Shown here: positions 1 through 64,000 of the stretch, piece by piece
Position numbering within the stretch: the stretch's first letter is position 1
Layout of the letters: the number at the start of each line of letters is the position of its first letter
Assembly (NCBI RefSeq): GCF_009177065.1
Contig: NZ_WEZF01000008.1
Span: 1 to 64,000, forward strand
DNA length: 64,000 bases
Direction of reading: 5' to 3'
Source of the DNA: Tautonia marina
GTDB taxonomy: Bacteria; Planctomycetota; Planctomycetia; Isosphaerales; Isosphaeraceae
Translations under genes and position numbers: made by a program
Notes under the pieces: model-generated
Database searches by the model: none
The model's input: the letters and a program-made list of their open reading frames with translations, nothing else
What the model was told of the DNA's origin: nothing

Positions 1-859
1 GAATCTGGGCCTCGCTGATCCCGTCATCCTGCGCCGATCCGGCAAAGGCCGAAACTTGCAGGTCGGTCTCGGGGGTCAGCGTTTCGCCGGTCTGCTGCGT
101 GTAGAGCTGCGAGAAGTTGCGAATCTCGAACTCGAAGTTCGGCGACTCGGGCGTGTTCGTCAGGAACGAGGTCCCAATGAACTCCGGCAGCATCTCGCCG
201 AAACCGCCTCGCAGCGGGTTCGAGGAGTACTCGGCCACCATGTAGGTTTGCCGAAGCGGCTGGAGCGTGTCGGGGTCGATCCCGCCGTTCATCCCTGCCA
301 CCACGTTGTCGGTCAGGGTGGTCGGGTCGTTCAGGTCGTCGTTGTTCAGAAAGTCAATGCTGACATACATGTACTCCGAACCCCCGAGCAACATCGGGTC
401 TTCGAAGAACAGGGGCAGCGCCTCGATTTCCGGAGCAACCGTTCCACCGTTCAGATTGTTGTCGGCGTCACCGGCAATCACCGGCTGGCCGGTCTTCTGA
501 TTGACCGGCTGCTGCATCCCGAAGGCCAGGGCGTCTCGGTCCGGATCATACGACACGCGAATCGCGTCGAGCTGGAATCCGGAGACTCGGATAAAGTCTC
601 CCAGCTCGGGCGGTTCGGCCGGAATGATGGGGACCAGGTAATCTGGGTCGCCTGGATCGGGTGTAAGGACCACAACACCTGGACTTGTTGTTTCTGGGAA
701 ATCGATTAAAACGTTTCCCGTGAAGTCGACGCTCATGAGTTGTCGATGATCCAGATGCTCGACTGCGGCCCCTGAGTGCCTCCGCGACTTCCGCGCGGTC
801 GGCTCCCGGCGGGGTCGCCAGGAAAGCATGGCCTGGAGGATCTTCCTGATCGCGGTCAT
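1..859 (-). CDS. Exported protein with LEPR-XLL-like N-terminus, partial (C-terminus beyond left edge)
   Basis: The frame is open to the left edge, so about 286 residues are visible and the C-terminus is missing. I chose the ATG at 859 because AAAGGACGAGG lies just upstream on the minus strand; a later ATG at 736 would remove the signal-like part. The first 45 residues are basic and contain VEHLDHRQLMS, which fits the LE.L..R.LLS pattern of the LEPR-XLL motif found at the start of many planctomycete surface proteins (family knowledge). The visible body (for example SPNFEFEIRNFSQL and DLQVSAFAGSAQDD) parallels the divergent gene at 1150-2016 (SAENPDFQFTIDNFMQF, FIVSAFAGAPDD), so the two are paralogs. 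Function unknown; export and surface location are inferred. Confidence 0.8.
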   Translation of the reverse strand, partial: MTAIRKILQAMLSWRPRREPTARKSRRHSGAAVEHLDHRQLMSVDFTGNVLIDFPETTSPGVVVLTPDPGDPDYLVPIIPAEPPELGDFIRVSGFQLDAIRVSYDPDRDALAFGMQQPVNQKTGQPVIAGDADNNLNGGTVAPEIEALPLFFEDPMLLGGSEYMYVSIDFLNNDDLNDPTTLTDNVVAGMNGGIDPDTLQPLRQTYMVAEYSSNPLRGGFGEMLPEFIGTSFLTNTPESPNFEFEIRNFSQLYTQQTGETLTPETDLQVSAFAGSAQDDGISEAQI

Positions 860-1149
860 GGCGTCCTCGTCCTTTCTCACGGGAGGCCCGCGCCGGAGGC
901 GGCCCCGGGCATGACGCGTATCGGGCCGCCGACGTGGCGGCCGGGCCGGCGCGCGACGCAGTCCGACGATAACCCCAGGAGGGGGAATCGATGGCCAACG
1001 CCGCCGGGGAGTGGAGCACAAGCTGGTCGGCCCGCGGCACGACCCGAGCCAAGACCACTCCTCGATCGATCGTTCGGTGCCCCGGGGTGTTCGCTCCGAG
1101 CAGAATGCCCGGTCCCGATCAGCCGCCGAGACGTGGAAGGAGACACGGC

Positions 1150-2016
1150 ATGCGGCAGCACAACTGCCCCATCTTGATTGCGGTCGGTTTCGGCCTGATC
1201 CTGGTCGCCAGGACGGCCTCGGCCGGTGCCATTCAGCTGACCGGGAATGTCGAAAACGACTTCCCGATCGAGCCCGGCAATGGCATCGTGGTCATCGTTG
1301 ATAACCCCGATTCGTTCGGGAACCCCAGCCCCGGCGACGTGGCACAGCACGAGTCGTTGCTTGGGACCACCGGTTGGAACATCAAAGACCTTCGACTGGC
1401 CTACGATGATTCCTCCGATCGGATGTATTTCGGTCTGAATTTCTGGGGCATCGCCGGCGATGCCGATGGCGACGGCAGGCCCGGCCAGCTTTCCGCTCCG
1501 CTTGGCCACGATCGCCCCAGCCTCGGCGGCCTGGAGTCGATCGTTGTGGCCCTCGACCTGAACCTGGACGGCACCCCCGACGTCATTGCCGGCGTGCCGG
1601 CCAACAAGTCCGACGTCGGCAAGGGCTCCGACCATTTCACCGTCGCCCAGTACAAGCAGTCCCCTGCCGGGATGGCCTTCAGCTTCGGTGATACCCTCAC
1701 CGAGCACCTCGGCCAGCTCGCCTTCGACCCTTCGGCCGAAAACCCCGACTTTCAGTTCACCATCGACAACTTCATGCAGTTCGAGGGCCTGGTGCCGGAA
1801 GACGGCTTCATCGTCAGCGCCTTCGCAGGCGCTCCCGACGATGTCATCGCCGGAGAGGATTACATCTCCAGCACCCGCATCGCCTTCCCTGGCAGCGAAC
1901 AGGGCGGTTCCGGGGATCCTGTCGTTCCCGAACCTTCGACCGTGCTCGCCTGGGCCTTGATGGCCGGAGGAGCGATCGCCTACCGGGTTCGCACCCGATC
2001 GCGGCAAACTCGCTAA
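1150..2016 (+). CDS. PEP-CTERM sorting-domain protein, paralog of the divergent neighbour
   Basis: This encodes a 288-residue protein. The ATG at 1150 follows AAGGAG by a good distance and begins a clear signal peptide (MRQHNCPILIAVGFGLILVA, then cleavage near ASAGA). An upstream in-frame extension to 991 lacks a signal and is rejected. The C-terminus has the PEP-CTERM layout: VVPEPST, a hydrophobic stretch of about 17 residues, then a basic tail ending RVRTRSRQTR. This predicts sorting and processing at the envelope by an exosortase-type system (family knowledge). The middle is Asp/Gly rich and resembles the protein encoded divergently at 1-859. Function unknown. The roughly 290-bp gap between the two start codons should hold both promoters. 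A strong terminator follows at 2069. Confidence 0.85.
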   Translation: MRQHNCPILIAVGFGLILVARTASAGAIQLTGNVENDFPIEPGNGIVVIVDNPDSFGNPSPGDVAQHESLLGTTGWNIKDLRLAYDDSSDRMYFGLNFWGIAGDADGDGRPGQLSAPLGHDRPSLGGLESIVVALDLNLDGTPDVIAGVPANKSDVGKGSDHFTVAQYKQSPAGMAFSFGDTLTEHLGQLAFDPSAENPDFQFTIDNFMQFEGLVPEDGFIVSAFAGAPDDVIAGEDYISSTRIAFPGSEQGGSGDPVVPEPSTVLAWALMAGGAIAYRVRTRSRQTR

Positions 2017-2354
2017 TCCGTTCATCTCGACACGGGCAACCATCGCTCGAACTCCGTTCCCCAAAGCAGGCGGGACCTCATCCGTGAGGTTCCGCCTTTT
2101 TCTTTCGGCGCTTCCGCACCCGAAACTCCCGCGCTCAACCCGATCCGAGACACCCCCGTCTGCGCCCTCCGTCAGCACCGTCGAACTTTACGCTGCCCGC
2201 CAAAGCTTCCCAGTCCGCAGCCCACCCCCGATCCCTTGCGTTGCATGGGCTCGACCTGATCGCTACGCTTCCCTCAGGAGGCAACCGCGCCGCATCCCCG
2301 AGACTCTCCCCAACGGCCACCGCGGCCCCTTCGCCTGGAAAGGGAAACGGACTC
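2017..2354. other. Intergenic stretch with a terminator and no gene
   Basis: Apart from the intrinsic terminator at 2069-2105 I see nothing here. Frames that cross it in either direction are proline/arginine rich and lack ribosome binding sites. The promoter of the next gene presumably lies near its end. Confidence 0.5.
2069..2105 (+). terminator. Rho-independent terminator
   Basis: GGCGGGACCTCA and TGAGGTTCCGCC form a 12-bp stem with one G-T wobble around a TCCG loop, followed by TTTTTCTTT. It sits 52 bases after the stop of the PEP-CTERM gene. Confidence 0.9.
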
Positions 2355-2909
2355 ATGGCTTGCTCGACGCTCCGACCCCGGTTCGCTCCCCTCGCCCTCG
2401 TGCTTTCGCTGATGCTGCTCGGCCCGAGCCCCCTGAGCTTCGGTTCGACCCCCGACGAGGAGGAGGCCCCCACCAAACCCCGACGCCCCGACCTGACCGA
2501 CCCGGTCATCTGTCTCAACGTCCGAGGCTTCCGCGACTTCATCCCCCGCGACGAACCGATCCTCACCCCCGATCAGAAGCTCGAAGTCTACTACGAGCCC
2601 TTCAACTTTCTGATCCTTCGCGATGCCGACCGCGGCCGCTATCGGGCCCATCTCGTCGAGGATGTTCACATCCGCCGCGCAGGAAGCCCTCGACGCATCC
2701 AATCCCTCCCCGCCGCCATCGACTACTCCCCCCGATCCGAGGAGCCTCCCACCGCGCTCTATCTCCACACCACCATCTCGCTCAAGGACTTGCCCCCGGG
2801 CTCCTACGAGCTTGATCTGGTGCTCCGCGATCGCCTCGGCGACGGCCCCTCCGAAACCACCCACACCCTCTCCTTCCAGGTCGTCTCGTCTCTGCCCGTC
2901 GATCGCTGA
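2355..2909 (+). CDS. Small exported protein of unknown function
   Basis: The product is 184 residues long. The ATG at 2355 follows a purine-rich GGAAAGGGAAACGG region and starts a signal peptide (RPRFAPLALVLSLMLLG, cleavage near SFGST). An in-frame ATG at 2241 would bury this signal and is less likely. The mature part starts with acidic DEEEAP and then appears beta-rich, with PVICLNVRGFRDF, LEVYYEPFNFLIL and a C-terminal LPPGSYELDLVLRDRLGD stretch that looks like an immunoglobulin-like or ligand-binding beta fold (inference only). I do not recognise the family. It probably works in the periplasm or on the surface. Confidence 0.75.
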   Translation: MACSTLRPRFAPLALVLSLMLLGPSPLSFGSTPDEEEAPTKPRRPDLTDPVICLNVRGFRDFIPRDEPILTPDQKLEVYYEPFNFLILRDADRGRYRAHLVEDVHIRRAGSPRRIQSLPAAIDYSPRSEEPPTALYLHTTISLKDLPPGSYELDLVLRDRLGDGPSETTHTLSFQVVSSLPVDR

Positions 2910-3033
2910 CGCCCCGCTCCTCCCCTCCTTGGTCAGTTCCTCTGTCCCGATTCTCGGCAATTGCCTATGATCCGGCCTCGATCGGCGTCCACCTTCGTCG
3001 AGCGCCCCTCAAACCCGGTCCCCGCGCCGTCTG

Positions 3034-3213
3034 CTCCCTCTCCTCCGCCTGGAGAGGAGCCCGAGGCCGCAAGCCGGGCGATGAACTCCGACCTTCTCCG
3101 CACCCCCTCCTCCGCTCTCGGGAAACGAGCGTCTCCCAAGGCCGGGCGAGGCAAGCAGATTCAACCCTCTCCCCCGCCCTCGGGGGAGCGGGTGGCCGCA
3201 GGCCGGGTGAGGA
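3034..3213. repeat. Cluster of REP-like hairpin elements (family A), three copies
   Basis: Three copies of one palindromic unit follow each other at about 3034-3081, 3107-3151 (degenerate) and 3162-3213. The best copy has CCCTCTCCCCCG and CGGGGGAGCGGG arms, then TGGCCGCAGGCC and GGGTGAGG. The same unit recurs at 8783, 11462 and 17028. The rest of the 2910-3306 gap shows no gene. Confidence 0.85.
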
Positions 3214-3306
3214 AGGCCGACCCGCTCGACTCACCGCCAATCATCGATCGACTGACCCCCGGCCGTCGCTCGGCCGGATTCCGGCCAACGACGAGGGCCG
3301 CCCTTG

Positions 3307-4467
3307 ATGTCTCGAACCGTTGCCTGTGTGGTGGGAACCCGTCCCGAAGCCGTCAAGATGGCCCCCATCATCCTGAAGCTTCGTCAGGCCGGGGCCGAAA
3401 CCGGCCTCCGGGTTCGGGTCGTCTCGACCGGCCAGCACCGCGACCTGCTCGACCGCGCCCTGGCCGACTTTGCCCTGCACACCGACGACGACCTCGCCCT
3501 CATGCGCCCCGGTCAGGATCTCGTCGAACTAACCAGCCGATGCCTGCTGGCCCTCGGCCAGTGGCTCGACGAGCACCGCCCCGACCTCCTGATCGCCCAG
3601 GGAGACACCACCACCGTCTTCGCCTCGGCCCTGGCCTGCCACTACCGCCACGTCCCCTTCGTCCACGTCGAGGCCGGGCTCCGCTCCGGCTCCCTCGCCG
3701 AGCCGTTCCCCGAGGAAAGCAACCGCGTCCTCACCGCCCGCCTGGCCGACCTGCACTTCGCCCCCACCGCCGCCGCCTGCGCCAACCTGCTCCGCGAAGG
3801 AATTCCGGCCGACCGCATCCGGGTCGTCGGCAATACGGTCATCGACGCCCTTCGATGGATCGAGGCTCGCCCCGTCCCCTTACCCGTGGTGCCGAGTACC
3901 GATCGCCTGATCCTCATGACCGCCCACCGCCGCGAGAACCTCGGCCTGCCCCTCGTCCGAGCCTGCCGGGCCGTCGCCGAGCTGCTGCGCATCGACCCCA
4001 CGCTTTGCCTCGTCTTCCCCGTCCACCCCAACCCCGAGGTCCGCTCCGTCGTCTCCCGAGAACTCGGCGGCCTTGATCGCGTCCACCTGATCGAGCCGGT
4101 CGGCTCTCCGCAGTTCGTCGCTCTGATGAAAGCTGCCCGGCTGATCCTCAGCGATTCCGGAGGCGTGCAGGAGGAAGCCCCCGCGCTCGGTCGCCCCGTC
4201 CTCGTCCTCCGCGACCGCACCGAGCGCCCCGAGGCCGTCGAGCAAGGCTTCTGCCGGCTTGTCGGCACCGACCCCGACCGCATTCTTTCCGAGGCCCTCG
4301 CCTTACTCGCGCCGACCGCGTCTCCGTTGCCCGCCCGCTCCCCCTATGGCGACGGCTTCGCCGCCGATCGCATCGTCCGCACCCTCGCCGAACGCTTTCA
4401 CGTCCTCGACCTCGACCCCCACGCCCCCGCGCTCGATCCCAACGCCCTCGCTCCCCGAGCCGCCTGA
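3307..4467 (+). CDS. wecB: UDP-N-acetylglucosamine 2-epimerase (non-hydrolysing)
   Basis: The product is 386 residues, the usual length for this family. It interconverts UDP-GlcNAc and UDP-ManNAc, supplying ManNAc units for cell-surface polysaccharide in the cytoplasm (family knowledge). Signatures in order are GTRPEAVKMAPI at residues 9-20, GDTTTVFASALA, HVEAGLRSG, the EESNR segment, the AHRREN motif and SDSGGVQEE near residue 282, all typical of the GT-B-like epimerase fold and UDP site. The ATG at 3307 is preferred to the TTG three bases earlier; only a weak GAGG precedes it. No polysaccharide genes adjoin it; repeats flank it on both sides, so it is probably transcribed alone. Confidence 0.93.
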   Translation: MSRTVACVVGTRPEAVKMAPIILKLRQAGAETGLRVRVVSTGQHRDLLDRALADFALHTDDDLALMRPGQDLVELTSRCLLALGQWLDEHRPDLLIAQGDTTTVFASALACHYRHVPFVHVEAGLRSGSLAEPFPEESNRVLTARLADLHFAPTAAACANLLREGIPADRIRVVGNTVIDALRWIEARPVPLPVVPSTDRLILMTAHRRENLGLPLVRACRAVAELLRIDPTLCLVFPVHPNPEVRSVVSRELGGLDRVHLIEPVGSPQFVALMKAARLILSDSGGVQEEAPALGRPVLVLRDRTERPEAVEQGFCRLVGTDPDRILSEALALLAPTASPLPARSPYGDGFAADRIVRTLAERFHVLDLDPHAPALDPNALAPRAA

Positions 4468-4521
4468 ACCCTCCGCTCGCAGGACGATTGCAACGCCGTG
4501 TTGGTGGCCGTTTTTGCCAGG

Positions 4522-4709
4522 ATCGCTTCCACCCTCAAAGGATGCGTTCCCCCATTGCCCTGGGTGGCCCCGGTTGCTCGCCAACCGGGGCGGCACAGCC
4601 GCAAGAGGCTCCGGGAGGCCTCACTGAGACCGCTCGTCGCTCCGCGACCCCGGTTGACAAGCAACCGGGGCCACCCGGAGAAAACCCACTCTTTTGAAGT
4701 GGAAGCGAT
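4522..4709. repeat. MITE-like palindromic element, copy 1 (family B)
   Basis: This 188-bp element starts ATCGCTTCCAC and ends GTGGAAGCGAT, an exact 11-bp terminal inverted repeat that continues imperfectly inwards. Inside are two hairpins with CCCCGGTTG/CAACCGGGG stems, about 65 bases apart and embedded in GGGTGGCC...GGCCACCC. A second copy of 186 bp lies at 12622-12807. No coding frame is inside and I see no clear target-site duplication. The rest of the 4468-4863 gap holds nothing else that I can support. Confidence 0.8.
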
Positions 4710-4863
4710 ACTCCGCAAGCGACTTCGCAATCATCCTGCCTCGGCTCGCCTCGCTCATCACGTTCGTTGCTGTGGCGGCTCGGGTGGGGGCCCGCTATTC
4801 TGAAATGCTCGGATGACGTTCGAGCCGGTGTCGTCGATCAATCAAGTCCCCTGGTCTCTCCCG

Positions 4864-5901
4864 ATGCATGCCTTCGAGATGATCGGCTCCCGAGGACCGG
4901 GAGCCCTCAAGCCCATTTATGCCCTTTTTGGCGACGATCCGTTTCTGCGCCGCGAGGCCACGCACGCCATTGTTCGCGCTGCGATGGACACCGGCGAGGC
5001 GAACGACAACGCCGACCAGGCCGACGAGGACGAACTCGGCGTCTCCCGCGTCGCCGGCCCCCAGGCCGAACTGGCTCGGGTGCTCGACGAGGTCCGCACC
5101 CTGCCGTTTCTGGCCCCCCGGCGGGTCGTGATCGTCGAGGATGCCGACACCTTCGTCTCCGCCAACCGCAAGGAGCTGGAAGCCTTCGCCGCCCAGCCCA
5201 GCTCGACCGGCGTGCTTGTCCTCTCGGTCAAATCATGGCCGTCGAACACCAAGCTCGCCAAGCTCGTCGAGCAACACGGCACCTCGGTCGATTGCAAGGC
5301 CCCCCGCGAACGCGAGCTCCTCGGCTGGCTCGGCCGCCTCGCCTCCGACCGCTGGGGCGTTTCCCTGCCCGACGACGCCGCGCGGTTGATGATCGAACTC
5401 GTCGGCCCCGAACCGGGATTACTCGCCGTCGAGGTGGATAAACTGGTCGCGTACGTCGGCGATCGCCGATCCATTACCAGGGACGACGTCGGCCGAATGG
5501 TCGGCGCCGGCCGGACCCTCGAAGTTTGGGACATGATCGATCGGGCCACCCTCGGCGATGCCGCCGGTGCCCTCTCGGTCCTCGATCGCCTGCTGACCGC
5601 CGGCGAGGCCCCGCAGCGCCTGCTGGCCGCCCTGGCCACCTCGCTCCGCAAGGTCCACCACGCCGGCAAGCTCCGCCAGGCCCGTCGAGAGCTGGGCGAC
5701 GCCTGCCGAACCGCCGGCATCCCCCCCATGGCGATCGAGAAGACCGGCCGACAGCACGCTCACCTCGGCCCCTCCCGCGTCGATCGCCTGCCGGTCCTGC
5801 TCCTCGAAACCGATCTGGCCTTGAAAGGATCGTCCACGCTCAACGAGCGTGCCGTGCTCGAACGGCTCCTCCTCGGCCTGGCCCGCCCTCGACGCGATTG
5901 A
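4864..5901 (+). CDS. holA: DNA polymerase III delta subunit (clamp-loader)
   Basis: The product is 345 residues. It opens the beta clamp as part of the clamp-loader complex during replication (family knowledge). The N-terminal AAA-like domain has YALFGDDPFLRREA where the family has its (L)-G-E-(E)-x-L motif, followed by LPFLAPRRVVIVEDAD around residues 90-105 and a SVKSWPSNTKLAK stretch. The C-terminal half has the helical collar (LEVWDMIDRATLGDA, LLAALATSLRKVHHAG, TLNERAVLERLLLGL). I start it at MHAFEM because that matches family N-termini; an in-frame ATG at 4813 would add 17 unlikely residues. It stands between a MITE-like repeat and a small unknown gene. Confidence 0.88.
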   Translation: MHAFEMIGSRGPGALKPIYALFGDDPFLRREATHAIVRAAMDTGEANDNADQADEDELGVSRVAGPQAELARVLDEVRTLPFLAPRRVVIVEDADTFVSANRKELEAFAAQPSSTGVLVLSVKSWPSNTKLAKLVEQHGTSVDCKAPRERELLGWLGRLASDRWGVSLPDDAARLMIELVGPEPGLLAVEVDKLVAYVGDRRSITRDDVGRMVGAGRTLEVWDMIDRATLGDAAGALSVLDRLLTAGEAPQRLLAALATSLRKVHHAGKLRQARRELGDACRTAGIPPMAIEKTGRQHAHLGPSRVDRLPVLLLETDLALKGSSTLNERAVLERLLLGLARPRRD

Positions 5902-5963
5902 TCCGCCCCACCCCATCCGGTTCGATCCCCCGATCGATCCGCTCCGATCCGGAACTTCCTGAA

Positions 5964-6287
5964 ATGAATGCGCCGTCACATGAGGACTCAATTTCCCACT
6001 GCATCGCCAAGATCGTCGAGCTTGTCTCGCGAGAGACTCCCGACCGCCGGGATTTGCTGCAACTCGGCTACAATCTCGGCCGCCTCAGCGAGCTGACCGG
6101 CGCCGGCCGAGGCCCCTTCTGGGACGCCTGGAAAACCCCTGTCTCCGTCTGGGACCAGGCCATGCTTCAAACACTCGCTCACCAGTTACAAATCAACCCA
6201 GGTCCCCTGTCATCGGGCCATCCAGACATCCCCTCCCCATCAGAAGAATCCCGACATCCCTTCCAAGATTCCTGCCTGGACCCTTGA
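5964..6287 (+). CDS. Small hypothetical protein
   Basis: The product is 107 residues, starting 62 bases after holA on the same strand and perhaps co-transcribed. The first 80 residues look like a folded helical domain (ISHCIAKIVELVSRET, LLQLGYNLGRLSELTG, WDQAMLQTLAHQLQ); the last 25 are Pro/Ser rich and probably disordered. There is no signal peptide, so it should be cytoplasmic. I do not recognise the family. Codon use matches neighbouring genes, which supports coding. Confidence 0.6.
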   Translation: MNAPSHEDSISHCIAKIVELVSRETPDRRDLLQLGYNLGRLSELTGAGRGPFWDAWKTPVSVWDQAMLQTLAHQLQINPGPLSSGHPDIPSPSEESRHPFQDSCLDP

Positions 6288-6579
6288 GAATCCGGCAACC
6301 ATCCTGTTTACTATAACAAGCTCGTTGGACTGCCTGTGGTTGTGCAACCTTCCATGCATGAGCCACCTGCAATGGTGCGGGACCCCGCTCATGCAAGCCG
6401 ACCGTTGACCCCGGCACGGCAAAGCGACCCATGGAAGAATTCGCGATTTTTCTTGCAATCTGCCCGCTGACCACTCCACAATGGAGCCGCTCAGACCCAA
6501 GGGCAAACGTGACTCCCTCCTGGATCGCTGACCCATCGCGATCTCGACTCTCCGCATCAGATCTCAGGAGTGATGGACG
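6288..6579. other. Intergenic region, less GC-rich, with a small inverted repeat
   Basis: No convincing gene is present. GCATGAGC at 6356-6363 pairs with GCTCATGC at 6387-6394. A TATAAC hexamer at 6312 could be part of a promoter but has no good partner hexamer. Its last bases carry the AGGAG ribosome binding site of the BON gene. Confidence 0.35.
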
Positions 6580-6807
6580 ATGAGGAGCAACCTTGGGAAT
6601 GGTTCGACCTCATTTCTACAGCAGGTCGAGCATTCTATTCGACAAACGACGCATGGACGGATTCGTGACCTGGCCGTCGAAGAGGTGCAGGGCCGTTATG
6701 TCGTCCGAGGGCGGGTTCCCTCGTATCACACCAAGCAACTGGCGCTGTACGCCGCGCTGGAATTGCTGCCGAGCGATCGGTTCGATATGAACATCCTCGT
6801 TTCGTAA
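6580..6807 (+). CDS. Small BON-domain protein
   Basis: The product is 75 residues, with AGGAG ten bases before the ATG. Residues 27-74 fit a single BON domain (IRDLAVEEVQGRYVVRGRVP, then KQLALYAALELL), a small alpha/beta fold that binds lipid or cell-envelope material in exported proteins (family knowledge). It lacks a signal peptide or membrane segment, unlike most BON proteins, so its location is uncertain. It stands alone between two non-coding stretches and is followed by a strong hairpin. The family call is made by eye from pattern; the coding call itself is firm. Confidence 0.72.
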   Translation: MRSNLGNGSTSFLQQVEHSIRQTTHGRIRDLAVEEVQGRYVVRGRVPSYHTKQLALYAALELLPSDRFDMNILVS

Positions 6808-6848
6808 CGTCAGGGACGTTCGCTCGTTCATGTTCGCTCATTTGATTC

Positions 6849-6883
6849 TTCGACAGTCCGGCGAGTTCTTCCCGGCTGTCGAA
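6849..6883 (+). terminator. Hairpin after the BON gene, possible terminator
   Basis: TTCGACAG-T-CCGG pairs with CCGG-CTGTCGAA (one bulged T) around a loop of about 10 bases, 41 bases past the stop. There is no T-run, so termination is inferred from position only. Confidence 0.5.
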
Positions 6884-7188
6884 CACCATTCCGGACTTTC
6901 ATCCACAACGTCCCTCGATGGGGCTTCGCTCTCCTGGCGCGCGATCGCAACGCGGCTCGGGTTGTCGCTCACGCCGCTTCCGGCCATAGTGAGACGGGGG
7001 CAGCCTCCGTGCAGCTCCCCAGACTTGTTCTGACATGAGCGATCGGGGCATGGGCGGTCTCCCGGGCCTTGGCCGGTCGGTCTGTCCCTCGCTCGGCTCG
7101 CTTACCGCGAGTCCCGAGGGTGGCGGCCGATCCTCGCCTCGTGGGCCTTCTGCCCGGCCCCTCGACCGGACCGGGAGGACTTGGCCCG
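6884..7188. other. Intergenic stretch without a supported gene
   Basis: I see no gene, repeat copy or clear promoter here. An in-frame extension of the next gene to 7069 is proline/arginine rich and lacks a ribosome binding site, while a good GGGAGGAC site sits at its end before the ATG at 7189. Confidence 0.4.
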
Positions 7189-8736
7189 ATGATTCGCAGT
7201 GGGATCGATCCGACTCGCCGACTCACCTTCGGCGTCTCGTGTGTGCTCGGACTCGTGCTGATCCTCTCCGGAAGCCCCGGCGCCGCCGAGCCTCCGCAAG
7301 AGCCTCCCCAGCCTCGCGCGACCCGAGAAGCCTGGGACGCCGTCTTTATCGCCGGGCGCAAGGTCGGTCACATCCACCTTCAGGTCGAGCCCGTCACGGC
7401 CGGAGATGGTCGCGAGCTGCTGCGCATCCAGGTCGATTCCAAGCTCACGCTCAAGCGGCTTGACAATCAGGTGGTCATCGCTACCCGCTACGGCACGATC
7501 GAAACCTACGAGGGCCAGGTCCTCCGGCTCGACGCCCGTAGCCTCGCCGGGCCGAACGAAACCCGAGTCTCCGGTGACGTTCAGAACGGCATCATGCCCC
7601 TGACCCTCACCGCCGGCGGCCGGCAAACCCGGGTCGAGCTGCCCTGGCCCGACGACGTGCGCGGCCCCTACGGTCCCGAGCTGAGCCTCGCCCGCTCCCC
7701 CATGAAGCCCGGCGATCGCCGAGAGATCAAGACCTTCATCCCCGACCTCAACCAGATCGGCCTGACCACCCTCAACGCCCGGCAGGTCGAGCCGGTCGAG
7801 CTGGGCGGGGGCACCACCGTCGAGTTGCTCCGCGTCGATGCCCAGGTCAAGGGGCCGGACGGCAAGGTCTTGCCCGGCATGGATTCCAGCTACTGGGTCG
7901 ATTCCGGCGGCCAGATCCTCACCAGCCGAACCGACGCCTTCGGCGGCATCGTCACCTACCGGACGACCCGGGAAGGGGCCCTGGCTCCCGGCAGCGGAGG
8001 CTTCGACATCGTCAAGGCCACCATCGTCAAGGTCGGCCGTCGCATCACCAATCCCGGCAACGTCCGCGCCGCCACCTACCGCGTCGACTTGACTGGCGAC
8101 ACCCCACCCGAGGAGGTCTTCCCCACCGACGATCGCCAGGCGATCCGCCGCGCCGGCGACGGCTCGGTCTTGCTCGACGTACGCACCGTGGGGCCTCAGG
8201 CCGCTTCGGCCAATGCCACCTCGGCCGCCCCGGAAGACCTCGCCGCCAACCCCATGATCAACAGCGAGGATTCCCAGGTCGTCGCCCTCGCTCAGCGCGC
8301 CCTCGCCAACGTCGGCCCCGACCCCTGGGAACGCGCCCAGGCCATCACCCGATGGGTCGCCGACAACGTCCGCGAGAAAAATTTCGAAACCGCCTTCGCC
8401 ACCGCTCGCGACGTCGCCCGCGACCTCAGCGGCGATTGCAGCGAACACAGCGTCCTGACCGCCGCTATGTGCCGCGCCTCGGGCATCCCCGCCCGAATCG
8501 CCGTCGGCCTGCTTTATGTCGATGAGCTAGGCGGCTTTGGCTTCCACATGTGGAATGAAGTTCATATCAATGGTCGCTGGGTCGCCGTCGATGCCGCCCT
8601 GCGCCAGACCGAGGTCGACGCCACCCACCTGAAGCTCAACGCCACCAGCCTCGACGGCGTCTCTCCCTACGCCCAGTTCCTCGACGTCGTCCGCGTCTTC
8701 GACAAACTGACGCTCGACCCGATCCAGGTCCAGTAA
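7189..8736 (+). CDS. Exported transglutaminase-like cysteine protease-fold protein
   Basis: The product is 515 residues. GGGAGGAC about ten bases before the ATG fixes the start. A signal sequence (LTFGVSCVLGLVLILSG, cleavage near GAAEPP) predicts export. Residues 35-370 are a beta-rich region of unknown fold. The C-terminal 140 residues form a transglutaminase-like domain with Cys417 in SGDCSEHS, His453 in FGFHMWNEV and Asp468 in WVAVDAA, so the catalytic triad is complete. Such domains act as peptidases, amidases or cross-linkers on envelope substrates (family knowledge); the substrate here is unknown. It stands alone, followed by a REP-like element. Confidence 0.88.
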   Translation: MIRSGIDPTRRLTFGVSCVLGLVLILSGSPGAAEPPQEPPQPRATREAWDAVFIAGRKVGHIHLQVEPVTAGDGRELLRIQVDSKLTLKRLDNQVVIATRYGTIETYEGQVLRLDARSLAGPNETRVSGDVQNGIMPLTLTAGGRQTRVELPWPDDVRGPYGPELSLARSPMKPGDRREIKTFIPDLNQIGLTTLNARQVEPVELGGGTTVELLRVDAQVKGPDGKVLPGMDSSYWVDSGGQILTSRTDAFGGIVTYRTTREGALAPGSGGFDIVKATIVKVGRRITNPGNVRAATYRVDLTGDTPPEEVFPTDDRQAIRRAGDGSVLLDVRTVGPQAASANATSAAPEDLAANPMINSEDSQVVALAQRALANVGPDPWERAQAITRWVADNVREKNFETAFATARDVARDLSGDCSEHSVLTAAMCRASGIPARIAVGLLYVDELGGFGFHMWNEVHINGRWVAVDAALRQTEVDATHLKLNATSLDGVSPYAQFLDVVRVFDKLTLDPIQVQ

Positions 8737-8782
8737 TTGGCCCATCCCATCCAGATACCTCCCACGAGTCCGGTTCTGCTCC

Positions 8783-8840
8783 GACCCTCTCCCCCGTCGT
8801 TCGGGGGGGGGAGAGGGTGGCCGCAAGGCCAGGTGAGGTG
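8783..8840. repeat. REP-like hairpin element (family A)
   Basis: ACCCTCTCCCCC pairs with GGGGGAGAGGGT around a short loop, followed by GGCCGCAAGGCC and AGGTGAGG. It is a copy of the unit at 3162 and lies 46 bases after the transglutaminase stop. Confidence 0.8.
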
Positions 8841-9194
8841 GCCTCGCACAAGACGTCGGGCTCCGGCGATTCCTCCGGCCGTCCCCCCGTTCCGATCGAT
8901 CCCACCACCCCCTCATCCTCCTCCGCTGGCATGTCAACCCAGCGTCCCCTCCTTGCCACTCGCACCACACCTTCACACACGACCGCCTCTCCCCACATTC
9001 CCCTCATTGCCAGGCGATTCGGGACCGTCCCCAGCAGAACCCCCGTCCCGCACGCTGCGACCTGGTCCCGCTTTGCTCCCGATCGAAACCCCCACGATTG
9101 TGAATTCTGGAAAGATGCGGAAACTTTACTGCCCCCCGTCATCGGGGCGAGCGAAAAAACAACCGTAGAAGAGGCATCCCAGGTCGGATTGGCC
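8841..9194. other. Intergenic stretch without a supported gene
   Basis: Frames here are Pro/Thr/Ser rich and lack ribosome binding sites. A CCCC...GGGG hairpin near 9130 is followed by A residues, not T residues, so it is not a terminator on this strand. Confidence 0.4.
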
Positions 9195-9224
9195 TTGATT
9201 GTCACACAAATCGAGGCGTAGGAT
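9195..9224 (+). promoter_or_regulatory. Putative sigma-70-type promoter of the cyclase gene
   Basis: TTGATT at 9195-9200 and TAGGAT at 9219-9224 are 18 bases apart, about 115 bases upstream of the chosen ATG. This supports starting the gene at 9340 and not further upstream. Pattern match only. Confidence 0.45.
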
Positions 9225-9339
9225 GTGCCCCGCGCGATCCATCGGATCACGGATGAGCCGACCGCGCCCGAGGTTCGATGCGGCAGCACGGATGGGACAT
9301 CGGGACGAACCACCTCAAGGAGGGGGGACCGAGACTGCA

Positions 9340-11376
9340 ATGATCGTCAAGCTCGACGGTAGCAAGCGAGGACGAGGTCCAACCTCCAAAACCTCCTCGC
9401 GAGGGTTCACGACTCCGGCCTTCGATGCCGAAGACCTCGATCACGGACTGGCCGCCACCCGCCAGTGGCTGCTCGACCAGCAACGCGACGACGGCCACTG
9501 GGTCGGCGAACTCGAAGGGGACACCATCCTCGAATCCGAGTTCGTCCTCCTCCTGACCTCCCTTGGCCGCGAAGACGATCCGGTCGTCGCCAAGCTTTGC
9601 AATTACCTGCTTGAGCAGCGCCTGCCCGACGGCGGCTGGGCCATCTACCCCGGCGGCCCGTTCGACCTCAGCGCGTCGGTCAAAGCCTACTTCGCCCTGA
9701 AGCTCGTCGGGGTTGACCCCGATCATCCCGAGATGGTTCGCGTCCGCCAGCGCATTCTCGACGCCGGCGGGGCCCAGTCCAGCAACAGCTACACCCGCTT
9801 CTATCTCGCCCTGCTCGGCCAGATGTCGTACGACGACTGCCCGTACGTCCCCCCCGAGCTCATCTTCCTGCCCACCCACCTCGGACTCAGCATCTACGAC
9901 ATGTCGTCCTGGACCCGGACGATGGTCGTTCCCCTGGCGATCCTCTCCGTCCTCCGCCCCGTTCGCCACCTCCCCGCCGAGAAGGGGATCGCCGAGCTGT
10001 TCCGGCCCGACCTGCCTCCCCCCTCGCGTCGCACCGAGGAAACCTGGAGCTGGGCCAACGTCTTCGTCGCCTGCGACCGCCTGATGAAGTGGGCCCACCG
10101 CATCGTGCCGAAGGTCGTTCGGCGCCCCGGCCTCGCCGCCGCCCACCGCTGGATGGTCGAGCATTTCGACCGCTCCGAGGGGCTCGGCGCCATCTTCCCG
10201 GCGATGGTCTACTCCGTCTTCGCCCTCCGAGCCCTCGGCTACGCCGACGACCACCCGCTCGTCCGCCAGGCCTTGCAGCAGCTCGAAGACCTGATGATCG
10301 AGGAGCATGATTCGGTTCGGGTCCAGCCCTGCGTTTCTCCCACATGGGACTCGGCCATCGCCATGATCGCCCTGGCCGATTCCGGCCTGCCGGCCGACGA
10401 TCCCCGCATGGTCCAGGCCGCTCGCTGGCTGCTCGACCGTGAAATTCGGACCCCCGGCGACTGGCAGCGCCGCCGCCCCGGTCTCGAACCGACCGGCTGG
10501 GCCTTCGAGTACCGCAACGACTTCTACCCCGACATCGACGACACCGCCATGGTCCTGCTCGCCCTCGGCCGGACCTCCCTCACCCGGTTCCCCGAAGGCC
10601 AGGCCGTCACCGATCGCGCCGTCGCCTGGCTGCTGGCCATGCAGAACCGAGACGGCGGATGGGCGGCCTTCGATGTCGATATCGACAATCAATTACTCAC
10701 CAAGGTCCCCTTCGCCGACCACAACGCCATTCTCGACCCGAGCTGCGCCGACATCACCGCCCGGATTCTTGAGATCCTCGGCACCCTCGGCTACCGTGCC
10801 GATCACCCGGCCGTCGCCCGGGGGCTTGAGTACCTCTGGTCCACCCAGGAGCCCGAAGGCTGCTGGTACGGCCGCTGGGGGGTGAATTACATCTACGGCA
10901 CCTGGCAGGTCTTGCTCGGCCTTCAGGCGATCGACTTCCCGATGGATCACCCAAGCGTCCAGCGCGCGGCCGACTGGCTCGAATCGGTCCAGCAAGACGA
11001 CGGCGGCTGGGGCGAGTCGTGCCAGAGCTACGACGACCCCGCCTGGATGGGCAAGGGGGTCACCACCGCCTCTCAAACCGCCTGGGCCGTCAACGGCCTG
11101 ATCGCCGCCGGTCGCGCCCACAGCGCCAGCGTCCGCCGCGGCGTCTCCTTCCTGCTCCGAACCCAGAACCCCGACGGCACCTGGGACGAGCCGCAATTCA
11201 CCGGCACCGGCTTCCCGAAGGTCTTCTACCTTCGCTACCACCTTTACCGCATCTATTTCCCCCTGATGGCCCTGGCCCGCTACCGCTCGGCCCTCGCCGT
11301 CCCCGCCCCCTCCCGCCTCCATGCCGGCGCCCTCGCCTGCGGCATCCCCGCCGATCCCCGCCCGCTCGACATGTGA
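9340..11376 (+). CDS. shc: Squalene-hopene cyclase
   Basis: The product is 678 residues, normal for the family. It cyclises squalene to hopene/diplopterol at the membrane, the committed step to hopanoids (family knowledge). The catalytic DxDD motif is present as DIDD at residues 398-401. Several QW repeats are visible: QRLPDGGWAI, QNRDGGWAAFDVD, QDDGGWGESCQSY and QNPDGTWDE. AAGGAGG lies about 15 bases upstream of the ATG, and a plausible promoter sits upstream of that. Longer forms starting at 9199 (TTG) or 9292 would cover the promoter and lack family similarity. The next gene on the strand is a hopanoid-type nucleosidase, so both probably serve hopanoid synthesis, although repeats separate them. 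Confidence 0.95.
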   Translation: MIVKLDGSKRGRGPTSKTSSRGFTTPAFDAEDLDHGLAATRQWLLDQQRDDGHWVGELEGDTILESEFVLLLTSLGREDDPVVAKLCNYLLEQRLPDGGWAIYPGGPFDLSASVKAYFALKLVGVDPDHPEMVRVRQRILDAGGAQSSNSYTRFYLALLGQMSYDDCPYVPPELIFLPTHLGLSIYDMSSWTRTMVVPLAILSVLRPVRHLPAEKGIAELFRPDLPPPSRRTEETWSWANVFVACDRLMKWAHRIVPKVVRRPGLAAAHRWMVEHFDRSEGLGAIFPAMVYSVFALRALGYADDHPLVRQALQQLEDLMIEEHDSVRVQPCVSPTWDSAIAMIALADSGLPADDPRMVQAARWLLDREIRTPGDWQRRRPGLEPTGWAFEYRNDFYPDIDDTAMVLLALGRTSLTRFPEGQAVTDRAVAWLLAMQNRDGGWAAFDVDIDNQLLTKVPFADHNAILDPSCADITARILEILGTLGYRADHPAVARGLEYLWSTQEPEGCWYGRWGVNYIYGTWQVLLGLQAIDFPMDHPSVQRAADWLESVQQDDGGWGESCQSYDDPAWMGKGVTTASQTAWAVNGLIAAGRAHSASVRRGVSFLLRTQNPDGTWDEPQFTGTGFPKVFYLRYHLYRIYFPLMALARYRSALAVPAPSRLHAGALACGIPADPRPLDM

Positions 11377-11390
11377 CGCGATCGGCTCCC

Positions 11391-11580
11391 CAGCCTCCTC
11401 TCCCCGCCCTCGGGGCGAGTGCGACTTCTCCCCCGCTCGCGGGGCGAAATCGACAGCAATTCAACCCTCTCCCCCGCCCTCGGGGGAGAGGGTGGCCGCA
11501 GGCCGGGTGAGGGGGGCTCGGACTCGAACTCAACGGCTTGCAATTCGACCCCAGCCCCCTCTCCCCACCCTCGGAGCAAG
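11391..11580. repeat. Cluster of REP-like hairpin elements (family A), one full and several partial copies
   Basis: A full copy at 11462-11516 has CCCTCTCCCCCG...CGGGGGAGAGGG, TGGCCGCAGGCC and GGGTGAGGGG. Degenerate pieces lie at about 11391-11418, 11426-11450 and 11551-11580. The cluster separates the cyclase from the nucleosidase gene. Confidence 0.8.
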
Positions 11581-11637
11581 AGCAACCGTCACTCAACCCC
11601 CGCTCGCGCGAGCGAGATACCTCCTACGTCTTGCTTC

Positions 11638-11692
<55 letters not shown>

Positions 11693-11797
11693 CCAGACAA
11701 GAGATTCCGCACCCCGCCTCTTGATTTCCAACGCCTCCCTCGGCCATCCTTCAAGCTCGACGCTCCCCTTCCGCCTCGCTTTCCGCGATCGAGACGC

Positions 11798-12574
11798 ATG
11801 AATCAGGTTCTCCCCGCCCCCGGACCCGCCGACGTCGGAATCGTGATCGCCCTGCCCATCGAGGCCGACCCGATCGTCGAACTCTTGCACGACGTCCGCA
11901 CCTACTCCGATCCCGAAGGCTCGGGCCGCGCCGTCACCGAAGGGGTCCTCGGCGAGCACACCGTCGTCACCCTCATCGTTTCCGGGGTCGGCCGAGCGCT
12001 CGCCACCAAGGGGGCCAAACGCCTCATCAGCGGTCATCGGCCGAGGTGGCTCCTCTCGGTCGGATTCTGCGGCGCCCTCGATCCGAGCCTCAAACGCAAC
12101 GACATCATCTTCCCCACCGAAATCCTCGACGCCAACCGCCCCGACGATCCCCCGCTGACCATCCCCTTCACCCCTCCCGAATCTTCTCCGTCTTCCAGGA
12201 TCCGCTTCCGATCCGGACGCCTCCTCACCGCCTCGAAGATCGTCCGCACCGCCGCCGAGAAAGCCTCGCTCCGCGAGCGCTTTGCCGCCGACATCGTCGA
12301 CATGGAAACCGCCGCCGTCGCCTCCCTTTGTGCCGATCGTGGCCAGCGTTTCCTCGCCGTCCGCGCCGTCAGCGACGAGGCCAACACCGACCTCCCCCCC
12401 GAGGTCCTCACCGTCATGGGCCCCACCGGTGGCTTCCGCCTCGGCGCGACCCTGGGCGCCTTGATGAAACGCCCGAGCAGCGTCAAGGACCTCTGGGCCC
12501 TCCGCGAACACGCCGTCGAGGCCTCCGACCGCCTCGCCGAGGTCCTCCCCGGCATCATCGCCCAGCTTTCCTGA
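11798..12574 (+). CDS. Hopanoid-associated nucleosidase/phosphorylase (HpnG-like)
   Basis: The product is 258 residues of the nucleoside phosphorylase/MTA-SAH nucleosidase fold. Evidence is [13 protein letters not shown] at the N-terminus, a glycine-rich [34 protein letters not shown] and the catalytic-region [11 protein letters not shown] near residue 170. HpnG splits adenosyl-hopane to release adenine and give ribosyl-hopane, a step in hopanoid side-chain synthesis (family knowledge). Its place downstream of the cyclase favours HpnG over a housekeeping nucleosidase, but sequence alone does not settle this. The start codon lacks a strong ribosome binding site. A tandem heptamer array precedes it and a MITE-like element follows. 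Confidence 0.72.
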
Positions 12575-12621
12575 CCGCGATCAAGCCCTCGCAACCACCT
12601 TGTAAGTCAGGCGACCGGAGT

Positions 12622-12807
12622 ACGCCATCCATCCTCAAAAGATGCGTCGCTCCCTTCGCCGGGTGGCCCCGGTTGCTCGCCAACCGGGGCGGCGCAGCCG
12701 CAAGAGGCTGCGGGAGGTTGCCCCGAGTTCTCTCGTCGCTCCGCGACCCCGGTTGGCGAGCCATCGGGGCCAGTCACAACGCATCAGTTGAGGGTGGAAG
12801 CAGGCGT
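12622..12807. repeat. MITE-like palindromic element, copy 2 (family B)
   Basis: This 186-bp copy begins ACGCC and ends GGCGT, with imperfect terminal inverted repeats sharing CCTCAA..GATGCGT. Its core (GGGTGGCCCCGGTTGCTCGC, then CAACCGGGGC) is nearly identical to the element at 4522-4709. It lies between the convergent ends of the nucleosidase and membrane-protein genes. Confidence 0.8.
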
Positions 12808-12820
12808 CTCGGATTTCCGC

Positions 12821-12907
12821 GGGGTGGCTGGAGCCATCGTGACCCCAGCCGGGTGAAGCAACGGCCTCCTGCCGATCCGCTGGGGCCGACACGACCCCGG
12901 CCACCCC
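12821..12907. repeat. Inverted repeat next to the MITE-like element
   Basis: GGGGTGGCTGG at 12821-12831 pairs with CCGGCCACCCC at 12897-12907 (one mismatch), with further GGGG/CCCC pairs inside. It resembles a shrunken relative of the neighbouring element, without its terminal repeats. Confidence 0.55.
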
Positions 12908-12942
12908 AACTCATCCGAATCTCCAGGGTCAAACACCAGGAC

Positions 12943-13440
12943 TCAGCGCCCCTCTGGTGAGCCTGCCTTCTCCGTCGCGGCGTCCTCGTCCCCCTCCTTC
13001 GGTACGGGAATGCCCACCGTCGACGAGGCCGACTTGCGGATCGTTCGTTCCTGCGGCGGAATCGGCCGATCGCGCAGGTTCGCCCGCGGCCCGGCCTTCA
13101 GGCTGTCCATCGCCATGGCCGCGGTAAACGCCACCAGCACCACCGTCACCGGGCCGAGCAGCAGCGCATGCGACGCATGAAACTGGATCACCAGACAAAA
13201 CAGCACGAACCCGGCAATCGCCAGCATCGCCGTGTACGCAATGTCGGTCGTCACCATGTTCACGCTCGACGGGTCCCACCACGTCAGAAAGCCCGCCAGC
13301 GCCAGCGACACCCCGCCCACCTTCAACCCCGCGAACGGCGTCACTTCATCATAAAAGTACTTCTGACCGTACTCCGTCACAATGTACGAGGCCACGAACA
13401 GCAAGAGCCAGTAAATCAAGAACATCCAGAGCCAGAACAT
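12943..13440 (-). CDS. Hypothetical integral membrane protein
   Basis: The product is 165 residues from an ATG preceded by GTGAGGG. In-frame TTG/GTG codons at 13533/13530 would add a basic leader of about 30 residues and remain possible. There are about four membrane segments: MFWLWMFLIYWLLLFVASYI at the start, then VGGVSLALAGFLTW, DIAYTAMLAIAGFVLFCLVI and LLLGPVTVVLVAFTAAMA. A charged cytoplasmic tail with TIRKSASSTVGIPVPKEGDE follows. I do not recognise the family. The gene is convergent with the nucleosidase gene; a repeat pair lies between them. Confidence 0.72.
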   Translation of the reverse strand: MFWLWMFLIYWLLLFVASYIVTEYGQKYFYDEVTPFAGLKVGGVSLALAGFLTWWDPSSVNMVTTDIAYTAMLAIAGFVLFCLVIQFHASHALLLGPVTVVLVAFTAAMAMDSLKAGPRANLRDRPIPPQERTIRKSASSTVGIPVPKEGDEDAATEKAGSPEGR

Positions 13441-13597
13441 GACAAGGGCCCTCACCGATCGTTTCGTTTTCCTGCTGCGCGACGTGGCGAGCCTCCGAGG
13501 ACTCGCGCTCCCTTCGTTTGCCGTCGTCACCAAGTCTGCTTCATCCTACCTCACGCATCTCCAATCGCCACCGTCTGCTCCCTCGGTTCCACCCCCA

Positions 13598-14581
13598 TCA
13601 GCCCGGAATCACGCGATTGCGGATCGCCGGTCGGCACAGATCCCGGCTGCGCTGATACGCATCTTCGGGAATTCCCAGCTCCCACGGGTCCGGCCCCACC
13701 CAGCCCGCCTCTCGCCCCTCGATCCGGATTTCCCCCGCCTCGCAATCGAGTTCCACGCTGGCCCAGAGCGGCGCATCGTACGGACAGGTCGAGGCGATCC
13801 ACGGGTGCTTCTCCAAAATCTCCGCCGAATAATTCGCGTGCTTCATCCCCACCCACTGATACGAAGCGCTGTTGATCTGCACATGCGGAATGCCGTCCGA
13901 TTCCTTCACGTAATCCAGATGCGCATGCCCCGAGAACACCGCCATCACCTTGCGGAACCCCGCCTCTCGGTTCGCCTCCGCCAACACCGCGCGCACCTTC
14001 CGGGCGCTCCGAACGTGCTGGTCGTACGCATCAATCGGCTGGTGAATGAACACCAACGTCGGCAATCCCGTTCGGCTCAGATCCGACGCGAGCCATTTCA
14101 ACTGCTCGTCGTTCACGTTGCACGGATAGCCCGGCTTGCCATCCGGGTCATTCCCGTCGAGCACCACCCAATGCACCCCATGTTCATCCTTGCTGAAGTA
14201 CCGCCCCGGGCTGCCGTAATACTCCACCGTTTCCTCGCGCCGGTAGCCGCCATCGGTGTCATGGTTGCCGATCACGTGGTAATTCGATCCCCCAAAGCTC
14301 TTCCAGATGCTCAGGAACCGATCATTCTTCGGATCGGGCACGCAGAAGTCTCCCAGGTTAACGATCACCTGCGCCTTGCGGGCCTTCATGTCCTGAACGA
14401 ACGCCCCGAGCCGCTCCTCGGCGTCGTGCATGATGTCCTGATGCACGTCGGCGATCAGCCCGAACCGGATCACGCCATCCCCCGGCGCCTCGGCCTTCGC
14501 ACGGCTCAATCCCGACGCCGCCAGCACCATCCCCGCCGCCGATCCGATAAACCACCGCCTGTTCCCGCTCGCCATGCTCAT
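13598..14581 (-). CDS. Tat-exported metallophosphoesterase
   Basis: The product is 327 residues, with GGGAGG nine bases before the ATG. The N-terminus has a twin-arginine signal (NRRWFIGSAAGMVLAASGL, cleavage near RAKAEA). The calcineurin-type phosphoesterase motifs follow in order: LIADVHQD (D-x-H), NLGDF (GD), VIGNHDTDGG (GNHD), and a C-terminal FSGHAHLD (GH-x-H). These ligate a di-metal centre that hydrolyses phosphomonoesters or diesters (family knowledge). The substrate is unknown; exported relatives often act on phosphate esters outside the cytoplasm. It probably forms a separate transcription unit from the membrane protein gene downstream. Confidence 0.9.
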   Translation of the reverse strand: MSMASGNRRWFIGSAAGMVLAASGLSRAKAEAPGDGVIRFGLIADVHQDIMHDAEERLGAFVQDMKARKAQVIVNLGDFCVPDPKNDRFLSIWKSFGGSNYHVIGNHDTDGGYRREETVEYYGSPGRYFSKDEHGVHWVVLDGNDPDGKPGYPCNVNDEQLKWLASDLSRTGLPTLVFIHQPIDAYDQHVRSARKVRAVLAEANREAGFRKVMAVFSGHAHLDYVKESDGIPHVQINSASYQWVGMKHANYSAEILEKHPWIASTCPYDAPLWASVELDCEAGEIRIEGREAGWVGPDPWELGIPEDAYQRSRDLCRPAIRNRVIPG

Positions 14582-14739
14582 CGCGTTGATCCTCCCTTTT
14601 GTGACTAAGCCTCGTCAATTTCCCGATGATATCAAGTGTGGGCCCGATCTCACGCGCTCCAGATCAGCGCAGCTCTTTGAGACAGCCCCTCCCACGCGAT
14701 GGACGTCTTTTGAACACGCTGCATGTCAGGAAACATCCC

Positions 14740-15945
14740 ATGACTGACACCTTCGACCCTCGATCCACCGGCCCCCGCACCGAATCCGGCAAGGCGACCA
14801 GCTCGCGCAACGCGGTCACGCACGGCCTGACCGCTCGGCGTCCGCTCTGTCAGGAGGAGGCCGAGCGCCTCATCGTCATCGCCGATCGCTGGGTGGCCAA
14901 GCACCTGCCGCAGACCGATTCCGAGGAAGCCCTCATCCGATCGGCCGCCATGGAATATGTCCGCTATTTGCGCTGCGTCGAGGTCGAGGAGGCCCGCCTC
15001 CAGCCCGCTGCCCGCGAGGCGATCCGCCAGTGGGAAGAATCCCGACGCCACGCCATCCGTCGCAAGGCCCAGGGCTTGCGCGACAATCCCGAAACCGTCG
15101 TTACCCAGTTGCAAGCGAGCGCCTTCGGCATCGACTGGCTCGTCCGGCACTGGCAAACCTTGCTCGGCCACCTCGACGCCGGCCGGGGCTGGATCGCCGC
15201 CGACCTGACCATGGCGCTTCACCTTCTGGGCCGACCTTCCGAGCCCCCCGCCGCGCTCGATGTCGATGCCCGACGCCTCTGGGACCTTGTCGCCCGAGTC
15301 TCCCCCGCCGCGCTCCAGCCCGACACCGCGCCGGGACTCTCCGACGACCGCGACGCCTTCGCCCGGCTCCGCGCGCTGCTCGTCGATCAGATCGATCGCC
15401 TTCAGAGCCTCCGCCCGATCGTCTGGGACGAGGAGGAAGGCCCCCAGCGTCTCGCCGCCGAAACCGCCGCCATGGTCGACACGAGCAAGGAGGGACAACA
15501 GCGCCACCGCTACCGCCGCGACGCCCTTCGAGACATGCAGCGCAGCCTTTCGATGGTCGTGAATCTCAAGGTCGAACGCTCGAAGATGGACACCCGCATT
15601 CTCCAGCAAGACCGCCTCGCCGCCTCGTCCCGCCCCTCGTCCGGTTGGTTCCGGGGCCCGACGGCCGACGAGCCCCCCGCGATCGACCGCCGACGCTCTG
15701 TCGATCTGCCCGACTCCCCCCCCATGTCACGAAACGAACCCCCAACGCCCCCCGAATCGGCCCCGGCCGATCGCCATAACCCCAACCGCGACAACGCCGA
15801 GCGTCCCGAGCCTCCCGCCGGCCCCTCGCACGATCTCCCGCGCACCGAACCGCAATTCGAGGCGCACCCGGGCGCACCGAACTGCCCTCCGGCTCCCTCA
15901 ACGGGGGCTCCTTCGGGCCGGATCGAGCCGCGCAAAGGGGCCTGA
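14740..15945 (+). CDS. Unknown protein with GPRT..GK / NA..HGL N-terminal motif
   Basis: The product is 401 residues, with AGGAAA before the ATG. The start carries TGPRTESGKATSSRNAVTHG followed by LTA, the short signature of a family with many paralogs in planctomycetes and acidobacteria whose function is not established as far as I know. Residues 30-290 are mainly helical and charged (RLIVIADRWVAKHL, VEEARLQPAAREAIRQWEE). The last 110 residues are Pro/Arg rich and probably disordered. There is no signal peptide or membrane segment. The strongly basic conserved N-terminus could bind nucleic acid (inference). Confidence 0.8.
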   Translation: MTDTFDPRSTGPRTESGKATSSRNAVTHGLTARRPLCQEEAERLIVIADRWVAKHLPQTDSEEALIRSAAMEYVRYLRCVEVEEARLQPAAREAIRQWEESRRHAIRRKAQGLRDNPETVVTQLQASAFGIDWLVRHWQTLLGHLDAGRGWIAADLTMALHLLGRPSEPPAALDVDARRLWDLVARVSPAALQPDTAPGLSDDRDAFARLRALLVDQIDRLQSLRPIVWDEEEGPQRLAAETAAMVDTSKEGQQRHRYRRDALRDMQRSLSMVVNLKVERSKMDTRILQQDRLAASSRPSSGWFRGPTADEPPAIDRRRSVDLPDSPPMSRNEPPTPPESAPADRHNPNRDNAERPEPPAGPSHDLPRTEPQFEAHPGAPNCPPAPSTGAPSGRIEPRKGA

Positions 15946-16059
15946 TTGGCCTCTCCGACTGACCTTCTGAGCGTTCGAACCACCTCGGCACGGGGGCCTC
16001 ACGCCTTCCGATCAGCCGGCGTGCGCCCGCCTCCTCCCCTCGCCGGAGGTTCCGGGTCG

Positions 16060-16088
16060 TTCGCAGATCGCCCTCGGAGTGGTAGAAT
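16060..16088 (+). promoter_or_regulatory. Putative promoter of the sugar isomerase gene
   Basis: TTCGCA at 16060-16065 and TAGAAT at 16083-16088 are 17 bases apart, about 100 bases upstream of the next ATG. Pattern match only. Confidence 0.4.
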
Positions 16089-16191
16089 CTCGGGCATTGA
16101 TCGCCGTCCCACCGCCCCGGGTGTCTGTCCGCCATCGGGCCCAACCCGAGCCCGGCACCGACCCCACCCTCCGGCCCATCGAGACCGCCCC

Positions 16192-17016
16192 ATGATCTAC
16201 CTGAGTGCCTTCGCCGACGAGATTTCCGCCGACCCCGCCGAACAGCTCGACACCCTCTTGATCCACAGCATCCGTTTCGTCGAGTTCCGCTCCATCTTCG
16301 GCACCAACGTCCTCGACCTCAGCTCCGAGCAGCACGAGCAGTTCCGCACCATGCTTCGCGAGCGCGGCATGGGCCTCAGCGCCATCGGCTCTCCCATCGG
16401 CAAGATCAAGGCCGACGAGCCGTTCGAGCCCCACCTCGAACGCTACAAGATCGCCCTCGATCTGTGCGACTTCTACGAGTGCCCCCGCATCCGGATCTTC
16501 TCCTACTACATCCCCGAGGGGACCGAACCGGAGGCCCACCGCGACGAGGTCGTCCGCCGCATGACCACCAAGGCGAAGATTGCCGAGGAGCGCGGCGTGA
16601 CCCTCCTGCTCGAGAACGAGAAGGGGATCTACGGCGACACGGCCGAGCGCGTCAAGGACCTGCTCGACGCGGTCAACTCCCCCGCGCTCGGCCACGCCTT
16701 CGACCCGGCCAATTACCTCGAAGTCGGCCAAGCGGTCGACAAGGCCTGGGCCTTGCTCCGCGATCGCGTCGTCCACTTCCATGTCAAGGACTACGACACG
16801 AAGCTCAAGAAGAACGTTCCCGCGGGCGAAGGCGAGGGGATGATCCCCCAGCTCATCACCGACGCCGTGGCCAAAGGCTTCGACGGCTATTGCGTCCTCG
16901 AACCCCACCTCGTCGTCGCCGAGGCCAGCTACGGCTTCACCGGCCCCGACCGCTTCGGCGATGCCGCCGTCGCCCTGCAAACCGCACTGTCCCGCGAAGG
17001 AGTCACCTACGCCTGA
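16192..17016 (+). CDS. Sugar phosphate isomerase/epimerase (TIM barrel, AP endonuclease 2 family)
   Basis: The product is 274 residues. It has the xylose-isomerase-like TIM-barrel signs: LSAFADEISADP at the N-terminus, then ECPRIRIFSYYIPEG, TLLLENEKGIYG, HAFDPANYLEVG and VHFHVKDYD, with the usual Glu/Asp/His metal ligands at strand ends (LLEN, FDPAN, HVKD, LEPH). It has no signal peptide, so it acts in the cytoplasm, probably in sugar or inositol-type catabolism; the substrate is not clear. An upstream in-frame extension to 15946 is non-coding in character. The gene is convergent with terC, with a REP-like element between the two ends. Confidence 0.88.
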   Translation: MIYLSAFADEISADPAEQLDTLLIHSIRFVEFRSIFGTNVLDLSSEQHEQFRTMLRERGMGLSAIGSPIGKIKADEPFEPHLERYKIALDLCDFYECPRIRIFSYYIPEGTEPEAHRDEVVRRMTTKAKIAEERGVTLLLENEKGIYGDTAERVKDLLDAVNSPALGHAFDPANYLEVGQAVDKAWALLRDRVVHFHVKDYDTKLKKNVPAGEGEGMIPQLITDAVAKGFDGYCVLEPHLVVAEASYGFTGPDRFGDAAVALQTALSREGVTYA

Positions 17017-17027
17017 CCCGCTTCTCC

Positions 17028-17083
17028 CAACCCTCTCTCCCGATCGCGGGGGAGAGGGTGGCCGAAGGCCCGGTGAGGGGGGC
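17028..17083. repeat. REP-like hairpin element (family A) between convergent genes
   Basis: CCCTCTCTCCCG and CGGGGGAGAGGG arms are followed by TGGCCGAAGGCC and CGGTGAGGGG. It sits between the 3' ends of the isomerase and terC genes and could end transcription from both sides (inference). Confidence 0.8.
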
Positions 17084-17127
17084 TGAGGCCAGCTCGTACC
17101 GAACCATGCACCCGGCAACGGCTCGAA

Positions 17128-18009
17128 TCAATCCTCCCGAGCCGCGTTCCGGGGGCTCAAGACCATACTCAGCACCAGGATCAACACCATCCCGCTCCAG
17201 AAGAACCAGCTCGGCATCTCCAGGTTGTGGGCCAGCCACTCGGGCACCTGATCCTTCCAGCCGCCGGTCAGCCGTTCCTCTCCTCGATAAAGCGCGTGGT
17301 GGAAGCCCGAGCCGATCAGCTTCAAACCGATCCAGCCGACCAGCAGATACGCCCCGACCGCCAACCCCTTGAACCGGTTGAGCAAGAGCAGGAAGTACCC
17401 GGCCACGAACCGCATCGTGATGATCCCCAGGACTCCCCCGATGTAGATCACCCAGGTCTTGAGCGTGAAGAACCCGAACTCGACGTCATGCAGATGCTCC
17501 GGCATGCCGTCGGCAATGGCCACGGCGGCAAGGATCGAGTCGATCGAGAAGGCAATGTCCGCCATCTCGACCCCCGCGACCGTCGCCCAGAAGCCTCCGC
17601 GATGGCGCCGACGCTTCGGCGGGGCCTCGCCGGCGGGCACCGCCGGATCGTGCAAGACCGGCGCGGCCTGCTGCCCATCGGCCGAGCTCAGCTCGTCGTC
17701 GTAGTGCGGTTCCTCCTCACCTGTCAACAGATGGCGGACAGCCAGTTGCAACAGATAGATCCCGCCGATCACCTCCAGTTGCCAGTAATCGAGAATCTTC
17801 GCCGCCAGCAAGACGGCGATGAACCGGAAGATGAACGCGCCGATGATCCCGTACCGCAGGGCCTTCTTCTGCTGCTCTCGGGGCAGGTGGCGGACCATCA
17901 CCGCCAGCACCAGCGCATTGTCGGCACTGAGCAGCCCTTCCAGGGCAATCAACGTCAGAATCGTCCCGCCAAGCGTCATCCAATCGGCGGTGGTCAAGAC
18001 CTCAAACAA
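17128..18009 (-). CDS. TerC-family integral membrane protein
   Basis: The product is 293 residues with about seven membrane segments. The two acidic signatures of the family are present: EGLLSADNALVLAVMVRHL in the first half and MADIAFSIDSILAAVAIADG in the second. TerC proteins are linked to metal ion export (notably manganese) and tellurite resistance (family knowledge). An unusual cytoplasmic-type linker of about 50 charged residues, containing PPKRRRHRGG, separates the two halves. I looked for a manganese riboswitch upstream and saw none. The actual ion handled is unknown. Confidence 0.9.
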   Translation of the reverse strand: MFEVLTTADWMTLGGTILTLIALEGLLSADNALVLAVMVRHLPREQQKKALRYGIIGAFIFRFIAVLLAAKILDYWQLEVIGGIYLLQLAVRHLLTGEEEPHYDDELSSADGQQAAPVLHDPAVPAGEAPPKRRRHRGGFWATVAGVEMADIAFSIDSILAAVAIADGMPEHLHDVEFGFFTLKTWVIYIGGVLGIITMRFVAGYFLLLLNRFKGLAVGAYLLVGWIGLKLIGSGFHHALYRGEERLTGGWKDQVPEWLAHNLEMPSWFFWSGMVLILVLSMVLSPRNAARED

Positions 18010-18225
18010 GGGAAGACACTCCAGGAAGGATCACGGCCCGAAGACGTGACACAGGCGGTTGGTGCATGGAGGGAAGGAGATTCCGGCAGGTCGATTGCCG
18101 ATCGACTTCGACTATCATGGGACTCGATGGCGTCAAAGGTCAATGCGTTCCGGATCTCCGATCGAATCCGTCGAAATCGCCCGACCGCGTCCCCCCGGTT
18201 GGAGCCCGACCCCTCGGAGCCTCGC

Positions 18226-19038
18226 ATGCGACGATCCTGCCCGCTTCCGCCTCCCAAGCGTCGATGGTCGCTGGTCCTCGCCGTGCTGGGTGCCTCGGTC
18301 CTCGCCCGGTCGGCGCTTGCCGACGAGCCGAAACCCATTCCTCGTCCTCCCGTTCCCGCCCCCTCCAACGACGAGGACAGGACCGAATCGGACACGGCCG
18401 ACGACACCCCCGCTCCGGCTCCTCGTCGCGTCGGGCCAACGGTTCGATCGGTCAACGCGCTGGCCGATCAGCGCCGCCCTTCTACGGGCGACCCGTACGA
18501 CGGCTCGATCGACTGGCGGAGCATTCCCGCCTGGCAACAGACCGCGTTCTACGGCATCCGGGCCCGGGGCTCCTTCTTCGTCTTCGTCGTCGATTGCTCC
18601 GGTAGCATGGACGACGGCTTGCGGATCGACCGGGCCCGGCAGGAACTCCGCCGCTGCATCAACAGCCTGCGCTACCCGCAGCGCTTCCTGGTCATCTTCT
18701 TCAACAACCGATCCATCCCCATGGCCGGCGGCATCCCTCAATCGGCCGACACGAAGGCGAAGCGGGCGGCGACCTCCTGGATCAACACGATCGCTCCCGA
18801 CGGAGGAACCGACCCCCGATCCTCCATGAAGCTCGCCCTCGGTCTCCGACCCGATGCCGTCTTCCTCCTCACCGACGGCGAATTCCCAGCCGACACCGAC
18901 ACGACGATCCTCTCCCGCAATCCCGACCGCATCCCGATCCACTGCATCGACCTCAGCGGTGGCCGAGGTGCCGCACAGCTTCAAGCCATCGCCGACGACT
19001 CCGGCGGCCGCTACCTCTCGCGGGTCGCCTCCCCCTGA
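18226..19038 (+). CDS. Exported von Willebrand factor A-domain protein
   Basis: The product is 270 residues, with GGAG eight bases before the ATG. A signal sequence (RRWSLVLAVLGASVLA, cleavage near ALADEP) is followed by a Pro/Asp-rich linker of about 60 residues. The rest is a vWA domain: FVFVVDCSGSMDDG carries the D-x-S-x-S metal site, and the third-loop region PDGGTDPRSSMKLAL and LLTDGEF complete the MIDAS. Such domains bind partners through a metal ion. It probably acts outside the cytoplasm. An in-frame ATG at 18127 is less likely because it would bury the signal. It is convergent with the coiled-coil pair downstream, a possible partner system (inference). Confidence 0.88.
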   Translation: MRRSCPLPPPKRRWSLVLAVLGASVLARSALADEPKPIPRPPVPAPSNDEDRTESDTADDTPAPAPRRVGPTVRSVNALADQRRPSTGDPYDGSIDWRSIPAWQQTAFYGIRARGSFFVFVVDCSGSMDDGLRIDRARQELRRCINSLRYPQRFLVIFFNNRSIPMAGGIPQSADTKAKRAATSWINTIAPDGGTDPRSSMKLALGLRPDAVFLLTDGEFPADTDTTILSRNPDRIPIHCIDLSGGRGAAQLQAIADDSGGRYLSRVASP

Positions 19039-19091
19039 GTCGCGCCGTCCCGCCCCCTCCGCTCTTTGACAACCCGGCACCTCCAGGCCAA

Positions 19092-20204
19092 TCACTGCCC
19101 GGCCGATCGAGAGCCGTTCGGCCCCCCTCGAATCGGCATCCCCTCCGGCAAGGGACGGGCGGCGATGGTAAAGCCGTACTCGTGCAGCGCGTTCCAGAGC
19201 CTCCGGTACAGCGCGAACCCGTCCGGATAGACCCAAAGCGTGATGGTCGTTCGGGAAGGGTCGAGCCGCTGGATCACCCGGCCGACTTCCGACACCGGTG
19301 ACAGGGCGATCTCGAACGGCTCTCCCCGCTGGGCTCGGGTCGGCACGACCTCGAACCCTTGCAAGCCGAACGAGGCCGAGACGGCGGTCGGTCGCCTCGG
19401 ATCGGCCGACAGCCCGACGGCCGTTGGGCCAATCTGGTACGACATCGAGAACGCCCCGATCGGCCCAACCGTTCCGGAAACTCCTCGGGTATTCAGCCCG
19501 GTCATCCTCAGGCGAAGCTTCGCATCGACCTGGGCCTTCTCCAGCAATCGGTCGAGATCAATAAAGGCCACCCGATCCCCTCGGATCTCGAAGTGATACT
19601 CCTCCCCCGTGATCGTCCGGGCCACGGGGCTTCGGCTCGTATTGAGGGCCTCCCTCGGCGGCGGAGCGGCTTCAATGGCGGCGATGACCCGGTTCAAGCG
19701 GTCGCGCTCGCCTTGCAGGGCGGCAATATTGGCACGGGCCGCGGCCACCCGCTCCGCCTCTCGACGTAACTGCTCGGCCGACTCGGCCGCGGTGCGCGTA
19801 GCCGCAAGGGTCCGAAGCTCGGTCTCTCCGTGTTCCGAGACGAGCCGGGCCTTCTCCTCCTCGGCCGCTTGTAACGCCGCTTCGACCGCCTTCAGGTCCT
19901 CCTCGGCCCGAGCCAGCGCGACCGGGTCGGGGCCGATCGGCTCGGGTTCCGGGTCGGGCAGGGGGGGCGGCTCGGGATCGGGCACCGCCTCCTCCGGCAA
20001 CTCGGGGGGTGCGGATTCGGCCGGCGGCTCGGCCTCGACCACCACCGGATCGACCACCGCGACCGCTTCCGACGCGGGATTCCGGACGATCCAGGCCCCC
20101 AGGCCGACGATCACCAGCACCAGGGCAATCGCTTCCGCCAGCACCCGAGCCGGCGATTTCCAGGCCAACGCTTCCGATCGGCTCGACGATGTGACCATGC
20201 TCAT
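19092..20204 (-). CDS. Membrane-anchored Pro/Glu-rich coiled-coil protein with C-terminal PxG module
   Basis: The product is 370 residues. The ATG overlaps the stop of the upstream gene (TGATG), so translation is probably coupled; a start at 20270 is possible but does not fit this. In order: a membrane anchor (AEAIALVLVIVGLGAWIV, residues 24-41), a linker with PDPEPPPLPDPEPEPIGPDP, a coiled coil (about 100-180, EEDLKAVEAALQAAEEEKAR), then a globular domain ending in ITLWVYPDGFALYRRLWNA. A similar module occurs twice in the upstream protein. The layout recalls periplasm-spanning TonB-like linkers, but no TonB box or family match is evident. Function unknown. Confidence 0.8.
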   Translation of the reverse strand: MSMVTSSSRSEALAWKSPARVLAEAIALVLVIVGLGAWIVRNPASEAVAVVDPVVVEAEPPAESAPPELPEEAVPDPEPPPLPDPEPEPIGPDPVALARAEEDLKAVEAALQAAEEEKARLVSEHGETELRTLAATRTAAESAEQLRREAERVAAARANIAALQGERDRLNRVIAAIEAAPPPREALNTSRSPVARTITGEEYHFEIRGDRVAFIDLDRLLEKAQVDAKLRLRMTGLNTRGVSGTVGPIGAFSMSYQIGPTAVGLSADPRRPTAVSASFGLQGFEVVPTRAQRGEPFEIALSPVSEVGRVIQRLDPSRTTITLWVYPDGFALYRRLWNALHEYGFTIAARPLPEGMPIRGGPNGSRSAGQ

Positions 20205-22402
20205 CACCAGCGCTCCGATCCAAAGAGGGAGAAGGTCCTTGGCTGACTCGCCTGCCAGGTGATCGGCCACTCCGGCCTCGCCAGCTCGACCTGACTGCGG
20301 GCCGACCAGTACAGGCCGTAGCCCCCCGGCTCGATCAGGAACCGGACCGTCGGCACCGGGTCGCTGGCCGGATTCTTTCGCCGCTCCGAGGCCGCGACCG
20401 CCTCAATCGCCTTCATCAACCGCCCGTCGTCCTGCTTCACCGTCTCCTCGCTCAGGCGATAGCCGCCGGGATGGATCGTCACCCCCTTCCGACCACTGGC
20501 CACCACCAGCTCAATCTGTTGCCGGCCGGTACCGGAACCGAACCCCGATCCGGAACCTGAGCCCGATCCCGAGAACGGCGAGGCCGAGTCGCCCGATGCC
20601 TCCTGACCTCGATCTCCCGAGGCCAGCCGACGATCCCCCTGAGCCAACGCCTCCTCCGGGCTCGGCTCCCCCGAAGGCAGCCCGGCACCACTTCCCGATC
20701 CGTTCGGTGCTCCCGGACCAGCCGACGGAGCACCACTTGCCCCCCCTTCGGCCTGGCCACCGAAGCCGATCAGTTGCTCCAGGCCTGGCATCGGAAGGCC
20801 CGGCCGACCCGAGCCCGGCTCGCCGTCTCGCCAGCCGACGCCGGTTCCGCCGCCTCCTCCCGGTGTTCCTCTCCCTCCGGTCGGCGCGGCCGATCCCACC
20901 GGGCCGATCCCACGCCGACCCGCCACGCCCGAGCCGGCAGCAAGGCGAGAACCGGGTTCGCTTCGGTCACCTCCCGGCACTCCGTCCCGCCCTGGAACTT
21001 CCGGCTCGACGATGCTGGACCAGCCTCGTCGGCCGTCGATCTCACCGGCGATCGCGTCCTCCGGTCCGACGGGACTAACGGACGATCGCCCGCCGCCCCC
21101 GGTCCCTCGATCCCCCAGGCCCGAGCCGATTCCTGGCTCGCCCGGTAGGCCGATCGGACCCTCCGGCACCAGGTCCGCCAGGCTTCGCATGTCCTCCGCG
21201 ATCGCGGCCCCGCCGGGATAGGAAGGAACTCCCAGGGCTCCCGAACGGCCCCGACCGGCCTGATCTCCGAGCCCACCGAAGCCGCCATCCCCCCCGAATC
21301 CGGCCAGACCGGGTTCGTCGGCAACGACGGCATCCCAGTCGGGCGGGTCGTTCTGAAGCGAGGCATCGAGCGATTCCCAGATGGTCGGGTCGTCCCAGGA
21401 GGGGTACTCGATCTCCCAGTCCTGGTCGACCAGCTCGTACCCATAAGGGATCCCGATGGCGTCGAGTGACGATCGAGCTTCGTAGAAGGGGCGGATGCCG
21501 TCGGGCCGGACCACGAACAGGACGTACGGCTCGACCCGCTCCCCCCCCGGCGCGCCTTCCTGTTCCAGCAAGAACGCCAGGCGTTTGACCGCTGCGCCAA
21601 AAGGACCGGAGCGACCGGGCATCGCGGCCAGCTCGATCATCGAGAAGCTCAGGCCCCCCGGTTCCATCACCGCCATGCCGTTGCGGCACTCGACCGGGAT
21701 CGGCCGACGCCAGGTGCCCGAGATCCCCCGGTAGGGGAGGATCGCGTAGCCGGGTCGCTCGATCTTCCGTCGGTGCTGCTCCTCGACCTGATTTCGCTGG
21801 CGTTCAAGCACATCCCGTTCCAGCGCCACCAGTTGCAGCTCGGCCTCCAGTTGCTCGGCCTCGGCCGCCAGCCGCCGCCGACGCCGATCGGCCTCCCTCG
21901 CCTCGGTCAGGAACGCCTCGATCCGCCGTCCCGCTTCCTTCAGGCTGCCGCCAACCTCAGCCACCCGCCGCGACACCCGATCGACCTGCTCGGCCAGCTC
22001 GTCCCGCCTCGCGGCGATCTCGGCCAGTGCCTCGGCCGTCAGATCCACCGCCGGCGCGGGCTCGGGTTCGGGCTCAGGTTCGGGCAGGGCTTCGGGTTCC
22101 GGCTCGGGCTCGGGTTCCGGGACCGGAGCGATTTCGGGAGGCGGGGCCTCCTCGACCAGACCGGACGCCGTGCCGAGGCCCTCGGCGGGCATCGCCACGA
22201 CGGCCGCCGGCGGTTCCTCCTGCCCGACCCTCCGATGCGCGGCGATCAAGAGGGCACACGTTCCCCCCACGCCCAGCACAAACATCAGCAGAGTCAAGAC
22301 TTCCAGCACCACCACGGGCACACCCCGGGCGCGGCCTTCGCCCTGGCCGACGCCCGCTCCTCGTGCCGGGTTCCGCTCCCTGTCGGGTCCGTCGCGATCC
22401 AT
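20204..22402 (-). CDS. Membrane-anchored Pro/Glu-rich coiled-coil protein with long Gly/Ser-rich region
   Basis: The product is 732 residues, with AGGAGG about ten bases before the ATG. After about 30 residues comes one membrane segment (VVVLEVLTLLMFVLGVGGTC), then an EP-repeat linker (PEPEPEPEPEALPEPEPEPE), then a coiled coil (about 125-210). Next is a PxG module (VLFVVRPDGIRPFYEARSSL), then about 280 Gly/Ser/Pro-rich residues with a GSGSGSGSG run, and finally a second module (VRFLIEPGGYGLYWSARS) near the C-terminus. The same architecture in the coupled downstream gene indicates duplication and a shared complex. Function unknown; the Gly-rich part is probably disordered. Confidence 0.8.
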   Translation of the reverse strand: MDRDGPDRERNPARGAGVGQGEGRARGVPVVVLEVLTLLMFVLGVGGTCALLIAAHRRVGQEEPPAAVVAMPAEGLGTASGLVEEAPPPEIAPVPEPEPEPEPEALPEPEPEPEPAPAVDLTAEALAEIAARRDELAEQVDRVSRRVAEVGGSLKEAGRRIEAFLTEAREADRRRRRLAAEAEQLEAELQLVALERDVLERQRNQVEEQHRRKIERPGYAILPYRGISGTWRRPIPVECRNGMAVMEPGGLSFSMIELAAMPGRSGPFGAAVKRLAFLLEQEGAPGGERVEPYVLFVVRPDGIRPFYEARSSLDAIGIPYGYELVDQDWEIEYPSWDDPTIWESLDASLQNDPPDWDAVVADEPGLAGFGGDGGFGGLGDQAGRGRSGALGVPSYPGGAAIAEDMRSLADLVPEGPIGLPGEPGIGSGLGDRGTGGGGRSSVSPVGPEDAIAGEIDGRRGWSSIVEPEVPGRDGVPGGDRSEPGSRLAAGSGVAGRRGIGPVGSAAPTGGRGTPGGGGGTGVGWRDGEPGSGRPGLPMPGLEQLIGFGGQAEGGASGAPSAGPGAPNGSGSGAGLPSGEPSPEEALAQGDRRLASGDRGQEASGDSASPFSGSGSGSGSGFGSGTGRQQIELVVASGRKGVTIHPGGYRLSEETVKQDDGRLMKAIEAVAASERRKNPASDPVPTVRFLIEPGGYGLYWSARSQVELARPEWPITWQASQPRTFSLFGSERW

Positions 22403-22563
22403 CGCGCCTCACCCTCCTGGTTCGATCCGCCTGGTGGGTCAATCCTGACCGCCCGCTTTCAACGATCGGAAGGTGCGGGGTCTACCTTGAGCAGAGAACC
22501 GGGGGATTTGTGGAAACCTGGAGAATTCGGGAGATTTCAGGAGGACAGGGCAACCCTCAGTGT

Positions 22564-24807
22564 TCAGGCAAGACGACGGACCACCACCGGCACGAGCAGG
22601 GCCAGGGCCACCGCCAGGCCGAGGCTGATCCCCAGTGGGAGCCCGAGGTTGGGACCGAACAGGGCGACGAGGGCCGCGCCGAGGGAGGCCAGCGCCACGG
22701 CTCGCCGGGCAGAGAGGCAGGAGGCCAGGAGAATCAGGGCGGCCAGACCGGATCCGACGTGCCGAAAGAGCAGGGCGAGCAGCCCGGGAGCGACCGTCAC
22801 TCGAAGCGGTTCGGCCCGATCGGCCTGGGCCTGGATCGCCTGGCGGCGGGCGTCGATCGACTGGCGAAGCTGGTCGAGGTCGAGGTCCTCGGGAGATCGG
22901 GCGGCCTCGATCAGCTCCGAAGGCGCCTCCTGAGGAATCAGGCGATTCTGATGCGACCAGGCCAGAAACCCGGCCAGCAAGGCCAGACCCACGAGCAGCC
23001 GAACACGAGGGCCGGTCAGGGCGTCCAGCAGGGTGAGGGACCGACGGCGGAGGCGGTCGAGAGACGACTCGGCCTCGACCTCGATCAGGACGGTTTCGGG
23101 GTTTCGGACCGCCTCGGCCAGGGAGGCGGCGAGAGAGCCGCCGGGCAGTTCCTCGCCACGCTCGAAGGCCCGAGCGCGGGCGATCAAGGCCGGCCCGATC
23201 CGCCAAGACCGCCGCCGGGCGGTCAACTCGGGAACCCCGGCGGCCTTCAGGCGAGTCTCTTCGAGGGCAGTGAGGACCGCCCGGTCGCGCTCGTCTCGGC
23301 GGAGCATCAGGCGGGTGTCGAGGAACCGCGTGATTCGGCCGAGCAGTTCGACGTGGACCAGGCGATCGGTCCAGGGCACCGCCCGACGTTGCGCGGCGGC
23401 CCGGTAGGCGTCGTCGCCAAAGAGGGCCAGGAACAACGGTCCCCAGTGCTCACCACCGTGGTCGATGGCGAAGGACCGGACGCTCGGTTCGGTCAGGCCG
23501 TGGACGCGGAGATCCCGGAGCAAGGTCGAGGCCCGCTCGATCGGCTCGCGGCGCTCCTGGGCGAGTCGGTCGTCGATCAGGACCTCGCGGACCCCGCTGA
23601 GAATCGCCGCGACGATCCCGAGCGCGATCATAACGCCGAGCAACCCCGCCGCCTTCAGGCCGAGCAGGCCCAGCACGACCGCCCCCGCGACCGTCGCCAG
23701 GTCTCGCCCTCGGCCACCCAGGACGAACCGACGAACGCGGTCGAACAGGGCTCCCCCACGTCGGCATCCTCCCACGACGAAGCCGAACAGGGCCGTCATG
23801 AACATCAAATGGAGCAATCCCAGCGCCAGGCTCGGCAGACTCACCAGCAAGGCGAACAAGGCCAGGACCCCCGTGCCCCCGTAGAAGCCCAGACTGGCGG
23901 TCTTCCCCAGACGAGCGCTCGGCGCTTCGGCGAAGGCCGAGGCAAACGATCGGTACGCCTCGACCAGATCTTCCCGAGGTAGAAAGGTCTCGGGGCTCGG
24001 AGCGCCGACGATCCGTTCCAGCTCGGCAACGGCCGGGGCGATCGATGCGAAGCCCCCGTCCGCGACCGGAAGGCGGAGCCTTCGGATCAAGGAAGAGACA
24101 CTGGCAGGGACGCGGCGGTTGATCGACTCGGGGGGAGGGGTGTCGGGCGGATCGGGCGAGGGACCGGGCGGAGTGCCGGTGAGCCGTTCGTAGAGCAACC
24201 GGCCGAGGGCGTCGAGATCCGATCGTTCGGCCGAAGGATCGGGAAACGCGGGGGGATCGGTCGCGTCAGGGGCCTCCGGCGGCGGCGGGATGCGGCCGAG
24301 GCCGGTCACGACCACCCGGCCATCGGCCAGCGCGACCAGGGACTCGGGCCGAAGATTGCCGTGGCTCAACCCGTGCTCGTGCAACGCCTGGACCGCCCGG
24401 GCCGCCTGGAGCGCCTCGCCCACCACCCGACGAACCGACGAAGGCCCCAGGCGTCGGCTCGGTGTTTCGAGCGAGTCGTCTTCCGGAGCGACCGGAACCT
24501 CGGCGCGGACCGTTCCTCCGGGGCGCTCGATCAGAGCCAGGCGACCGTCGAGGGCTTCGAACCGAAGGACCTGGGCGAGGTTCGGATGTCGAACGCGCTC
24601 GAGCGCGAACGCCTGTCGGGCAAGGCCTTCGGCGCGGAGCGGGTCGTCCTCGGCGCGCAAGCCGTCGATCCAGAGGGTCACCGCGTCTCCCTCGCCGGGA
24701 GACCAGGCCCGGTACGAGACTCCCGAGCCTTCCGGCCCGATCGGCCCGAGCACGGCCAGGCCCGCCCGAGCGGCGGGAAGTCGGGAACGGCGAGGAAGAC
24801 GGATCAT
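22564..24807 (-). CDS. Membrane-anchored pseudokinase
   Basis: The product is 747 residues. Residues 17-270 follow the Ser/Thr kinase layout: a glycine-rich GPIGPEGSG, VRHPNLAQVL, a catalytic loop reading HGLSHGNLRPES at 145-156, and SDLDALGRLLYERLTG at 197-211. Key residues are lost: the HRD Asp is Asn (HGN), the beta-3 lysine is absent (AVTLWIDG) and DFG reads GLG at 169-171. It should therefore lack phosphotransfer and act as a scaffold or sensor (inference). Membrane segments follow at about 312-347 and 371-405 and again near the C-terminus, with a charged cytoplasmic domain between. The coiled-coil pair lies 161 bases downstream on the same strand, so an operon is possible. Confidence 0.8.
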   Translation of the reverse strand: MIRLPRRSRLPAARAGLAVLGPIGPEGSGVSYRAWSPGEGDAVTLWIDGLRAEDDPLRAEGLARQAFALERVRHPNLAQVLRFEALDGRLALIERPGGTVRAEVPVAPEDDSLETPSRRLGPSSVRRVVGEALQAARAVQALHEHGLSHGNLRPESLVALADGRVVVTGLGRIPPPPEAPDATDPPAFPDPSAERSDLDALGRLLYERLTGTPPGPSPDPPDTPPPESINRRVPASVSSLIRRLRLPVADGGFASIAPAVAELERIVGAPSPETFLPREDLVEAYRSFASAFAEAPSARLGKTASLGFYGGTGVLALFALLVSLPSLALGLLHLMFMTALFGFVVGGCRRGGALFDRVRRFVLGGRGRDLATVAGAVVLGLLGLKAAGLLGVMIALGIVAAILSGVREVLIDDRLAQERREPIERASTLLRDLRVHGLTEPSVRSFAIDHGGEHWGPLFLALFGDDAYRAAAQRRAVPWTDRLVHVELLGRITRFLDTRLMLRRDERDRAVLTALEETRLKAAGVPELTARRRSWRIGPALIARARAFERGEELPGGSLAASLAEAVRNPETVLIEVEAESSLDRLRRRSLTLLDALTGPRVRLLVGLALLAGFLAWSHQNRLIPQEAPSELIEAARSPEDLDLDQLRQSIDARRQAIQAQADRAEPLRVTVAPGLLALLFRHVGSGLAALILLASCLSARRAVALASLGAALVALFGPNLGLPLGISLGLAVALALLVPVVVRRLA

Positions 24808-25150
24808 GGCTCAAAGGGCTCATCAATCGCTGCGATCTGATGCGATCCAATCCCGCTTGCCACCGGGTTCAGGCCCGACCGCGTCACCGGGAATCCGCAT
24901 CGTGTCTGCAATGATGCTACGATACGAGTCCGGGGCCTTCGGGAATAGTCATCGCTCCCATCAATCCACAATCGATCGGAACCGGCATGGCGGCCCAGGC
25001 GGGAGTCGGGGTATGCTGGGGCGATCGAGTCGTCACCATCGTTCAAGCCACACCGGACCGGACGATCCAGAGGCAAGGCCGGGGCACGTTCATTGAGGGA
25101 TCAAACCCGCCGATCGTGAGCGTCGCCGAGCAGAAGGAGGGGTGACGACC
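24808..25150. other. Divergent intergenic region between pseudokinase and response regulator genes
   Basis: No gene is supported here. It should hold the promoters of both flanking genes. I could not find a convincing hexamer pair. AAGGAGG at its right end is the ribosome binding site of the response regulator. Confidence 0.45.
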
Positions 25151-25663
25151 GTGGCCCGATCCGAACGCTACTCGATCGTGGTGGCCGACGACGACGATGC
25201 CCTGCGCACCGTGACCGCCAACTGCCTGCGAGACGCCGGCATGACCGTCTGGGAAGCGTCGGACGGCAACGAGGCCATCGCGCAGGTGCGGAAGCATCGC
25301 CCGCGGGTCCTCGTGCTCGACCTCTGGATGCCCCAGCGAGACGGGTTACAGGTGCTTGAGGCCTTGCGGTTCGATCCGTTGGCCACCGGCCTTCAGGTGG
25401 TCATCCTGACCGGCGACGGCCTGGCTGATGGTCGATTGCTCGCGCTGGCCGGAGGAGCCTCCCGCATTCTTCTGAAGGGGGGCCCGTTCGACGAGCTGCT
25501 CGACGCCATTCGCTCGTGTGCCGAGCATACCCTCAGCCCCCCGATCGACCTCGACCCGTCCGACGACGAGACCGACGACCACGACCAGGAAGGGCCGGGA
25601 GCCGTGCCCGTGCCTCACGATCCTCAGCGCGACCATTACCCCTCCGGGCCCGACCTGCCTTGA
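25151..25663 (+). CDS. Response regulator receiver-domain protein
   Basis: The product is 170 residues. I chose GTG at 25151 because AAGGAGG ends ten bases before it; the GTG at 25142 would overlap that site. Residues 8-125 form a CheY-like receiver: acidic ADDDD at 12-16, phospho-acceptor Asp57 in LVLDLWMP, Thr87 in ILTGDG and Lys109 in RILLKGG. The last 45 residues are an acidic Pro-rich tail with no DNA-binding or enzyme domain, so it is a stand-alone regulator. No histidine kinase is nearby. Its stop codon overlaps the TTG start of folC, an unusual coupling. Confidence 0.9.
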   Translation: MARSERYSIVVADDDDALRTVTANCLRDAGMTVWEASDGNEAIAQVRKHRPRVLVLDLWMPQRDGLQVLEALRFDPLATGLQVVILTGDGLADGRLLALAGGASRILLKGGPFDELLDAIRSCAEHTLSPPIDLDPSDDETDDHDQEGPGAVPVPHDPQRDHYPSGPDLP

Positions 25664-27057
25664 GCACCGACGCCTACCGGGATTGCATCGACCGCCTCTA
25701 CGCCCGGCTTGATTACGAACGGGTCGGCATGCCGGCCTCCGCCTCCTCAATTGAGCTTCGCCTGGCTCGGATGCGGCGGTTACTTCGCCAACTGGGCGAC
25801 CCGCAGCACCACCTGCGGATCGTCCACGTGGCCGGGACCAAGGGGAAAGGGTCGACCTCGACGATGATCGCCTCGGCCCTTTCGGCCGGCGGCATCAAGA
25901 CCGGTCTGTTCACCTCGCCGCACCTGCACCGCCTGGAAGAACGGTTCGTCATCGACGGCGCGATGATGGACCCGAGCGAACTGATCGACCTGTATGAATC
26001 GGTGCTTCCAAGCGTCGAGACCGTCGAGCGGCAGTGGCCGGCTCCGGTCGGCCTGACCTTCTTCGAGGTCACGACGGCAATGGGCCTGCTCCATTTCGCC
26101 CGATCCGGCTGCCGGGCCGTGGCGCTGGAGGTGGGCATGGGAGGACGGCTCGATTCGACCAATGTCGTACGGCCGGCCGTCTCGGTCATCACGTCGATCT
26201 CGCTCGACCATGTTCGGCAGCTTGGTCCGACGCTCGGACACATCGCGGCCGAGAAGGGGGGGATTCTCAAGCGAGGAACCCCGGCCGTGATCGGCGTGGC
26301 CGAGCCGGAACCCCGAGACGTGATCCACGCCATCGCCAGAGCAAGACGCTGCCCGATTCGTCAAATCGGCGTCGATTTTGAATGTTCGTATGAACCTCCG
26401 ACGCCTCCCCTGGCTCGCCCCGATCACGGCCGGGTGGCCGTGCGGACCTGGCGGCGCGACTGGGGATCGCTCGCCTGTCCCTTGCCGGGCGAGCACCAGG
26501 CGAGGAACCTCGCCGTGGCCCTGGCGGCACTCGACGCGCTGGGCGAATCGAACCCGGAGCTGGATGTGTCGGCCGAGGCCGTCGTCCGAGGGATGGCGGG
26601 CCTGCAATGGCCGGCGAGGGTCGAGGTGGTGGGAGAGGCTCCCTGGCTGGTGATCGACGGGGCACACAATGTGGCCTCGGCCGAGGCACTGGCCGAGACG
26701 CTTCAATCGTGCTTCCCGAAGGTCCCCCGCACCCTGGTCTTTGGAACAAGCCGCGAGAAGGACTTGCCGGGCCAGCTTCGGGCCTTGCTGCCGCTGTTCG
26801 AGGCCGTGGTCGCCACCCGGTTCGTCGAGAACCCGCGCGCGGTCGATCCCGAGACCGTGGCCGAGGCCGTTGTACAGCTTGGCGGCCCGCCCTGCGTGAT
26901 CGCCGCCGACCCAACGCTCGCGCTGAGCGAAGCCCGGCGGATCACCCCGGCGTCGGGCTTGATTTGCGTGACCGGCTCGTTGTTCCTCGCCGCCGAGGCA
27001 AGGGCCTCGGTCCTCGGGCTTCGAGGGGTCCCGGCCGTGCCTCGGCTCGTGACGTGA
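25660..27057 (+). CDS. folC: Folylpolyglutamate synthase / dihydrofolate synthase
   Basis: The product is 465 residues. It adds glutamate to folates, and often also to dihydropteroate, in the cytoplasm (family knowledge). Motifs are HVAGTKGKGST (P-loop, about 57-67), LFTSPHLHRLEER, the central domain LEVGMGGRLDSTNVV, SLDHVRQLG and the C-terminal domain with VIDGAHNVASAEAL and VFGTSREKD. The start is a TTG whose last two bases form part of the response-regulator stop (TTGA). An upstream in-frame extension runs through that gene and is rejected. No other folate genes adjoin it. Confidence 0.93.
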   Translation: MSTDAYRDCIDRLYARLDYERVGMPASASSIELRLARMRRLLRQLGDPQHHLRIVHVAGTKGKGSTSTMIASALSAGGIKTGLFTSPHLHRLEERFVIDGAMMDPSELIDLYESVLPSVETVERQWPAPVGLTFFEVTTAMGLLHFARSGCRAVALEVGMGGRLDSTNVVRPAVSVITSISLDHVRQLGPTLGHIAAEKGGILKRGTPAVIGVAEPEPRDVIHAIARARRCPIRQIGVDFECSYEPPTPPLARPDHGRVAVRTWRRDWGSLACPLPGEHQARNLAVALAALDALGESNPELDVSAEAVVRGMAGLQWPARVEVVGEAPWLVIDGAHNVASAEALAETLQSCFPKVPRTLVFGTSREKDLPGQLRALLPLFEAVVATRFVENPRAVDPETVAEAVVQLGGPPCVIAADPTLALSEARRITPASGLICVTGSLFLAAEARASVLGLRGVPAVPRLVT

Positions 27058-27168
27058 AGTGTTCGAGAGCCTGCGAGGGAGTCGTGATCGAACGCTGGCC
27101 GAACGGGATCAGTTGCCGGTATGATGCCGGGTGAACTGCTTGACGCCGCATCCCCCGGAGCCCGCGCC

Positions 27169-28335
27169 ATGACCCTGATCCGGAACTCCTGCAACATTGT
27201 CGTTTTCGTTGGCTTGACGGTGCTGCTCGCCTCGACCGGCCAGGGGGTCCGTGCCGCAGACGACACCGCCAATGCCCTTTCTGACGAGGAGATCGCCGCG
27301 GGCTGGATCCAGCTTTTCGATGGCGAGACGACCTTCGGCTGGCAGGTGAGGGCCGAGAATCCGGCCGAGGCCGTTTCGGTGGTCGAGGGGGCCCTGGTCG
27401 TCCGGGGGCCGGCCGTGGTGCGGACGACGACTGAGTTCGGCCCGAGCACGATCCGCTTTGCCTGCCGATACGCGGGGAAGGGGGATGCGCTGATGGCCTT
27501 GATCCGTCCCGAGGCCCGTCCCGCCGCGCTGGTGACGCTCGATGCCGTGGGCGAGACGGAACCGGAGACCTGGGATCGTTACGAACTGACTGCCGACGAC
27601 GAGGGGATTGCCGGGAAGATGGAAACCCGGGATGGCGAATTGCTCGCCGCGGGGGAGTTTCAAGAGAAGTATCTCGTTGCGGGTCCGGTGCGTCAGGCGG
27701 TGGGCTTCCGCGTCGGTGAGGGGGCCGTGCTGATGCTCCGCGATGTCGAGTTGAAGCCCGAGGCCACGACGCCGATCTTCAACGGCAAGGACCTGAGCGG
27801 CTGGAAGGTCCTCGACGGCGGCGAGTCGGTCTACTCGGTGACGGAGGCCGGAGAGCTGAACGTCAAGAACGGTCGGGGGGACATCCAGACCGAAGGCCAG
27901 TACGACGACTTCATCCTGCAACTCGACATCTTCTCGAACGGCGAGCACCTGAACAGCGGCATCTTCTTCCGCGCCCTCCCCGGCCAGTTCTGGAGCGGCT
28001 ACGAATCGCAGATTCGGAACGAATACGAAGGGGACGACCGCACCAAGCCGGTCGATTACGGCACCGGAGCGATTTATCGCCGGGTGGCCGCTCGGAAGGT
28101 CGTGGCCGATGATTTCGAGTGGTTCACCAAGACCCTGATCGCCCACGGCAACCACTTCGCCGTCTGGGTGAACGGGTATCAGGTCACCGACTGGTTCGAC
28201 GACCGCGAACCGGCCGACAACGGCCGCAACGGTTTCAAGGCCGCGCCGGGCGTGATTAGTATTCAAGGGCATGACCCGACAACAGATCTGAGCTTCCGCA
28301 ACCTTCGGATCGCCGAACTTCCCCGCGACGAATGA
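27169..28335 (+). CDS. Exported protein with two DUF1080 (3-keto-disaccharide hydrolase) domains
   Basis: The product is 388 residues, with GGAG before the ATG and a signal peptide (CNIVVFVGLTVLLAST, cleavage near VRAADD). It has two concanavalin-like jelly-roll domains of the DUF1080 type. The first (about 45-205) starts WIQLFDGETTFGWQV; the second (about 208-385) starts TPIFNGKDLSGWKV and ends SFRNLRIAELP. The second keeps more of the usual pattern (NSGIFFRALPG, YESQIRNEYEGD). Members bind or hydrolyse sugar derivatives in planctomycetes (family knowledge). The first domain looks diverged and may be structural. TATGAT at 27120 could be its -10 box. Confidence 0.87.
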   Translation: MTLIRNSCNIVVFVGLTVLLASTGQGVRAADDTANALSDEEIAAGWIQLFDGETTFGWQVRAENPAEAVSVVEGALVVRGPAVVRTTTEFGPSTIRFACRYAGKGDALMALIRPEARPAALVTLDAVGETEPETWDRYELTADDEGIAGKMETRDGELLAAGEFQEKYLVAGPVRQAVGFRVGEGAVLMLRDVELKPEATTPIFNGKDLSGWKVLDGGESVYSVTEAGELNVKNGRGDIQTEGQYDDFILQLDIFSNGEHLNSGIFFRALPGQFWSGYESQIRNEYEGDDRTKPVDYGTGAIYRRVAARKVVADDFEWFTKTLIAHGNHFAVWVNGYQVTDWFDDREPADNGRNGFKAAPGVISIQGHDPTTDLSFRNLRIAELPRDE

Positions 28336-28494
28336 CCCGGCGAAGGTCGGGAACGGTTGGCGTCGGTCGGACGGGGCCAGACCGAGACACCTTGCCGATT
28401 TGACGACAAAGATGGAACAGGCCGATCGAGGCGAACGTCCCGGAATTGGTCCACGGGCGTTCGCAAGAGCGAGCATTCGGAAAGGCATACGTCG

Positions 28495-28950
28495 ATGAAC
28501 GGAGCAGGCTGGGCGCGGGTCGGGGCGATCCTCGGCGCGGTGGCGGTGATCGCAGGGACCTTCGGGGCTCATGGCCTGGAGGGGAAGGTTGATCCGGATG
28601 CCCTGGAGACGTTCGAGATCGGCGTGCGGTATCAAATGTTTCACTCCCTGGCGCTGCTGGCCGTCGGCATTCTGGCCCTGCGGACCGGCCCAAGCCACGT
28701 GATCTCGGCCGCGGGCTGGCTGTTCCTGTTCGGGTCGATTGTCTTTCCCGGCAGCCTTTATCTTCTGGTGCTGGCCGGTGGCACGGCCAAATGGCTTGGG
28801 ATGATCGCCCCGATCGGCGGAACAGCGCTGATCGCCGGGTGGATCAGCCTGGCCGTGGCGTGTCGGGCCGATCGGCTCGGACCTCCGAAGGCGTGCCTCG
28901 ACGACGGCTCGGCCGGTGTCGTGTCGCAGGACCCGCAACGCGTTCCCTGA
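28495..28950 (+). CDS. DUF423 family membrane protein
   Basis: The product is 151 residues with four membrane segments. The DUF423 pattern is clear: GAILGAVAVIAGTFGAHGLE at the N-terminus, then LETFEIGVRYQMFHSLALLA and a middle segment FLFGSIVFPGSLYLLVL. The family is widespread and its biochemical role is unknown. The last 25 residues extend past the usual end and look disordered. It may be co-transcribed with the ACT gene 91 bases downstream. Confidence 0.9.
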   Translation: MNGAGWARVGAILGAVAVIAGTFGAHGLEGKVDPDALETFEIGVRYQMFHSLALLAVGILALRTGPSHVISAAGWLFLFGSIVFPGSLYLLVLAGGTAKWLGMIAPIGGTALIAGWISLAVACRADRLGPPKACLDDGSAGVVSQDPQRVP

Positions 28951-29041
28951 CGATTCGGGTCAGGCGGATCGAGTCGGCACCTGGCCCGCTCTCCGGATTG
29001 ACCAACCTCCTTCGACCGAAGGTTCTTCTTGCAGGAGCACC

Positions 29042-29641
29042 ATGCCTACCTACATTGTGACGGTCACGGCCGCCGACCGCGTCGGGATCGTCCACGCGGT
29101 CACCGGGTCGATTTCCGAGCAAGGCGGAAACATTCTTGAATTGAGCCAGACGGTTCTTCGGGGCTACTTCACGATCATTCTGGCCGCCTCGTTTCCGGAA
29201 GCGATTGACCCCCGAACCCTTCGAGAGGTGATTGCCGCTCGGGGCGAACGGTTCGACCTGAAGGTCGCGGTCTTGCTCGATGAAGGCCACCACGCGGATC
29301 CGGTCCCAGGTGGCGATCGGTTCATCCTGACCGTGCTGGGACAGGACAGCCCGGGGAACATCTACCGGATTGCCGGCAAACTGGCCGAGCGGGGCGTCAA
29401 TATCGTCGACCTGCACGCACGATCTGACGGCCCGAACTTTCGATTGATCATGGAAGCATTCTTGCCTCCTGAGGTGAAACCAGCCGAACTGCGTGCCGAC
29501 CTGGAGCAGTTTGGCGCAGAACTGGGCATGGAAGTGTACGTGCAGCACGAGGACATTTTCCTGGCCACCAACGAACCGCGGCCCGTCCGGGTCGGTTCGA
29601 GCCGCAATCCAGAGGGGAGCGACGTCGTTGTACCGCACTGA
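29042..29641 (+). CDS. Double ACT-domain regulatory protein
   Basis: The product is 199 residues, with AGGAG six bases before the ATG. Two ACT domains are visible: residues 3-80 (IVTVTAADRVGIVHAVTGSI) and 92-175 (FILTVLGQDSPGNIYRIAGK). ACT domains bind amino acids and regulate metabolism; the layout is like GcvR (family knowledge). Its 3' end overlaps the next gene by 14 bases. That neighbour is a DUF711 protein, the same partner seen beside single-ACT UPF0237 proteins in other bacteria, so the two probably act together. The ligand is unknown. Confidence 0.88.
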   Translation: MPTYIVTVTAADRVGIVHAVTGSISEQGGNILELSQTVLRGYFTIILAASFPEAIDPRTLREVIAARGERFDLKVAVLLDEGHHADPVPGGDRFILTVLGQDSPGNIYRIAGKLAERGVNIVDLHARSDGPNFRLIMEAFLPPEVKPAELRADLEQFGAELGMEVYVQHEDIFLATNEPRPVRVGSSRNPEGSDVVVPH

Positions 29642-31004
29642 GGACGTTCTCACCACGCTGGGCATGGTCCGGCAGCACAAGCTCGATGTTCGCACCGTGA
29701 CGATGGGTGTGGATTTGCAGAGCTGCGCGTCTCCTGATGTTGCAACCCTGTGCGACCGCATTCGAGCTCGCCTGCTGCACTATGCCGGGCGGCTCCGCGA
29801 GGTCTGCCAGGAAGTGCAGGGACGCTACGGCATCCCGATCGTCAACCGTCGGATCGCCGTCAGCCCGATCGCCGGGGTCGCCGCCGGTCACGATACCGAA
29901 GGTCTCATCGCTGTCGCCCGGACCCTCGACGCCACGGCGGCCGAGGTGGGAGTTGATCTTGTCGGCGGCTTCACCGCTCAGGTTCAGAAAGGGTGGACCG
30001 AGGCGGAGAAACGCTTGATCGAAGCCTTGCCGCTGGTCCTTTCGACCACTCAACGCGTCTGTTCATCTGTGAACGTCGGCACAACGGCCGCTGGCATCAA
30101 CATGGATGCGATTGCCTTGCTCGGCCATGTGCTCAAGGATACGGCCGAGCGGACGAGGTCGCACGACGGCTTCGGCTGTGCCAAGCTCGTGATCTTCGGC
30201 AACGCCCCGACCGACAACCCCTTCATGGCCGGGGCCTTTCACGGCGCAGGAGAGCCAGACTGCGTGATCAACATTGGCGTCAGTGGCCCAGGGGTGGTGA
30301 AGGCGGCGGTCGAGGATCTCGTCACCAACGCCCAGACCCGCCCGACGCTGGGCGAGATTGCCGAGGAGATCAAGAGCACCGCATTCCGAGTCACCCGAGT
30401 CGGCGAACTGATCGGCCGGGAAGTGGCCGCACGGCTCGGTGTCGCATTTGGAATTGTTGACCTCTCGCTCGCGCCGACCCCCGAGGTGGGGGACTCGGTC
30501 GGCGAGATCCTTCAGGTCATGGGGGTGAAGCGGCTGGGAGCTCCTGGCTCCACCGCCGCGCTCGCGCTGCTGAACGACGCGGTGAAGAAGGGGGGGAGCT
30601 TCGCCAGTTCCAGCGTCGGGGGGCTGTCTGGTGCCTTCGTCGCGGTGAGCGAAGACGCCGCCCTGGCCGATGCGGTCGCCTGCGGTGACCTGACCCTGGC
30701 GAAGCTCGAAGCCATGACGGCGGTTTGCTCGGTCGGCCTCGACATGATCGCCGTTCCGGGCGACACCGACGCCGAAACGCTCGCCGCGCTGATTGCCGAC
30801 GAAATCGCCATTGGCGTTATCAACCACAAAACCACCGCCGTGCGGGTCATCCCCGTTCCCGGCAAGGCCGCAGGCGATCGCGCCGTCTTCGGCGGGTTGT
30901 TCGGCGAGATGGACATTCTGCCCATCCACGCCGCCGGCGGCAGTGGCGACTTCGTCCGCCACGGCGGGCGGATTCCGGCCCCGCTGTCGAGCTTGAGAAA
31001 CTAG
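29628..31004 (+). CDS. DUF711 (UPF0210, PFL-like) protein
   Basis: The product is 458 residues, matching the family length of about 450. The start is a TTG eight bases after GAGGGGAG, inside the end of the ACT gene. Recognisable stretches are VRTVTMGVDLQSCASPD, RYGIPIVNRRIAVSPI, QRVCSSVNVGTTAAGINMD, FHGAGEPDCVINIGVSGPG and VCSVGLDMIAVPGDT. The fold resembles glycyl-radical enzymes, but the catalytic role is not established (family knowledge). The overlap with the ACT gene indicates a coupled pair. Confidence 0.9.
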   Translation: MYRTEDVLTTLGMVRQHKLDVRTVTMGVDLQSCASPDVATLCDRIRARLLHYAGRLREVCQEVQGRYGIPIVNRRIAVSPIAGVAAGHDTEGLIAVARTLDATAAEVGVDLVGGFTAQVQKGWTEAEKRLIEALPLVLSTTQRVCSSVNVGTTAAGINMDAIALLGHVLKDTAERTRSHDGFGCAKLVIFGNAPTDNPFMAGAFHGAGEPDCVINIGVSGPGVVKAAVEDLVTNAQTRPTLGEIAEEIKSTAFRVTRVGELIGREVAARLGVAFGIVDLSLAPTPEVGDSVGEILQVMGVKRLGAPGSTAALALLNDAVKKGGSFASSSVGGLSGAFVAVSEDAALADAVACGDLTLAKLEAMTAVCSVGLDMIAVPGDTDAETLAALIADEIAIGVINHKTTAVRVIPVPGKAAGDRAVFGGLFGEMDILPIHAAGGSGDFVRHGGRIPAPLSSLRN

Positions 31005-31048
31005 AACGATTCGATTCCACTCGCTTGTCAATTCGCTTCCTCAATGTC

Positions 31049-31090
31049 GGGGTTGGAGCAAGCCCTCTCCCTCTCTCTTGCTCCAACCCC
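31049..31090 (+). promoter_or_regulatory. Perfect 14-bp inverted repeat between DUF711 and peptidase genes
   Basis: GGGGTTGGAGCAAG pairs exactly with CTTGCTCCAACCCC around a pyrimidine-only 14-base loop. It ends 32 bases before the peptidase ATG. With no T-run behind it, it may be a terminator for the upstream gene, an mRNA leader hairpin or an operator. Confidence 0.6.
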
Positions 31091-31122
31091 GACGCGATCG
31101 CTCGATTCCGTCGAGGACTTCC

Positions 31123-34100
31123 ATGCGCATGATCATTCGATCGCTCGCCGTGATGCTGATTTCGGTGGTGCCTGCCGCCGCGGAAGACGACCTTCGCACC
31201 GTCGCCGAACGCAGCGCATTTCAGGCCACTGCCCGATACGACGAGGTCGTCGATCTGTGCCGGAAGCTCGACGCTCGGTCCGACTCCGTTCGGCTCGAAT
31301 CGTTGGGAACGACGGTCGAGGGGCGTTCCCTTCCGCTTCTGATCGTCAGTGATCCTCCGGTCGCATCGGCCGAGGACGCCCGAACCTCCGGCAAGCTCAT
31401 CGTGCTCGCCATCGGCGCGATCCACGGCGGCGAGGTTTGCGGCAAGGAAGCGCTTCTCATGCTCATCCGAGAGTTGACGGATGAGCCAGGTCACCCGCTG
31501 CTGAACGACCTGATCCTTTGCGTGGCCCCCGTGTTGAACGCCGATGGAGCCGAACGCTTCTCGACCGAGAACCGACGCGGCCAGAATGGACCGGCCGAGG
31601 GAACCGGAGTCCGAGGGAACGGGAATCGCCTCGACCTGAACCGTGATTTCATTGCTCTCACGGCGCCGGAAACTCAAGGGCTGGTCCGGTTCCTTGACGA
31701 ATGGGATCCTCATCTCTTCATCGATACGCACACGACCAATGGATCGGCTCATCGCTACCTGATCACCTACGACGGCCCGAAGAATCCAGCGACACACCCC
31801 GACGTTCTCTCCTTTTCCCGAGACGTCTTTCTGCCCGCGATTGCCGAATCGTTTCATAAGACGACCGGCGAACATGCGTTTTTCTATGGAAACTTCGAAC
31901 GCGACCATACCGAGTGGACGACCTATTCAGCAAATCCACGGTTCGGGACGACGTACGTAGGATTGCGTAATCGGCTTTCGATTCTTTCAGAGGCGTACGC
32001 CTATGCCTCATTCGAAGCTCGTGTGGCGGGAACGCTTGCGTTCGTCCGGTCGTCACTGGATCAAGCGGTCGAGCATCGTGAGGAGATTCAAACGCTCCTT
32101 GATCGTGCCCGCTCTGAGACGGATGACGGCTCGCCTCTCGACCTGCCCATTCGCTCCGAAGCCCAGGCATTCGACGAAAGGGTCACGATTCTCGGCTTCG
32201 AGGAATCGGGCGGGGCCAACCCTTCGGAGAGCTATGCCAGTGGGGTGCCCAAGGATTACGACGTGGCGCTGGTGGCTCGATTCGAGCCGACGAAAACCGT
32301 TCGCCGACCGTTTGCCTACGTAATTCCACCCGCATATGCCGAAGCGATCGCCACGCTCGATCGGCACGGCATCGCTCGTGAACAGGTTCGGGAAGACATC
32401 GAAGTTGAGGCCGAGGTCACGACCCTGGACACAGTCGATCGCAACGGAGACAGCTATTATGGTCCAGCGTCGATCGAAGCTGAGGTCTCAACACGAACCA
32501 CAACGCGCCGCATTTCGGCCGGTTCGATCCTTGTCCGCACGGCGCAGCCCCTCGGCACGTTGGCGAGCTATCTGCTGGAGCCGGGATCGGATGATAATCT
32601 TCTGACCTGGGGATTTTTTGGTGATTCCCTCGCGGCCGGAGACGAATTCCCGGTCCTCCGTCTGGTCAACGAGATTGGTCTGCTGACAACACCTCTTGCA
32701 CAGGAGAAGGAGGAACGCAAACCGATCACCTTTGACGTCCTGAACGGGAGCGACCGGCCAAACTTCAACGGATCACCGGCCTCGGTACGGTGGCTCGACG
32801 GTGAGCACTATCTCCAGTCGCGTGATGGACGGCTGATGAAGGTCGAGGCGGCCACCGGGAAGGCCGAGCCCTACCTTGACGCCGAGCCGATCGCAACAGC
32901 CCTGGCCACTCTCCCGACAATTGGCGACGAAGACGCACAGCGTCTCGCTCGGCAAGCCATCTCAGACTATTCCGCGAACGATCCAGGCGTTCTGATTTCG
33001 TTCGGTGATGACTTGTACTTTGCCACGATTGACGGGTCAAAGGCCAAACGCTTGACCAGTTCTCCGGGCGAGGAGGAGATGGCGGAGTTCAGCCCAGATG
33101 GTCGATTCGTTGCCTTTGTCCGTGACAACGATCTTCATGTCGTTGATCTGGAAACGGCCACCGAGCGTGCCCTGACCATCGGCGGCAGCGATCGGGTCCG
33201 GCACGGAAAAGCGGTCTGGGTCTATTTCGAAGAGTTGTTCAACCGAAGCTGGAAGGCGTTCTGGTGGAGCCCCGATGGTGAGCACATCGCCTTCCTTCGA
33301 CTCGATGATCGACCGCTTCAAATGCACACCGTCCTCGATGACACCGGGCCGAGGCGCACGGTGGAAGAGACCCCGTACCCTTTTGCGGGGGAGCCGAACC
33401 CGAGAGTCGCACTCGGCATTGTCGCGGCCCGGGGAGGGGAGCCGCGATTCACCGATCTTTCGCGATATCTCGAAGATTCCTTCCTCATCAGCCACGTCGG
33501 TTGGTTCCCCGACGGAAAAGCTGCCCTGGCGTATGTTCAGAACCGTACGCAAACCTGGCTTGATGTGCTTCGAGTTCCGACCTCGGGCGAGGCCCCGTCG
33601 CGACTGTTCCGGGATCAGACTGATGCCTGGATCACCAGCCCCGGCGATCCGATCGTCCTTCCCGACGACACCTTTCTCTGGCTCAGCGAACGAGACGGCT
33701 GGCAACATCTGTATCACTACGAACCTGATGGCACCTTGATCAAGCAGGTGACGATGGGCGAGTGGGAGGTGCGCACCGTCGAGCATGTCGACCTCGAAGC
33801 TCGGGTGGTGTTTGTGACCGGAACGATGGACAGCCACATCGCGGAAAACCTGTACCGGGTATCACTCGACGACCTCTGCGTGGATCGGCTCACGACGGAA
33901 CCGGGGCATCATTCGGTTCGGGTCGCTCCTGATGGGAAACACTTTGTCGATACGTGGTCGAGCACGACGGCGCCGGCCAGGGTCGCACTCCGATCGACGA
34001 CGGATGGCTCGCTCGTGCGGATGATCGACGAGAACCCGGTTCCGGATCTGGAGCGCTACCGCTTCGCGCCCCGCGAATTGGTGCAGATTGAGACCCCCGA

Positions 34101-34881
34101 CGGGTTCTTGCTCGAAGGAGAAGTAATCCTGCCTCCCGACCTGGACGAATCGAAGATGTACCCCGTTTGGTTCCAGACCTATGCCGGCCCGCACTATCCG
34201 ACAATCCAGGACTCATGGGCCGGTGGTCGAGCGCAGGATCAGGCGCTTGCGTCAGAAGGGTTCATCGTCTTTCGGGCCGACCCGAGGAGTGCCAGCGGCA
34301 AGGGGGCCGTCTCGGCCTGGACGGCGTACAAACGGCTTGGCATTCCCGAGTTGAAGGATATCGAAACGGCGATCGACTGGATCAAGGAACGCCCTTATGT
34401 CGATCCCAACCGGATCGGCATGACCGGGCACAGCTACGGCGGGTTCATGACGGCGTTTGCCCTGACCCATAGCGATCGGTTCACCGCGGGAATCGCCGGC
34501 GCACCGGTCACAGACTGGCGCAATTATGACACGATCTATACGGAGCGATATATGCTCACTCCTCAAGAGAATCGCGAGGGTTATGCCGAAACTTCGGTCG
34601 TCGAGGCGGCGAAGAACCTGAAGGGACGGCTCTTGATCGCTCACGGCGCGAAGGATGACAACGTGTCGGTGCGCAATGCGTATCAGCTCATCCACAACCT
34701 TCAGCAGGCGGCTCAGCCGTTCGAGTTGATGATCTATCCCGAGGCAAGACACGGGATCTACGGCGACCACTACGCGAACCTTCGCCTCGAATTCCTTCGG
34801 CGAACACTGGGAGGTGGTCCCAAAGATCGTTCGGCCCAGCCATCCCCCGCTCCTGGAGCCGAGGCAGGGGAGGGGAGGTAA
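31123..34881 (+). CDS. Exported M14 carboxypeptidase - S9 prolyl oligopeptidase fusion
   Basis: The product is 1252 residues with a signal peptide (IIRSLAVMLISVVPAAA). Residues 35-320 are an M14 zinc carboxypeptidase: zinc ligands His101 and Glu104 in HGGE and His203 in DTHTTN, VLNADGAE and LDLNRDF in the substrate pocket, and the general base Glu290 in LSILSEAY. A linker domain (330-560) is followed by a beta-propeller (FSPDGRFVAF, WSPDGEHIAF) and an S9 hydrolase with Ser1104 in GHSYGG, Asp1178 in KDDNV and His1210 in RHGIYG. Both active sites look intact. S9 removes dipeptides or cuts after proline; M14 trims C-termini (family knowledge). The fusion would let one exported protein degrade peptides from both ends (inference). 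Confidence 0.93.
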   Translation: MRMIIRSLAVMLISVVPAAAEDDLRTVAERSAFQATARYDEVVDLCRKLDARSDSVRLESLGTTVEGRSLPLLIVSDPPVASAEDARTSGKLIVLAIGAIHGGEVCGKEALLMLIRELTDEPGHPLLNDLILCVAPVLNADGAERFSTENRRGQNGPAEGTGVRGNGNRLDLNRDFIALTAPETQGLVRFLDEWDPHLFIDTHTTNGSAHRYLITYDGPKNPATHPDVLSFSRDVFLPAIAESFHKTTGEHAFFYGNFERDHTEWTTYSANPRFGTTYVGLRNRLSILSEAYAYASFEARVAGTLAFVRSSLDQAVEHREEIQTLLDRARSETDDGSPLDLPIRSEAQAFDERVTILGFEESGGANPSESYASGVPKDYDVALVARFEPTKTVRRPFAYVIPPAYAEAIATLDRHGIAREQVREDIEVEAEVTTLDTVDRNGDSYYGPASIEAEVSTRTTTRRISAGSILVRTAQPLGTLASYLLEPGSDDNLLTWGFFGDSLAAGDEFPVLRLVNEIGLLTTPLAQEKEERKPITFDVLNGSDRPNFNGSPASVRWLDGEHYLQSRDGRLMKVEAATGKAEPYLDAEPIATALATLPTIGDEDAQRLARQAISDYSANDPGVLISFGDDLYFATIDGSKAKRLTSSPGEEEMAEFSPDGRFVAFVRDNDLHVVDLETATERALTIGGSDRVRHGKAVWVYFEELFNRSWKAFWWSPDGEHIAFLRLDDRPLQMHTVLDDTGPRRTVEETPYPFAGEPNPRVALGIVAARGGEPRFTDLSRYLEDSFLISHVGWFPDGKAALAYVQNRTQTWLDVLRVPTSGEAPSRLFRDQTDAWITSPGDPIVLPDDTFLWLSERDGWQHLYHYEPDGTLIKQVTMGEWEVRTVEHVDLEARVVFVTGTMDSHIAENLYRVSLDDLCVDRLTTEPGHHSVRVAPDGKHFVDTWSSTTAPARVALRSTTDGSLVRMIDENPVPDLERYRFAPRELVQIETPDGFLLEGEVILPPDLDESKMYPVWFQTYAGPHYPTIQDSWAGGRAQDQALASEGFIVFRADPRSASGKGAVSAWTAYKRLGIPELKDIETAIDWIKERPYVDPNRIGMTGHSYGGFMTAFALTHSDRFTAGIAGAPVTDWRNYDTIYTERYMLTPQENREGYAETSVVEAAKNLKGRLLIAHGAKDDNVSVRNAYQLIHNLQQAAQPFELMIYPEARHGIYGDHYANLRLEFLRRTLGGGPKDRSAQPSPAPGAEAGEGR

Positions 34882-34978
34882 TCGCTTGAGCCGTGGTGCC
34901 ATCCGTCGGCGATTGCGGTACACTGGATGGTAGGCAGACCCGATCGTTGTCGCCGTGATCGATCCGACGGAGCGTGCC

Positions 34979-36400
34979 GTGATTCGATTTCTTGCCCCTG
35001 CTCGATCTCGCCGAGAGTCTGCGACACGCCGTGAATTCCTCAGAATTGGCAGCGTCGCGGGTCTCGGCGCCCTTGGCCTGGCTCGTGGCGTCTCCGGCAA
35101 TGATGGTCCCCTGGGGCCGGGATTCGGCAAGGCCCGATCGGTGATCCTCGTCTATGCAAACGGTGGGCAAAGCCAGTTCGAGACGTGGGACCCGAAGCCC
35201 GAGGCCCCTCGCGAGATTCGGGGTGATTTCGAGGCCATTGCCTCAAGTGTTCCTGGCACAATGGTCTGCGAACATCTGCCGAAGCTGGCGAGCCTGGCCG
35301 ATCGGTACACGATCCTTCGCAGCGTTTCGCACGATGATCTCGATCACGGCTCCGCCGCCTATCTCACGCTGACAGGCCGGTATCATCCACGAAAGTCGTC
35401 CAATCCGCTGCCGTCGCCGAACGATTTTCCAACGCTCGGCGCGGTTCTGAAGCGGGCGCGACCGTCGGAGTCGACGCCCTACACGGCGGCCCACATCAAC
35501 ATGCCCGTTGTGGTTCCCGAACTCCCCGCGCCGGGGCAGGACGGAGGCTTTCTCGGCCGGGCCGATGCACCGCTCGTCGTCGGTGACCCGACCGACCCCG
35601 AAGGTTCGTTGCCCGACCTCGAACTGCCCGACAGCGTGCCGACGGTTCGGATGGAAGCACGACGAACCTTGCTGGAGGCGATCGAGCGCGCCCGACGCGA
35701 GGCATTCGGCATCAGCGGAACCGACGAGCATCAGGCGATGTATCACCATGCTTATGAATTGCTCTCGGACCCGAGCGTCCGCCAGGCGTTCGATCTCGCG
35801 GCCGAGCCGGATCGGGTCCAGGAACGCTATGGAAGGTTCCGATCGGGGCAGTCATGCTTGCTCGCAAGGCGATTGGTGGAAGCAGGGGTGCCCTGGATTA
35901 CCGTTTCCTGGAACCACTCGGCCCGAGGGCAGGATCGACGGCCCGACGAGCTTGACTGGCTGGGGTGGGACACCCATAACGACATCTTCGATGTGATGAA
36001 GCAATTACTCCCTCGATTTGATCATAGCCTTTCCGCCTTGCTGGAAGACCTGGACCATCGAGGATTGCTCGACGACACGCTGGTCGTTTGCATGGGAGAG
36101 TTCGGCCGTGCCCCTCGGGTGGCGTTGGAGCCGAGATTCACAGGGGCGTCGCCGGGTCGGAAACACTGGGCCAATGCGTACTCGATTTTGGTCGCGGGCG
36201 GAGGAACGACTCCGGGAGCCGTGGTCGGAGCCACCGACCGGATGGGAGCCTATCCGACCTCGGATCGAGTCGGCCCCTGGGACGTGGCGGCAACCATGTT
36301 CGCAAGCCTGGGCGTGAATCCATCGGCCGAGTATCGCGACCCGCTCAACCGGCCCTTCCCCGTGACCATCGGTAAGCCGATCACGGCACTTTACGGGTGA
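34979..36400 (+). CDS. DUF1501 protein with Tat signal
   Basis: The product is 473 residues from a GTG seven to eight bases after ACGGAG; a GTG at 34955 is an alternative. It has a twin-arginine signal (TRREFLRIGSVAGLGALGLA). The body has DUF1501 hallmarks: SVILVYANGGQSQFETWDPK, ILRSVSHDDLDHG, WDTHNDIF, VCMGEFGRAPRV and AGRKHWANAY-like SPGRKHWANAYS. The family is related to alkaline phosphatase/sulfatase folds and is abundant in planctomycetes, usually beside cytochrome-containing DUF1549/DUF1553 genes, which are absent here. The last 20 bases overlap the 3' end of the antisense gene. Confidence 0.9.
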   Translation: MIRFLAPARSRRESATRREFLRIGSVAGLGALGLARGVSGNDGPLGPGFGKARSVILVYANGGQSQFETWDPKPEAPREIRGDFEAIASSVPGTMVCEHLPKLASLADRYTILRSVSHDDLDHGSAAYLTLTGRYHPRKSSNPLPSPNDFPTLGAVLKRARPSESTPYTAAHINMPVVVPELPAPGQDGGFLGRADAPLVVGDPTDPEGSLPDLELPDSVPTVRMEARRTLLEAIERARREAFGISGTDEHQAMYHHAYELLSDPSVRQAFDLAAEPDRVQERYGRFRSGQSCLLARRLVEAGVPWITVSWNHSARGQDRRPDELDWLGWDTHNDIFDVMKQLLPRFDHSLSALLEDLDHRGLLDDTLVVCMGEFGRAPRVALEPRFTGASPGRKHWANAYSILVAGGGTTPGAVVGATDRMGAYPTSDRVGPWDVAATMFASLGVNPSAEYRDPLNRPFPVTIGKPITALYG

Positions 36401-39203
36401 CGGCATAAGGCTCGACCCGTCGAATGATCGTCTCGACGGCAGCTCTGGCCGCGTCGTCCGGGGCAAGGCTGAGGGCATTGCGCGCCGAGTCGAGCGCGAC
36501 CTCGGCCCGACCGGCGTCGAACTCGACCAGGGCCAGCCCGAAATGGGCATCAAAGAGTTCAGGGTCCTCGATGAGGGCCTGGCGGTAGGTGTCTCGGGCC
36601 GTGTCCAGGTGATCTTCGGTGTAGTAGGTCGCGGCCACCCGAGCCAGGCGAACGGCTGGGTTTGGAGGTTCGACCACCGATTGCCAGGAGGTCCGGGCTC
36701 GATCCGGATCCCCCAGGTGCATGTGAAGCGAGGCAATGCGATCGGCCGTCTCCCAGTCGCGCTCGCCGGTGGGATACTGTTGTTCGAGCAATTCGACCGC
36801 CGACGACACCCGGCCCGAGACGAGCAGACGGTCCACACTTCGTCGAATGCGATCACCATTCGAAACGTCGATGCGAGGCGCTCGGCCAAGCTGCGTCTTC
36901 AGACGATCAAGCTGCTCGCGCATGGCATCGCGTGAAATCGCCTGCTGGGGCGATCGAGGAGGCCGCGCGGCCGATCGTTCGAGCAACGGAATGGCGGCCT
37001 CGATCATCCCCCCCTGAAGGGAAAGGCTCAGCAGGGCCGACAGGGCGATTTGCTCACCAGGATTGCGCCGAAGGGCCTGACGGGCAAAGGCCGCGACTCG
37101 CGCCCGGTGAATGTCCGCAACGGGGTCGAAGGGACGGAGATAACGGCGATCGGGTCCCGCCATGCCGAGTCCGGAGACCCGGCCCAGTTCCAGGGCCGCG
37201 GCATAGGCCCACGGCTCCGAGGCTTCGGGAAGTCGTCGGCGCGTTTCACGGGCTCGGTCGAGCCCGAGCGGGATCAGGACGGCTGCCTGATCGGGTCGGC
37301 CGCGCTGTTCGAGCAAGACGAGTACAAACTTGCTCAACCCTTTGGTGGCCGCATTCCATTCGGCATCGAGGGTCGGTGGCGAGGGGTCGGGCTGGGTGCC
37401 GAAATGTCGGCCGAGGAAGTCGACGGCGGGCAGGTTGGCCGCTCGGGCATCGGGCTCATGGGCGAAAACGGAGGCCACGTCATCGAACCAGATGCAGCGC
37501 CACGAGGGCTCCAGCAAGAGCGAGATGCCGACCCGGGTGGCCAAGTCGTGATCGGCGAGCACGACCGGGTTTCCGGCCTGTTCGAGCAAGGGCAGCCAAG
37601 GCGAGCGGGGGTCGTCGGTGGCGATCGCCCGACTGAGCTTCGAATACGCGCGGTACTGGTCAGAGCCCATCACTTCGAGCCTGGGGTCAACAAACACCTT
37701 GCGTTCCGGCCCATGACGATAGATGAACAAGGCATCATGTCCGATATGAAACCCCAGAAAGCGCGGGGGCAGCTCGTCGCTTCCGGCAAACTCGACGGCC
37801 CGGTGGGGGAACCAGGCGGGCTCCTCACCGAGCCCGACGGTTCGGCCTTCCTCGGCCAGGACATAAAGCTGGCCCGAGGCCACAGAGGCGAAGAGGGCAA
37901 GCGTGATGCCGAGAGTGACGAGCCTCGGCCAGAGGCGAGGCGTCGCCGATCGTCCCCGTTCGGCCCGGCGACGGAGAACGGCCGCGGCCCACTCGCCGAA
38001 GTTCCAGGCGGTGATCGTCCCGACAATCGCGGCGAACTGATGGCTGTTGCGCGTCGCCTGCCAGCTCAGCGCCGTGAAGGCAAGGAACAGGAGCAAGCGG
38101 AAGGGGCGGAGCGACCAGGAGGGCTCGGGCGTGGCGGATGGGTTGCGCCTCGTCTCGCGACGGTTGCTCGCCTTTGCCTTTTTCCCCTTGGTTTTCCTGG
38201 GCCGCTCGACCGGTTCGGAAGAAGAAGGAGAGCGTCGGAGGTCGCTGATTCGAGTCGCCCCTTGCCAGAGGGACGGGACGATGAAACTCAGGCCGCCGAG
38301 TGCCGCGACCGTCAGGTGAACGATCAGCATGAAATGCGGATATCCGGCCGATTCCTCGATCAGGCGAGAGATCGAACTCAGCTCGGCGATTTCTTGCTTG
38401 AAGATCGGATCATTCAAGGTGCCGAACAACAAATCGGTCAACGGGAACAGGGCTCCTCGAAGGCCGTAGGGGTTCATCAGACAGGCAAGGCCGACCAGGA
38501 CCGAAACCCCGAGGGCGATTTGCCACCACCGACGACGATCGGGAGCAAACGCATTCGGGCGCAGAGCGGCGTCGATCAACGCGAAGACGAGCAAGACCGG
38601 CCCGAAGACAAAGAGTCCCTGCGTGTTCACCCAGCAAACCTGTGTCACGGGCAAGACCAGGCCGAGCCAGGGTTGACGATCCCAGCGAAACAGGACGGCC
38701 ATGAAGATCGCAATGTAGAGAAGCGTCAAGGTTTCGGGCCGAATGTACATCCGCCCGCCCAGCAAGATCAGGGCCGGGAGCCAGGCCAGGACCATCGGCC
38801 AGAGCGGCCATTCCCTGCGCTTTGCGGTCACCAGGAGCAGGACGGCAATCGTGGTGATAACGCATTTGGCCAGGTTGAGGAAGATGACCCCGCCGCGCTC
38901 GAAGCCGTAGCTCAGGAGAAGTTGGAACCCCCAGTGCAGATCAATCCAGGAGCGATCGGGCACGGTGTAGGTGTAGAGATCGGTTCGGGGAATCTCGCCG
39001 GTTGTTCGGATCAGGTCTCCCGTGCGAAGGTGCCACCAGAAATCGACATCCTTGAGCGGAAAGACACCCAGCAGGAAGGTCAGGGCGGCAAAGGCGAGTA
39101 GAATTGCCCCATCCGTCAGGCGAAGCCGGGCGGGATCGGCAGGGGCGGGGGCGTCGGGCTCACCGGAAGTGCTGGCCCGCGATGGGACGGGAATCGTGGG
39201 CAC
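36381..39203 (-). CDS. Large membrane protein: GT-C-like membrane part plus TPR region
   Basis: The product is 940 residues from a GTG eight bases after GAGG; a TTG at 39245 without a site is the alternative. About ten membrane segments fill the first 470 residues. The first outer loop has DVDFWWHLRTGDLIRTTG and RSWIDLHWGF, an acidic motif arrangement like that of GT-C-type membrane glycosyltransferases (inference). A basic linker, KTKGKKAKASNRRETRR, interrupts the membrane part. The C-terminal 300 residues are TPR-like helices (VSSAVELLEQQYP, ARDTYRQALIEDPELFDAHF). Role unknown; protein or polysaccharide glycosylation is a guess. It is convergent with and overlaps the DUF1501 gene. Confidence 0.8.
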   Translation of the reverse strand: MPTIPVPSRASTSGEPDAPAPADPARLRLTDGAILLAFAALTFLLGVFPLKDVDFWWHLRTGDLIRTTGEIPRTDLYTYTVPDRSWIDLHWGFQLLLSYGFERGGVIFLNLAKCVITTIAVLLLVTAKRREWPLWPMVLAWLPALILLGGRMYIRPETLTLLYIAIFMAVLFRWDRQPWLGLVLPVTQVCWVNTQGLFVFGPVLLVFALIDAALRPNAFAPDRRRWWQIALGVSVLVGLACLMNPYGLRGALFPLTDLLFGTLNDPIFKQEIAELSSISRLIEESAGYPHFMLIVHLTVAALGGLSFIVPSLWQGATRISDLRRSPSSSEPVERPRKTKGKKAKASNRRETRRNPSATPEPSWSLRPFRLLLFLAFTALSWQATRNSHQFAAIVGTITAWNFGEWAAAVLRRRAERGRSATPRLWPRLVTLGITLALFASVASGQLYVLAEEGRTVGLGEEPAWFPHRAVEFAGSDELPPRFLGFHIGHDALFIYRHGPERKVFVDPRLEVMGSDQYRAYSKLSRAIATDDPRSPWLPLLEQAGNPVVLADHDLATRVGISLLLEPSWRCIWFDDVASVFAHEPDARAANLPAVDFLGRHFGTQPDPSPPTLDAEWNAATKGLSKFVLVLLEQRGRPDQAAVLIPLGLDRARETRRRLPEASEPWAYAAALELGRVSGLGMAGPDRRYLRPFDPVADIHRARVAAFARQALRRNPGEQIALSALLSLSLQGGMIEAAIPLLERSAARPPRSPQQAISRDAMREQLDRLKTQLGRAPRIDVSNGDRIRRSVDRLLVSGRVSSAVELLEQQYPTGERDWETADRIASLHMHLGDPDRARTSWQSVVEPPNPAVRLARVAATYYTEDHLDTARDTYRQALIEDPELFDAHFGLALVEFDAGRAEVALDSARNALSLAPDDAARAAVETIIRRVEPYAVTRKVP

Positions 39204-39381
39204 GGACGGACCTCGACTCGAACGAAGGGGCAAGGACGCGGGCAATGAGGGAGCGACGACGGAATCATCCTAACGCGCCGATCGACGGCCGGGGAGATGG
39301 GTCAACAGGCCGAAACAGAGGGTTCGAGCCACCTCGGCTCCCCTCTCGTCCGATCGGTGAGACGTTCGACTCGCCACGCGC

Positions 39382-39969
39382 TCATCCTGCATCCGGGCCA
39401 CGGAGCAAGGCACCGTGGTTGCGTTCGTTCTGGAAGTGGCAAAGGGCGACCGCGCAGGCATCGGCAACGTCGTGGGGTTCGGGAAGGCGGTCGAGGCCCA
39501 GCTCGGTCCGGATGGCGTGCTGCATCTGTTCCTTTGGTGCCCGGCCGTGGCCGGTGAGGGTCTTCTTGATCCGAGAGGCGGCGTAGCCGATGACGGGGAC
39601 CCCTCGTTGCGCGGCGGCGAGCATGATCACGCCGCGGGCGTGGGCCATCAGGATCGCCGTTCTCGGATGGGCCGGCCGGCTATGGACCTGCTCCAGAGCC
39701 AGGGCATCGGGCGGGAAGGCGTCGAGGACTTCAAGAATCCCCTGATAGATCGTGTCGAGCCGGCTGGCGAGGGTTCCATCGCGCTTCGCTCGGATGACCC
39801 CGGCCTCGACCACCAGCGGAGGAGGCCCGATCAAGCCCGAGGCGGACCGGGGGGACGGCTCGATCACGGCATATCCCGTGACCCCCAACCCCGGGTCGAT
39901 GCCGACCACCCGACCGGGAACCGATCGCGCCGGGAATCCCGATCCTGATTCCGCTACCGTCGATGCCAT
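39382..39969 (-). CDS. ruvC: Holliday junction resolvase RuvC
   Basis: The product is 195 residues; GGAGGGAAGG precedes the ATG at 39969, so a longer frame to 40032 is rejected. It cuts Holliday junctions during recombination (family knowledge). Motifs are VVGIDPGLGVTGYAV with Asp25, ALEQVHSRPA with Glu93, and the C-terminal HDVADACAVAL with His167 and Asp170, so the acidic catalytic set is complete. The N-terminal 20 residues before GRVVGID exceed the usual length. RuvA and RuvB are not nearby. It is 117 bases downstream of cysS on the same strand. Confidence 0.95.
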   Translation of the reverse strand: MASTVAESGSGFPARSVPGRVVGIDPGLGVTGYAVIEPSPRSASGLIGPPPLVVEAGVIRAKRDGTLASRLDTIYQGILEVLDAFPPDALALEQVHSRPAHPRTAILMAHARGVIMLAAAQRGVPVIGYAASRIKKTLTGHGRAPKEQMQHAIRTELGLDRLPEPHDVADACAVALCHFQNERNHGALLRGPDAG

Positions 39970-40086
39970 CGCGCCTTCCCTCCGTCCCTGGACCTCGATC
40001 ATGGCCGAGGCGGATGCATCCGTCCACCCCAACCGGGCCGGAACATTGCCGACCCGGATGCAGGAGCCAGGCGGTGGAGCGATCGA

Positions 40087-41580
40087 TCAGCGATCACTCT
40101 CGATCTTCCAGCCGGTGCCGTCGCGACGATCTTCGAGAATGACGCCGAGGGCGGCGAGGCGGTCCCGGATCTGATCGGCGAGGGCGAAGTTGCGGTCCTT
40201 GCGGGCCTGGGCGCGAAGCTCGATGAACAGCTCGATCAAGGGGCCGGTCAGCCCCCCGGAATCGGCTTCGGCGTGGGTTGGAGGACGGAGGAACAGGCCG
40301 AGCAAGCGCGACAGCTCGCGGAGGACGATCACCCCGTTCGTCCACGAGTCGAGGGTACGGGAGGGCTCCCCCTTGCGGTCGTCGAGGTGTTCGGCGTCGG
40401 CGAAGCGGTTCAGTGCCCGGACGAGTTCGAACAGCTCGCCGACGGCTCCTCCGGTGTTGAAGTCGTCGTCCATCGCTTCGAGAAACCGAGCGCGATGGTC
40501 GCGGACGTCGGGCGGCAGGTCGCCGGAGGCGTGGCGGTCTCCTTCGTCTCGGGAGGCGGGGGCGTCGAGGTCGTAGAACGATCGGCCCGTCAGGCGTTTG
40601 ACCCGATCAAAGAGGGACCGGAAGGCCCGCAGGCCGCGCTCGACCTCCTGGAGCCGGGCGGGGCTGAAGTCGATCGGGCGGCGGTAATGGCTGGAGAGGA
40701 GCAGGGCGCGGAGGGTATCAGGCTCGTACTGGTCGAGCAGGTCGGCCATGAGGACGACGGTTTCGGGGTCGGACTTGCTGATCTTCCGACCTTTATTAGT
40801 GAGCAATCCGTTATGCATCCAGTAGGTGGCGAAGGTCTTGCCCGAGAAGCACTCGGACTGCACCACCTCGTTCTCGTGGTGGGGGAAAACAAGGTCGAGC
40901 CCGCCGCCGTGGATGTCGAAATGCTCGCCGAGTAATTTCATGCTCATGGCCGAGCATTCGATGTGCCAGCCGGGCCGACCGGGTCCCCAGGGGCTTTCCC
41001 AGGCGGGCTCGCCGGGCTTCGAGGCTTTCCAAAGGGCGAAGTCTCCGGGGTGCTTCTTCTTCTCGGTCGGCTCGATCCGGGCGCCGGCCTGAAGTTCCTC
41101 CGGGTTTCGATGGCTGAGCTTGCCGTACTCGGCGGCCTTGCTCACGTCGAAGTAGACGTCACCGCCGGCCGGGTAGGCGAAGCCCTTGTCGATGAGTCCC
41201 TGGGTGATGCCGAGGATGCCGTCGATATGCTCGGTGGCTCGGGGCATGTGGTCGATACCGGTCACGCCCAGGGCGTCGAGGCAAGCGAGGTAATCGGCCG
41301 TCACGCGCTCGGCCAGGTCCTTGACGGTCGTGCCTTCGGCGTTGGCCTGAACGATGAGCTTGTCGTCGACGTCGGTGATGTTCACCACCCAGGTCACGTC
41401 GTAGCCGCTATGGACGAGGAACCGCTTGATCGTGTCGAAGATCACCGGCCCGACCATGTGGCCGATGTGGCTGTTCGAGTAAACCGTCGGCCCGCAGACG
41501 TACATGCCCACCTTGCCGGGGACGACGGTCTGAAGCGGTTCCTTGGTCTGGGTCAAGGTGTTGTAAACGCGGATGGGCAT
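40087..41580 (-). CDS. cysS: Cysteinyl-tRNA synthetase
   Basis: The product is 497 residues. It charges tRNA-Cys in the cytoplasm (family knowledge). Class I signatures are present: [16 protein letters not shown] (HIGH motif and first zinc Cys), [10 protein letters not shown] and [15 protein letters not shown] (the other zinc ligands), and GRKISKSDP (KMSKS). The C-terminal anticodon-binding helices include [18 protein letters not shown], with the typical end. The middle helical domain carries an insertion around [17 protein letters not shown]. It lies in a minus-strand run with ispF and a small membrane protein upstream and ruvC downstream; ispF-cysS adjacency is common in bacteria. Confidence 0.97.
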
Positions 41581-41640
41581 GGTCGTGGTCGTTCCGATCG
41601 AGGTTCGCTCGGCGGGCCAGTCGGGCGCCGCGAGAGGTCG

Positions 41641-41943
41641 TCAGAGGGGATCTTCTTTGTTGGCTCGGAGCGAAGGTATCAGCCAGAGGATAATTATGAG
41701 CATCACTCGGGGGATCATGACCAGGAGCAGGTAGGCCGCTCCGTATATCCCGGCGATCAGCAAGCCGCCCAACACCAGGATACCGAACGCGCCGAGGACG
41801 GAAATCTCCTGTTCCCCGGCCAGGGAGAGGACCGTCTCCCGGACGATCGCCAAGGCGAGGGCAAGGGCTGCGATGAAGACCATCAGCCGAGCGATGGAGC
41901 GCTGGGAGCGTCGTCGCCTGGTCTCACCGATCCGGGAGGACAT
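41641..41943 (-). CDS. Small membrane protein
   Basis: The product is 100 residues with a basic start (RRRRSQRSIAR) and three membrane segments (LMVFIAALALALAIV, LGAFGILVLGGLLIAGIYGA, MIPRVMLIIILWLIP). It is placed 27 bases after ispF and 60 before cysS on the minus strand, so it is likely co-transcribed with both. I do not recognise a family. Confidence 0.7.
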   Translation of the reverse strand: MSSRIGETRRRRSQRSIARLMVFIAALALALAIVRETVLSLAGEQEISVLGAFGILVLGGLLIAGIYGAAYLLLVMIPRVMLIIILWLIPSLRANKEDPL

Positions 41944-41970
41944 GGGGAGTTGCTCGCTTCGGTCCTCGGG

Positions 41971-42459
41971 TTAGGTGCTCCGGTCTTCGACTCGTTCGAC
42001 CAAAACGATCGCTTCGCAGCTCATCGCCTCGGAGCGGCCGATCGGGCCGACATGCTCGCCGGTCTTGGCCTTCACGTTCACGGCGTCTTCGGGGAGGCCG
42101 ATCAACCGGGCGACATTAGCACGAATGGCGGGCTTGTGGTCGAGCAGCTTCGGGCGCTGGGCGTGGATCACGAGGTCGCAGTTGACCGCTTGCCAGCCGG
42201 CCGAAGCGACTCGGGACACGACCTCGGCCAGCAGTTTGCCGCTGTCGAGCCCTTCGTGCTGAGGGTCGGTGTCGGGAAAGATCTCGCCGATGTCGCCGAG
42301 CGCCGCGGCCCCGAGCAAGGCGTCGGCCACGGCATGCAAGACGATGTCGGCGTCGGAATGCCCGGCCAGGCCGCGGTCGAAGTCGATCCGCACGCCTCCG
42401 AGGATCAAGGGCCGCCCCTCAACCAGGCGATGAGTGTCGTGACCAATCCCGACGCGCAC
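41971..42459 (-). CDS. ispF: 2-C-methyl-D-erythritol 2,4-cyclodiphosphate synthase
   Basis: The product is 162 residues, the standard length. AAGGAGG seven bases before the GTG at 42459 fixes the start; a frame extending to 42633 is rejected. It catalyses the fifth step of the non-mevalonate isoprenoid pathway (family knowledge). Motifs are VGIGHDTHRL (zinc site), LAGHSDADIVLHAVADALLG (zinc and active site), GDIGEIFPDTDP and the C-terminal VNVKAKTGEHVGPIGRSEAM. The product feeds precursors for squalene, hopanoids and carotenoids, whose enzymes also occur in this window. It is the first gene of a likely ispF-orf-cysS-ruvC unit. Confidence 0.96.
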   Translation of the reverse strand: MRVGIGHDTHRLVEGRPLILGGVRIDFDRGLAGHSDADIVLHAVADALLGAAALGDIGEIFPDTDPQHEGLDSGKLLAEVVSRVASAGWQAVNCDLVIHAQRPKLLDHKPAIRANVARLIGLPEDAVNVKAKTGEHVGPIGRSEAMSCEAIVLVERVEDRST

Positions 42460-42647
42460 GGCTGAACCTCCTTCGGCAAAAGGAGTATCGTACCGCACGA
42501 CGCATTGCCTCGCTATCCCGCCCGAGCGGAAGCCTGACCTGACACTTTTCGCCGCCTCGGTCTGCGCCGACCTGGCTTGCAACACGTCGTACAATGGAGC
42601 AGTCGGGTCTTCCACGGCCTTCGAATCGTCCATCGAGGAGCGAGCGA

Positions 42648-45044
42648 ATGACGATCAGCGCACTCGTGCTGGCGGTTCTGGTGCTGGGGCAAACCCCGGG
42701 CGATCCGGAACCGCTGGGGGATCGGGAGATCGAAGAACTGGTCGAGTCGGCCCGCCGCCGCTTCCGGCAACTATCCCTCGACCGCGAGGATCGCGGGCAG
42801 TTCGCCCTCGACGTGGCCGACCGGATCGACTCGGCCGCCCGAGCCGAACCGACCGCCGGCCTTCGAGCCGCCCGGTGGAGCCGGGCGGTCGCCTTGCTCG
42901 ACGAGTTCCTCCAGAGCGATCCGACCCACCCGCTGGCGCTTTCGATCGCCCTGCAAGCCGGGGTCTACCGATGGGCCGAGGGGCATACCTGGGCCTTGCA
43001 GTTCGAGCGATCGCCGGGCGACACCGGCGCGAAGGCCGAGGGGATCAAGGCCCTTGACGACGCCATCGCCCGGCTTCGCCGCCTCTGGACCGAGACCAAT
43101 CGACTCCCCGACAGCGAACTGACGGCCCAGAACATTCGGTTCCGGTACGCCCAGGCGCTGGTCAATCGGGCCGACCTGGAAGACGACCCCGGCATCGCCC
43201 TCGACTTTCGGCAGCAGGCCCTCGGCAGGCTGCGGGGCCTGCCCATCGTCCCCCCTCTGGGAGGCCATGTCGCCTTGTTGAAAGCCCGGCTCCTGGTCGA
43301 GACGGGCCAGGTTCGGGAGGCCGAGCAAGCCTTTGCCGAAGCCGAAAATCAAGACGGCCCGAGCGAGGCCGACCGGGTCGATACGAAGGTCGCCATCCTG
43401 CTGGCCGACAAACAGTTCGACGAGGCCATCGCGTTCATCGATGGCTCCGAACTGGATCGACCTTCGAAGGATTTCCGAGCAGTCCGGGTTCGGGCTCGCC
43501 AGTGGATCAATCTCTTTCCCGGCCCAAAGCGCTCGGAGGTCGAGGCCGACGCGATCACCCGAGTCCGACGGCTTCGCCTGGCCGAACACCCCGATGCCAA
43601 CGCCGCGCTGGCCAGCCTGGCCGCCACGATTGTCGAGCCCGACGACCGAGACGACCCCGGCCTCTGGGAATTGATGGCCGAAGGACACCTGGCCCTCGGC
43701 GATGTGAGTCAGGCCGTTCGGCTCAGCCAGGCCGGAGCCGAGCATGCCGATCGCCTGGGAGACCTCGAACGCGCCTGGGTCATGCGCTACCGAGCCGCGG
43801 CCTTGCTCGTCCGCGCCGGCCGCACGGCCGAGGCGGTCGAGGCCCTCGCGCCGATCGCCAGGCAGGCCCAGGACTCCGACAGTCCGGCCCCGACCGATCA
43901 GCGCTCCAACGCGAGCCTTTTGTACGCACTGGCGCTGGGACGACTCGCCTCGACTCCCGGACAGGGTGGAACGGTGCGAGCCTCCTACGAAGCCGCGCTG
44001 GAAGACCACATCGCGGCTTTTCCGGACGATCCGACCGCCTCGGAGGCCCGCTGGATTCTCGGACAGCTTCGGGCCTCGGCCGGCAAGGAACGGGAGGCGA
44101 TCGCCTTCTGGAGTGAGATTCCGGCCGGGCACCCCCGATGGCGAGAGGCCCGGCTCGCCGTGGTGGAGACTCACCGCGAGGCCGTCGCTTCCCTGCTGCT
44201 CGCCGACCGGACCCGAGAGGCCCGTGACCGTCTGATCGAGGCCCGAACCGCCCTCGAAACCGCTCGGGACGAGGCCACCGAGCCGACCGACCGCAACGCC
44301 CTCGACCTGGCTCGGGCCGAGCTGGAACTGACGCCCGGCCTCGGATCGGCGGAGGAGGCGCTCAAGCTCCTGGATCGCCTGGTCGCCACCGAGGTTCTGG
44401 CCGACCGTCGCGACCGGGCCCGACGGCTCCGGATTGTTGCTCAGGCCCTCGCGTCTCACGCAACCGACGCAGAACGCAACGCCCGGGCCGAGCTGGAGCA
44501 ATCCGAACCGGAAGAGATCGTCGAGCTGGCCATTCAACTCGACCGAGCCGCGGCCTCCTTGTCCGATCCGGCCCGCCGCAGTGTTTCGGCGATCTCCCGG
44601 TTGCTGACGGAGCGGCTCCTCTCACAGGTGAATACCCTTGACCCCGACCTCCGGGCCCGGGCCCGGATCATTCGCATTCGAGGGCAAATCGACATGGGCG
44701 ACCTCGACGGAGCCCGTCGAGCAGCCGAATCGTGGTCGGCTGACCTCGATCCCGCTCGACTGCCAGCCGAGTTGATCGCCCCGCTGGCCGACGCGCTCGA
44801 CCGCCTCGGCCTCTATTATCAGGCGGCCGATGCCCACCGCGCCGTGATTGCCGCCAGCACCCCCGGCGCCTCCCAATGGCTCGAAGCCCGTTACGGCCTG
44901 GCCGTAGCCTATTACCGAACCGATCGACCCAACGAGGCTCGTCGCCTGATCGACGGCACGATGGCCCTTCATCCCGACCTCGGCGGCAACAACGACCTCC
45001 GCGAACGCTTCCTCCGCCTCCGCCGTCGCCTCCAATCCCCCTGA
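42648..45044 (+). CDS. Exported TPR-rich protein
   Basis: The product is 798 residues, with GAGGAG seven bases before the ATG. A short signal peptide (MTISALVLAVLVLGQTPG) leads into an almost wholly helical protein of TPR-like repeats (for example WSRAVALLDEFLQSDPTHP, ELMAEGHLALGDVSQAVRLS, DALDRLGLYYQAADAHRAVI). It has no catalytic motif. Such scaffolds hold protein complexes, here probably in the periplasm. It is divergent from ispF and convergent with the next gene. Confidence 0.85.
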   Translation: MTISALVLAVLVLGQTPGDPEPLGDREIEELVESARRRFRQLSLDREDRGQFALDVADRIDSAARAEPTAGLRAARWSRAVALLDEFLQSDPTHPLALSIALQAGVYRWAEGHTWALQFERSPGDTGAKAEGIKALDDAIARLRRLWTETNRLPDSELTAQNIRFRYAQALVNRADLEDDPGIALDFRQQALGRLRGLPIVPPLGGHVALLKARLLVETGQVREAEQAFAEAENQDGPSEADRVDTKVAILLADKQFDEAIAFIDGSELDRPSKDFRAVRVRARQWINLFPGPKRSEVEADAITRVRRLRLAEHPDANAALASLAATIVEPDDRDDPGLWELMAEGHLALGDVSQAVRLSQAGAEHADRLGDLERAWVMRYRAAALLVRAGRTAEAVEALAPIARQAQDSDSPAPTDQRSNASLLYALALGRLASTPGQGGTVRASYEAALEDHIAAFPDDPTASEARWILGQLRASAGKEREAIAFWSEIPAGHPRWREARLAVVETHREAVASLLLADRTREARDRLIEARTALETARDEATEPTDRNALDLARAELELTPGLGSAEEALKLLDRLVATEVLADRRDRARRLRIVAQALASHATDAERNARAELEQSEPEEIVELAIQLDRAAASLSDPARRSVSAISRLLTERLLSQVNTLDPDLRARARIIRIRGQIDMGDLDGARRAAESWSADLDPARLPAELIAPLADALDRLGLYYQAADAHRAVIAASTPGASQWLEARYGLAVAYYRTDRPNEARRLIDGTMALHPDLGGNNDLRERFLRLRRRLQSP

Positions 45045-45097
45045 GATTGAGGTCATTGAAGACCAAACGGCGGATTTGAGTTTGCGCCCCTGGGAAC

Positions 45098-45622
45098 TTA
45101 CTGTTGCCCGAGCAGGTAGCGGCCGAATCCCGACCGGACGCGCGACCCCGTGGACGGATCGATCGTCATGCGGGTCGGAACCAGGGTCGTATCGGGATAC
45201 TGCGCCGGGTTCGTGTACTCGTAGGAAATCCCCGACGAGGTCGGCCGGAGGACCCCATCGTAGCCTCGGGAATAGGTCACGACCTCGGTCGGCAACGACC
45301 GAAGCCTCGAAAACGGCCCATACAGCGACATGCTCCCGTACGAGGTGGGCAGGTCGGCGGGCGAATATCCTCCGCCGGTGTTGTACCCCGATCGAATGAT
45401 CAAGGTCGGGTCGGGACGGAAGGTTCCCAGATACGGCGAACGGGTCACGGTCGGCACGGGCACCGACGGCACGATCACGGCCGAGGTCGGCGCGGCGACC
45501 GGCACTCCCGTCACAACCGGAACGGCCGATCGCACGCGGCGTCCTCCCGCCTCGACGCTGGGACTCGTGGCGATCAGGAGCAGCGCAGCCCCGACCGCCA
45601 GCTTCAAGGGTGTTCGAATCAT
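45098..45622 (-). CDS. Small exported hypothetical protein
   Basis: The product is 174 residues with a signal peptide (LKLAVGAALLLIATS, cleavage near VEAGG). The mature part begins with a Val/Pro-rich repeat-like stretch (VVTGVPVAAPTSAVIVPSVP) and is rich in Tyr, Ser and Gly (SGYNTGGGYSPADLPTSYG). It has no known motif. It is probably a structural or surface protein, but this is a guess. Confidence 0.7.
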   Translation of the reverse strand: MIRTPLKLAVGAALLLIATSPSVEAGGRRVRSAVPVVTGVPVAAPTSAVIVPSVPVPTVTRSPYLGTFRPDPTLIIRSGYNTGGGYSPADLPTSYGSMSLYGPFSRLRSLPTEVVTYSRGYDGVLRPTSSGISYEYTNPAQYPDTTLVPTRMTIDPSTGSRVRSGFGRYLLGQQ

Positions 45623-45871
45623 GGTGCAAACTCCGAGTTGCGATCGCGAAGGTGAGAACGTTCCTCTGCTTGAGGAACTTTACCACGCAATTTGACCCGA
45701 CCCCGGAATGATCGGCACGATCGATGCGGAGATCTCCCGATCGACCGGCCCGTTGACCCGTCCGTCGCTGGCCGGTTCAATCAATCAGAGGAACCGTCCG
45801 GGCTCTCGTGCCACGATCCCGGCCCGAACCCCTCAATCGAACCCACGACCGACGCAAAGGGGACCTGATCC

Positions 45872-46654
45872 ATGCCCACGCGATCGCGAATTGGCGGCTC
45901 TTCCCGCATGCTGGCCGCGGCCTTCCTCCTGATCGGCGCAGCCTCGGCCCCAGCCGTTGCCGGAGAGATGGTCGAGTTCAAGAACCCGATGGGAGGGACC
46001 ACGAAAGGCTATCTCGCCCTTCCCGAAGGGGATGGCAAGGCTCCGGCGATTCTGGTCATTCAGGAGTGGTGGGGCCTGACCGACTGGATCAAGCAGAACG
46101 CCGACCGCATGGCCGGTCTCGGCTACGTCGCCCTGGCGGTTGACCTCTACGACGGCAAGGCGACCGACGACCCCGGCGAGGCTCACGAGCTGATGCGAGC
46201 GCTCGACCCGAGCGAAGGAGTCGGCCACCTCAAAGGGGCGATCGAATACCTTCAGGCTCACGACCGGGTCGATCAGGACCGAAAGGTTGCCGCGATCGGC
46301 TGGTGCATGGGGGGCATGTACGCCCGACTGATCGCCCAGCAGTCCGACGCCATCGGCCCGACCACCATCTGCTACGGCAGCGTCTCGATCGAGCCGGAGC
46401 AGATTGAAGCCCTCGCCGGTCGCCCGGTGCTCGGCATCTTCGGGGCTCAGGATCGCGGCATCCCTTCCGACCGGGTTCGCCAGGTCTTCGAGGGCCTGAA
46501 GAAGGCCGGCTCCACCGTCGATCTGCACATTTACGACAGCGCCGGGCACGCCTTCATGCGCCCCGGTGGCAACCAGTACGTGGAAGACGCCGCCGACGAC
46601 GCCTGGCAACAGATCGCCGAGTTCCTCGCCGAGCATCACCCAGTCGAAGGCTGA
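45872..46654 (+). CDS. Exported dienelactone hydrolase family protein
   Basis: The product is 260 residues. A signal peptide (LAAAFLLIGAASAPAVA) predicts export, which is unusual for this mostly cytoplasmic family. The alpha/beta hydrolase has LVIQEWWGLTDWIKQNADR (with the conserved Glu), the nucleophile Cys in GWCMGG, Asp in FGAQDRGIP and His in SAGHAFMRP, so the Cys-Asp-His triad is complete. It may hydrolyse lactones or esters; the substrate is unknown. A bidirectional terminator separates it from the convergent di-haem gene. Confidence 0.9.
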   Translation: MPTRSRIGGSSRMLAAAFLLIGAASAPAVAGEMVEFKNPMGGTTKGYLALPEGDGKAPAILVIQEWWGLTDWIKQNADRMAGLGYVALAVDLYDGKATDDPGEAHELMRALDPSEGVGHLKGAIEYLQAHDRVDQDRKVAAIGWCMGGMYARLIAQQSDAIGPTTICYGSVSIEPEQIEALAGRPVLGIFGAQDRGIPSDRVRQVFEGLKKAGSTVDLHIYDSAGHAFMRPGGNQYVEDAADDAWQQIAEFLAEHHPVEG

Positions 46655-46682
46655 TCGCATTCCCCGCCACGTCTCGCACCAC

Positions 46683-46727
46683 AAACCGGGAGCCGAGGGC
46701 AATCTTGCGTTCCTCGACTCCCGGTTT
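46683..46727. terminator. Bidirectional terminator between convergent genes
   Basis: AAACCGGGAG-C-CGAGG pairs with CCTCG-A-CTCCCGGTTT (one mismatch) around a 13-base loop. It has T-rich flanks on both strands and lies midway between the two stop codons. Confidence 0.85.
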
Positions 46728-46757
46728 CTCTGCGCGATTCGCGTTGATTGGCGACAC

Positions 46758-48101
46758 TCACTCGGCCCGAGCGATCGTCAGTTCATCTTCGGGGACCGAG
46801 GGCTCGGGAACCGCAATCGCATCGGAGGGGGCTCGGAGCGATTCGAGGAACCGAATCAACGCCCCTTGATCCTCGTCCGAAAGCCTTTTGAACGCTTTTG
46901 ACACCGGCAGGGCATCCCCCTTGTGCCGCTCGATCGCGTGGCGGAGCGTTGGGCTGCTGCCGTCGTGGAAGTACGGGGCCGAATCGGCCACCCCCCAAAG
47001 GGGAGGCGTCCGCCACTCCTCGGCGTCCGGGTGTTCTCGGGGAATCGGAACGCCGGTCAGCACGTCGCTGTACGCATAGCCGGCCTCGCGATCGACGAGA
47101 CGATGGAGGAGGAAATCACTGTACACCCCCGTCACGCCCCCCAGCTCGGGCACATGACAGATGGCGCATCCGACCTGCTCGAACAGCAACCTGCCGTGTT
47201 CGACCTCGGCCTTGCCCTTCGGATCGCTCGGGACGAATTCCTCGGGACGGGGCAACGTTTCGACAAACGATACGAGCGAACGGAATTGCGAACGGTCCAG
47301 ATCGGGCGGCATGTCGGGGTAGGGGATGTCGACTCTCGGCTTGGCCTGCTCCATGTGAGGATTTCCCAGGCCCAGCTCGTTCGAGCAGGCGGCCGCCACA
47401 AATTCCTCAAGCGTGGCAAACTGAGCCTTCCAGCCGAACTTTCCGACCCGGCCATCGGGCAAGACTCGGTAGCGTCCGGGAGGCATGGTGTTGAAATCGG
47501 AACTCAGCTCCCGGCCCATCGTCTTCAGCGATGCCGCCAGGTTGCGCCGGGTGATGCTCCGAGCCGAGATTCGGTCGATCCAACCCGCGCCGAAAAGAGC
47601 CGTGGAGTTCACCTGCTCGGTCTTCACCGGGTCGAAATCCCGGACGAGCACATAGCATCCATTGGTGATCCGGATCGCATCGGGGACGATCGGGAACAGC
47701 GCTCGAAGGTGCGACACATCTTCAAGGTAGTGGTTCTCGACGGCGAACTTGTGAACAAGCCCTCCTTCGATCTCAGGCCGGGTATGGGTCGGTTTCGCCT
47801 CGAAGGCCAGCACGTTGAACTCATTCGAACCGCCACCGCCAACGCCCCCCTGGAAGTGGCATTCGACACACGACCGCGCATTGAAGACCGGCCCCAGCCC
47901 GTCGGCCTGGGCGATCGGGTCGTGCGGCAGCCACTCGTGAACGAACAGAGCGTGACCGGCTTCCTTCTGCTCGGCACTCGCCCGAGGCCCCCACATCACC
48001 GGCATGCCCGGCGCGGCGATCCAGCCGATCACCCCAACCGCCATCACCGCCAATCCCAGGCCGACCCGCCGCCTCCCCCTCGCCAGATCGTTCCGATGCA
48101 T
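46758..48101 (-). CDS. Di-haem cytochrome c oxidoreductase (DHOR-type)
   Basis: The product is 447 residues; GAGGGAGGAG before the ATG at 48101 rules out the longer frame to 48161. An N-terminal membrane anchor or signal (VGLGLAVMAVGVIGWIAAPG) precedes two haem c sites: CVECH at 78-82 and CAICH in the C-terminal third (GCAICHVPELGG). The C-terminal part resembles the di-haem thiol oxidoreductase family (WRTPPLWGVADSAPYFHDG, RHAIERHKGDA). It probably transfers electrons in the periplasm; the substrate is unknown. The gene stands alone. Confidence 0.88.
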   Translation of the reverse strand: MHRNDLARGRRRVGLGLAVMAVGVIGWIAAPGMPVMWGPRASAEQKEAGHALFVHEWLPHDPIAQADGLGPVFNARSCVECHFQGGVGGGGSNEFNVLAFEAKPTHTRPEIEGGLVHKFAVENHYLEDVSHLRALFPIVPDAIRITNGCYVLVRDFDPVKTEQVNSTALFGAGWIDRISARSITRRNLAASLKTMGRELSSDFNTMPPGRYRVLPDGRVGKFGWKAQFATLEEFVAAACSNELGLGNPHMEQAKPRVDIPYPDMPPDLDRSQFRSLVSFVETLPRPEEFVPSDPKGKAEVEHGRLLFEQVGCAICHVPELGGVTGVYSDFLLHRLVDREAGYAYSDVLTGVPIPREHPDAEEWRTPPLWGVADSAPYFHDGSSPTLRHAIERHKGDALPVSKAFKRLSDEDQGALIRFLESLRAPSDAIAVPEPSVPEDELTIARAE

Positions 48102-48336
48102 CGCGGCTCCTCCCTCGCGGCTCACTTCCGGATCCGCACCGCGGGAACGCTCCCACGGCAACCTCTGACAAGTGTAGAACGAGGTCGTGTGGGAATCAAG
48201 TCCGGTTTCCTTCGGCGCGACTCGGCAGGGCTAAGACGCATCGCCCCCGATCAGGAGGATGAGACGGAAGGGAGATCCCTCACATGCTCACCCTCGCGAT
48301 CGGCGATCAGTCGATTGCTCAACGTAAGGTGGCCAA

Positions 48337-49248
48337 TCAGGCGATCAGCTCTCGGAGCCGTTTGACGTGCCGGGGGATGGCGGTCATCGGGTCTTCGGCC
48401 GCCTCGTATTCGAGGACGACGTAGCCGGAATAGTTCACATCGCGGAGGATCTGGATCAATCGGGCGAGGTCCGCCTCCTCTTTTGGTCCGCCGGAACGGG
48501 AGATTTCCGTCTTCACCTGCACGTTGACCGCGTAGGGGGCGATCCGGGCCAGATCGCCGTACGGGTCCTCGGTGCGGAAATTGCCGGTGTCGAGGTTCAC
48601 GGCGAAGTACGGATGATCGATGGCTTCGATCAGCGTCAGCATCTGATCACTCGTTGCGGTGATCCCGCCGTGATTTTCGAGAGCCAGGAACACTCCCTTT
48701 TCGGCGGCGTAAGGGAGAACCTCCTTGAAGCCTTCAATCGCCCGAGCCACGGCGACCTCCTCCGTCTCTCCCCGAGGGGTCCGACCGGCGAAGACGCGAA
48801 TCATCGGGGCATTGAGCACCGCCGCGCGATCGATCCAGGTGCGGGCCAGGTCGAGCTGAGCCTCTCGATCCGGACCGGGAGCGACACAAAAATCGTTGCC
48901 GATCGCCGTCCCGGAGATGTCCAGTCCGCGCAGGAAGGCATGGCGACGCAGGTTGCTCAGCAGTTCGTTCGAGACATCGCTCGGGAAGTAGTATGAGGTC
49001 GGCTCGATGGCATCGAGCGCCATGTCGGCGGCCAGATCGGCGAAGTCGAACAGGTCCATCGTCGGCGAGTCGCCGGTGAGGAACTGCCGGTACGAGTAGG
49101 CGGCGATGCTCAACTTCAGGTGGCTGGGGCGCGTGCGAGGGATCGGGTCGATGGCCCGAGCAGAAGGCAGGGCAACCGGGCCAAGGGCCGAGGCGGCCGC
49201 GGCCATCGCGGCACCGCCGAGCAAGGAGCGTCGGGTGATCGAGGTCAT
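48337..49248 (-). CDS. Tat-exported sugar isomerase-like TIM-barrel protein
   Basis: The product is 303 residues with a twin-arginine signal (TRRSLLGGAAMAAAASALG, cleavage near ARAID). The barrel has SIAAYSYRQFLTG at its start, APMIRVFAGRTPRG, FLALENHGGITATSD, AVNLDTGNFRTEDPYG and VQVKTEIS, with Glu, Asp and Gln/Lys residues at the metal-site positions of the xylose isomerase-like superfamily. Planctomycetes export many such proteins. The substrate is unknown. The SDR gene lies upstream on the same strand (about 120 bases) and may or may not be co-transcribed. Confidence 0.88.
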   Translation of the reverse strand: MTSITRRSLLGGAAMAAAASALGPVALPSARAIDPIPRTRPSHLKLSIAAYSYRQFLTGDSPTMDLFDFADLAADMALDAIEPTSYYFPSDVSNELLSNLRRHAFLRGLDISGTAIGNDFCVAPGPDREAQLDLARTWIDRAAVLNAPMIRVFAGRTPRGETEEVAVARAIEGFKEVLPYAAEKGVFLALENHGGITATSDQMLTLIEAIDHPYFAVNLDTGNFRTEDPYGDLARIAPYAVNVQVKTEISRSGGPKEEADLARLIQILRDVNYSGYVVLEYEAAEDPMTAIPRHVKRLRELIA

Positions 49249-49368
49249 GGAGAGCGAGCCTCCGGTCGTGAAGCCGTTTTCGATCGCCGGTCCGGCAGGC
49301 GATCCACGCCTTCCAGCGTAGAGGCTTCGCCTGCCGAACGCTACCGGTTCACGCCTCCGACCGAGGCA

Positions 49369-50913
49369 TCACCCATCGACCGATTGTTCCATGACCATCG
49401 GCACCCCCGACGTTGCGAGGGGGGCGTCAGCCTGGTGCTGGGCCTGATCCGATTCCTGACGGTCCGCCGACGCCTCCGCCGACCGCACAATGCTCTGCGC
49501 CATTCCCGAAAAGATGAACAGGTGAGCCGGGAGGCACGCATACCAGTAGAGCTTGCCAAGGATTCCCGACGGCTTGAAATAGGCCGTCTGGATCAAGCTC
49601 GACCGCTGAGCTTCCAGGCGTTCCACCCGAAATTCGAGCCAGGCATCCCCCGGCACCCGCATCTCGGCATGAAGCAGGAGACGATGGCCGGGAACGAAGT
49701 CCTCGACGCGCCAGAAGTCGATCGCGTCTCCAATGTAAATCTCCACCGGGTCGCGCCGCCCGCGTCGCAGGCCGACACCGCCGACGATTCGATCCATCGC
49801 CCCCCGGAGCCACCAGAGGAAATTCCCGTAGTAATAGCCAGTCGATCCGCCAATGCGCTGCACACGATCGAAGAGGACCGATGACGATGCCTCGGCTTCA
49901 ACCCGCTGCACATCACGCAGGGGGAACCGCTCCGGGTCGAACTGAGGACGACGTAGCAAGGCCGCGCGGCTGGGCAAGGCAGCATTGGCCCATCGAGTCG
50001 AGACGTTGTTCTCGTGAACCTTGTCCATCGCGCGCTGAACCGCTTCGCCGAACGGGGTCAGGGGGATGGGGACCAGGTCTCGAATGCGGTTGTTATGACA
50101 GATCACCTCCGCCCGCAAGCCCTCGACCAGCGGAAAGGCCAGCGCTGCAGGAATGGGCGTAACCAAATTGATCCAGTAGGCCGAGAGCCTCGGCGTCAAC
50201 ACCGGCACCACGACAATTCGCCGACGAAGCCCCTGCATGGCCGCGTATCGAATCATCATGTCCTTGTACGTCAGAACATCAGGGCCGCCGATGTCAAAGA
50301 TGCCGTACGCGGTCTTCGGCTGCTCCAGACAGCCGACGAGATAGGCCAGGACATCGCGCACCGCAATCGGTTGATTCCGCGTTCGGACCCATCGCGGGCA
50401 GATCATCACCGGAAGCCGCTTGACCAGCGCCCGCATCATCTCGAACGAAGCGCTTCCCGATCCGATGATCATGGCCGCCCGCAGTTCGGTTACGGGGACC
50501 GAGCCACCGCGGAGAATATCACCCACCTCCTGACGACTTGCCAGGTGATCGGACAGGTGATCCGCTCGTCTCCCCAGACCGCCCAGGTAAATGATCCGCT
50601 CCAGGCCCGCCTGCTCGGCGGCCTCGGCAAAATTGCTGGCGGCGGTTCGGTCGCGATCCACAAAGGAACGCTCGCCCGCCATCATCGCATGAACGAGATA
50701 GTAGGCGACCGAACATCCCTCCAGGGCTCGACGCAATGATTCGGGATCGAGAACGTCTCCGGCCACGATCTCAACCTGATGCGTCCAGGGCCGCCCTTCC
50801 AGTTTCTTTGGGTCGCGCGCCAGGCAACGGACCGAGTACCCCCGTTCCAGGAGCATCGGAATCAAACGGCCACCGATGTAACCCGAGGCGCCCGTCACCA
50901 GAATCCGTTTCAT
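49369..50913 (-). CDS. SDR-family NAD(P)-binding protein with DUF2867 domain
   Basis: The product is 514 residues. Residues 1-290 form an atypical SDR/NmrA-like Rossmann domain: ILVTGASGYIGGRLIP (nucleotide loop), VEIVAGDVLDPESLR, YYLVHAM and RIIYLGGLGR. Residues 320-480 match the DUF2867 region found behind such domains (YYYGNFLWWLRGAMDRIVGG, GDAIDFWRVEDFVPGHRLLL, AWLEFRVE), which belongs to a START-like fold and probably binds a hydrophobic ligand (inference). The substrate is unknown. A pair of tiny genes lies upstream on the same strand. Confidence 0.88.
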   Translation of the reverse strand: MKRILVTGASGYIGGRLIPMLLERGYSVRCLARDPKKLEGRPWTHQVEIVAGDVLDPESLRRALEGCSVAYYLVHAMMAGERSFVDRDRTAASNFAEAAEQAGLERIIYLGGLGRRADHLSDHLASRQEVGDILRGGSVPVTELRAAMIIGSGSASFEMMRALVKRLPVMICPRWVRTRNQPIAVRDVLAYLVGCLEQPKTAYGIFDIGGPDVLTYKDMMIRYAAMQGLRRRIVVVPVLTPRLSAYWINLVTPIPAALAFPLVEGLRAEVICHNNRIRDLVPIPLTPFGEAVQRAMDKVHENNVSTRWANAALPSRAALLRRPQFDPERFPLRDVQRVEAEASSSVLFDRVQRIGGSTGYYYGNFLWWLRGAMDRIVGGVGLRRGRRDPVEIYIGDAIDFWRVEDFVPGHRLLLHAEMRVPGDAWLEFRVERLEAQRSSLIQTAYFKPSGILGKLYWYACLPAHLFIFSGMAQSIVRSAEASADRQESDQAQHQADAPLATSGVPMVMEQSVDG

Positions 50914-50959
50914 GAACGCCCCTTGAAGAAGTGAGACCGACCATCACATCTGAACGCGA

Positions 50960-51388
50960 TCATCCATCCGCTGAGGAACCTGGGTCGGCCGAGAGAGAAG
51001 TTCGATCGTCGGGAGTGTCTGGACCTGGGCGAGCCTTCGCAGTCCGCCTACGACCGAGCCACACCCCCATGAATGAGAACAGTTTCAGGGCCAGGGGATC
51101 GACTCTCAGCATCCGAGCGATCAATCCCGCCCTGTCGGTCCCGCCAAGCTGAGCGACCGACCGATTTCCCACGCGAACGCGGCCGATCAGTCCGACCGCT
51201 CGAAGTTGGGCATCGGCACGACGCAGGGCGTCGCGGCGTGTCGAGGGGGAAACCTGCCGCATGCAGGCCAGCGCCGATCGAGCATCCGGGAACTGAAGGT
51301 CAGCGACCTCGTCCCGAATCTCGATCCGGGCCTGCCCACCCTCAAATTCGAGCAGGAAGTCCCCCTCAATGTCCAGGGGTCGATCCAT
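50960..51388 (-). CDS. Small hypothetical protein
   Basis: The product is 142 residues and starts 4 bases after the end of the upstream 69-residue gene, so the pair is an operon. The first 90 residues look folded: acidic beta-rich LDIEGDFLLEFEGGQARIEI, then helical QFPDARSALACMRQV. Then comes RMLRVDPLALKLFSFMGVWL, perhaps membrane-associated, and a disordered tail. The family is not recognised. Confidence 0.6.
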   Translation of the reverse strand: MDRPLDIEGDFLLEFEGGQARIEIRDEVADLQFPDARSALACMRQVSPSTRRDALRRADAQLRAVGLIGRVRVGNRSVAQLGGTDRAGLIARMLRVDPLALKLFSFMGVWLGRRRTAKARPGPDTPDDRTSLSADPGSSADG

Positions 51389-51392
51389 GAGA

Positions 51393-51602
51393 TCAGCCTT
51401 GTTCGCGGTCTCGGGTGCGGATCTTCAAGGTGCCGTTCATCCGCCAACGGGCATGAGCCGCCTGCTCCGAGGCGCTGCTGGGCACGAACAGCTCGAAGTT
51501 CTCAAACTCGTAGATAATCTCAGACCCACGTCCTGTGAGCCGGTCGTAAAGGCCGATCGCCAGATCGGGCCAGGTCCGGGTGTCGTCAAGTCCGGTCGCC
51601 AT
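51393..51602 (-). CDS. Small hypothetical protein
   Basis: The product is 69 residues, with AAGGAG eight bases before the ATG at 51602. It has a compact helical-then-beta pattern: TWPDLAIGLYDRLTGRGSEI, then YEFENFELFVPSS and ARWRMNGTLKIRTR. It has no signal or membrane segment. The family is not recognised. Its close link to the next gene (4-base gap) implies a joint role. Confidence 0.65.
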   Translation of the reverse strand: MATGLDDTRTWPDLAIGLYDRLTGRGSEIIYEFENFELFVPSSASEQAAHARWRMNGTLKIRTRDREQG

Positions 51603-51767
51603 GAGCAACTCCTTCAAGGGTTCGACATCGCTGGAATCGGCCGGGATGACAAGGCTCCCGAACCCTCCTTCGCTACTGTAGGCGCACGATCAGGATGTCA
51701 ACCACGGAAAGGGGCTGGAATTCCTCGCCGAGTGTCGGCCCATGCGACAAAGACCGCTTGCCACGGC

Positions 51768-52274
51768 TCAGTCCCGATCCTCCGGTGTCACGTCGATCAC
51801 CGGCCCTCGAAACGCCCCCGGTTCCCGTTCGAACCGCTCCGGCCCCGGCGCGAATTGGGAGTGAAAGCGCACGCGGGTTTCTCCTCGCTGAATCGACCGA
51901 AGAAACCAGGAATTGAGCATACGACGATAAAGGTTTCGCGTCACAGGGATGAGCAAGCTCAGTCCGACCAGGTCGGTCAGAAATCCGGGTGTTAACAGCA
52001 TGGCCCCCCCGGCGAGAATCATGGCCCCATCAATCAACGAACGGGCCGGGAACTGCCCCCGAGCGATCGACTGCTGAAGTTCCCGGATCACTCCGACCCC
52101 TTGCGATCGCGCGAGCGACGCCCCCAGGATTCCCGTCGCGAGAATCCCTCCGACGGTGACGAGCAACCCCGTCTGGAAGTTGTACCGTTCGGTAATCGCC
52201 CCGTGGACCGCCAGCAAGACAAAGAGTTCGACGATTGGAACAATCGTCAACAGCAACAGCAATCGAACAAACAT
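51768..52274 (-). CDS. fxsA: FxsA family membrane protein
   Basis: The product is 168 residues. It has the FxsA pattern: LLLLTIVPIVELFVLLAVHG first segment, TGLLVTVGGILATGILGASL second, then SLIDGAMILAGGAMLLTPGF and LLIPVTRNLYRRML. The family is a small cytoplasmic membrane protein first known for suppressing phage T7 exclusion; its normal role is unclear (family knowledge). The C-terminal 40 residues are charged and extend past the usual core. It is divergent from the carotenoid oxygenase gene. Confidence 0.9.
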   Translation of the reverse strand: MFVRLLLLLTIVPIVELFVLLAVHGAITERYNFQTGLLVTVGGILATGILGASLARSQGVGVIRELQQSIARGQFPARSLIDGAMILAGGAMLLTPGFLTDLVGLSLLIPVTRNLYRRMLNSWFLRSIQRGETRVRFHSQFAPGPERFEREPGAFRGPVIDVTPEDRD

Positions 52275-52355
52275 CGTGGCGCAACTCCCCGGAGAACGGT
52301 TCCCCTCTCTGGCATCGTCGCCGTCCAGATCGCCAAGTCAACCCAAGAGTGCCGA

Positions 52356-52384
52356 ACGACAAGGACCGAGCGATGCAATACAAT
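52356..52384 (+). promoter_or_regulatory. Putative promoter of the carotenoid oxygenase gene
   Basis: ACGACA at 52356-52361 and TACAAT at 52379-52384 are 17 bases apart, about 90 bases before the ATG at 52476. Pattern match only. Confidence 0.38.
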
Positions 52385-52475
52385 GGACTGCCTGGCGAAC
52401 CACTCTCGTCGCTCAACTCGCCGAGCGATCAGGAATTCAAGCGCGATCGCCCCGGAAAGGGGGAGGAGATCCACG

Positions 52476-53975
52476 ATGCCGATCAATCGCAGAGAAATCC
52501 TCAGGTCGCTCTCGGTCGTCGGAGCGCTCGGCCTCCCCTCGGCTCGCGTCAGCCGAGCCCAGGACGACGACGCGAACAACTGGCCCGATTCACCGTTTCT
52601 GAGCGGCAATTATGCCCCCGTCTTCGAGGAGATCGAGGCGGAGAACCTGCGCGTCGTGGGCCGCATTCCCGAAGCCCTGGAGGGAATGTTCGTGCGCAAC
52701 GGGCCGAATCCGCAGTTTCCTCCGATCGGCAATTACCACTGGTTCGACGGCGACGGCATGCTTCACGGCGTCTTGCTCCGCGGCGGCAAGGCAAGCTATC
52801 GCAACCGATGGGTTCGCACACACGGGTTTGTCGAGGAACGCGAGGCCGGACGGGCGATCTGGGGAGGCCTGAGCAATCCGCCCAACCCCGCGCTTCTGGC
52901 CCAGGGCAAGCCGATGTTCAAGAACGCGGCGAACACCTCGGTCGTCTGGCACGACGGCAAGCTGCTCGCGTTGTGGGAAGGTGGGGAGCCTCACATCATC
53001 TCGGTGCCCGATCTCGGCACGGTCGGGCCGTATGACTTCGCGGGAAGGCTCAAGCACGCCTTCACCGCCCATCCGAAAATCGACCCCCAGACGGGCGAGA
53101 TGTTCTGCTTCGGCTACCAGCCCGTGCGACCGTATCTGCAGTACAGCGTGGTCGATGCCGAGGGAACTCTTCAATCCACCACCCCCATCGATCTGCCCAA
53201 ACCCGTGATGATGCACGATTTCGCCATCACGGAACATCATGCGATTTTCATGGATCTGCCCGCGACCTTCAATTTCGTTCGAATGCTCTCGGGAGGCCCC
53301 TTCCTGAGCTTCGAACCCGACCGCGGCGCCCGGTTCGGCATCCTCCCCCGCAAGGGAGACGGTTCGCAGATCCGGTGGTTCGAGTCCCCCTCGTGCTACG
53401 TCTTTCACACGCTCAACGCCTTCGAGGAAGGGGATGAAATCGTCCTGATCGCCTGCCGATACGAGCGATTCCCCGGATCGCTCGGCATGGGAGGCCCCCC
53501 GCTCGAAGGACGACCGGACGCCCCCGGCCCGATCGACGAGGATCCTCGCCTGCACCGTTGGCGGTTCAACCTCGCTACCGGCGCAACCACCGAGGAGACG
53601 CTCGACGACCTCCCGTGCGAGTTCCCCCGAATCAACGACACCGTGATGGGCCGCCCATCCCGCTTCGGTTACGTCATGGACAGCGCGATGACCGGCTTCC
53701 ACAAGGTCGATCTGCACGGGGGTCCGATCCTCCACCACCCGCATGGGCCCGGCCGTCTCGGCGGAGAAGGGGTCTTCGTGCCCCGACCCGACGCGACGAC
53801 CGAAGATGACGGCTGGCTGATCACCTATGTTTTTGATCAAGCCAGCGAAACCAGCGAACTGGTTGTGATCGACACCCTCGCGTTTGACGAAGGCCCCGTC
53901 GCCCGCATCCTGATCCCTAGCCGGATTCCGTACGGTTTTCACGGAACCTGGCTGCCGGCATCGGTCCTCGGTTAA
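52476..53975 (+). CDS. Carotenoid oxygenase family protein with Tat signal
   Basis: The product is 499 residues; GGGGGAGGAG precedes the ATG, so frames starting earlier are rejected. It has a twin-arginine signal (NRREILRSLSVVGALGLP, cleavage near SRAQD). The four iron-binding histidines of the seven-bladed propeller are present: His199 in FTAHPKI, His247 in MMHDFAI, His311 in YVFHTLNA and His489 in YGFHGTW. FVRNGPNPQF, WFDGDGMLHG and PRINDT are further family signatures. Members cleave carotenoids or related polyenes with oxygen (family knowledge). Export by Tat would put the folded iron enzyme outside the cytoplasm (inference). Confidence 0.93.
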   Translation: MPINRREILRSLSVVGALGLPSARVSRAQDDDANNWPDSPFLSGNYAPVFEEIEAENLRVVGRIPEALEGMFVRNGPNPQFPPIGNYHWFDGDGMLHGVLLRGGKASYRNRWVRTHGFVEEREAGRAIWGGLSNPPNPALLAQGKPMFKNAANTSVVWHDGKLLALWEGGEPHIISVPDLGTVGPYDFAGRLKHAFTAHPKIDPQTGEMFCFGYQPVRPYLQYSVVDAEGTLQSTTPIDLPKPVMMHDFAITEHHAIFMDLPATFNFVRMLSGGPFLSFEPDRGARFGILPRKGDGSQIRWFESPSCYVFHTLNAFEEGDEIVLIACRYERFPGSLGMGGPPLEGRPDAPGPIDEDPRLHRWRFNLATGATTEETLDDLPCEFPRINDTVMGRPSRFGYVMDSAMTGFHKVDLHGGPILHHPHGPGRLGGEGVFVPRPDATTEDDGWLITYVFDQASETSELVVIDTLAFDEGPVARILIPSRIPYGFHGTWLPASVLG

Positions 53976-53983
53976 CCCGAGAT

Positions 53984-55675
53984 TCAGGTCGAGGGCTCGA
54001 ACTCATCGAGGAACCGACGCTCCGACTCGGAATCACCAACCACGATCAACTCCGCGTCCCTGGGCAACGGAGCGCTCGCGTCGGGATTAATCTCCAGCGA
54101 GCCGTTCGACGCCACGCCGATGACGTTGCAGCCGGTTTCCTGACGGACGGCACACTCCTGCAACGATCGCCCAATCATCGACGGCGGAATGGGCAACTGA
54201 AACACGCTGAGCCCCTCCGAGAGCATCAGCGTGTCCATCTTCTGCAACAGGTTGAAGATGGAATTCGCCCCCATCGACGCATACGAGAGCACGAAATCCG
54301 CCCCCGCCCGATGCAGCGTGGAAACGTTCCGCTCCAGGTTCGATCGGGCGAGGATCTGGATCGTTGGCCGTAAGCGGCGGCAATAGATGGTCAGGAAGAC
54401 GTTGACGTCATCACTTCTCGTGGTGATCACGACCGACGAGGCCTTGTCGATCCCCGCCTTCTTCAAAACCTTCAGCTCGGCGGCGTTTCCGAAAACAAAC
54501 TCGGGCGAGTTGTGGACCTTTCGTTTTTGACGCTCGACGATTCGGTAGTCGATCCCCTCGGCTCGCAAGGCCCGCGCCACGGCCAGCCCCACCCGACCGC
54601 CGCCGATAATCAAGACCGGATCATCGTGCGATCGGTAGATACAGAACAGGGCATCGTAATCATCAAGCTGTGCCCGGGAACCGGCGAGCAACAAGACCGA
54701 GGTGGGCTGAATCACGGTCTCGGGGCTGGCAATCTGAAACCGCCCCCGGTCCCAGACTCCGACCACGCTGACGTTCGCATGGTCGCGGAGCCGAATATCA
54801 CGCAGGTTCCGCCCCACAAGCGGCGTATCCCGAACCAGCGACTGGGCGATCAGCAAATCCCCCACCTGGCCGACCACGTGGCTCCTTGCATCCCGCCCCA
54901 GCACGCAGAGCGCCAGTTGCCGACCCAGCAAATCGGCCAGTCTCAACACCCGGTTGCATCCGGCCAGCTCCAGAATATCGACCGAAGCCGCCGCCGAGGC
55001 CGTGGCCACAATCGGCACCGTCTCGGAAATTTCTCGAACGGTGAAGGCCACGTTCGTATTGCTCATGTCACCGCGAGTCGTGGCGACCAGGGCCGCCTGA
55101 TCCACCCGGACCCGCCGATACGTTTCCGGATCATCCAGATCGCCGAGCATGACTCGGTAGCCCTGATCGTGCAGCTTCAGGGCTTCGCTCAACTCGGAAA
55201 CGAGGATGACATACTCCAGGTGCGATTGGTCCAGCTTACGAATCAGTGGCCCTTCAATCGGACCCAGGGTCGTCAGCACCACATGGCCGTGCGTTTGGGG
55301 AGACAGGGCCCTCGGCGCTCGGGCGGCGGCCTGGGCGTCCATCCACGGCACAAAGAAAAACTGGATGAAGGTAAACGGAATCAGGATCAGCATGAACACC
55401 GTACCGCTCAGCAACACCACGACCGAGAACACCCGCCCCAGGTCCGACTCGAACGTGATGTCGCCAAAGCCGAGCGTCGACATGGTGACGAGGGTCCAGT
55501 AAAACCCCGTCACCCAGCTATGTTCCTTCCCTTCGTACTCGCTGATCAGATGAAACCCGACCGTAAACACCACTACCAGGAGCGACACGGCCAGGAGCAG
55601 TTGCACCAGGATCTGAAGATTCCGACGCTCCTTCCGGGCGACCAGGTTGTGCAGAATGACGATCAGCGATTTCAT
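53984..55675 (-). CDS. Potassium channel with two RCK/TrkA domains
   Basis: The product is 563 residues; I start it at the ATG at 55675 because a longer frame to 55783 adds an unlikely leader. Two membrane helices (about 22-45 and 84-108) flank the filter TMSTLGFGDITF. The first RCK domain starts HVVLTTLGPIEGPLI and lacks a full GxGxxG; the second has VLIIGGGRVGLAVA. TrkA-C-like domains follow each. This is the layout of ligand-gated prokaryotic K+ channels (family knowledge). The gene ends 8 bases from the convergent carotenoid oxygenase gene. Confidence 0.9.
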   Translation of the reverse strand: MKSLIVILHNLVARKERRNLQILVQLLLAVSLLVVVFTVGFHLISEYEGKEHSWVTGFYWTLVTMSTLGFGDITFESDLGRVFSVVVLLSGTVFMLILIPFTFIQFFFVPWMDAQAAARAPRALSPQTHGHVVLTTLGPIEGPLIRKLDQSHLEYVILVSELSEALKLHDQGYRVMLGDLDDPETYRRVRVDQAALVATTRGDMSNTNVAFTVREISETVPIVATASAAASVDILELAGCNRVLRLADLLGRQLALCVLGRDARSHVVGQVGDLLIAQSLVRDTPLVGRNLRDIRLRDHANVSVVGVWDRGRFQIASPETVIQPTSVLLLAGSRAQLDDYDALFCIYRSHDDPVLIIGGGRVGLAVARALRAEGIDYRIVERQKRKVHNSPEFVFGNAAELKVLKKAGIDKASSVVITTRSDDVNVFLTIYCRRLRPTIQILARSNLERNVSTLHRAGADFVLSYASMGANSIFNLLQKMDTLMLSEGLSVFQLPIPPSMIGRSLQECAVRQETGCNVIGVASNGSLEINPDASAPLPRDAELIVVGDSESERRFLDEFEPST

Positions 55676-55796
55676 CGCTTGAACCCAATTCCCAACAACT
55701 GCGAGGTTCGTTCGCCCTGCCTTGGGCGGCTTTGGTCCTGTCGCCTGAGCGAGGCCGGACCGCCCAGCACGGTCGGGCCTCACTCAGAGCCGTCGA

Positions 55797-56816
55797 TCAG
55801 TACGCCTCGGCCTTCGCTGCCGACTGCTCACCCCGGGCGACCAGGACCACACCCAGCTCGTAGAGCCCCACCATCGGAAAGGCGAGCATCAGCATGCTGA
55901 CGATGTCGGCCGGGGTCAGCATCGATGCAATGATGGTGATTCCCAGCAGGGCGAATTTCCGCTTCTCTCGGAAGGTCTGCGCCGAGACGATCCCGAGCTT
56001 CCCGACAAAGAGCATCACCAGGGGCAACTGAAAGCCGATCCCGAAGACCAACGGCAACAGCGTGGCGAAGCTCATCCAGGCGGTGAGCTGGAGGCTCGGC
56101 TCCACGTTCAACCAGATGTTAAACTGAAGCAAGAACTGCAAGGTCAGGGGCAGGACCCCGAAGTAGCAAAGGAAGACCCCTCCCAGAAACAGGCCCACCG
56201 AGAACGGCAGGTAACGGTAAACCGTGGCCCGCTCGTGCCGGTAGAGCCCAGCCGCCACAAACGCCCAGAGCTGGTAGAAGACCCAGGGGCTGACGATCAC
56301 CAGGCCGGTGATGATGCAGACCGTGAACCAGATGATCACCGTTTCCATGGGCCGGAGCGCGATCAGGGCCTTCTGACGCTGGACGTTGGTGTTGACCATA
56401 TCGATCGTGGCCGCCTCGCGGATCTGCATCGGCAGTTCCACATATCGGCCTTCCAGCGCCTCGGGATCGTCCTCGGGCAAGGCGACACTCGGGGCCACCT
56501 CACGCAGGGCAGCCACCAGGGCGGCGGCCGAAATCCGGGCGGGCATCTCGGTGTAGGTCGCCCTGCGTTCCGCGTCGGCCATCCGCTCCGTGGTCTGCCG
56601 TATGTGGTAGGCCTCCAGCGCTTCCTGAGCCGGATTCTGCATCCCCTGCATGACGTGGTAGCCAAGGTTCAGGGGCGGGATCAACGACAGGATCACGCCC
56701 ACGACCAGGCCGAGCAGGGCCAGAACCAGGCGCAATCGGAGTTCTTCAATGTGGTCGCCGAAACTCATGGCGACCATCTCTTGTTCTTCTTCGAAAAGAT
56801 CGCGTTCTACAGCCAT
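55797..56816 (-). CDS. tatC: Twin-arginine translocase subunit TatC with enlarged first loop
   Basis: The product is 339 residues against about 250 for typical TatC. Together with TatA/B it moves folded proteins across the membrane (family knowledge). Core motifs are FGDHIEELRLRL, SPWVFYQLWAFVAAGLYRHE, FGIGFQLPLVMLF and TPADIVSMLMLAFPMVGLYE. The extra length is an insertion of about 110 residues between helix 1 (about 28-46) and helix 2 (about 158-178), containing LREVAPSVALPEDDPEALEG. The ATG at 56816 is chosen over a frame reaching 56933. At least four genes in this window have Tat-type signals. Confidence 0.93.
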   Translation of the reverse strand: MAVERDLFEEEQEMVAMSFGDHIEELRLRLVLALLGLVVGVILSLIPPLNLGYHVMQGMQNPAQEALEAYHIRQTTERMADAERRATYTEMPARISAAALVAALREVAPSVALPEDDPEALEGRYVELPMQIREAATIDMVNTNVQRQKALIALRPMETVIIWFTVCIITGLVIVSPWVFYQLWAFVAAGLYRHERATVYRYLPFSVGLFLGGVFLCYFGVLPLTLQFLLQFNIWLNVEPSLQLTAWMSFATLLPLVFGIGFQLPLVMLFVGKLGIVSAQTFREKRKFALLGITIIASMLTPADIVSMLMLAFPMVGLYELGVVLVARGEQSAAKAEAY

Positions 56817-57055
56817 GGCGATCAATCCCCCGCGGGCATCAGGGCCGCTCGGGCGTAAGGGCCGCTCGGGCGATGGACGGAGTCCGGGGAGGAGACGCGG
56901 GTCGCTCCGATCGGTCACTCGACCGGGGACCACTCCTTCGGCGCCGCCGTGAGCCTCGCGGGGACGGCTAAATCGGGCGGGGGCGTTCCTGCGTCATTGA
57001 AGATACCAGGGATCGCCCCCCCTTGGCCAGTCCCAGCAGCCCCTCAGACGCACGA

Positions 57056-57085
57056 TTGCCTCATCGGCTCGGCCCCGGCTACAAT
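57056..57085 (+). promoter_or_regulatory. Putative sigma-70-type promoter of dprA
   Basis: TTGCCT at 57056-57061 and TACAAT at 57080-57085 are 18 bases apart, about 75 bases before the GTG start of dprA. It is one of the better matches in the window. Confidence 0.5.
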
Positions 57086-57160
57086 CCCGACCGGTGTGCG
57101 TCTGCCCGGCGTTGTCCCGCCCGGCCTCAAGTTCCCCTGCCGTTCTGCCCGAGACCGCCC

Positions 57161-58294
57161 GTGCCCGACTCCGATTCCGGCGACGATCGCTCCCTGCTCG
57201 ACCTGCTCTGCCTGGCGATGATCCCCGGCATCGGCCCCCTGACCAGCCGCGCCCTGCTCGATTCCTTCGGCAGCGCCGGCAAGGTCCTCTCGGCCTCCCT
57301 CGCCGACCTGAAGCGGGTGCCCGGCGTCGGCCCGAAACTGGCCGAGAAAATTGTCTCGGCCCGCCGCGACCTCGACCCCGAGGTCGAACTCCAGCGCTGC
57401 CGCCAACAGGGGGTTCGGCCCATCCCGTTCGATGATCCTGAGTACCCAGAGCCCTTGAAGTCGATCTCCGACCCGCCCGCCTTGCTCTACGTCCGGGGAA
57501 CCTTGCTGCCGACCGACTCGCTCGCCATCGCCCTGGTCGGCGCTCGCAAGGCAACCCCCTACGGCATGAGGATCGCAGAGCGCCTGGCCGGATCGCTCGC
57601 CCGGGTCGGCCTGACGGTCGTCTCGGGCCTGGCCCGGGGGATCGACGCCGCCGCCCACCGGGGAGCCCTTCGCGCCGGGGGCCGAACGATCGGCGTCCTC
57701 GGCAACGGCCTCGGCTCGATCTACCCTCCCGAGCACGCCGAACTCGCGGCCGAGGTCGCCGCCTCGGGGGCGGTCGTCAGCGAACAGCCGATGGAACAGA
57801 AGCCCCTCGCCGGGCTCTTTCCCCAGCGCAACCGTCTGATTGCCGGGCTCTGCCTCGGGGTCGTGGTCGTCGAGGCCGCCCCTCGCAGCGGCTCCCTCTC
57901 ATCGGCTCACCACGCAATGGAGCAGAACCGCGAGGTCTTCGCCGTCCCCGGCCCGATCGACAGCATCACCAGCCGAGGCTGCCACGCCCTGATCCGAGAC
58001 GGTGCCCGGCTCGTCGAAACCGTCGATGACATCCTCGAAGAACTCGGGCCGCTCGCCCGGGCCGTCTCCGTCTCCAGCGAGCCCGAAGCCCCCGAGGTCC
58101 GCCATCCGGCCGAGCTTTCCCTGACCGACCACGAGCGCGCGGTCCTCGGCCACCTCGACGACCTCCCTCGGGGTATCGACGAGCTGATCGTCCGAACCGG
58201 CCTGGCCCCGTCTCAGGTCATGGCCACCATGGCGATTCTGGAGATGCGTCGCCTGATCCGACGCAACGCCGGCAATCAGTTCACCCGGATCTGA
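57161..58294 (+). CDS. dprA: DNA-processing protein DprA
   Basis: The product is 377 residues from a GTG; a frame to 57023 would overlap the promoter. It loads RecA onto single-stranded DNA taken up in transformation (family knowledge). Residues 10-70 form a helix-hairpin-helix region (LAMIPGIGPLTSRALL, LKRVPGVGPKLAEKI). Then comes the Rossmann-like core: ALVGARKATPYGMRI, VVSGLARGIDAAAH, GLGSIYPPEH, FPQRNRLIAGL and REVFAVPG. The C-terminal 70 residues are the winged-helix domain. Its end overlaps the antisense PEP-CTERM gene by 14 bases. Confidence 0.95.
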   Translation: MPDSDSGDDRSLLDLLCLAMIPGIGPLTSRALLDSFGSAGKVLSASLADLKRVPGVGPKLAEKIVSARRDLDPEVELQRCRQQGVRPIPFDDPEYPEPLKSISDPPALLYVRGTLLPTDSLAIALVGARKATPYGMRIAERLAGSLARVGLTVVSGLARGIDAAAHRGALRAGGRTIGVLGNGLGSIYPPEHAELAAEVAASGAVVSEQPMEQKPLAGLFPQRNRLIAGLCLGVVVVEAAPRSGSLSSAHHAMEQNREVFAVPGPIDSITSRGCHALIRDGARLVETVDDILEELGPLARAVSVSSEPEAPEVRHPAELSLTDHERAVLGHLDDLPRGIDELIVRTGLAPSQVMATMAILEMRRLIRRNAGNQFTRI

Positions 58295-59495
58295 TCCGCC
58301 CGCGGTTCGACCCTCGCCGACGAAGCCAGGTCCAGGCTCCTGCGCCCGAGGCCCCCAGCAGCACCAGCACGATTGAGCCGGGCTCGGGGGTCGCATGGAC
58401 GGTCGATCCCCCTCCCGGGTCCGGCGATCCCGAAGTCCTCAATTCGAGCAAGAAGGCCCGCGAAACCCCGTCCTTCAAACCGGTCCCGACAATCATTCCC
58501 GCATCGTTGATGCCCGAGGCCGTTTGCAGGAGCCATCCCGAATTGGGATCGATCAGGTGGTTCAGGTCCACCATTCCGTCGGTCGCGGTCCACAGGAAGG
58601 CCCGAGCGCCGAGACTTCCCGAGACTCGGCCGACCACGTCTCCCCGCGCGTTGATACCCATGCCATAGCTCGACCGACCACCGGGCAGAAGCCCCAGAGA
58701 CACGAGGCCGCCGGGACGCCCCAGAAAGGCCATGTCGCGGCCCGAGGCGTCGGTCGCGTACCCCGTAATCAACCCGTCGTCATTAATTGCCCGGGCCACG
58801 CTGCCCCCGCCTCCCGGAAGCGTCCCGACAGCGTGCATCCCCAGGTCATCGGCCAGAAAGGCCCGCCGCACGCCGAACCAATCGACCGACTCTCCCACGA
58901 CCTGACCGCTCGCATTGATGCCGTAAGCCCGGCTCGACAGGCCCCCGTTCAGGGTTCCCAGCTCGACGAAGGTGCCGTCGGTCGTGATCCGGAACGCCAC
59001 GGTTCGACCATCCTCTCGATCGCCGTGGCCGGCAATCTCGCCAGCAGCGTTGATGGCCACCGCCTCGCTCCAGGAACCGCCGGACAAGGTCCCCAGGTTC
59101 ACCATTGCTCCGCCGCTGGATCGAAAGGCGCGGCGAGATCCTTCGCCGAAGTCGCTGACCCCGACCACCACATTGCTGCCACTGATCCCCAGCCCTTGAC
59201 TCTTGCCCCGCTCTCCTGCGAGCGAGCCGAGAATCTGCACCGAGCCCCCGGGCGATCCCAGAAACGCCTGCGACGATCCCGGAGTCTGCGCCGTTCCGGC
59301 CACCTGGCCCGTCGCGCTGATCGCCGCGCCCGTGCTCCAGGCCGAGGCATCCATCGGCCCCAGGTCCACCACCTTATAGATCGGTAACGACTCCGCCTCG
59401 GCTCGGGGGCACACTCCCGCCAGCAGCAGGAAGGCCAGCATGCCCGAAACCAGACGCATCCACCGAGTCGGCGGTGCCAACGCAAGGGCTCGCAT
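58281..59495 (-). CDS. HAF-repeat protein with PEP-CTERM signal
   Basis: The product is 404 residues. Several ATGs are possible; I chose 59495 because it places a signal peptide (RLVSGMLAFLLLAGVCPRAEA) near the N-terminus. ATG 59459 is the alternative. Six or more repeats of about 40-50 residues follow the HAF pattern (AINAAGEIAGHGDREDG..AF, VELGTLNGGLSSRAYGINAS, GVRRAFLADDLG), which probably makes a beta-propeller-like fold. The C-terminus is ATPEPGSIVLVLLGASGAGA followed by basic residues, a PEP-CTERM signal. The gene probably encodes an envelope or matrix protein of unknown function. Confidence 0.85.
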   Translation of the reverse strand: MRALALAPPTRWMRLVSGMLAFLLLAGVCPRAEAESLPIYKVVDLGPMDASAWSTGAAISATGQVAGTAQTPGSSQAFLGSPGGSVQILGSLAGERGKSQGLGISGSNVVVGVSDFGEGSRRAFRSSGGAMVNLGTLSGGSWSEAVAINAAGEIAGHGDREDGRTVAFRITTDGTFVELGTLNGGLSSRAYGINASGQVVGESVDWFGVRRAFLADDLGMHAVGTLPGGGGSVARAINDDGLITGYATDASGRDMAFLGRPGGLVSLGLLPGGRSSYGMGINARGDVVGRVSGSLGARAFLWTATDGMVDLNHLIDPNSGWLLQTASGINDAGMIVGTGLKDGVSRAFLLELRTSGSPDPGGGSTVHATPEPGSIVLVLLGASGAGAWTWLRRRGSNRGRIRSG

Positions 59496-59810
59496 CAGAC
59501 GCGATTCCCAGTCATAAGGACCATTCGCAACGAGGTCAATCTCAACGCGTGCTGTCAACCAGGATAGCCAATCGATCAACCGTCCGACCATCAAAAATCG
59601 CGTGATTCCGCGAAATTCGACATGCAACCACGCATTGTTCGGCCATCTGATGGTGTGAACCTGTTTGTTTCAGGCAACGTCGAGCAGGATTCCCGCCTCT
59701 GGGGAGAAATCGGCCGGTGCCGAGGTTGCGCGAATGTCGTGGTGGAGGGAGTCGTCCGAGGCGGCAAACGCCGGCCGGCGAGGGTCGAGGAGCCAGGTGA
59801 AGGGCTCCCT
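59496..59810. other. Divergent intergenic region without a supported gene
   Basis: It separates the HAF/PEP-CTERM gene from the ABC operon. Frames crossing it lack ribosome binding sites. A-T-rich pieces near 59590-59660 may hold the promoter for the minus-strand gene. Confidence 0.4.
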
Positions 59811-59839
59811 TGTTCGGAGGGGAGGGGGGTTCGTATGAT
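59811..59839 (+). promoter_or_regulatory. Putative promoter of the ABC operon
   Basis: TTGTTC at 59811-59816 and TATGAT at 59834-59839 are exactly 17 bases apart, 72 bases before the first ATG of the operon. Pattern match only, but one of the better matches. Confidence 0.5.
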
Positions 59840-59910
59840 GCAAAGGGCTGTCCTGCCGCCGTGCTGAATTCCGCTCGAAACGATCGCGGACGGAGCCGGA
59901 GCCCTTCACC

Positions 59911-60792
59911 ATGCCCCCTCGACTCGTCTCGCTCGGAATGCTCGTATTCTGGTCGGTCGCCGCGTCGGCCTTGCTGGTCCGTGATGTTTTGCCCGATCTG
60001 CTCGTCGGTCCTCCTCCGGACATGCGAGACATCGCGCAGGCCGACGACACAAAAGGACCGACCCGATGGAACCTGATGGTTCCCGACCCCGAGAGTGACG
60101 GGCCGGACGACCTGACGGCCGTCGGCCAGGCCGTGACCGAGACGAAGCGCCAGCGCGACGGCCACGTCCGCTTCGAGAGTGTCGTGACGCTCGACGCCGG
60201 CGCCTTGCTCGATCGCACTCCCCTGGAGTCGGCCGGCAACGAGCGCCTGGAGATTCGCAGCGTCATCGGGGTCGATTCGGCCGGAAATCTCAACGTCCTG
60301 CGATCATCGGTTCGAATCGAGGGGGACGAGACGGAATTGCTCGTGCTTGAAGGGCATGTGGCCAGCGACGAGATCGTCATCACCGCCCGAGGCCCGCTCC
60401 TGATCTTCGGCAAGCGGACCTTCACCTTCCCCTATCAGGCGCGGGGCATGGTCCAGAATTCGCTCTCACCGCTGGAGCGCATTCCCGGCTTGCACGTTGG
60501 CCAACGATGGGAGAGTCGGGTTGTCAGCCCGTTGACCGGTCGGGTCGAGACGGTTCACGTCGAGGTTACCAACCGCAACGTCATGATCCCCTGGCAGGAC
60601 AGCCTCGTGCCGACCTATCTCGTCGTGACCCGGATGCGGGGCCTCACAGCCCGCACCTGGGCCAGGGCCTCCGATGGCCTCGTGATCCGCCAAGAGGTGC
60701 CCTTGATGATCGTCAACCTCGTCATGGAGCGCGTTCCCGCGGCTCCCGAATCCCTCGGCAACCGATCCGGCAACATCCCGGGGGGCCGGTGA
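59911..60792 (+). CDS. Exported/anchored protein of ABC exporter operon
   Basis: The product is 293 residues, with an N-terminal membrane segment or signal (RLVSLGMLVFWSVAASALLV). The body is beta-rich and includes VTLDAGALLDRTPLES, GPLLIFGKRTFTFPYQARG and LTGRVETVHVEVTNR. I do not recognise the family. Its stop overlaps the ATG of the ATPase gene (TGATG), so it is translationally coupled. It may be the periplasmic partner or substrate-handling part of the transporter (inference). Confidence 0.82.
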   Translation: MPPRLVSLGMLVFWSVAASALLVRDVLPDLLVGPPPDMRDIAQADDTKGPTRWNLMVPDPESDGPDDLTAVGQAVTETKRQRDGHVRFESVVTLDAGALLDRTPLESAGNERLEIRSVIGVDSAGNLNVLRSSVRIEGDETELLVLEGHVASDEIVITARGPLLIFGKRTFTFPYQARGMVQNSLSPLERIPGLHVGQRWESRVVSPLTGRVETVHVEVTNRNVMIPWQDSLVPTYLVVTRMRGLTARTWARASDGLVIRQEVPLMIVNLVMERVPAAPESLGNRSGNIPGGR

Positions 60793-61619
60793 TGATCGAG
60801 CTGATCGGCGTGACCAAGAGCTTCGGACGCAAGAAAGCCGTCGACGGGCTCGATCTCCAGGTCCGGGCCGGAGAGCTGTTCGCCTTCCTCGGACCCAACG
60901 GCGCGGGCAAGACCACCACCATCAAGATGCTCTGCGGCCTCTTGACCCCCAGTTCCGGGACGGTCCGCATCGGCGGTTTCCCCAGCAGTAGCCGAGAGGC
61001 CCGGCAATTAATCGCCTATGTACCGGATCAGCCGTATCTGTATGAGAAGCTCACCGGACGCGAGTTCCTCCGGTTCGTGGTCGAGATGTACGGCCTCGAC
61101 CGCCGCCACGCCTCGGCGAAGATCGAGGAACTGATCGACATCTTCGAGATGCGCGACTACATCGACGAACTTTGCGAGAACTACTCGCACGGCATGAAGC
61201 AGCGCGTCGTCTTCGCCTCGGCCCTGGTCCACGAGCCGAAGGTCCTGATCGTCGACGAGCCCCTGGTCGGGCTCGATCCCCGCAGCGGCCGGATCGTCAA
61301 GGACCTGTTCGTTTCTCAGGCCCGCTCCGGCGTGGCCGTCCTGATGTCGACCCACCTCCTGGCCATCGCCGAGGAGCTGGCCGACACCATCGGCATCATC
61401 GACCGCGGCAAGATGCTCATGACCGGCTCGCTGGCCGAGATCCGCGAGCGAGCCCAGATGCACGGCCCCCTCGAAGACCTGTTCTTGAAGCTCACCAGCG
61501 GCGACCGGCCGAGGCTCTCGGCTCCCTCGGCTCCGAGTGACTCCAACGGCGACTCCGGTTCCGGATCGACCGCCCATTCCCCTTCCGAGGCCATCGAGCT
61601 GGGGGACCGTCTGCCGTGA
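60792..61619 (+). CDS. ABC-2 type transporter ATP-binding protein
   Basis: The product is 275 residues. It powers export by hydrolysing ATP at the inner membrane face (family knowledge). Walker A is FLGPNGAGKTTT, the signature is the degenerate ENYSHGMKQR in place of LSGGQ, Walker B is VLIVDEPLVGLDP and the switch His is in MSTHLL. The last 40 residues are Ser-rich and probably disordered. Its last codons overlap the GTG of the permease gene by 4 bases (GTGA). The substrate is unknown. Confidence 0.95.
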   Translation: MIELIGVTKSFGRKKAVDGLDLQVRAGELFAFLGPNGAGKTTTIKMLCGLLTPSSGTVRIGGFPSSSREARQLIAYVPDQPYLYEKLTGREFLRFVVEMYGLDRRHASAKIEELIDIFEMRDYIDELCENYSHGMKQRVVFASALVHEPKVLIVDEPLVGLDPRSGRIVKDLFVSQARSGVAVLMSTHLLAIAEELADTIGIIDRGKMLMTGSLAEIRERAQMHGPLEDLFLKLTSGDRPRLSAPSAPSDSNGDSGSGSTAHSPSEAIELGDRLP

Positions 61620-63382
61620 TCCGAGGCCGACTTCGAAGCCGATCCGCCCCCGATCCCTCCCCTCCGCCGATGGCGACCGCTCTGCGCGTTTCGCGGGGCT
61701 TCGGGTTCCTCCGGCGCCGGTTGCTGGTGAACCTGCTCGACTCGCTCGTGGCCGAGTCTCGGCTGAGGCTCATCACGATCCTCATCTGCTCGGCGATCTT
61801 CTGGTCAGGGCTGTTCCTGCTCTTTTTCGAAGGGTTCGGGTTCCTGAAGGAGTACCTGAAGGTCACCGGCGAGATCGTCGAGTACCTGTTCAGCCTCTTT
61901 TTCCTCTCGCTCCTGATCATGCTGCTCGTCTCGACGGGCATCATCCTCTACGCCGCGTTGTTTCGCAGTCGAGAGGCCGGTTTCTTGCTCGCCACCCCGG
62001 CGACCGAGGACCGTGTCTTCGCTCATAAATTTCTTGAAGCGATGGTCTTTTCGAGCTGGGGATTCCTCCTCCTCGGCAGTCCGATGATGGTCGCTTACGG
62101 CATCCGGTCGATGGCTCCCTGGCCGTTCTACCTGATCGCGCTGGCCTATCACCTGGCCTTCGTGATCATTCCCGGCGGAGTCGGAGCGATCGGCGCGATC
62201 TTGCTGGCCAATCTCTTGCCCCGGCAGCGCAAGTCGGTCTTGCTCGGCACGATCGCCCTGATGCTCGGCGGACTCGTCTACACCGCCGCTCGGGTCTGGA
62301 CGACTCCCGGTTCGACCCTCTCGTACGAGTGGATGAACGCCCTGCTCGGTCGGCTCGAATTCAGCACCAACCGGCTCTTGCCCAGCCGATGGATGGCCGC
62401 CGGCCTGCTCCGGTCGGCCGAGGGGCAGTGGCGCGACGGCCTCTTTTACCTCATGGTCATCTGCGCCCATGCCGGCCTGGCTTACCTGGCCGCGGCCGTC
62501 GTCGCCCGAGACCTCTACCGGACCGGCTACAGTCGGGTTCTCGGTGGCCGATCGGCCCGCCGCCACTTCGGCTGGTACGGCATCGACGCCGCCTTCCACC
62601 GCCTTTTTGGTTTCATCCGAGAGCCGATCCGCCTCTTGATCCTCAAGGACCTTCGCACCTTCCGCCGCGACCCGACCCAGTGGTCGCAGTTCCTCATCTT
62701 CTTCGGCCTCCTTGCGTTCTACTTCATCAACATCCGTCGGCTCGGCTACGACGTCCAGAGCCCCTACTTCCGCAACCTGTTGAGCTTCCTGAACCTGGCG
62801 GTCACGGCGCTGATCCTTTCAACCTTCACCAGCCGGTTCATCTTCCCGATGCTCTCGCTCGAAGGGCGGAACCTCTGGCTCCTGGGGCTCTTTCCGGTTC
62901 GGCGGTCGTCGATCATCTGGGGCAAGTTCGCTTTCGCCGCCGGAATTTCGCTGGTGGCGACCGAGCTTCTCATCCTCCTGAGCGGCCTGATGCTCAAGGT
63001 CGGTCTCGTGATGCTTCTGCTGCAAGCGGCGATCGTGGCCGTGCTTTGCTTCGGCCTTTCGGCCATCAGTGTCGGCCTGGGGGCTCGGCTGCCGAACCTC
63101 CGCGAGGACGACCCGTCGAAGATCGCCGCCGGGTTCGGTGGTACCCTGAACCTGCTGGTCAGCCTTGCCTTCATCGTCCTGGTGATCGCTCCCCCGGCGA
63201 TCCTCAGCCACCTCTATTTCGCCGGGATTGGCAGCGAGGTCGCCCTGATGTTCGGCGGCTCGCACGAGGTCCTCTACCGACGGCTCCTCCTCGCCGTCTC
63301 GTTCAGCCTCATCGTGGGGGCCGTCGCCACCATTGTCCCCATGCGCATCGGCATCCGGGCCTTCGAGCAGATGGAATTCTGA
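61616..63382 (+). CDS. ABC-2 type transporter permease
   Basis: The product is 588 residues with about twelve membrane segments (for example ITILICSAIFWSGLFLLFF, FLSLLIMLLVSTGIILYAAL, AAGISLVATELLILLSGLML). There is a soluble stretch with SRVLGGRSARRHFGWYGID in the middle, as if two permease halves are joined in one chain. An export substrate cannot be assigned. The start is a GTG overlapping the ATPase stop, so the three genes from 59911 form one coupled operon. The first 30 residues are basic and probably cytoplasmic. Confidence 0.92.
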   Translation: MIRGRLRSRSAPDPSPPPMATALRVSRGFGFLRRRLLVNLLDSLVAESRLRLITILICSAIFWSGLFLLFFEGFGFLKEYLKVTGEIVEYLFSLFFLSLLIMLLVSTGIILYAALFRSREAGFLLATPATEDRVFAHKFLEAMVFSSWGFLLLGSPMMVAYGIRSMAPWPFYLIALAYHLAFVIIPGGVGAIGAILLANLLPRQRKSVLLGTIALMLGGLVYTAARVWTTPGSTLSYEWMNALLGRLEFSTNRLLPSRWMAAGLLRSAEGQWRDGLFYLMVICAHAGLAYLAAAVVARDLYRTGYSRVLGGRSARRHFGWYGIDAAFHRLFGFIREPIRLLILKDLRTFRRDPTQWSQFLIFFGLLAFYFINIRRLGYDVQSPYFRNLLSFLNLAVTALILSTFTSRFIFPMLSLEGRNLWLLGLFPVRRSSIIWGKFAFAAGISLVATELLILLSGLMLKVGLVMLLLQAAIVAVLCFGLSAISVGLGARLPNLREDDPSKIAAGFGGTLNLLVSLAFIVLVIAPPAILSHLYFAGIGSEVALMFGGSHEVLYRRLLLAVSFSLIVGAVATIVPMRIGIRAFEQMEF

Positions 63383-63434
63383 GCCGATTCTCCCCGAGAA
63401 CCGTCTTCGCCTCAATTTCCCCCACCGAGCGGCC

Positions 63435-63463
63435 TGGAATCGCTCGTGACGTGCCGGTATGAT
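63435..63463 (+). promoter_or_regulatory. Possible promoter of thx
   Basis: TATGAT at 63458-63463, inside TGCCGGTATGAT, is a good -10 box; TGGAAT 17 bases upstream is a poor -35 box. The same TGCCGGTATGAT string occurs at 27114-27125 upstream of the DUF1080 gene. Confidence 0.3.
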
Positions 63464-63566
63464 AAGGGTTTCCATCCCAATCGTGATGATGCTCGACGCT
63501 CCTCTGCCACCGAACGGCCGGCGCGTCGATCGTTTGAGCCTTGATCCTCGAAAGGACGACCCGCCG

Positions 63567-63698
63567 ATGGGCAAGGGTGACAAGCGTTCCAAGCGCGGCA
63601 AGCTGTTCCGAAAATCGTATGGCAAGAGCCGCCCGAAACCCCGCAAGATCCGCCAGGACAAGGCCGCCGCGGCAGCCTCCGCCTCCAGCGAGTCCTGA
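63567..63698 (+). CDS. Small ribosomal protein bTHX
   Basis: The product is 43 residues. It begins MGKGDKRSKRGKLFRKSYGK, closely matching the Thx protein first known from Thermus (MGKGDRRTRRGK..., family knowledge), a very basic peptide that lies in the head of the 30S subunit. The extra C-terminal residues (DKAAAAASASSES) form a disordered tail. AAAGGA lies about eleven bases upstream of the ATG. An in-frame ATG at 63459 would add 36 residues that do not fit the family. This gene is easily missed because of its size. Confidence 0.9.
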   Translation: MGKGDKRSKRGKLFRKSYGKSRPKPRKIRQDKAAAAASASSES

Positions 63699-63747
63699 TC
63701 CGCCTCCCCCGTTCCACGGATCGTTCGAACAATATCCCCCCGCAAGG

Positions 63748-64000
63748 GTGGGCAAGCGTTCGCGGTGCGAACTGACGCGACTCGTCGAACAGGCGATCAC
63801 CGAGATTTGCGGCTTGCCTCTCCCCGGCCTCTGGTTCTGCGTCGACGCCGTGGAGGCCCTCGGCCGTCCTCCGCACCGGTTCGCGGTCTGGGCAACGCTG
63901 CACTTGCATCCCGAGGGCTCGCCTTTTTGCTGCGGCGAGCCGGGTTGCCACCTTGGGCTCATGACCGAACGCCTTCACGCGGTCGGCGACCACTTGCGCC
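63748..64000 (+). CDS. Hypothetical protein, partial (cut by right edge)
   Basis: A frame opens at GTG 63748 and stays open to the edge, giving 84 visible residues. No ribosome binding site precedes the GTG and the frame is open further upstream, so the start is uncertain. The third codon position is C/G rich as in real genes here. The visible part contains LVEQAITEICGLPLPGLW and a Cys/His cluster (FCCGEPGCHLGL), which may bind metal (inference). The family is not recognised. Confidence 0.55.
   Translation, partial: MGKRSRCELTRLVEQAITEICGLPLPGLWFCVDAVEALGRPPHRFAVWATLHLHPEGSPFCCGEPGCHLGLMTERLHAVGDHLR

Follow-up and report, generated by a model that had tools for sequence, protein, structure and literature searches.

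Does a single gene of the planctomycete Tautonia marina (Planctomycetia, Isosphaeraceae) encode both a zinc carboxypeptidase and a serine dipeptidyl-peptidase, and if so, do its two halves work together? The question arises from a stretch of 64,000 nucleotides (positions 1 to 64,000 of NZ_WEZF01000008.1, in the following the window), in which an earlier note, made from the letters alone, had read one gene as a fusion of an M14 carboxypeptidase and an S9 prolyl oligopeptidase. The gene lies on contig 8 of the 7.07-Mb genome and occupies positions 31123..34881 of the forward strand, where a single frame, opened by the ATG at 31123 and closed by a TAA whose last base is 34881, encodes 1252 amino acids (aa) with no internal stop codon.

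A domain search finds all three expected Pfam domains in this one chain, each above its cut-off: M14 at residues 45–185 (PF00246, E 6.1e-19, 69.2 bits against a curated cut-off of 21.6), DPPIV_N at residues 627–951 (PF00930, E 1.5e-76) and Peptidase_S9 at residues 1040–1224 (PF00326, E 2.1e-46). The putative signal peptide (residues 1–20, 31123..31182, +) was recognized by eye, with a likely cleavage site after the motif AAA. It is followed by the M14 catalytic domain (residues 22–323, 31186..32091, +), which carries H101, E104, H203 and E290; as the Pfam match ends at residue 185, the position of E290 was derived from conservation and from the module's fold. Behind the catalytic domain, structure models and alignment delimit the module's beta-rich accessory part (residues ~326–525, 32098..32697, +), which is also found in stand-alone M14 homologs. 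The remainder is a dipeptidyl peptidase 4 (DPP4)-type S9 module (residues 531–1225, 32713..34797, +), composed of a beta-propeller region with the glutamate pair E703–E704 (residues 627–951, 33001..33975, +) and an alpha/beta-hydrolase domain with S1104, D1178 and H1210 (residues 1040–1224, 34240..34794, +). No NCBIfam model reached its cut-off over the protein; Dpp5 (NF053518, 93.4 bits against 900) and the lasso-peptide isopeptidase (NF033523, 97.8 bits against 400) were rejected on these scores.

The predicted structure agrees with this layout. An AlphaFold2 model of residues 26–1225, based on an alignment of the window protein with 31 fused relatives, was obtained with a mean pLDDT of 89.6 and a pTM of 0.83, and a model of the M14 module alone (residues 22–540) with a pLDDT of 93.3 and a pTM of 0.93; the 69-row alignment of this module comprised the window and 68 of 70 M14 rows, L013 and L076, whose sites are broken, being omitted. 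From about model residue 507 (protein residue ~532) to its C-terminal end, the larger model aligns with DPP4. The match to bacterial DPP4 (5yp1: Z 39.1, 668 aligned residues, rmsd 2.9, 33% identity) covers the propeller and hydrolase folds across the entire S9 module, and that to human DPP4 is similar (5kby: Z 38.8, 659 aligned residues, rmsd 2.8, 25% identity). Likewise, the first ~302 residues of the M14 model match carboxypeptidase B (1zli: Z 28.3, 255 aligned residues, rmsd 2.8, 19% identity). The top Foldseek match of the M14 module is the bacterial M14 enzyme 4b6z (E 1.2e-14), and carboxypeptidase D ranks first in a profile search of solved structures (E 1.7e-11). The best profile matches are of the D/N/M-type, and the fold rows reach only to about residue 300 of the model, so that the accessory part is barely covered; in the M14B (carboxypeptidase N/E/D) enzymes, a C-terminal transthyretin-like domain lies behind the catalytic domain.

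The M14–S9 fusion is a recurrent planctomycete architecture. Three genomes of the same genus have full-length copies (86, 74 and 74% identity), and other single matches over the full span, from the phylum and class samples, are 38–56% identical. Among the matches listed, one match across both modules was found in at least 42 of the 198 genomes sampled from the class, a count that includes two rows ending at residues 1125 and 1088 (G734 and G739) and leaves out incomplete matches located at the ends of contigs (such as those in G706, G770, G818 and G751). Reading open reading frames adds five more of the 198 (L072, L073, L076, L077 and, in G740, L130). For the phylum, such matches were found in at least 12 of 392 sampled genomes, again among the matches listed, and many other genomes of this sample match with separate genes only, at identities of about 33–48%. 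In these surveys and in that of Verrucomicrobiota, two or three candidates were scored per genome, the best matches were listed, and the genomes are samples of larger groups. Verrucomicrobiota were rejected as a second home: the fusion occurs in one of 288 sampled genomes, which is the genome on which the survey was centred, and the verrucomicrobial copies L011 and L012 lie on metagenome-bin contigs of 14.6 and 9.5 kb, so that misbinning is possible. Other phyla were covered by one pattern scan of genome contigs, which is sensitive to close relatives. Spread on plasmids was likewise rejected, as none of the 305 plasmid records that match part of the protein covers 80% of it. The earlier note's impression that the fusion had not been described holds for the parts of the open-access PMC literature covered, where we found no account of the M14–S9 joining, of its spread through the phylum or of the loss of a partner, but the architecture is not unique to this genome.

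The closest relatives found for each half are encoded by separate genes, M14 in L088–L116 and S9 in L026–L029 and L117–L127. An adjacent S9 gene accompanies two of 34 separate M14 rows (L071 and L074) in the DNA fetched, whose flanks are of unequal length; in L069, the two genes are ~13 kb apart and on opposite strands. In L071 (genome G188), an M14 frame (813–2633) is followed by an S9 frame (2688–4847) in the order of the fusion, with stops between them and with a hydrophobic leader on each. L074 (2–6578, genome G629, sampled from Verrucomicrobiota) contains an M14 frame and two S9 frames, one of which is truncated where the stretch ends; here, the order is reversed relative to the fusion, and the S9 frame at 2569–4803 overlaps slightly with the M14 frame at 4764–6578. 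Because their S9 genes are only distantly related to the fused ones (31–35% identity), these pairings look independent, and they hint weakly at a shared task of the two enzymes. The neighborhood of the fusion was compared at 14 loci, some with short flanks. The preceding and following genes, which we take to be PFL-like and DUF1501-like, are conserved in same-genus loci only; operon partners were therefore rejected, and the neighbors gave no sign of peptide uptake. Between the preceding gene and the start of the fusion lies a strong hairpin of 17 pairs (31046–31093, +). The 96-nt stretch that contains it folds with −42.5 kcal/mol (z −6.2), and at the matching place in L050, bases have changed yet still pair; the hairpin was not seen in the predicted folds of L009 (Tautonia sociabilis) and L052. 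It may be a terminator of the preceding gene or an element of the 5′ leader.

Both active sites are complete, as judged by conservation together with the Pfam and fold matches, and the earlier note's numbering of the seven residues is correct. In a non-redundant set of 32 fused proteins, the one from the window counted, 31 members conserve H101, E104 and H203, and all 32 conserve E290, S1104, D1178, H1210 and E703–E704; Pfam finds DPPIV_N and S9 in 32 and M14 in 31. Larger counts, with the window excluded, comprise 36 fused and 34 separate rows for M14 and 37 fused and 30 separate rows for S9; some 20 loci that duplicated a genome region represented by another row, and matches of fewer than 380 query residues, were dropped before these counts and the trees. 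The S9 triad is intact in every row, fused (37/37) or separate (30/30), and the double glutamate in 37/37 and 29/30, respectively. By analogy with DPP4, E703–E704 presumably hold the amino end of the substrate, and W1132, Y1135 and Y1139 presumably form the proline pocket.

Furthermore, both modules are under purifying selection. Compared with the three same-genus copies by a simple Nei–Gojobori method (dS 0.57–1.75), dN/dS is 0.05–0.26 in every segment, including the junction: 0.10–0.13 in the M14 catalytic domain, 0.18–0.26 in the accessory part, 0.11–0.24 in residues 500–560 and 0.05–0.12 in the S9 module.

In sequence and model, one chain thus begins with a signal-like stretch and carries both an M14 and a DPP4-type S9 module, each of them intact. 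We think it probable that it is an exported bifunctional exopeptidase which works from both peptide ends, with the S9 activity as its constant and the M14 activity as its expendable part. The S9 half would cleave dipeptides off the amino end, preferably with proline or alanine in second position, while E703–E704 hold that end; the M14 half would trim the carboxyl end one residue at a time. In this way, peptides may be shortened from both sides, in the periplasm or outside the cell, the S9 step clearing prolines that stop ordinary exopeptidases, and peptide scavenging would be the likely role. Attack from both ends, which the earlier note had also proposed, is plausible. Its claim of an exported chain finds its one support in the N-terminal stretch, judged by eye, and we regard the protein as putatively exported.

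It may be that the protein is functionally a DPP4-type enzyme only, with an M14 module that, even when intact, is mainly structural or holds the substrate, although we consider this unlikely. The module's site is broken in two of 36 fused relatives versus none of the 34 stand-alone rows: L013 (M14 module 10001–11386) has R, D and R at positions 101, 104 and 203, and L076 (2390–3766) has D, R and A at positions 101, 203 and 290, the S9 triad being intact in both. Four loci of family f101 go further. In L128 (3194–5785), L129 (3763–6327), L131 (1765–4809) and L132 (2979–5921), what precedes S9 is a leader and the tail of the M14 module, starting at about residue 389–398; the M14-module profile matches solely in its last quarter, so that the end of the accessory part stays joined to an S9 enzyme from which the M14 catalytic domain is missing. 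A search of their four genomes at E 1e-8, which may miss more distant M14 enzymes, gave no hit with the M14 module of the window. A quick S9 tree, built after dropping another 15 rows (close relatives and long branches), places these loci nested among fused proteins, and the simplest reading is that they would have lost the catalytic M14 domain. Together with the S9 triad, which is kept in every fused row, the broken and deleted relatives indicate that M14 activity can be spared and that joint action is not always needed. A merely structural M14 module would, however, hardly be expected to retain H101 and H203 in 34 of 36 fused relatives and E290 in 35 of 36, nor, in the window, a catalytic domain under such purifying selection. 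In the bifunctional reading, the S9 activity is constant and the M14 activity useful yet losable.

The trees bear on how the two halves came together. Fused proteins do not form one clade in either the M14 or the S9 tree. In the M14 tree (71 rows), there are eight changes between fused and separate states, at least five of which are forced by starred branches; in the S9 tree (68 rows, quick method), there are three, at least two of them forced. In addition, the M14 module is a separate gene in two same-family genomes, G790 and G798, whose assemblies are 74 and 81% complete (L108 3640–5406 and L109 4893–6590), and both are nested among fused proteins. This pattern would fit repeated fusion or repeated splitting alike, and a single origin does not appear to be supported by the trees. 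A more far-reaching scenario is that M14 and a DPP4-type enzyme were fused on more than one occasion and that the M14 module afterwards repeatedly became non-catalytic, its role then being to grip or gate and so to present the ends of peptides to S9. The breakage of the site in two lineages and the loss of the catalytic domain with retention of the accessory part in others are the basis of this idea, which we regard as improbable.

Apart from whether the M14 half is active, its substrate could be a different one, such as cell-wall peptides, which would link it only loosely to the S9 activity. M14 enzymes acting on cell-wall peptides exist, and specificity is not confidently readable from the sequence. 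Yet the fold and profile matches are, among those listed, mostly carboxypeptidases of the A/B- and N/E/D-types, and the pair N173–R174, with which carboxypeptidase A binds the C-terminal carboxylate, is conserved in the fused proteins (N173 in 31 of 32, R174 in all 32); we find this option very unlikely. We give a similarly small chance to a polyprotein that is cut after export near residues 500–560 into two independent enzymes. Each module is found alone elsewhere, and residues 500–560 are identical to two same-genus copies at just 32 of 61 positions, compared with 547–553 of 701 in the S9 module; against this, 54 of the 61 are identical in the closest copy, and the mean pLDDT across these residues is ~71–92. 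Lastly, that a frameshift or misassembly joined two genes is ruled out for practical purposes, even if neighboring separate genes exist in L071 and L074, because the same uninterrupted frame recurs in same-genus full-length copies and widely across the class and phylum samples, some copies sitting on megabase contigs, and because dN/dS stays low across the junction.

Compared with known systems, the protein is not a new kind of enzyme but a new combination of two well-known families. It unites a metallo- and a serine catalytic type, expected to act at opposite peptide ends, in one chain across many planctomycetes, and as one partner occurs naturally within the family in intact, broken and deleted form, the benefit of coupling is directly testable; a one-chain tool for degrading proline-rich peptides is a possible application. 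Bacterial S9B DPP4 enzymes (Pseudoxanthomonas mexicana, 5yp1; Stenotrophomonas maltophilia, 2ecf) resemble the S9 module in fold, triad and double glutamate but, as solved, have no M14 module in front. Carboxypeptidases A, B and T and bacterial M14 enzymes (1zli, 4b6z) share the catalytic fold and the metal-binding residues, at 15–24% identity among the rows listed, whereas in the fusion the catalytic domain is followed by an accessory part and then by S9. The stand-alone planctomycete M14 and S9 homologs, unlike the fusion, are separate genes that are seldom adjacent. Finally, metallocarboxypeptidase D is likewise a multi-catalytic chain, one M14-like domain of which is reported as predicted to be inactive (PMC5683605), but its domains are all M14, whereas the fusion pairs M14 with an unrelated serine peptidase for the opposite end.
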